Source: a virus. Taken from it: DNA of 22,610 nucleotides. The stretch lies in the IMG/VR virus record IMGVR_UViG_3300028361_000133, positions 1-22,610 of that record; one strand, written 5' to 3'. The translations under genes were made by a program, and so were the position numbers. Shown in pieces: positions 1 to 22,610 of the stretch (positions within the stretch are counted from its first letter, which is position 1; every line of letters starts with the position of its first letter). The notes below the pieces were generated by a model. It saw nothing but the letters and a program-made list of their open reading frames with translations. It searched no databases and was not told where the DNA came from.

Positions 1-182
1 TGCTCGGCAAGCCAACGTCGTGCAGCTCGCTCCGAATTGATGTCTGAATGCATCGATTCGATAGAGCACCGGCTGAGCCACGAAGAAAACTCTTCACCCT
101 TAGCTCGTGGGCTGACCATGTACGGCACGGCAACATAACCGCGAATTAGCTCCTCGGTCGTCGGCGTGTAGTCGTCACTCAT
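1..182 (-). CDS. Hypothetical protein, truncated by the left window edge
   Basis: An open frame starts at the ATG at 182-180 and runs off the left edge (60 codons visible). It begins MSDDYTPTTEELIRGY and contains a charged stretch with RAARRWLAE near the visible end. Small proteins with this TPTTEE start and an RAARRWLA-like segment are common late members of early operons in actinobacterial phages, but have no known function. The start overlaps the end of the preceding gene by 8 nt, so it is probably translationally coupled. I do not assign a function. Confidence 0.7.
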   Translation of the reverse strand, partial: MSDDYTPTTEELIRGYVAVPYMVSPRAKGEEFSSWLSRCSIESMHSDINSERAARRWLAE

Positions 183-396
183 GGGGTGCCTCCGGCGTGT
201 CGGGACTGCTCAAACGAACGTCAAGCACTCGCACATTCGCCCACCCGCTACCTGTCATCAGATGCTTCGCCCGTCGCACTGCTTTTCGTCGCGTGGCAAA
301 AGCACCCAAAAACACAACCCCAGAACGAACGTGGAATGGTCGAATTTCATCGGCGCTGGCGCTCCACACCACTTTGCCGCGCGACTCGTCACTCAT
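175..396 (-). CDS. Small hypothetical protein
   Basis: This is a 73-aa frame beginning MSDESRGKVVW. I chose the ATG at 396 because it lies next to the stop of the upstream 36-aa gene (8-nt overlap). An ATG directly before it at 399 is equally possible. The middle is basic (TRRKAVRRAKH), and the C-terminus is acidic and proline-rich. No family is recognised. It belongs to the overlapping gene chain at the distal end of the early operon. Confidence 0.6.
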   Translation of the reverse strand: MSDESRGKVVWSASADEIRPFHVRSGVVFLGAFATRRKAVRRAKHLMTGSGWANVRVLDVRLSSPDTPEAPHE

Positions 397-499
397 CATC
401 TGCTTCTTTCTCTTTCGCAAGCTTCGCCATTTCGGTCATTGCTTGCAGGGTCGCCCACAGGCTCAACACTTCCCCTTTGTCCGGATCGCCGTCAGTCAT
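389..499 (-). CDS. Small hypothetical protein (36 aa)
   Basis: A 36-aa frame starts at the ATG at 499-497 and stops at TGA 391-389. Its start overlaps the end of the upstream gene by 8 nt and its stop overlaps the next start by 8 nt, which keeps the unbroken coupling of the operon. The predicted product is highly charged (ending KLAKEKEADDE) and probably helical. No function is recognised. Support comes from operon tiling only. Confidence 0.5.
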   Translation of the reverse strand: MTDGDPDKGEVLSLWATLQAMTEMAKLAKEKEADDE

Positions 500-641
500 G
501 CGACACCACCTTGTTGTTGGGGCAAGCAATCGTGCTGACACCCCACGGTGTAACGCAATGCCCGCACCGATGTTGTGCTGGTTCGCGTAGTTGTGTTGAT
601 GGTTGGTATGCGGTCGAGTAGCCGCCAGTCATGTAACGCAT
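492..641 (-). CDS. Small Cys-containing protein (49 aa)
   Basis: A 49-aa frame starts at the ATG at 641, one base after the SSB stop (TGAGATG). An in-frame ATG at 632 is an alternative start. It contains HRCGHC followed 14 residues later by another Cys (IACPN), resembling a degenerate zinc-binding knuckle with three Cys and nearby His. Small CxxC proteins are frequent in phage early operons. The function is unknown, and metal binding is an inference from Cys spacing. Confidence 0.55.
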   Translation of the reverse strand: MRYMTGGYSTAYQPSTQLREPAQHRCGHCVTPWGVSTIACPNNKVVSHD

Positions 642-642
642 C

Positions 643-1041
643 TCAGAAAGGCAAATCGTCGTTAGAATCCCAGTTCGACTGTGCGCCCGTTTGCGGGGTT
701 GCAACTGTCGAACGGGTGTCTGTGGCCGAGTGCGTTGAAACCGGCTGAGAATCGCTTACAGCGTCTGCCGTAGCCACCTCAACGCGTGAACCGTTGATTG
801 ACCGCTTCACCACATGCACCGTGTTGCCGTCACGCCCCACAAAATTGTCAACCTGATCGCCATGCAAACCCGACACTCTCACCACAGCACCCTCAGCAAG
901 CCCATGCTCCGTGTCAAACCAACACGCCCACCGCGTTTCACCCTCACCCCCATCACGCTTCTTGAACTTCTCCGTAACCTCCGCACCCAACCCTTTGTAA
1001 AACGTGCGGGTGACGGTGCCCTTGATGTTTACGATTGCCAT
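643..1041 (-). CDS. ssb: Single-stranded DNA-binding protein
   Basis: The product is a 132-aa protein with an OB-fold-like N-terminal domain (about residues 1-85, starting MAIVNIKGTVTRTF). A low-complexity Ser/Thr/Gln-rich linker follows, then an acidic tip ending DSNDDLPF. That tip matches the DD(I/L)PF tail with which bacterial SSBs recruit partners. It would coat ssDNA during phage replication and recombination. It is preceded by a 58-bp gap with an AGGAAGG ribosome binding site upstream of the ATG at 1041. The N-terminal domain is divergent from cellular SSB, so it is an SSB-like protein named mainly from its size, tail and position next to replication genes. Confidence 0.8.
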   Translation of the reverse strand: MAIVNIKGTVTRTFYKGLGAEVTEKFKKRDGGEGETRWACWFDTEHGLAEGAVVRVSGLHGDQVDNFVGRDGNTVHVVKRSINGSRVEVATADAVSDSQPVSTHSATDTRSTVATPQTGAQSNWDSNDDLPF

Positions 1042-1099
1042 TATTTGCAGCCTTCCTAAGCCCAGACGGGCGGTTGAATGTTGAGTGTTTCGGTGAAAG

Positions 1100-1522
1100 T
1101 CATGCGGCCCACCGTGCTTCGGTCGGCGCGAACCCTGCCGCGATCAGTTGTGCGTCGTACACGGCCACCTCACGCGCGAACGCCGCCCGGTCATTCCACG
1201 CCGCACACATCGCATCCCAATTCGCCGGCTTCGGTGCCGACGGGATCACGCCAGCCTCCAACTGCTTAAACCGGTCAGGTGTCGTGTCATTCGACGGAGT
1301 ACGAGCGGCCCGCACACGCTTCACACCGGCACGAACATGGGCGGGCGTCAGATAGTCGGTTGTTTCCCGCCGGTGCATTCGCACAGCCTCAACCGCATCA
1401 TCAAAATCAAGATCACCAATCGAATCAACCCACTCGGCAAGGACTAAACCCGCCGCGTCCGTCTCCCGGTTGTCACCCAACTGGATTTTTGCCAGCACCG
1501 CTGCAACCTGCTGATTGTTCAC
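1100..1522 (-). CDS. Replisome/helicase-loader-like phage protein
   Basis: A 140-aa protein starts MNNQQVAAVLAKIQ, overlapping the methyltransferase stop by 4 nt (ATGA). The N-terminal half has the pattern seen in actinophage proteins related to phage replisome or helicase-loader proteins: a short helical start, a DNR segment (around residue 17), and later TTDYLTPAHVRAGVKR (about residues 54-69). The C-terminal half carries WDAMCAAWNDR. Its place between the replication initiator/methyltransferase and SSB supports a replication role, such as DnaB recruitment. Family recognition is from memory of the motif only, so the exact activity is uncertain. Confidence 0.5.
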   Translation of the reverse strand: MNNQQVAAVLAKIQLGDNRETDAAGLVLAEWVDSIGDLDFDDAVEAVRMHRRETTDYLTPAHVRAGVKRVRAARTPSNDTTPDRFKQLEAGVIPSAPKPANWDAMCAAWNDRAAFAREVAVYDAQLIAAGFAPTEARWAA

Positions 1523-2787
1523 GCGACATCCTCCCCAAATAGTGACTGCTGCAACGGCTTAGAAATGCGTTGCATGATGAGCGGCAGGTGGTCGGCTTCC
1601 ATCTCCACGGCAATGCATGAGAACCCTTCGAGTAGGGCGGCTTCAATGGTTGTGCCGGATCCGGCGAACGGTTCGAGCACGACACCGCCGGGAGGTGTGA
1701 CGAGCCGCACCAGCCACCGCATGAGGTCAAGCGGTTTCACGGTGGGGTGTTGTTTGCCGTCAACGTCGGGCCGTTCACTGCCGGGCGCTTTCGCCTCATA
1801 GCGAAACGTTGGAAAGTAACGGGACGCGCCGCCAATGTCGTTGTGCCCGGTTGGTGTGCCAGCGTCCGAACGGGGCGCAATGGCACCCATGATGCCGCCG
1901 CTTCTGCCGTTGGGTGGATTCACGCCGCGCTTGCTCGTCGTCGTGCCGCTCTGCGCGTCGAGTGCTGCCGCTTGCGACTCGTCGAGCATGACGTTAGCGG
2001 GCCAGCGGCCGGCGGGGGCGTCGCCCGCTGCTTGAGCGTACTCGATAGTCTTTTTAGTCGTAAAAGCAACGGCCGACCCGCCGCCGTAGCTTCTGCTTTT
2101 CGGCCAGGTTTCAACGGTCGTGCCAACCCGCGCCGCGTCAATATTGAGCGCGCCCGTACCATACGCGAGCACGTTCGCCGCGACCGTCCCAAGGAACGGC
2201 TTACGTGCCACCACGACCGGTTCGAACGCAGGCTTCAACGCTGTCCCCCAACCCTGCCAACGCTCAGCATCAGACGTTTGCGCTTCGCTCCTGCTCACCC
2301 GACCCTCAGCAAACTTGCCGCTCATGATGCCGTTTTGCGGCAAGGCGGCACCGACAGAACCAACTCCGGGCCGAGACTCATTCGCAGCCCGAATCTGCCG
2401 TGAGATCGAACCGCCATGCACAATCGTCGCGTCAATAGCCTTCGACACGTTCAAAGACTTAGGAAACCCTGACCCGTACAACCACGCAATACTGTCCCGA
2501 ATCTCAAACCCGGCATCCTCTACCGCGACAGCCATGCGGTGAAACGTGCGGGAGGCTCCGAAGCTCAGAAGGTGACCGCCCGGCTTCAACACCCGCAAAC
2601 ACTCACGCCACATCGCAACGTCATACGCAATCCCCGTCGAATCCCAGCCGCGGCCCATAAAACCCAACTCGTAAGGCGGATCAGTAACAATCGAGTCCAC
2701 GCTGTCATCTGGCAGGGACGCTAAAACGTCGCGGCAATCGCCATGATGCAAGGTCACCAAGGTGTCTTGGTAATGCACGGCGTTCAC
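1519..2787 (-). CDS. Site-specific DNA methyltransferase (N6-adenine/N4-cytosine type)
   Basis: This 422-aa protein has the catalytic motif DPPY at residues 36-39 and the S-adenosylmethionine-binding motif EPFAGSGTT at about 372-380. That is the beta-class order, with the catalytic motif before the SAM motif. VLKPGGHLLSFGASRTFHR follows the DPPY region, and the long central part (about 110-340) probably holds target recognition. It would methylate phage DNA, protecting it from host restriction or marking it for regulation. No restriction endonuclease partner is visible, so it looks like an orphan enzyme. The recognition sequence cannot be read from this sequence. It overlaps both neighbours by 4 nt inside the replication block. 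Confidence 0.9.
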   Translation of the reverse strand: MNAVHYQDTLVTLHHGDCRDVLASLPDDSVDSIVTDPPYELGFMGRGWDSTGIAYDVAMWRECLRVLKPGGHLLSFGASRTFHRMAVAVEDAGFEIRDSIAWLYGSGFPKSLNVSKAIDATIVHGGSISRQIRAANESRPGVGSVGAALPQNGIMSGKFAEGRVSRSEAQTSDAERWQGWGTALKPAFEPVVVARKPFLGTVAANVLAYGTGALNIDAARVGTTVETWPKSRSYGGGSAVAFTTKKTIEYAQAAGDAPAGRWPANVMLDESQAAALDAQSGTTTSKRGVNPPNGRSGGIMGAIAPRSDAGTPTGHNDIGGASRYFPTFRYEAKAPGSERPDVDGKQHPTVKPLDLMRWLVRLVTPPGGVVLEPFAGSGTTIEAALLEGFSCIAVEMEADHLPLIMQRISKPLQQSLFGEDVA

Positions 2788-3569
2788 GCGGTCAGCTCCC
2801 GACGTAGTACGGCCTCATCCATTGCCCGCCCTTGCTCGATCAGCGTGAGCGCGCGCACATCCTTAGCCGGTCGGCTAGGTGGCCCGGATCGTGCGTTGCG
2901 AATCCAACTCCGAAACGTCAAGTCCCAACTGACCTTCACCCCACGCGCGCCAGCCTGTGCGGGCCAATAATCTTTGAACGCCGCAACCTGCCGTCCAACG
3001 TCCAGGTCAGCCCGCTCCCCTTGCGCCCATTCGGTCAAAGCTTCGGAGGGCATCCAGTCGGCAGGGAGTCGAGTGCCACGTGTGGCGCTAACTCTTTTGA
3101 TCTTCTCTGTCTCTGTCTCTGTCTCTGTCTCTGTCTCTGTCTCTGAGCGATCGTTTGCGATCGGTTTGCGATCCGTTTGCGATTCACTTGCGACATCGTT
3201 GCCAGCCCACCGCGACTCGTTGCCACGCTTCCCCGCCTCCGCACGCTTCACAGAAACAGCCGCACGACGCTCCTCAATATCAGCCCGCAACGGATGATGC
3301 TTCCCGAAGTCGTGAATCATCCACCCACCCTCAACAGGCACCCACGAAGGACGCTCACGGTCATTGGTAGCCAACTCGTCAGCGACCGCTTGCCCCCACC
3401 TTTTTAAAACGATCCGCTCATCCAAGAACCCGTCAGACAACATGCGCCGCGAGTAAAACGTGCCCTCGAACAGTGCCCGAAATGCGGCATCTGACAGGGG
3501 TGCAATTTTCGGGTGCTCGTCCATCTCGATCGGGAACGGGGCAAACAATCGGTTGTCTGTTTTTGCCAT
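2784..3569 (-). CDS. Phage replication initiation / primosome-type protein
   Basis: The 261-aa product has three parts. Residues 1-105 are a likely winged-helix domain (LFAPFPIEMDEHPKIAPLSD). A low-complexity hinge with a run of Glu-Thr repeats is at about 143-153. The C-terminal domain (about 165-232) contains GRQVAAFKDYWPAQAG and WDLTFRSWIRNA, a W..F..W pattern typical of phage replication O/DnaT-like C-terminal domains. It likely binds the origin and brings in the host helicase. The hinge-coding DNA carries four 11-bp repeats and a hexanucleotide microsatellite, which may form the origin. The start overlaps the upstream stop as TAATG. Confidence 0.7.
   Translation of the reverse strand: MAKTDNRLFAPFPIEMDEHPKIAPLSDAAFRALFEGTFYSRRMLSDGFLDERIVLKRWGQAVADELATNDRERPSWVPVEGGWMIHDFGKHHPLRADIEERRAAVSVKRAEAGKRGNESRWAGNDVASESQTDRKPIANDRSETETETETETETEKIKRVSATRGTRLPADWMPSEALTEWAQGERADLDVGRQVAAFKDYWPAQAGARGVKVSWDLTFRSWIRNARSGPPSRPAKDVRALTLIEQGRAMDEAVLRRELTA
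3104..3145. repeat. Hexanucleotide microsatellite, 7 copies of TCTCTG
   Basis: Seven perfect tandem copies of the plus-strand hexamer TCTCTG lie inside the replication gene. On the coding strand they encode the Glu-Thr repeat hinge. Because the unit is 6 bp, copy-number changes keep the reading frame and would lengthen or shorten the hinge by two residues. Confidence 0.95.
3153..3195. repeat. Four 11-bp iterons, candidate replication origin
   Basis: Direct repeats start at 3153, 3164, 3175 and 3186: GTTTGCGATC, GTTTGCGATC, GTTTGCGATT and the diverged ACTTGCGACA. They are spaced exactly 11 bp apart, with a further half copy (GCGATC) at 3147-3152. The period is not a multiple of 3, so the repeat is conserved as DNA and not as protein sequence. 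Iterons inside the initiator gene are the arrangement of the lambda O gene/ori. The DNA pattern is clear. The origin function is inferred. Confidence 0.6.
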
Positions 3570-3952
3570 TACGCTGCCGCTCCTATTCCTAAGTCGTGCA
3601 TGATTTCGTGCGCCTCCGAGACGGTGAGCGCGGACACTTCACCGGCGTCACCGAGCAGCACCCACCCGTGTACGGCGTGCTCAACTGGCACCCGTTTTGG
3701 GTCGGCGTGCAACGAGATTTTGATTCCCCTACGTCGCGCCTCACCCTGCAAAACGGGATCCGACTCAATTAGCCCGTTCAGAAGTGAGTCCAACCAAATG
3801 ACGTTGGATAGTCGGTGTTTGCTTTTGCGGCCACCCATGCCCCCCTGACGGTGTTGGGGTACGAGCCGTCCAAGGTCGGTGCCTGTCCACGCGCACAGGT
3901 GACCGTCGCGCTGTTCGAGCGCTTTGAGGGTTGCTTTCGGTGTGGCGGTCAT
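3569..3952 (-). CDS. HNH-like endonuclease-fold protein
   Basis: The 127-aa product contains RDGHLCAWTG (about residues 15-24), LVPQHRQGGMGGRK and HRLSNVIWLDSLLNGLIESD. These resemble a reduced HNH/zinc-finger nuclease fold found in actinophage early genes. A second CxxC pair is not visible, so catalytic activity is uncertain. It overlaps the upstream WhiB gene by 4 nt (ATGA), and its stop overlaps the start of the replication gene. Unlike the HNH proteins that assist terminase in HK97-like phages, this one is in the early operon, suggesting a role in DNA metabolism. Confidence 0.5.
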   Translation of the reverse strand: MTATPKATLKALEQRDGHLCAWTGTDLGRLVPQHRQGGMGGRKSKHRLSNVIWLDSLLNGLIESDPVLQGEARRRGIKISLHADPKRVPVEHAVHGWVLLGDAGEVSALTVSEAHEIMHDLGIGAAA

Positions 3953-4197
3953 GCGCGTTTCCGTAACAGGGCACGCCGTTCAGCCGGGAACAGGCCAGCT
4001 CGAATGCCAAACCAGTTGTCGCGCGTGTTTAGCGCGTCAACCAAACACTCTGCGGAAACTTTGCACGCTACACACACTGATAACGCGGCAGACGCACGGG
4101 CAGGGTAAATATCGTCATCGTCGGGAAAGAACAGGTCACCGCTCACCTCAGCGCAAAGTGCTTGCTCACGCCACGAAACAACGTCGCGGGGGGTCAT
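3949..4197 (-). CDS. WhiB-like iron-sulfur transcription regulator
   Basis: The 82-aa product carries the WhiB cluster ligands C15, C42, C45 and C51 (spacing CxxCxxxxxC for the last three). It also has the usual WREQALCA start region, LFFP at 22-25, and a C-terminal WFGIRAGLFPAERRAL segment matching the G(V/I)W..G...ER turn and basic helix of the family. WhiB proteins are limited to actinobacteria and their phages, bind a 4Fe-4S cluster and act with the housekeeping sigma factor. This gene fixes the host phylum. It likely alters host or phage transcription early in infection. The start overlaps the upstream gene by 4 nt. Confidence 0.93.
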   Translation of the reverse strand: MTPRDVVSWREQALCAEVSGDLFFPDDDDIYPARASAALSVCVACKVSAECLVDALNTRDNWFGIRAGLFPAERRALLRKRA

Positions 4198-4463
4198 GCG
4201 GCCACCTCCGAGTGTGCGACAACCCGAAACGACTGCGCACGCCGAAACTCGGCCCGCACTGCCTCATGGTTACGGCGCATACTCCGATCAGCCCACCCGC
4301 CCGGCCTTTCACGATCCAACCGGCGCACCACACTGTCCAACGTCAACGCCGACTGCACGCACCTTTCAAACGGCAACAGGTCAACGTCAATACCGTTGAC
4401 GAAGTTGGCCCACGCCGTCGAATGTGCGTCCACGACGTCGGGGGTTGGCTGGTCGGCGTTCAC
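4194..4463 (-). CDS. Hypothetical protein (89 aa, GTG start)
   Basis: The GTG at 4463 overlaps the upstream stop as GTGA, matching the coupling of its neighbours. A more distant ATG at 4490 would overlap the upstream gene needlessly. The product begins VNADQPTPDVVDAHSTAW, contains several Arg-rich helices (VVRRLDRERPGGWADRSMRRNHEAVRAEFRRAQ, shown here only to indicate the basic character) and has no recognised domain. It may be a nucleic-acid-associated helical protein, but this is only a composition-based guess. Confidence 0.6.
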   Translation of the reverse strand: MNADQPTPDVVDAHSTAWANFVNGIDVDLLPFERCVQSALTLDSVVRRLDRERPGGWADRSMRRNHEAVRAEFRRAQSFRVVAHSEVAA

Positions 4464-4624
4464 GACGTCACCTCGGCAACACGCGCCCACAGGTCGCCCT
4501 GCACACGCCCCAACTTGTACCGGTCTAGCGCGATCGAATCGCCACTAGTGCGCACCACCTCTTTCGGGTCAACCTTCCCGATCAGGTGAGGGCCAATGCG
4601 CGCCCAAAACAGTGGGGCGTTCAT
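4460..4624 (-). CDS. Small hypothetical protein (54 aa)
   Basis: A 54-aa frame starts at the ATG at 4624, overlapping the previous stop by 4 nt (ATGA), and ends in a GTGA overlap with the next gene. It begins MNAPLFWARIGPHLIGK. No family is recognised. Both junctions show the operon-wide stop/start overlap, and the frame fills the only space between two larger genes. Confidence 0.6.
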   Translation of the reverse strand: MNAPLFWARIGPHLIGKVDPKEVVRTSGDSIALDRYKLGRVQGDLWARVAEVTS

Positions 4625-5232
4625 TCGCCAACCGCCGCAACAAAGTCAGGGTGCGCCTCATCAACGATTGCGGCGGGTTGCTTTGCCCGCACATACTCGG
4701 CACGGATCACACCCAACACAACCGCGCCCGCGTGAGCTGCCTTAGCCTCCCCACCCAACGCACCGATCAGGTCAACGTCGCCGTCAGCCGCCGCCAACTC
4801 TTTCAACCAGTCGCGCCCCGACGTGTCTTTGAGCGCCTCAACCGGTGTGAGGGGTTGCACGGTGAACGGCAGACGACGGCCACGGGTGACGGTGAGAGAC
4901 ACTTTGTGCGGTGCGTCAATGTGTGACATATGCGAAATTTGGATGCCGCCAACCTCATCCTTCCCAAACCGGATCGTCGGGTTACGGAACAACGTCAACT
5001 GGTGTCCAACATGATCAGCGGACTCGACACCCCACGCCGACACCATCACCCGACGCATCGACTTCGACGGTTTGTACGGTCGCTCCGGGCCAAACTCGGC
5101 AGTCACAACGTTCACCGGCTGTTCAGCGTTACCCGTGATCACGTCAACAATGGTGACCGTGACTGGCCCGCCAATAAGGTCATCTGCGTTGAGTTGATCC
5201 GACTTCGGGGCAATGCTTTCGGTGAGGTTCAT
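4621..5232 (-). CDS. Conserved actinophage protein beside the exonuclease
   Basis: A 203-aa protein starts at the ATG at 5232 (4-nt overlap with the exonuclease stop); the ATG at 5307 lies inside the upstream gene and is rejected. It begins MNLTESIAPKSDQLNADDL. The central part has TAEFGPERPYKPSKSMRRV, followed by RNPTIRFGKDEVGGIQISHMSH, a conserved block I associate with actinophage proteins encoded next to PDDEXK/RecB-type exonucleases. By position it could be a recombination partner, such as an annealing or DNA-binding protein. I see no RecT or Erf signature, so the function is unproven. Confidence 0.55.
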   Translation of the reverse strand: MNLTESIAPKSDQLNADDLIGGPVTVTIVDVITGNAEQPVNVVTAEFGPERPYKPSKSMRRVMVSAWGVESADHVGHQLTLFRNPTIRFGKDEVGGIQISHMSHIDAPHKVSLTVTRGRRLPFTVQPLTPVEALKDTSGRDWLKELAAADGDVDLIGALGGEAKAAHAGAVVLGVIRAEYVRAKQPAAIVDEAHPDFVAAVGE

Positions 5233-6077
5233 GCGTATTCTTCCTCTGCGTAAATGGCCCACATGGGCGGCTGTAAGGGGTCGCCGGTTGTTGCATATCC
5301 GGGCCACGAATTAGTGCGGGCACACTCGGCGTGTAATGCTCGAGCGCGAGCGGCGGCTGATGCACCGATTTCCCTGAACTGGTCGGACAGTTCATGCACG
5401 GCCACCAGGTAGGGGGCAGCCGTTTCGACCACCACAAACTTCATGCCGAGATCGGCCAGCCCGGTCGTGAACGCGTACGTGTCCAAATACCATTCCTGTT
5501 GGATGTGGTATCTGTAGTTGGCAACCGTTTTCACGAACTCATGCGGTGCCGCCGACTTGCCCGTTGTTTTCAGATCCACGCTGTACGGGTTGCTCACGGT
5601 GAAGTCGGGCAGGTAATCAAACCGGGCACGCATCTCCACACCCGTTGTGGGGTCGGTTGCGAACACGGACGCCTCAGCCATACCCGACTGTTCAAACAAT
5701 GACCGTGCCAGCGGGTGCGCTAAAACACTTTCGGCCATACCGTTCACGTGCCTCAACTGGGTTGCGGTGAGCAAGATTTGGCCTGCTGCCCGTTGCCCTG
5801 CCACCCATTCGACGGTTGCCGCTTTCGTGGACACCGCCCCGGATGGGGTCAAGTGTGCGTCCGGGTAGGCAACGGCTAAAGTGCCGGTTCCGAGCACGCG
5901 ACTGTGAACTGCCGTGCCCAGGTCGTAAGCGTCTTTGTGTGGTTGCGGGTTGTGTTGTGCGTGGTGGAATCGGGCGGGTGAGTCGAGAAGCAGCCGTGCG
6001 CCTGTCGAGGACAGGGCGTGGTGTGCGTGGTAAGTGGTTTCGTCGAGGTCTTTGACGACACCCTGCAAGTCGCTCAT
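5229..6077 (-). CDS. PDDEXK-family (RecB/Cas4-like) exonuclease
   Basis: A 282-aa protein starts at the ATG at 6077, which overlaps the RusA stop by 4 nt. Nuclease features in order are GTAVH with H58, ARFDYL with the metal-binding D154, VDLKTT with D168 and K170, and a downstream QEWYLDTYAF helix (about 194-203) like the QxxxY motif. This is the layout of the DUF3799/RecB-like phage exonucleases that degrade DNA ends during recombination. With the neighbouring conserved protein, SSB and RusA it forms a recombination set. Confidence 0.8.
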   Translation of the reverse strand: MSDLQGVVKDLDETTYHAHHALSSTGARLLLDSPARFHHAQHNPQPHKDAYDLGTAVHSRVLGTGTLAVAYPDAHLTPSGAVSTKAATVEWVAGQRAAGQILLTATQLRHVNGMAESVLAHPLARSLFEQSGMAEASVFATDPTTGVEMRARFDYLPDFTVSNPYSVDLKTTGKSAAPHEFVKTVANYRYHIQQEWYLDTYAFTTGLADLGMKFVVVETAAPYLVAVHELSDQFREIGASAAARARALHAECARTNSWPGYATTGDPLQPPMWAIYAEEEYA

Positions 6078-6508
6078 GCGGCCACCTCTTCGGCGGTGGG
6101 GTGGTAAACGCGGACGATGATGCTCGCGCCGGGAATGATCCCGTACACCTTCCACGTCACCAGGGACACCACTTGAGAGTCGTCCCCGTACACGCCAGCA
6201 GAACCCAACGCGTCCAAAGTTGATCGAACGAGTTTGTCCAAATCGGGTCGAACGTGCGGCATCTCCCGTTTCACCGTTCTCGGTTTCGCAAGAGTGAACG
6301 TCACCACTACCTCTAAAGGCCCGTCGAACGGCAGGTGACCGTTCATCGCATCCTCAGCAGCCCGGCGCACGTCTTGCCGCCACGGGGCCACCTTGTTAGA
6401 CGACTCGATTAGCACGCCGCCGCCGACGTGACGTTTTGACCCTTGCGGGGCAGGAATGCCGCGAACAGTGAACGCGACGCCCTCCATCGGAATGTGCGGG
6501 AACGGCAT
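6074..6508 (-). CDS. RusA-like Holliday junction resolvase
   Basis: The 144-aa product has IPAPQGSKRH near the N-terminus (basic DNA-contact segment, residues 18-27), then HVRPDLDKLVRSTLDAL with D89 and D91, and VYGDDSQV with D109/D110. These match the three essential Asp residues of RusA. It would cleave branched DNA intermediates before packaging. The ATG at 6508 overlaps the zinc-ribbon gene stop as TGATG. An internal ATG at residue 8 is an alternative start. Confidence 0.88.
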   Translation of the reverse strand: MPFPHIPMEGVAFTVRGIPAPQGSKRHVGGGVLIESSNKVAPWRQDVRRAAEDAMNGHLPFDGPLEVVVTFTLAKPRTVKREMPHVRPDLDKLVRSTLDALGSAGVYGDDSQVVSLVTWKVYGIIPGASIIVRVYHPTAEEVAA

Positions 6509-6666
6509 CAGTTACTGCTTTCGTGGTCGGTGTTACAGGTAGGGCATTGCCAACCGCCAGCCCGCGTTTCCGGGTCGTACCAAACATCAGCACGCGACTC
6601 GTACAGGCACGCATTGCAGGTACGCCACGCCTTGAACTCGGCCACGTTCACACCCGACGAGTTCAC
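6508..6666 (-). CDS. Small zinc-ribbon protein (52 aa, GTG start)
   Basis: A 52-aa frame starts at the GTG at 6666, overlapping the upstream stop as GTGA, and stops at 6508, overlapping the RusA start by one base. It has two CxxC knuckles: TCNAC at about 16-20 and QCPTC at about 40-44. The 20-residue spacer between them is typical of a rubredoxin-like zinc ribbon. Metal binding is likely, but the partner is unknown. Shadow frames cover this region on other readings, so it is easily missed. Confidence 0.72.
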   Translation of the reverse strand: MNSSGVNVAEFKAWRTCNACLYESRADVWYDPETRAGGWQCPTCNTDHESSN

Positions 6667-6842
6667 AACGCCACCCCCATAACGGATGCCGCCGCACCAT
6701 AACCAGCCACATACGACGACTGAGCGGTTTCCGCAAGCAATGCCCGCAACGCGTCCCGGTCGCCGTCGAGCGCGGCCCAGACAAGGCTCGAATTGTCATC
6801 CGTGGTTTTGTCGGCAGCCGTTTCGCCGTATGTAGGGGTCAT
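6663..6842 (-). CDS. Small hypothetical protein (59 aa)
   Basis: A 59-aa frame starts at the ATG at 6842, overlapping the preceding stop by 4 nt (ATGA), and ends with a GTGA overlap into the zinc-ribbon gene. It begins MTPTYGETAADKTTDDNSS, has an acidic helix (DGDRDALRALLAETAQ) and a small-residue-rich C-terminus. No family is recognised. The two-sided overlap makes it a confident gene despite its size. Confidence 0.62.
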   Translation of the reverse strand: MTPTYGETAADKTTDDNSSLVWAALDGDRDALRALLAETAQSSYVAGYGAAASVMGVAL

Positions 6843-7210
6843 GCGAGTGCCTTCCGTCCTTTGTCGGTAATGCCGTAAGCCGATTCGGGCACGTTGTTGC
6901 CAACCGCAATGCGCGTACCGACCACTTCAAGAAACCCGTCGGAGGCAAGCTCTGACGCCCTCTTGCGGGGCGAATCCCACGCAAGCCGACGCCAACCCAC
7001 ACGGTCGGCCCATAGGCGGTACATGTCGTTCAGTTCGGAGCCGGTGACCGGGGCGTGTACTTCAACCAGTTGCAGTACGCGCCGTTTGGCGTCACGCAAA
7101 CCACGTTGCGAAATGTCGGCAGCGGCGTGCGAGGTGAGTGGGTCGGTTTTGCGGGTGCGTGCCGAATCGTCCGGGAGGATCATCGGCGGTAGCATGTCGG
7201 TTATGGGCAT
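6839..7210 (-). CDS. Winged-helix DNA-binding-type protein
   Basis: The 123-aa product starts MPITDMLPPMILPDD. The segment KTDPLTSHAAADISQRG is a common entry to actinophage wHTH proteins. It is followed by a helical core (LRDAKRRVLQLVEVHAPVT) and a recognition-type helix with RKRASELASDGFLEVVG. I prefer the ATG at 7210 because a strong AAGAAAGG lies 7 nt upstream. The ATG at 7261 overlaps the upstream stop (ATGA) and would add 17 residues, so it remains possible. It probably regulates early transcription or assists DNA transactions. Confidence 0.6.
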   Translation of the reverse strand: MPITDMLPPMILPDDSARTRKTDPLTSHAAADISQRGLRDAKRRVLQLVEVHAPVTGSELNDMYRLWADRVGWRRLAWDSPRKRASELASDGFLEVVGTRIAVGNNVPESAYGITDKGRKALA

Positions 7211-7232
7211 TGGGTTGCCTTTCTTTTCGGAG

Positions 7233-7252
7233 ACCCCCGCGGATACGGGGGT
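7233..7252. other. Perfect 7-bp hairpin near the wHTH gene start
   Basis: ACCCCCG and CGGGGGT are separated by 6 nt, between the stop of the membrane-protein gene (7258) and the preferred wHTH start (7210). On the plus strand it is followed by TTTTCG, a weak terminator-like tail for antisense transcripts. On the minus strand no U run follows, so it is more likely an mRNA structure between the two genes. Confidence 0.55.
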
Positions 7253-7257
7253 TTTCG

Positions 7258-7440
7258 TCATTTGTGGAGAAGGTTAGGAAACGGTGTGGAATCCACTTCT
7301 AGGGCGGGCGGCACGTCGGCTAGTTCCTCGGCGGACGGCAACACGACCGGCAGTGACCGGATAAGCCCCCACGCGGCCACGTAGATTCCGGCCAGCGCGG
7401 TGAGCACGAACGCCCACAACACGACCGTTAGGCCGGTCAC
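7258..7440 (-). CDS. Small single-pass membrane protein (60 aa)
   Basis: I chose the GTG at 7440 because it overlaps the upstream 31-aa gene as GTGA and is preceded by GGAG six bases upstream. An upstream ATG at 7488 would give 76 aa but has no ribosome site and overlaps that gene. The N-terminus is one hydrophobic helix (VVLWAFVLTALAGIYVAAW). The C-terminal half is soluble and acidic. It is the second of two tiny membrane proteins directly behind the Cro-like gene, so it is expressed very early. A role at the host membrane, such as exclusion, is a guess. Confidence 0.55.
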   Translation of the reverse strand: MTGLTVVLWAFVLTALAGIYVAAWGLIRSLPVVLPSAEELADVPPALEVDSTPFPNLLHK

Positions 7441-7532
7441 TTGCCGCTCCGAGATTGCACGGCGCAAACAATGAAGTAGAGACTCCATGCGATTACGGCA
7501 ACCACGATCAGCAGGATCGGATCGGCCGCCAT
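7437..7532 (-). CDS. Tiny membrane protein (31 aa)
   Basis: A 31-aa frame starts at the ATG at 7532, 8 nt after the Cro-like stop, and ends at TGA 7439-7437 in a GTGA overlap with the next gene. It begins MAADPILLIVVAVIAW and is a single transmembrane helix with a short basic tail (QSRSGK). It is too short for most gene callers. Its support comes from the coupled start/stop, the coherent hydrophobic segment and the early-operon position. Confidence 0.5.
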   Translation of the reverse strand: MAADPILLIVVAVIAWSLYFIVCAVQSRSGK

Positions 7533-7540
7533 ATCGCCGG

Positions 7541-7762
7541 TCACGCGGCACGCTCACCGAAGAACACGCCCACCGGAGTGTTGAGCACACGCGAGACGGC
7601 CAGCAGCTCGTGATACTTGAACTGCACCGACCCGTTCATCCGTCTGCTCATAGACATGCGGGTGATGCCGATTAGTTCGGCTAGGTGGCTGTGGGAAATG
7701 TTTTGCCGGGCGGATACCGCGCGGACTTCGGCTGCGACATCGCAGGGAGTTTGTTTCGCCAT
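7541..7762 (-). CDS. Cro-like HTH regulator
   Basis: A 73-aa protein starts at the ATG at 7762 (MAKQTPCDVAAEV). The ATG at 7855 would run through the operator region and is rejected. A Xre-type helix-turn-helix lies at about residues 22-45 (NISHSHLAELIGITRMSMS). Residues 8-67 align without gaps to the HTH domain of the divergent repressor, sharing RR..G.V and LN.PV..FF, so the two are paralogs and may compete for the same operators. It heads the early operon, as Cro does in lambdoid-style switches. It ends GERAA, a small hydrophobic tail that could be a ClpXP-type degron. Confidence 0.75.
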   Translation of the reverse strand: MAKQTPCDVAAEVRAVSARQNISHSHLAELIGITRMSMSRRMNGSVQFKYHELLAVSRVLNTPVGVFFGERAA

Positions 7763-7792
7763 GCGTGACACGTTGCCATACAGCGCGGGAGT

Positions 7793-7809
7793 GTTACGTA
7801 CTGCGTTAC
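7793..7809. promoter_or_regulatory. Second operator, imperfect palindrome
   Basis: GTTACGTACTGCGTTAC matches 13 of 17 positions of the perfect operator at 7867-7883, including the full GCGTTAC half. It lies 31 bp upstream of the Cro-like start, where a promoter for the early operon should be (a possible -35 TTGCGA on the minus strand is at 7816-7821). Repressor binding here would silence the early genes. The role is inferred from similarity and position. Confidence 0.5.
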
Positions 7810-7856
7810 GGCGTGTCGCAAGCGGGTGTTCGCTGTTGCGAATGTTCACGCGCATC

Positions 7857-7886
7857 TAGCCATGCGGTAACGCTATGCGTTACTAT
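7857..7886 (+). promoter_or_regulatory. Repressor promoter with leaderless start
   Basis: A -10-like TACTAT lies at 7881-7886, and a weak -35-like TAGCCA at 7857-7862 (18-bp spacer). The expected transcription start falls at about 7893, which is exactly the A of the ATG of the repressor. No ribosome binding site precedes that ATG, so the mRNA is probably leaderless. The operator at 7867-7883 sits between the two hexamers, implying autoregulation. Confidence 0.45.
7867..7883. promoter_or_regulatory. Perfect palindromic operator
   Basis: GTAACGC-TAT-GCGTTAC is a perfect 7-bp inverted repeat with a 3-bp centre, directly upstream of the repressor start at 7893. It is the size expected for a dimeric Xre-type repressor. 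Choosing the ATG at 7875 for the repressor would put this site inside the gene, which favours the ATG at 7893. Confidence 0.65.
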
Positions 7887-7892
7887 TTGGGC

Positions 7893-8249
7893 ATGACGAA
7901 CATTCAACTGACACCCGCAGAACTCGCAACACGCGAAACAATCGCCGCCAACCTTGACGCCGAACTATCCCGCAAGCGATACACCAAACGCCGCGCCGCC
8001 CTCGCAATGGGACTAAGCCACGTTTACGTCACACGGCGCGCCAAAGGGCAAGTAGAACTGTCCGGCTCAGATATGGTCATGTTCGCCAAATTCTTGAACA
8101 TTCCCGTGACCCGGTTTTTTGTAGGGCTCCCCGACTTGGACTCGAACCAAGAACCTGCCGGTTACACGCTTCACCACGTTGACGCCAATACAACAGCCAC
8201 CATTGAGCACACTGCCAACGTTCTGCATTTTCGTCCGCGCGCCAGCTGA
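7893..8249 (+). CDS. Phage repressor with the attachment site inside the gene
   Basis: The viral form is 118 aa from the ATG at 7893 (124 aa if the ATG at 7875 is used). A Xre-type HTH domain covers about residues 12-73 and ends FLNIPVTRFF. It aligns gap-free with the divergent Cro-like protein. After it, residues from LPDLDSNQEPAG onward are encoded by tRNA-antisense sequence (8125-8164), followed by a 28-residue tail ending RPRAS. Integration at the host tRNA should change GGT-TAC to GGT-TAA and give a 90-aa protein ending EPAG. It would bind the flanking operators and hold the early genes silent. Repressor identity is inferred from fold, operators and location. Truncation on integration is a prediction. 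Confidence 0.75.
   Translation: MTNIQLTPAELATRETIAANLDAELSRKRYTKRRAALAMGLSHVYVTRRAKGQVELSGSDMVMFAKFLNIPVTRFFVGLPDLDSNQEPAGYTLHHVDANTTATIEHTANVLHFRPRAS
8125..8164 (-). other. attP core identical in type to the 3' half of a tRNA-Asn
   Basis: Read on the minus strand, the 40 bases form the end of a tRNA: TAA from an anticodon loop, CCGGC stem strand, AGGTT variable loop, a perfect T-arm CTTGG-TTCGAGT-CCAAG, acceptor strand TCGGGGA, then G and CC. A72-G73 before CC and the TAA after the anticodon fit tRNA-Asn(GTT). The 5' half is absent, so this is not a tRNA gene. It lies 174 bp upstream of integrase, as expected for a tyrosine-integrase attP using a tRNA gene as attB. Confidence 0.8.
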
Positions 8250-8293
8250 CCCAGCGTGCAGCGACAACAAAAAACGCGCCCGATTCAGTAAAC

Positions 8294-8310
8294 AAGATTA
8301 GATCAATCTT
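8294..8310. repeat. Inverted repeat between repressor and integrase
   Basis: AAGATT and AATCTT are separated by AGATC in the 89-bp gap between the repressor stop and the integrase start. It could be a protein-binding site for integrase or an excision factor, or a weak RNA hairpin. No second copy was noticed. Confidence 0.35.
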
Positions 8311-8338
8311 CCACTCACAGTAGAGAAACGGAAGCACC

Positions 8339-9157
8339 ATGATCGACGCATACGCCCAACACTTAGCCGCAGCAGGTAGAGCCGCAGGTACCATCAAACT
8401 TCGCACAGCTCACCTCACACACTTAGCCCGCCATTACAACCTAAACACGGTGACGACCGGGCAGCTTGAGCAAATGCTCGCCGCCCGACGTGACACGCAC
8501 TCGGCAGAGTCCCGCAAATCGTTGCGCTCAAGCTACCGATCTTTCTACCGTTGGGCTGACCGTACCGGCAACGTGACATTCAACCCCGCCGCAGACCTGA
8601 CACCAATCACGGTCCCGGTGAAGGTTGCCCGCGTTGCCGCCGACGACGTACTGCAAAACGCGCTCATCGTTGCCGACGAATGGCAGACGGCCATGATTTA
8701 CCTAGCCCGATTTGCCTGCCTGCGCCTCACCGAACTGACCACCTTGCACACAAGCCAGCGCACGCATGACGAGTTGCGCATCATCGGCAAGGGCGACAAA
8801 GAACGCGTCGTGTACTGCAACGAAGACCTCATGCATTCACTGCTCACACTGGAACGCATTCAGGGTCGCGGCTACTACTTCCCCGGACGCATCAGCGGGC
8901 ACATGCACTCCGCCAGTGTCAACAAAATCATGACCCGCCTGACCGGATGCAACCCGCACTCACTCAGGCACGCCGGCGCAACCGCCGCATACAAAGCCAC
9001 CGGTGATCTGCGCAGCGTCCAGCTCATGCTCGGCCATTCGAGTATGGCAACCACGCAACGCTATTTGCATCCAGGGGTAAACGAATTGCGTGCAGTCGCG
9101 GCAGGTACCGCGTTCGTGTCAAAAGACACCCGTTTTCGGGTGAGTGTTGCCGCGTAA
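8339..9157 (+). CDS. int: Tyrosine integrase
   Basis: This 272-aa site-specific recombinase has an N-terminal SAM-like core-binding domain (about residues 1-85) and a catalytic domain with the full residue set: R129 (ACLRLTEL), K151 (IIGKGDK), H207 and R210 (HSLRH), H233 (LGHSS) and the nucleophile Y242 (TQRYLH). There is no obvious arm-binding extension, so it is a short form. GGAAG precedes the ATG. The gene follows the repressor on the same strand, with the attP core inside the repressor, so integration would cut it off from the repressor promoter. It ends RVSVAA, similar to an ssrA-like degron. Confidence 0.95.
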   Translation: MIDAYAQHLAAAGRAAGTIKLRTAHLTHLARHYNLNTVTTGQLEQMLAARRDTHSAESRKSLRSSYRSFYRWADRTGNVTFNPAADLTPITVPVKVARVAADDVLQNALIVADEWQTAMIYLARFACLRLTELTTLHTSQRTHDELRIIGKGDKERVVYCNEDLMHSLLTLERIQGRGYYFPGRISGHMHSASVNKIMTRLTGCNPHSLRHAGATAAYKATGDLRSVQLMLGHSSMATTQRYLHPGVNELRAVAAGTAFVSKDTRFRVSVAA

Positions 9158-9171
9158 CCGTCCGGGTACAC

Positions 9172-9221
9172 AAAAAAGGGCCCCGACCCCACAACCCGTG
9201 AAGGGAAGTGAGGCCGGGGCC
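9172..9221 (-). terminator. Rho-independent terminator after the lysis genes
   Basis: On the minus strand a 10-bp stem (GGCCCCGGCC with GGTCGGGGCC) encloses a 23-nt loop and is followed by CTTTTTTG. The single non-Watson-Crick pair is G-U in the minus-strand RNA but A-C in the plus-strand RNA. This shows the element serves the late operon, although it also lies just after integrase. Confidence 0.88.
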
Positions 9222-9238
9222 ACTTTGCTTTCAGTTAC

Positions 9239-9316
9239 CTACTGGCAGCTGTCGCACTGCGTCTGGTCAGCCGGATCGATAGGGCACGTGTATTCGCCCA
9301 CCTTGTCGCCGCTCAC
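9239..9316 (-). CDS. Tiny Cys-containing ORF (25 aa)
   Basis: A GTG at 9316 overlaps the holin stop as GTGA and opens a 25-aa frame ending just before the terminator. It contains YTCPIDPADQTQCDSCQ, with three Cys including a CxxC at the very end. Similar short Cys-containing peptides behind lysis genes occur in actinophages, but I cannot name a function. Support is the coupled start and the position before the terminator. Confidence 0.4.
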   Translation of the reverse strand: MSGDKVGEYTCPIDPADQTQCDSCQ

Positions 9317-9480
9317 TCGGACACCTGCGGACGGTTGGGGATGACCAACACGGACACGGCAGCGGCCAACGCGATGACCGCTTGAATCCACGGTGCATAC
9401 GCTTCCGGGATGAGTCCCGCAAACGACACGGCAACCGCACCGAGTAGGGCGGCAACAAACTTTGCATATTCTTGGATCAT
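9313..9480 (-). CDS. Holin (two-helix small membrane protein)
   Basis: A 55-aa product starts at the ATG at 9480, 12 nt after the upstream stop and preceded by GAAAGG. It has two hydrophobic segments (KFVAALLGAVAVSFAGLI and WIQAVIALAAAVSVLVI) joined by a short PEAYAP turn and a polar C-terminus. This resembles the short holins of actinophages that permeabilise the membrane so endolysin can act. The longer frame starting at 9570 overlaps the neighbouring gene and is rejected. Confidence 0.75.
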   Translation of the reverse strand: MIQEYAKFVAALLGAVAVSFAGLIPEAYAPWIQAVIALAAAVSVLVIPNRPQVSE

Positions 9481-9491
9481 CGGATGCCTTT

Positions 9492-9800
9492 CTAAGCAGA
9501 CGGGAACAGTGTGCGAATGGACAGAATGAGCGCACCGACCGCGGCGAACCCGGTGACCAGTTGCGGCCACGTCATCCGCGGCACGGCGTGAGCTTTCAAC
9601 ACTGCTAGCAGTTCCCCGTGTTCCTCAATGCGTGTGCGTAGTGCGGCAATGTCAGCCGACGTTGACGCGTTGATGGACGCTTGACGTGAGTTCCCCGCCT
9701 CCACACTTGCGTGCAGTGATTTCACTTCCCCCTGGATTTGACCCAGTAGGTAAATAATTTGGTCTTGCGGTTTCATCGTCGCCGTAATGTCTGTGCTCAC
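9492..9800 (-). CDS. XhlA-like membrane-anchored lysis protein
   Basis: The 102-aa product starts at GTG 9800. The N-terminal two thirds is a heptad-rich helix suited to coiled coil (IIYLLGQIQGEVKSLHASV). The C-terminus has one transmembrane helix (WPQLVTGFAAVGALILSI). This helix-then-anchor layout is like haemolysin XhlA-type holin partners. Its ribosome binding site GGAGGG is buried in a hairpin with the end of the endolysin gene region (9809-9827). It probably works with the downstream holin. Confidence 0.65.
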   Translation of the reverse strand: MSTDITATMKPQDQIIYLLGQIQGEVKSLHASVEAGNSRQASINASTSADIAALRTRIEEHGELLAVLKAHAVPRMTWPQLVTGFAAVGALILSIRTLFPSA

Positions 9801-9808
9801 GTCGGCCC

Positions 9809-9827
9809 CCCTCCGGGACTTGGAGGG
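9809..9827 (-). promoter_or_regulatory. Hairpin hiding a Shine-Dalgarno sequence
   Basis: Directly after the endolysin stop, CCCTCC and GGAGGG form a perfect 6-bp stem with a 7-nt loop. GGAGGG is also the ribosome binding site of the GTG at 9800. Stem formation would block initiation, and ribosomes finishing endolysin at 9828 could open it, tying the two lysis genes together. Confidence 0.55.
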
Positions 9828-10826
9828 TTACTTAGCGGTGATCGTGTAGCTCAATGGGATCTGATCAACGTTGGCGTTGATTGCCGCCGTCGCCGCGCTA
9901 ATGGCCTGCAAAACCTTTGTGTCACTACCACCCACCGACCCGATCAACGGGGTGACGTAGCCGCGTAAGGTGGCGACGAAATGCGGCCATTGCAAAGCTC
10001 GCGCCGCTTTGCCCATTGCGAGTCCGTCGCGGGCAACGTCAAGGGAGCCTGTGTGGTCTGCCGCCCACTGATTGCCGAGCAAGTCAAATTGCGTGAGTTG
10101 AACGTTTGCGCGCGTGTTGGGGGAGTCGCCGCACAGGGCAAGCAGTCCAACGCCTGCACGGGTGACAAGCGGAGCAGAGGCCAACAGCGTGTTCAGAAAC
10201 GCTAAATCGTCAGCGGGCACCGTTGCGGGAACAGTTGTCATGTAAAGCGTTGTCATTGTCGCGTCTCTTTCTGGTAGCGGCTGAGTAGGCGGTGGCGTGG
10301 GGGTTTCGGTTGGCGTGCTGGCAGGTGTGATGCCGCTGCCTGTCAGCGCGCCACTTTTGACCCAGTTGCGAATGAACGGGCCGGGGCAGGCGGTGGAGTT
10401 CAAGTCGCTGTGGACAAGGCATGTAAGCGTTTTGCCGGTCTGCCCATTCGCCCACGCATACAAGTTGCGGAACGCTTGCTTAGCCGCGTCGGGCATTTCA
10501 CCGGTGCGCCCATCCCCGATGTAACACACACCCAAGTTGAGCGTGTTGTGGTTGCCAGCGTGCGCGCCAATCGCGTTCAACCCGCGACCCTCATAAATGT
10601 TGCCCCACGCATCAATGAGGAAGTTGTATCCAATGTCGCCCCACCCGTTGCTCTGATGCAACCGCTGAAAACCACGAATCAACGCCATAGCACCCGCCGC
10701 ATTTGATCCGGTTCCGGAGACGGAGTGATGCACGACAAAGCCAGTACGCCGACTGCGCACAATCGTGTAAATGGTTCGGTTAGCGGGCAACGCGCCCCAC
10801 GTTTGACGGCTGACAATGCTGACCAT
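9828..10826 (-). CDS. Endolysin, N-acetylmuramoyl-L-alanine amidase (PGRP/Amidase_2)
   Basis: This 332-aa product has a PGRP-type amidase domain (about residues 1-155) with zinc ligands H33, H139 and C147 (VVHHS, LVHSDLNSTACPGP), a conserved Tyr in GYNFLI (Y67) and YEGRGLNAIGAHA. A Thr/Pro linker (about 168-187) leads to a C-terminal domain of about 140 residues with no recognised repeat, probably for cell-wall binding. It cleaves the amide bond between sugar and stem peptide. The start overlaps the upstream stop as TAATG. An internal ATG at 10256 begins a possible separate C-terminal product. Confidence 0.92.
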   Translation of the reverse strand: MVSIVSRQTWGALPANRTIYTIVRSRRTGFVVHHSVSGTGSNAAGAMALIRGFQRLHQSNGWGDIGYNFLIDAWGNIYEGRGLNAIGAHAGNHNTLNLGVCYIGDGRTGEMPDAAKQAFRNLYAWANGQTGKTLTCLVHSDLNSTACPGPFIRNWVKSGALTGSGITPASTPTETPTPPPTQPLPERDATMTTLYMTTVPATVPADDLAFLNTLLASAPLVTRAGVGLLALCGDSPNTRANVQLTQFDLLGNQWAADHTGSLDVARDGLAMGKAARALQWPHFVATLRGYVTPLIGSVGGSDTKVLQAISAATAAINANVDQIPLSYTITAK

Positions 10827-11737
10827 TATGCGACCTGATAGGTCAGCGTGAACCCTGCACCCTGGCCTGCAGCTAAATTTCCTAGCGGAAACAACCGGAT
10901 GACACCGAGAGTGTCCACCGAAAATGTAACAAGCGCTGAGTTCGACGTATTTAGGCCCGCTACAAGCGCATCCGCAGGAGGGCGCAACCTTGACTGCACA
11001 ACTGTGCCCAGCAGTTCAGACGTGCCGTAAGCGGTGCCTTTAGTTACGTCAAAAGTGACCGTGACCAACGAGCCTTGCCGGAAAATGCGCCGGTTTACGC
11101 TAGTAAACCCACCATTCAACGTCACCGCAGCAGCGCCCGTCAACAGCTCCGAATCAGCCACCCACACGGTGCCATTCCACCGGTGAGTGATGCCTGTATC
11201 GGACACAGCAATTTGACGGCCCACAAAGTTACTAACAAGCGGGAGGGCTGCAAAGTTTGCCACTGGCAAATCAACACCGCGCACACCCTGCACGCTTCGC
11301 AAATCAAACACAGCCACCGTCGTATCGGTTGATCGCACCCACGCCCACGCCAAATGCTGATCCACGAGAACGCCGGTGTTGTTGTTGAACACGGGGAACC
11401 CGGCAGGCGGTGCCGTCGGAATAGTCGTGCTCGTAGTCGTGTGCGGGATTGTTGCCACGGTCACCGAGTTGGTTGACCAGTTGATGCGTCGCACCACAAG
11501 ATGCCATTGCCCGTTTGTTGGAGTCGGCAGGGATGCAAGAATCGCCAGCGCGGAATCGGAGACAACACCCGCCGCATACGCCACACCGGGCGCGACGGAC
11601 ACTTGACGGCCCGTGCCCTGGGTCACATTCCACGCCGCCGCAGTCTCCACAGAATCGCGCACACCCGCGCCACGCAAAATACGCGAGAAGTCGCGCTCCG
11701 TCACCGTTCCATCAAAACCACTATTGATCAAAGACAC
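10826..11737 (-). CDS. Minor tail protein, possible receptor-binding protein
   Basis: A 303-aa product starts at GTG 11737, with AAGGGG eight bases upstream overlapping the previous stop. The N-terminus (GFDGTVTERDFSRILRG, VRDSVETAAAWNV) resembles the base-attachment region of actinophage tail-tip proteins. The rest is beta-rich and low in charge, with THRWNGTVWV around residue 185 and a C-terminal beta domain. It lies between the Gp37-like protein and endolysin, the usual place for the host-recognition protein. Sequence alone does not prove receptor binding. Confidence 0.65.
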   Translation of the reverse strand: MSLINSGFDGTVTERDFSRILRGAGVRDSVETAAAWNVTQGTGRQVSVAPGVAYAAGVVSDSALAILASLPTPTNGQWHLVVRRINWSTNSVTVATIPHTTTSTTIPTAPPAGFPVFNNNTGVLVDQHLAWAWVRSTDTTVAVFDLRSVQGVRGVDLPVANFAALPLVSNFVGRQIAVSDTGITHRWNGTVWVADSELLTGAAAVTLNGGFTSVNRRIFRQGSLVTVTFDVTKGTAYGTSELLGTVVQSRLRPPADALVAGLNTSNSALVTFSVDTLGVIRLFPLGNLAAGQGAGFTLTYQVA

Positions 11738-11746
11738 GAGCGCCCC

Positions 11747-13093
11747 TTACTTGTCAGTCGAAAGTCGCCGCTGAGCGCGAGACAACCGGTTTATAGCATC
11801 AGCAAAAATGGTGTCAGGATCGTCAGCACGACCACCAACACGCGGACGCACAATCACACCCGCCGAAACGCTTTCCGACAGCTCACACTCGGTAATACGA
11901 TCCGTGAAATTTACGCCATTAGATTGGGCGGTAATAATGTCACCCTCACGGTAACCACCCGGCCCATAGAAAAAGGATTCCGTTTCCGACAGGGTGAGAG
12001 ACAACCCCGACTTCGGAGCACCCTCCGCCAAACCCTTATTTGCCGCAGCGTTCAGGTATGCGGTAAACACAGCTTTACTGCCCGCTGACACTTCACTGCG
12101 CAACAGAAAATACTTAGCAACATGGAACAGGTCAGACAACGTGGACGGCCATTGCAAATTTGCGCCGGTCGCATCCCTAAACACTTCCACCACATCACCG
12201 AACTCTGTTTCGAGGGGCAACGAGTTGACGCCCCAAAAGGCGCGGGCAACATCCTCACCCGGCCCACCGACAACAATTCGTGTCGCCGTAGGGTTTTCCT
12301 TCTCCCACACGCCCGCCTGAATGATCCCCGACTGGACAGTAAGAATTTGCGGGTGAACGGTGGGCACGAAAACGTCAGCTGTGATTGTCGCCGCCAGCCC
12401 GTCATGTGTCAGCCGCAAGCCAAGACCTGACCAGTCCAACAGTGGCGCAACCACCTCATCCACGGGACTAAACCGGACGAGCGGCAACACGCCGGCCGCG
12501 CGAGCATCACCACCACGCGCCAAATCCGCAGCAACCGTGACGGGGCGGCCCAACCGGGTAACTACGTTGCGGCTGATCACGTTTTTGATTGCAGCCTCAG
12601 CCGTGCTCACCAGAACGCCACCGGATGCAGCCGACCCGTCAGGCCACAGGTAGTACCCAAACTGCCCTTGCGTTGTCCCATCAGCTCCCGCGTCAGAACC
12701 TCCGCCCGGCAACCATGCTTGCGCCCACGACTGCGGCACAGTAGAAGTCAGCTCGGTTGGGGTGAGCGGGCCGGCAGGACTCACCCACGCCAGGGTGTTG
12801 ACCAAAATTCGGTAATCATCTTCGACCTGAAACCGCACCACACCGTCAGCGTTGAAATCACCCGACGGATGCAAAACCGGCCCCGACATGAGATGCGCAC
12901 CCTTATACGTCACGCGCACACGGGCACCCGACTCATACAAAAACCCGAGCATGGGATCGGTAGCCGACACTTCAAACTCACCCGTACCCACCGCGTTGAA
13001 CCGCACCGTGTACGACTGCGACAACGGATTGCCGAGAATGCCCTTACGGTCAAACGTTTTGTCAAACACGGTGATACGAAACGGTGACTCCAT
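11747..13093 (-). CDS. Gp37-like (Tal) tail protein
   Basis: The 448-aa product begins MESPFRITVFDKTFDRKG. It has the beta-rich start, VRFNAVGTGEFEV and a LAWVSPAGPL segment, as in the siphovirus ReqiPepy6 Gp37-like family of baseplate/tail-associated proteins. It ends with IFADAINRLSRAQRRL, a helical tail common to this family. It probably forms the tail tip next to Dit. The start overlaps the Dit-like stop by one base (TGATG). Confidence 0.78.
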   Translation of the reverse strand: MESPFRITVFDKTFDRKGILGNPLSQSYTVRFNAVGTGEFEVSATDPMLGFLYESGARVRVTYKGAHLMSGPVLHPSGDFNADGVVRFQVEDDYRILVNTLAWVSPAGPLTPTELTSTVPQSWAQAWLPGGGSDAGADGTTQGQFGYYLWPDGSAASGGVLVSTAEAAIKNVISRNVVTRLGRPVTVAADLARGGDARAAGVLPLVRFSPVDEVVAPLLDWSGLGLRLTHDGLAATITADVFVPTVHPQILTVQSGIIQAGVWEKENPTATRIVVGGPGEDVARAFWGVNSLPLETEFGDVVEVFRDATGANLQWPSTLSDLFHVAKYFLLRSEVSAGSKAVFTAYLNAAANKGLAEGAPKSGLSLTLSETESFFYGPGGYREGDIITAQSNGVNFTDRITECELSESVSAGVIVRPRVGGRADDPDTIFADAINRLSRAQRRLSTDK

Positions 13094-13962
13094 CAGAACG
13101 CCCTCCGAAAACCTGGATCGAACTGAACAGACACAGACCCGGCACCCTGAATTTCAACCGTCAACGGCACCGACTCACCCGACGGCACACGCGCGAACTG
13201 AATTGACGTGAACGCCGAAAACGGCAACACGGTAGACACACCGCCCACAATCTTTCGCGCCACCTGCACCGTCGGATCCGTGTTCACCTGCACCGACTCA
13301 CCCTCAAGCAGCGCAATCGTTCCCGCAATCACCGTTGACCCAACACCAATCGTGAAAGACGACGCAGGCCCGGTGATAGTCCACAACGGCCACGCATCCA
13401 CCTCACCCGGATTGGTGACAGTCGCGGAGGCAGTGGTTGAACTGCTCATCAAGTTGAGAACATGCGTACCCGCAGTCTCAAAGAACTCCGCCGCGACCTC
13501 CGCTGTTTGAAACGTTTGCAACACTTGAGGGCCACGCCAAAACGGATCATCCGCCACCAAATTGACGCCACGAACCTCAACACCAGTCCGCGACGGGTCA
13601 GCACCATAAACCGGGCCATCCTCCGACACAAACCGGGCAGTCAACGACCGCACCGAACCATCAGGCGCAGTCACCCGCCACACACCATTCCGGCCAAACG
13701 GAAGTGCCGCCCAAAACGCGGACTGCAAAGCCTGCCAAGAAGCAGCCGTCGCATCAATCACAACCGGCCAAAACACTTCCCGCGCCTTCGCACGAAAACC
13801 CGTCAACCGTTGCCCGTCAATCGCCGACGACTCCGACGTGAACTCCACCATTTGCGGTGTGCCCAAACCCTCAACACCAGCATCGTTCAACCACACACCC
13901 GACGTTGTATCCGTCAACGAATACACGACCCCATCAGGGCTAGTCCAAGACTGCTGAATCAT
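13093..13962 (-). CDS. Distal tail (Dit-like) protein
   Basis: A 289-aa product starts at the ATG overlapping the tape measure stop by 4 nt. It begins MIQQSWTSPDGVVYSL. It contains the siphovirus tail component pattern AREVFWPVVIDA and NGVWRVTAPDGS, then DDPFWRGP around residue 135, with the remaining part beta-rich. It would form the ring at the tail end connecting the tube to the tip proteins. Confidence 0.8.
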   Translation of the reverse strand: MIQQSWTSPDGVVYSLTDTTSGVWLNDAGVEGLGTPQMVEFTSESSAIDGQRLTGFRAKAREVFWPVVIDATAASWQALQSAFWAALPFGRNGVWRVTAPDGSVRSLTARFVSEDGPVYGADPSRTGVEVRGVNLVADDPFWRGPQVLQTFQTAEVAAEFFETAGTHVLNLMSSSTTASATVTNPGEVDAWPLWTITGPASSFTIGVGSTVIAGTIALLEGESVQVNTDPTVQVARKIVGGVSTVLPFSAFTSIQFARVPSGESVPLTVEIQGAGSVSVQFDPGFRRAF

Positions 13963-15905
13963 GCGACAGCCACCCCTCTAATACCCGAAGAAGCCAACGC
14001 GCGCCGCTGCCGTTTCGTAATCTCGTCAACCAACGCCCGCTCGTCCGTCACCTGGATGGTGCCAAAATTGTTGAACCCGCCAGCACTACCAGCACCAGCC
14101 ATGCCCGCCAGGGCCGTTGCAGATGCGTCAAACGACGTGGACACAGAGGGAATGTTCACCATTGAGGTGAGCGACCCGGCAACCGCGCCACGCATCGAGT
14201 TCACGCCAACAATCAGACCCTCACCAATGTCCGACCCGAACCCGGCAAACAGTTTTGATGGGCTGTTGATGCCAAGGAACTTGAGGAAGCCCTTCACGGC
14301 ACCGCTCGCAATATCCAGCAGAGCTTTACCAACGGAACCGCCGGCACGAACAAGCCCGACGACTAGACCTCCGATCAGGTCGCCACCAGCTTTGATTAGG
14401 TCCGGAATCAGGCCCAAGATTGTTTTCACAAGTACGGGCAGTAGTCCGAGGATTGCAGGAATCAGTTGAGGGATGATCTGTGGAATTGCGTTCACGAGAG
14501 ATGTGAAGAGGTTGATTGCAGCGCCCAGTAGCTGAGGAATCAAACCCAACACGGCACGAATTAGCATCGGCAACAAGGTGATGATCGCCGTGATGAGAAG
14601 CGGCAAAATGACGGGTATTGCGTTCACCAGGGCAGTAAACAGTGTGATTGCCGCGCCCAAAATTTGCGGAATCATCCCCACTACGGCACCAATCAGCACA
14701 GGGAGCAACGTGACGATTGCGCTGATCAGTGGCGGCAAAATGACGGGTATTGCGTTCACCAGTCCGGTGAACAGAGTGACAGCACCAGCGAGCAGGTCCG
14801 GGGCCGCACCAACCATGAGCAAGATGCCCTGCGAAACGAAAGTCATCAGCGCCGTCAATACCAGCGGGATTACCTGCACTACGGCATCAATGATGCCCGG
14901 CAATGCTTCCAACATTGCACCCATGAACCCGGCACGTGTGTCACTCAGCGACGCGAAGATTGATTCGATGCCGCCACCGGTAATAAACGATCCGACCTTG
15001 GTGAACTGGTCGGCAATGAGTTGCCCAAAGTTGAGGTCGGAAAGTTCACCGCCTGCGAGCATTGCGGCAAGCCCGGCAAACGCGGGCAAAACGGACGTGT
15101 TGAGAAACGTCACAATGTTGGTGACGATCGGGAGAAACACGGCACCGAACGTCGTTGACAGGTTCGTAAGGTTCGCGGCAAGGATGCGCTGCTGGTTGGC
15201 AAGCCCGCCCGACGTTTTCGCAAAGTCGCCCTGCTGAGTACCCGTCTGCGCCAAAATTTCAGCCTGCGCGGCCAACACTTTCTGCTGCTGCGTCAGAGCA
15301 CCCGTGCCCGAGAAAATGCCCATCTCGGTTGCACGCGCTTTCAGCGTCGCATCGTCAAGCAGGACGCCGAACTGACGCAGGGGTTCAGACTCACCACGAA
15401 GCCCAGCACCCAAAGCGGCAATAGCAGCCTCAGGCGTTGTGTTGTTGAACGATGCCAAGTCACCCGCAAGGGTAATGAAGTCTGTAGAGAACCCGGCAAG
15501 GTCTTCACCGCCCAGCCCTGCCGCCTTACCGAACACGCCAAACACGCGCGCCGCATCAAGAGTCTGATTCGTTGACTGGCCCAAGTTCCCCGCCGACGCC
15601 GCCGCAAACTTTTGAATCGTTGCGTCAGCAGAACCAAACACAGCAGTAATCGCCGTGCCAGCCTCAGCCAAATCGGATGCGTTCCCAATTGAGTCTCGAA
15701 TGATCTTGCCAATACCCAACGTGGCAAACGCGGCGGCCAGCGGTGCGGCCAGTTTCCCGACCGCACCCAAAACTCCACCGTTTATCCCTTTGCCCGCATT
15801 CCGGCCAGCCTCCGGCCCAGCCGCGTCAAACTCTTTCGCCAACGTTCGACGCAAGTTTGATGCGTCAGGAACGATCTCAACAAACGCTTGATACAGTGCC
15901 GACAC
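13959..15905 (-). CDS. Tape measure protein
   Basis: A 648-aa product starts at GTG 15905, with GGGAGG five bases upstream. It has a helical, Ala/Gly-rich N-terminal region (KEFDAAGPEAGRNAGKGINGG, KIIRDSIGNASDLAEAGTAI), a long hydrophobic centre and a Gly-rich C-terminal part. At about residues 365-510 a 44-residue unit with LVNAIPVILP...LLP is repeated three times, encoded by 132-bp DNA repeats. Its length sets tail length. At 648 residues it predicts a rather short tail (about 100 nm at 1.5 Angstrom per residue, the usual estimate). Tail tube hydrophobic segments are consistent with DNA-injection roles. Confidence 0.93.
   Translation of the reverse strand: MSALYQAFVEIVPDASNLRRTLAKEFDAAGPEAGRNAGKGINGGVLGAVGKLAAPLAAAFATLGIGKIIRDSIGNASDLAEAGTAITAVFGSADATIQKFAAASAGNLGQSTNQTLDAARVFGVFGKAAGLGGEDLAGFSTDFITLAGDLASFNNTTPEAAIAALGAGLRGESEPLRQFGVLLDDATLKARATEMGIFSGTGALTQQQKVLAAQAEILAQTGTQQGDFAKTSGGLANQQRILAANLTNLSTTFGAVFLPIVTNIVTFLNTSVLPAFAGLAAMLAGGELSDLNFGQLIADQFTKVGSFITGGGIESIFASLSDTRAGFMGAMLEALPGIIDAVVQVIPLVLTALMTFVSQGILLMVGAAPDLLAGAVTLFTGLVNAIPVILPPLISAIVTLLPVLIGAVVGMIPQILGAAITLFTALVNAIPVILPLLITAIITLLPMLIRAVLGLIPQLLGAAINLFTSLVNAIPQIIPQLIPAILGLLPVLVKTILGLIPDLIKAGGDLIGGLVVGLVRAGGSVGKALLDIASGAVKGFLKFLGINSPSKLFAGFGSDIGEGLIVGVNSMRGAVAGSLTSMVNIPSVSTSFDASATALAGMAGAGSAGGFNNFGTIQVTDERALVDEITKRQRRALASSGIRGVAVA
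14485..14870. repeat. Three 132-bp tandem units in the tape measure gene
   Basis: Matching ATTGCGTTCAC segments start at about 14485, 14617 and 14749, each 132 bp apart. CGGCAAAATGACGGG also recurs at 14601 and 14733. Each unit encodes 44 residues. The approximate outer limits are my estimate. Such repeats let tail length change in steps. Confidence 0.75.
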
Positions 15906-15950
15906 TGGTGCCTCCCGAAGGTTTGAGGGCCACCGGGAGAGTGGGCAAGG

Positions 15951-16594
15951 TTACGTCTTCTCAACGCGAGGGCGAGCCAACAGCTCCCGCAATTCGTTCA
16001 CCGTATGACCGGCCTTCTTCACCCCACCAATACGATTACGCGCCCTATCGAACGGGCGTGCATACGGTTGAGGTTTGTTCTTCGCCGCCACTTTGTGCTG
16101 CAAGTCGAACAGGTCAACGAGCGCCAACCATTCACGGGTGACCGGATATTCCCACCCGGCAAGTGCCGCCTGCAATCGTGATGCGGGATCGCGTCTCAGG
16201 CCGTCAACAAGGTCGATCAGTTCGAGCAAGGGCAGGGCAGGCGATCCTGCCCAGTGGAGGGATACGCCGTAGAAACTGCGGAGGTCTTCGGTTAGCTCGC
16301 GTCGGTGGGAGCGGATGGCTCCGGCGAGCTGGATAAGTCCCCCGGTTCAACCCCCGCCCACTTGCGGAACAAAGTGCCCAAAGCACCAATGCCCAACGAC
16401 TTGATTGCATCAATGGTGCGCTTGTCGGCACGGTTGAACAGGATTTCGCGGGTTGCCTTCAACTGGTCGGCAACCTCCCCGGCCATTGCCTCCGCCACCG
16501 TGTCAATGTCGCCAAACGACAGGCCGGGGAGTGTGTACGGTTTGCCGTCAATTTCGAACGAGTACGGGGCGGCGGATGTAAACGAGTCAACCAT
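15951..16594 (-). CDS. Tail assembly chaperone, frameshift product (G-T type)
   Basis: The two frames 16292-16594 and 15951-16336 form one protein by -1 frameshift. The upstream frame contributes residues 1-86 and the downstream frame about 128 more (214 in total). The extension has the family features LTEDLRSFYGVSL, LIDLVDGLRRDPASRL and a charged C-terminal part. It has no good start of its own at the expected junction. In this family a small fraction of ribosomes shift, and both forms help tail tube assembly around the tape measure. Confidence 0.8.
16292..16594 (-). CDS. Tail assembly chaperone, unshifted product (G type)
   Basis: The 100-aa product begins MVDSFTSAAPYSFEIDGKPYTLPGLSFGDI, the typical beta start of phage tail chaperones. 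A helical part then contains LKATREILFNRADKRTIDAIKSLG, and the tail is Ser/Pro-rich (DLSSSPEPSAPTDAS). It lies directly between the major tail protein and the tape measure, where gpG-type chaperones are always found. AAAGG precedes the ATG at 16594. Confidence 0.85.
   Translation of the reverse strand: MVDSFTSAAPYSFEIDGKPYTLPGLSFGDIDTVAEAMAGEVADQLKATREILFNRADKRTIDAIKSLGIGALGTLFRKWAGVEPGDLSSSPEPSAPTDAS
16296..16343 (-). promoter_or_regulatory. Programmed -1 frameshift signal
   Basis: Coding-strand GGGGGAC (16343-16337) is followed by an 8-nt spacer and a two-part stem. The outer arms are CTCGC (16328-16324) and GCGAG (16300-16296), with an inner GGAGC/GCTCC hairpin. A TGA in the -1 frame just upstream (GGT-TGA) confines slippage to this point. 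The heptamer is not a canonical XXXYYYZ, so the exact slip codon is inferred. Confidence 0.65.
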
Positions 16595-16625
16595 GGGGAG
16601 AACCTTTCAATAGGAGAGTGGGAGA

Positions 16626-16677
16626 AAAAAGGGGTGCAACGCCGGCCCGAGGGGTTCTCCCGCCACCTCGGGCCGGT
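16626..16677 (-). terminator. Long hairpin after the major tail gene
   Basis: A perfect 11-bp stem CCGGCCCGAGG/CCTCGGGCCGG (plus-strand arms 16643-16653 and 16667-16677) has a 13-nt loop and a run of six T on the minus strand about 11 nt further on. The distance of the T run suggests partial termination or RNA protection, reducing downstream expression relative to the abundant tail tube protein. Confidence 0.6.
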
Positions 16678-16684
16678 GACCTAC

Positions 16685-17482
16685 TTACGCGGCTCGCGTG
16701 TACGGGAACGCGACCGACGAACCGACAGCGTTTTGCACGATGACCGGTGCGGAACCTGCAGAACCTGCGGGCAGTGTTGCGTAAATGGTGAACGAGTCAT
16801 CCACGGTGAACGCCGTAGCGTTGACTCCACCGAATCGGACGCCGACCGTGGCAACCGCACCGGTGAAGCTTGACCCGTCAATGCGAACCATGGCACCGGC
16901 ACCGGCACCCGAAGGGGTGACAGCGGTGATGCTGGGCACGGTCGCAACACCAAGCGTTGCGTACCACTTGCGGGCCGCTCCACCGATCACGGCGTTGTCG
17001 TATGCGGTGATCGTGATTTCGTAGCCGATGGGCACACCAGCTGCGAACACTTGATCGCCGACAGCGGTCACTTGGCCGGTGGGAATGTAGGTGCGGATGA
17101 CCTGCGTTCCGTCGTATACGTCGATGATGTAGGAGCGGCGTGGACGCTCCAAAAGCGGGTTGACGACAATGGAACCGTCAACACCAACCGTGGCCCCGTA
17201 ATACTCGGCCAGAACAGCCGCGTTGGTCTGCAACAGGGTGAGCTGGAAAGTTGTTTCGCCCTCTGTGACCGTGGTGCGGACCACTGCGGAACGCTGCCAC
17301 GACTTGATCTTTTCCATCGTCTGAGCGTTGGTTTCCGTCACCCCGTCATCGGAAACGAATCCGAGGTTGACGAACCCTGCGGGTGCGCCGGGGCCGGTGT
17401 TGGTCGGTGCGCCTGCACTGGTTGGTCCTGACAGCACGACGCCATCGACGGCGACCTGCACTTCGTTAGCGTTTAGCGTCAT
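16685..17482 (-). CDS. Major tail protein with C-terminal IPT/TIG Ig-like domain
   Basis: A 265-aa product starts at the ATG at 17482 behind an excellent AAGGAG site. Residues 1-175 are a tail tube domain (MTLNANEVQVAVDGVV, ETNAQTMEKIKSWQRSAVVRT, then TLGVATVP). From about residue 182 to the end runs PSITAVTPSGAGAGAMVRI, FGGVNATAF and VIVQNAVGSS, an IPT/TIG-type Ig-like fold. Ig-like domains on tube proteins decorate the tail surface and may bind carbohydrates. The next gene cluster is the chaperone. Confidence 0.85.
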   Translation of the reverse strand: MTLNANEVQVAVDGVVLSGPTSAGAPTNTGPGAPAGFVNLGFVSDDGVTETNAQTMEKIKSWQRSAVVRTTVTEGETTFQLTLLQTNAAVLAEYYGATVGVDGSIVVNPLLERPRRSYIIDVYDGTQVIRTYIPTGQVTAVGDQVFAAGVPIGYEITITAYDNAVIGGAARKWYATLGVATVPSITAVTPSGAGAGAMVRIDGSSFTGAVATVGVRFGGVNATAFTVDDSFTIYATLPAGSAGSAPVIVQNAVGSSVAFPYTRAA

Positions 17483-17552
17483 GTGCTGCTCCTTAGTTGT
17501 GTGAGGTGTTTACGCCTCAGAACCTGCCCGGATGGTCAGGGGGTTTTAGGGG

Positions 17553-17969
17553 TTAGAAGTTGGTTCCGCGTGCGGTGATACGGCAGGCGAAGAAGTAGTT
17601 GGTCAAGTTTTTGCCGCCCACATTGTGCGGGGTTTCGGTGGGCACGTCGAAGGGGCCACTGAACGAGTCGGTGACGGTGATGGGCTGCCCGTCGGCACAG
17701 TCGCGCAAAATTGCCATACACAGCAAAGCCAAGTTTTCGGCGTCGACGGGTGTGTCAGCCCACACGTTGAACCCGTACCGGCGTCGCGTTTGCGATCCGT
17801 CGTCGGGGCCGGAGTCGTCACGAACGGTCACCATTCGCGCTGTCTTGGTGGCGGGCAGTTTCGGTTGCACGGTCACACCGATTGCATGTGCCACAGCGGA
17901 CGCTGTGAGGCCCGCACGGAGCACAGAACACAACACGCCAGTAGTGGAGGGGAAGATGATTCCGCGCAT
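17553..17969 (-). CDS. Tail terminator-type protein
   Basis: A 138-aa product starts at the ATG at 17969, one base after the previous stop (TAACATG). It begins MRGIIFPSTTGVLCSVL and contains TRRRYGFNVWADTPVDAENLALLC, then FFACRITARGTNF at the end. Size, position before the major tail protein and the beta-strand ending fit the tail terminator ring protein. A longer frame starting at 18053 overlaps the neighbour and is rejected. Confidence 0.65.
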   Translation of the reverse strand: MRGIIFPSTTGVLCSVLRAGLTASAVAHAIGVTVQPKLPATKTARMVTVRDDSGPDDGSQTRRRYGFNVWADTPVDAENLALLCMAILRDCADGQPITVTDSFSGPFDVPTETPHNVGGKNLTNYFFACRITARGTNF

Positions 17970-17970
17970 G

Positions 17971-18234
17971 TTAGCCGCCCGCCTGACCGAGTGCCCGCGC
18001 GAGCGTGCCGCGCTTAGCCTCAACCGCCATGCCAATAATCGGTGCCGCACCAACCTGCACAGTCACACGCGACGTACCCTCACGCGCATTCATGCGCAAA
18101 GACGCCACATAGGTAGCGTTCGAATCCGACTGGGCGCCCGTAAGAACGCGCGAACCAATTTCCGCCAGTCGTGCCTCAATTTCCGGCGACTTCAACATTT
18201 CGGCAATGCTGCGAATCTGACGAAACTTAGCCAT
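17971..18234 (-). CDS. Head-tail connector / HK97 gp10-like minor protein
   Basis: An 87-aa product starts at the ATG at 18234, overlapping the preceding stop by one base (TGATG). It begins MAKFRQIRSIAEMLKSPEIE and has the segment VEAKRGTLARAL near the C-terminus, a common ending of small neck proteins in actinophages. Order (stopper, this protein, terminator, tube) supports a neck role. Confidence 0.65.
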   Translation of the reverse strand: MAKFRQIRSIAEMLKSPEIEARLAEIGSRVLTGAQSDSNATYVASLRMNAREGTSRVTVQVGAAPIIGMAVEAKRGTLARALGQAGG

Positions 18235-18548
18235 CAAGACACCCGCTTCACATTCACCACAACACCCTTGCCCCAATCGGCAACATCACCATCAACCGCC
18301 CACGACCCGCCGCGAACCAACAGGCGATCGGTCGCGCGAATGTCAGCAGGAATGCGCCGATACAGTGCAAGGCCGGTCACGACCTGTTGCCCGAACGGTT
18401 CCGCCGACTCATTCGACGACCGGGGGGCAACCATCCACCCCGCCGACAAAATGGCAACATCCACGCCAACCAACGGGTTGCCCTGCGAATCGAAGCCAAC
18501 AGGTGGCGTGCCGGCGCGCACAATAGTTATTGACTCCAACCGGTTCAC
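18234..18548 (-). CDS. Head-tail connector, stopper-type
   Basis: The 104-aa product begins MNRLESITIVRAGTPPVGFDSQGNP and has a beta-rich body (GLALYRRIPADIRATDRLLVRG, VDGDVADW). Such short beta proteins just after the Gp19/Gp15-like connector are stopper (SPP1 gp16-type) proteins that hold DNA in the head. It overlaps the upstream gene stop by 4 nt. Confidence 0.65.
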   Translation of the reverse strand: MNRLESITIVRAGTPPVGFDSQGNPLVGVDVAILSAGWMVAPRSSNESAEPFGQQVVTGLALYRRIPADIRATDRLLVRGGSWAVDGDVADWGKGVVVNVKRVS

Positions 18549-18976
18549 GGAGTAACCAACGGCACAACATAAAGCGGTGAATAGGGCGAGCTGGTTGGGA
18601 TCAGGTTGATGCTGAAAGCCTTCTGCCCGGTACTGCCCGAACCCGACAGCATCGCCAACTCAGAATCAAGAATGACCAGTTCGCCCGGCTCGTCACCGCC
18701 ATAGGTGCGCGACTGCGTAAACGGGCCATCACCCGTACTGGCCGTGCGGATGCCCTCAGGGTTGCGGAACTTGCGGATAACCATCGACGTCGTAACGTCC
18801 ACCATTGTTTCCAGCAAACCCACCTCTGGAATGAGCAACCGCGCGGTCACAGTAGGCACGCGGAACCGAATCAACCGTTCGGCTTTCCCGATCCACGTTT
18901 CAATCAAATTCAGGTCAGTGGGAGCGTCATAACCAATCCACGCATCCTGCACATCAGCAGCCGTAGTCCACGTCAT
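18545..18976 (-). CDS. Head-tail adaptor (Gp19/Gp15/Gp42 family)
   Basis: The 143-aa product begins MTWTTAADVQDAWIG and contains LIETWIGKAERLIRFRVP (helix 2) and MVIRKFRNPEGIRTASTGDGP, which is the signature stretch of the Gp19/Gp15/Gp42 family, with FTQSRTYGG and LVILDSELAML after it. It forms the adaptor ring under the portal. Confidence 0.8.
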   Translation of the reverse strand: MTWTTAADVQDAWIGYDAPTDLNLIETWIGKAERLIRFRVPTVTARLLIPEVGLLETMVDVTTSMVIRKFRNPEGIRTASTGDGPFTQSRTYGGDEPGELVILDSELAMLSGSGSTGQKAFSINLIPTSSPYSPLYVVPLVTP

Positions 18977-18991
18977 GACGCCCCACCTTTC

Positions 18992-19132
18992 CTATTGTTC
19001 TGTTTTCTTAGGACGAACCGCGGCACGCTTCGGGGTGGGGTCCGAAGACTCCCACCCGTCAGCGAACCGGTGATCCTTCTCGTCAGCCACCGAAACGGTG
19101 ACCCCGGATTCCAGGTGTCTAAACCTGCTCAT
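18992..19132 (-). CDS. Small head protein (46 aa)
   Basis: A 46-aa frame starts at the ATG at 19132 with AGGGG seven bases upstream and ends 15 nt before the adaptor gene. It begins MSRFRHLESGVTVSVAD and ends in a basic tail (KRAAVRPKKTEQ). Short proteins of this type, starting with a strand such as VRFR...GVTVSV, sit between capsid and adaptor in many actinophages and are probably head or connector components. Confidence 0.7.
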   Translation of the reverse strand: MSRFRHLESGVTVSVADEKDHRFADGWESSDPTPKRAAVRPKKTEQ

Positions 19133-19158
19133 ACGTTCACCCCTAAGCCGGTGAGGGC

Positions 19159-20073
19159 TTAGACGTTAGCAACCGCGTCACGCACAACGGCAAATGCGTC
19201 GAGGTCCATGACGCTCCACCCGTAAACAACCTCGGCGCGCAATGCGATTTGGTTGTTGCGCTTGAGGTCACCGGTGCCATCAGGGTCACCGAACTCGATC
19301 AGCTCGATGGGAATGTTGCGCTGAACACCCCAACGGAACGCGTCCCACTGTCCGACGATTGCTTTCACGTTCGTGTCGTCTGCCTCGGGGAGGCCAGAAA
19401 CGGTGCTGGACGAGAACGCGGCAAGACCCTCAAACGAGGACAGTTCCTGACCGAAGCCAAGCTCGGGGAACTTCTTGCGCCCATCCGAGTAGCGTGACGT
19501 GGCCGTGCTGAACGCGTAACGCGGCTCGAAAGCAACACCGTTGGGAATGTACCCGTCGGCGATGATCAACGCGGCGGCCTGCTCAATGAGCAGGTCAGGC
19601 GATCCGAGAGTTGCCGTGGTGATTTCGACACTGTTCGTGGTGGTCGCAATGCGATCTCCAACAAGCAGAGCGGCGGCGGCGGTACCCGTGCGCGGGTTGA
19701 TGCCGTGGAATCCACCAAGGTCAAGTGCACGGCTCAATGCCACGCCAGCCTCATCAGCAAGCATGGTAAGGATACCGAGCTGGTAATCCTCGTCAGCGAA
19801 CCGAACTTCTTCGTTGAACCGCATGGTGACCTGGAACTTTTTCGGAGTCGCAACACGCGACCCGAACGTTGCCCCGGTCAGACCCTTCTGTCCACCTTCG
19901 CCGACAAGCTCGGCACGGGGGCGACCGGTGAGGGTCATGTGGGTAACGTCACCGAACTGCTGCGGCTGCGACCCGGCAAGGGTTGCAATCGCTGAACCGG
20001 TGGTCGCTTTGCTGAACATGCCTTCAGCAATGTTGCGGGGCAGAACAAGCCCGGCAGTTGTAATGAGTGCCAT
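19159..20073 (-). CDS. Major capsid protein (HK97 fold)
   Basis: A 304-aa product starts at the ATG at 20073 with AAAGGAAG seven bases upstream. It begins MALITTAGLVLPRNIAEGMF and contains GRPRAELVGEGGQKG, VTMRFNEEVRFADED (E-loop/P-domain region), a central A-domain and IALRAEVVYGWSVMDLDAFAVV at the C-terminus, all typical of actinophage HK97-fold capsids. No N-terminal delta domain is present. The separate scaffold gene upstream replaces it. Confidence 0.93.
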   Translation of the reverse strand: MALITTAGLVLPRNIAEGMFSKATTGSAIATLAGSQPQQFGDVTHMTLTGRPRAELVGEGGQKGLTGATFGSRVATPKKFQVTMRFNEEVRFADEDYQLGILTMLADEAGVALSRALDLGGFHGINPRTGTAAAALLVGDRIATTTNSVEITTATLGSPDLLIEQAAALIIADGYIPNGVAFEPRYAFSTATSRYSDGRKKFPELGFGQELSSFEGLAAFSSSTVSGLPEADDTNVKAIVGQWDAFRWGVQRNIPIELIEFGDPDGTGDLKRNNQIALRAEVVYGWSVMDLDAFAVVRDAVANV

Positions 20074-20091
20074 GATTTTCTTCCTTTACGG

Positions 20092-20565
20092 TTAGTCGCC
20101 GCGCCCAAAAAGGCTTTTGACGAACTCTGTTGAGTCGCTGACCTGTTTGGTGGGCGAGATTCCTTCGCGGGGTGCGGTTAGCCGAGTGGCAACCTGTTCA
20201 CCCCTAAACGCAATGAGCGCATCCGCTGACTTCTCAAGCTCTTCCTGCGTACTGCCCGAAAGCAGTTCAACGGGAATGCCTTTGGCGGCGGAAACCTCAG
20301 CGCGAATGGTGCGCGACTCCAACTCAAGAACACGCTTTTCAGCGGCCTCAGCACGTTCGGTCACCCTCTGCGATTCGGTTTTGTTCGCTTCTTCAATCTC
20401 GGTCAGACGCTTTGCTGCGTCTTCGTTTGCCTTCGCAGATGCCAGGCTGTCTTTTGCCCTGGACTCCCACTTGCGGGCTTCGGCTTTCCAGTCCGTTTCC
20501 TTTTCGGCTTCGGGCTGTACTGCGTTTGCCTCTGACGGCTGATCGGTTGCGATTACGTCACTCAT
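20092..20565 (-). CDS. Scaffolding protein
   Basis: A 157-aa product starts at the ATG at 20565, with GGGAG five bases upstream. Longer frames from 20646 start inside an untranslated structured region. It has DWKAEARKWESRAKDSLASA and a long charged coiled coil (about residues 24-90, with TEIEEANKTESQRVTERAEAAEKR), then a C-terminal capsid-binding part (SLFGRGD end). This is the usual scaffold form. It would guide capsid assembly and then leave. Confidence 0.88.
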   Translation of the reverse strand: MSDVIATDQPSEANAVQPEAEKETDWKAEARKWESRAKDSLASAKANEDAAKRLTEIEEANKTESQRVTERAEAAEKRVLELESRTIRAEVSAAKGIPVELLSGSTQEELEKSADALIAFRGEQVATRLTAPREGISPTKQVSDSTEFVKSLFGRGD

Positions 20566-20603
20566 GTTTTCTCCCATGCGGGTTTCCCTTAGCCATGCGG
20601 CGT

Positions 20604-20650
20604 CGGTGGATTTATCGGAATGCCCCATGCGGGGCGATGAACCCACCGAG
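20604..20650. other. Two-level stem-loop upstream of the scaffold gene
   Basis: Outer arms TCGGTGG (20604-20610) and CCACCGA (20644-20650) enclose an inner GCCCC-ATGC-GGGGC hairpin (20623-20636) in the gap between MuF and scaffold genes. It lacks a T run, so it is more likely an mRNA structure or processing site than a terminator. Confidence 0.5.
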
Positions 20651-20666
20651 AACGGCGGGAAATCTT

Positions 20667-21350
20667 TTAGTCGGTGGGAATGTCCCGGCCAACACCACTG
20701 CCGAGCTGAAACAACCGTTCAAACTCTTTCGGGTCATAACCATCAGGCAAGTCACCCCGGCTACGAACCGGGGTCGGCACGCAATCACAATCCCCGTGAT
20801 ACGTGTTCCCCTCAGCACCAGCAGACGCCGCCGAACCAAAGACGGCACCACGAGAGGCGAGCATCACGCAAAACTTGCATGTGCTAGCGCCAGTTGGAAC
20901 GCGGGCATAACCGGTGCGCACTGGATCGCGGAAGGTTGAGTTGGCGATCGTGTCCCGCCCAGCCTGCAAGACAAGCCGTTGCGCAACATTGCTCAAGTTC
21001 GCCAACACTTGCCCTGCGTCCGGTTCTGTTTGAAACAGCGGGCCAAGCGCCCAACGCGCGCCAGCGGAAGCAATTTCAGGATCAGTTGGCGCGGCAATGA
21101 TCGCGCGAAACGCACTGGCAGACGCTGGCACATCCCGCAGTGAGTCGTAAAAGTCTGCACCGAGAATCGCCGCCGTATCGGAATACACGCTCATCAGCTC
21201 GGGGAAGAAATCAAGCAACGCCGCTTTGACCAGCAGCGGGTTGCCGTCAACGTTCAACGCCGCCCAAAACAGGTTTAAGTCCGTTCGAGCCAACTGCACC
21301 AGTTGCTGATTTGCCGTCCTAAACTGCGTTACTTGGAGTGACGTTGCCAC
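20667..21350 (-). CDS. MuF-like minor head protein
   Basis: A 227-aa product starts at GTG 21350 with GGGAG six bases upstream, overlapping the portal by 32 nt. It is helical in the first 140 residues. Then it has VRTGYARVPTGASTCKFCVM and YHGDCDCVPTPV, the Cys/His-containing MuF-type domain typical of actinophage minor capsid proteins that follow portal genes. It would be packaged in the head and may enter the cell. Confidence 0.82.
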   Translation of the reverse strand: MATSLQVTQFRTANQQLVQLARTDLNLFWAALNVDGNPLLVKAALLDFFPELMSVYSDTAAILGADFYDSLRDVPASASAFRAIIAAPTDPEIASAGARWALGPLFQTEPDAGQVLANLSNVAQRLVLQAGRDTIANSTFRDPVRTGYARVPTGASTCKFCVMLASRGAVFGSAASAGAEGNTYHGDCDCVPTPVRSRGDLPDGYDPKEFERLFQLGSGVGRDIPTD

Positions 21351-22610
21351 CCGTGACTCCCGACGCCGCACGAAGGCCCGCAGCGGCCTCCACAAGCGCT
21401 GTCAGCCGGTTAGGTGCCGCATTACGGCGACGCTCCGCCTGAAAGCGCACGATCTGCTCACGCGTCAACCCGGCATACTCCATACCAACCTCAGACGTAC
21501 CAAAACCTTCAATACTTGCCGACAGTTTGGTGAACGCATCAGCACGCGCCGACGGGGACACAATTGACGGGTCCGTGAACTGTGCCGACAGCGACCGCAT
21601 TTCCTGCGGCACCACATCAAACCCGTCACGGAGCATCACGGCAAACTGCATTGCCTGCACAGCACCATGACCCCACAAAGTATTTGCATCCCGTGTGGTC
21701 GTGATCAATGTTTCCTTCGCCGCAAAAATGGCGTCTGCTGATGACGGGTTAGACGAATCCGCCATCTTCACCTCAAGGTCTTGCTCATCGGCAAACAGTT
21801 GCGACCACATGCGCAACTGATCCGTGTGAGGTTGCGGTGATGCACCAGTGAAACGGTGCAAGTCCGGCTTGTCCTCACCATCCTCAATATCAATGGCTTT
21901 GATGCGCCCCATGATGGCGGTCCACTTGTCGTCCCCAATGAATGAAGACACGTCGGCACCAAACAGGTAATACTCTGGGGCGGAATAAAACTCAGCCGAA
22001 ACTTCTGACCGAACGATTGTTCGAAGTGCTGCGTCCGCGTAATACATGGCCGCAGGGGTAATCCGCGAATGACCTAGTGGGCGTCGCAACTCATATTTGT
22101 GCACAAGTGGGGCAACACTGACAACACCCAACGGGTTCACGCGGGCATCAACCGTCCACACGCGGCCCGTCTTCACCATGACGTAAACCAGTTCAGGCGT
22201 ATACATCACCATTTCGATGGGGTCGCCAGAATCATGCACGTCAATGATTGACAGGAACCCACGCAAAGCACGTTTGCGGCGATCCCAAATGGCGGCAGAG
22301 TCCTCAGCTGCTCGCGCCAAAACAAGCACGTCAGGTTCACCCGACTGCACATCCCCCTGCGTCACGGTCAAAAAAGAGCAACCGTGCACAGCCGACGAAA
22401 TTTCGGCAGCAGGAAACTCCACCTGAAAACGGTTGTCGTGCATAATCGACGTCAGCTCAAACGGATCTTCCGAACCTGTAGCCGACACGAAACCCTCAAA
22501 CCGTGAACGATCCGTGACCGCGTGCACACCCTTCGCAATCCACCCCAACGATGCGCGAATGGAACGCATCTGCGGCGGCAACGAAATCCCAAAATCCTTC
22601 AACGCCGCCT
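21319..22610 (-). CDS. Portal protein, 5' end beyond the window
   Basis: The frame is open to the right edge. The TTG at 22602 is not the start, since two more in-frame codons (GCG GCG) precede it and the protein begins in the middle of the usual portal N-terminal pattern (LKDFGISLPPQMRSIRASLG). About 45 N-terminal residues are missing. It contains VDARVNPLGVVSVAPL, LFADEQDLEVKMADSSNPSS, and the C-terminal helices with EYAGLTREQI. This is the SPP1 Gp6-type portal, a dodecameric channel for DNA packaging and tail docking. Confidence 0.9.
   Translation of the reverse strand, partial: AALKDFGISLPPQMRSIRASLGWIAKGVHAVTDRSRFEGFVSATGSEDPFELTSIMHDNRFQVEFPAAEISSAVHGCSFLTVTQGDVQSGEPDVLVLARAAEDSAAIWDRRKRALRGFLSIIDVHDSGDPIEMVMYTPELVYVMVKTGRVWTVDARVNPLGVVSVAPLVHKYELRRPLGHSRITPAAMYYADAALRTIVRSEVSAEFYSAPEYYLFGADVSSFIGDDKWTAIMGRIKAIDIEDGEDKPDLHRFTGASPQPHTDQLRMWSQLFADEQDLEVKMADSSNPSSADAIFAAKETLITTTRDANTLWGHGAVQAMQFAVMLRDGFDVVPQEMRSLSAQFTDPSIVSPSARADAFTKLSASIEGFGTSEVGMEYAGLTREQIVRFQAERRRNAAPNRLTALVEAAAGLRAASGVTGGNVTPSNAV

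Follow-up and report, generated by a model that had tools for sequence, protein, structure and literature searches.

Prediction of an integration-dependent immunity switch at a tRNA-Asn attP core in a temperate phage of Microbacteriaceae

The window, i.e. the whole stretch of 22,610 nucleotides analysed here (IMG/VR record IMGVR_UViG_3300028361_000133), very probably harbors an integration-dependent immunity switch of a temperate Microbacteriaceae phage. The attP common core is located inside the repressor gene, and its recombination with a host tRNA-Asn is predicted to turn a Tyr codon into a stop, leaving the prophage with a repressor devoid of its C-terminal tail.

The repressor, the core and the integrase

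The features of the region are as follows.

7541..7762, minus strand: divergent Cro-like HTH protein, 73 aa, ending ...GERAA (HTH matches; phrog_4583, 1e-14)
7793..7809: operator-like element GTTACGTACTGCGTTAC, related to the palindrome at 7867-7883 (repeat family D1)
7867..7883: operator-like palindrome GTAACGC-TAT-GCGTTAC with perfect 7-nt arms, directly before the repressor start (repeat search)
7893..8249, plus strand: HTH immunity repressor, viral form, 118 aa (ORF, HTH_3, phrog_4583, lysogen homologue)
7893..8249 gene, plus strand: predicted prophage form, repressor residues 1-90 (in-silico junctions)
8125..8164, minus strand: attP common core, the 3' half of tRNA-Asn(GTT) from anticodon position 36 to the 3' end (exact genome matches, ARAGORN)
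8163..8165, plus strand: TAC codon (Tyr91) on the core edge; once joined to the host, it reads TAA, a stop (in-silico junctions)
8166..8249, plus strand: 27-aa C-terminal tail following Tyr91, present only in the viral form (...NVLHFRPRAS), and stop codon (translation)
8339..9157, plus strand: tyrosine integrase, 272 aa, C-terminus ...RVSVAA (Phage_integrase E=2e-17, SAM-like N-terminal domain)

As the preliminary description had read from the letters, the core (8125-8164) lies in frame within the repressor ORF (7893-8249), which crosses its 40 nt as CCT GCC GGT TAC, and the integrase ORF (8339-9157) follows downstream. The repressor and integrase genes are adjacent and codirectional, the Cro-like gene is divergent, and both operator-like elements sit between the latter and the repressor. 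A consensus search of positions 7700-8400 returned no sigma-70-like promoter.

The 118-aa repressor matches HTH_3 (Pfam, E=5e-4) and the phrog_4583 transcriptional repressor (2e-7), and the Cro-like protein aligns by BLASTP to its residues 17-76 (9e-8). The start was set at 7893 and preferred over the longer alternative at 7875 because a lysogen relative in L176 begins at the position equivalent to 7893. A folding model built on five sequences (mean pLDDT 73) assigns helices to residues 8-76, corresponding to the HTH, and the core starts at residue 78, in keeping with the earlier proposal that this domain finishes before the core. The model confidence is low from residue 83 on, tail included, and the model suggests that the tail is probably disordered. 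To note, the Cro-like proteins of the window (7541-7762) and of contig L033 (7568-7807) end in -RAA, which is also degradation-tag-like.

The integrase sequence begins at its SAM-like domain, the domain scan detecting no N-terminal arm-binding domain, and no convincing arm-like repeats were found in positions 7880-8500. An excise match was likewise not found among the ORFs scanned of this record, which may be a fragment. The integrase ends in -SVAA and its relatives in -LAA; the termini vary, yet all end in -[LV]AA, the last two residues being invariant. Judged by its sequence, this C-terminus would carry an ssrA-like tag, a requirement of the switch type described for mycobacteriophage BPs.

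Host junctions and proviruses of relatives

Since ARAGORN calls no complete tRNA in the window, only the tRNA 3' half is present there. In the genome collection, 30 contigs contain an exact match to the 40-mer core; they are actinobacterial, mostly from Microbacteriaceae (Microcella, Leifsonia, Naasia, Amnibacterium and Salinibacterium), plus a few from Hamadaea, and the matching locus is a tRNA-Asn(GTT) in each of the nine loci tested with ARAGORN. An exact tRNA match over 40 nt is far beyond chance, and the host tRNA-Asn that had been postulated is thereby found. When the 5' part of the repressor gene is joined in silico to these host junctions, a 90-aa protein ending in NQEPAG results in all 30 cases, which agrees with the shortening from 118 to 90 aa proposed earlier. 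The tRNA-Asn reads TTAAC on the repressor strand, and the TAA is the antisense of its positions 37, 36 and 35; the stop is thus provided wherever a tRNA-Asn carries A37. The sequences indicate a TAA templated by the tRNA anticodon, which would make the host species irrelevant to the stop. Counted from the start of the core, the frame reading DSN stops after 10 codons and the second frame after 17, both at 30/30 junctions, and the third is variable. The exact stop is less improbable than the core match, because one frame in three meets the TAA of any tRNA-Asn; it gains weight because twelve real proviruses use the same frame.

Six of these proviruses come from a sample of 400 genomes of the family to which the Leifsonia aquatica genome belongs, 23 of which contain integrase relatives at E below 1e-40. 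In G053, G069, G075, G201, G283 and G379, the core found upstream of the integrase has its partner, a tRNA-Asn, at a distance of 17-47 kb. At this tRNA-Asn, which is intact, an ORF reads into the gene and stops at the TAA as DSN[QH][QE]P[AI]G, and the homologous integrase lies at the opposite end of the prophage from this truncated repressor ORF. The separation of the integrase from the repressor promoter upon integration, also part of the preliminary description, is seen as an integrase placed at the far prophage end. Rejoining attP in these six Microbacteriaceae prophages yields a longer viral ORF each time. The other six are IMG/VR proviruses (L039-L043 and L045) with the same frame and stop as predicted for the window; the sequence of L045 ends right after the TAA, its tRNA not being seen whole, and a related integrase is present at the opposite end in three of the six records. 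One frame is shared by all 12 proviruses, which carry other repressors than that of the window and are not all independent. In L039/G011, the repressor is 50% and the integrase 57% identical to those of the window. HTH-type Pfam matches, some of them weak, were obtained for nine of the ten provirus repressors scanned, the one without a Pfam match being that of G075.

The search for lysogens suggested by the preliminary description has thus been answered by relatives: twelve proviruses truncated at tRNA-Asn were retrieved, and no lysogen of the very phage in the window was among the finds. Genus-level searches around three lysogen hosts gave no further lysogens. Plasmids searched by tblastn with the 90-aa form yielded no match, nor did the phage collection when queried by blastn with the region.

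On the attL side of several lysogens (L215, L219, L220, L222, L223 and L224), a terminator-like hairpin is present in frame within the repressor ORF, immediately ahead of the core. Much the same hairpin occurs at both prophage ends in G053 and G069, and the window has none just before its core.

Proposed switch and competing readings

In the virus, the repressor and integrase genes would be read in one direction, probably from the repressor promoter as a common transcript. C-terminal tags on the 118-aa repressor and on the integrase would let little of either persist, favoring lytic growth. Surviving integrase would carry out recombination between the core and the host tRNA-Asn 3' half, the phage copy of the core restoring the tRNA. 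The 5' part of the repressor gene would then be joined to the tRNA 5' half, where the antisense of bases 37, 36 and 35 reads TAA. The tail being removed, a stable and active 90-aa repressor would maintain lysogeny, and the integrase gene would come to lie at the opposite end of the prophage, apart from the repressor promoter. We infer the degradation of the tagged forms, the activity of the short form and the co-transcription; the instability of the viral form and the activity of the short one are proposed by analogy with BPs.

It is highly improbable that the frame crossing the core is open by chance, as a high-GC antisense reading of a tRNA, and that another gene encodes the true repressor. 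Such frames do exist: at 9/30 background tRNA-Asn loci, the same frame is open over at least 55 codons. Open antisense frames are hence weak evidence alone, and HTH content was required of the provirus ORFs for this reason. None of the nine background ORFs has an HTH match in Pfam, which argues against an open antisense frame alone as the explanation, whereas the ORFs of the window and of most proviruses have such matches. The recurrence of one frame across the twelve proviruses, and the intact layout of repressor, Cro-like gene and operator-like elements in the window, also argue against a chance reading.

As to the tail, attP might be genuinely inside the repressor gene and both forms might repress equally, the tail being harmless readthrough and immunity being independent of integration. 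The low model confidence of the tail and the differing tail sequence of the close relative L032 are consistent with this reading, and for BPs, DNA binding in vitro is alike for the long and the short form (PMC4557955). The viral C-terminus of the window repressor is -RAS, not the canonical ssrA-like -LAA, and in L032 it is extended by three residues (-RASQNS). Viral tails were compared among viral contigs, where only HTH ORFs reading in the same frame into other cores were kept, as a broad tRNA-like pattern mixed in other tRNAs, and among the six genome prophages, the only ones used for tail reconstruction, since the IMG/VR provirus sequences break off at the integrase on their attR side. Among the matches listed, tails end in neither -AA nor -AS in L113, G069, G075, G283, G379 and L032; the reconstructed tails of G283 (-ARQ) and G379 (-VNR) are not ssrA-like. 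Conversely, many viral tails do end in -AA (L101, L132, L139, L151, L188, GRU3 and G053 among the matches listed) or in -AS (G201), the tail frame stays open in the window, L032, L033 and the six reconstructed prophages, and the integrase tags are conserved as in BPs. Equal repression by both forms thus appears unlikely. By analogy with BPs, whose repressor is stabilized by A135E, a change at the penultimate alanine (PMC4557955), the tail is a candidate degradation tag.

A loose motif like [NDE]AV[VI]xxL is found near the C-terminus in the tails of the window, L032, G053, G069, G075, G283 and G379, even where the final -AA or -AS is lacking; its version in the window is ANVLHF.

Known switches and exchange at the core edges

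Integration-dependent immunity is established in BPs and relatives, and is predicted for many Gordonia phages (PMC4557955, PMC9262239, PMC4929511, PMC5559632). The BPs precedent invoked earlier for an attP inside the repressor gene holds, down to the stop: a host base beside the core converts the third position of a codon, Cys at a tRNA-Arg in BPs (PMC9262239), Tyr (TAC to TAA) at a tRNA-Asn in the window. The cluster G mycobacteriophages BPs and Angel resemble the window in having attP inside the repressor gene with a tRNA core, repressor and integrase genes in one direction with a divergent Cro-like gene, a repressor C-terminus trimmed by integration, and a tagged integrase. At the sequence level, the BPs-type layout features tested, namely a core in the repressor gene, a codirectional integrase and a tRNA attB with truncation at the in-silico junctions, all apply to the window. 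The Angel repressor, gp33, ends in LDKAS, its -KAS resembling the -RAS of the window; its antisense frame reads EGFEPPT instead of DSNQEP. For another Angel gene product, gp34 (NC_012788; L182 2999-3256), the record gives the name recombination directionality factor, whereas the BPs paper describes BPs gp34 as Cro-like.

The closest phage integrases are those of Gordonia phages and mycobacteriophages: Gordonia phages GMA5 and GRU3 rank top in the phage collection at about 36% identity, and the Angel integrase is about 34% identical. In the GRU3 repressor, which ends in -TAA, the antisense frame is the one used in the window and gives RDSNPEPAD. No full-length match to the window repressor was found among the known phages of the collection; the repressor of Gordonia phage Guacamole is among its best HTH matches, a weak one. 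The earlier view of a same logic operating in an unrelated-looking repressor stands, at the sequence level, for the layout, junctions and proviruses, and has to be softened as to the repressor in view of this weak match. GMA5 and GRU3 are reported at tRNA-Lys and Obliviate and Guacamole at tRNA-Thr, in hosts different from that of the window; for these four phages, integration-dependent immunity is predicted in the cited papers, not established by experiment. In the papers searched, no published example in Microbacteriaceae was found, nor one at a tRNA-Asn. The present analysis would extend such immunity to tRNA-Asn phages of Microbacteriaceae. It also makes natural lysogen/virus comparisons available for testing the switch, and provides a rule for searching such switches in raw sequence, i.e. 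an HTH ORF ending DSNxxP[AI]G at a tRNA-Asn.

Two close relatives differ from the window on opposite sides of the core. In L033, the core, tail and integrase are mostly over 90% identical to those of the window, whereas the whole immunity cassette (Cro, operator and repressor HTH, about 7560-8126) is replaced, and similarity starts again at the core's left edge (8126). The pattern is reversed in L032, which is nearly identical to the window leftward of the core and across it and has a divergent tail. These patterns suggest, in a small sample, that both core edges are natural recombination boundaries; an exchange of cassettes there points to a way in which immunity may acquire a new specificity with the switch intact. 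A wider reading, which we hold with belief and doubt in equal measure, is that of a Microbacteriaceae phage lineage with a stop templated by the host anticodon loop, a host-independent switch, and a core used as the seam for whole-cassette exchange, tail and integrase being kept. Elsewhere in the window, the putative replication-initiation protein (2784-3569) contains a ETETETETETETE run encoded by a simple repeat at about 3100-3145 on the minus strand.
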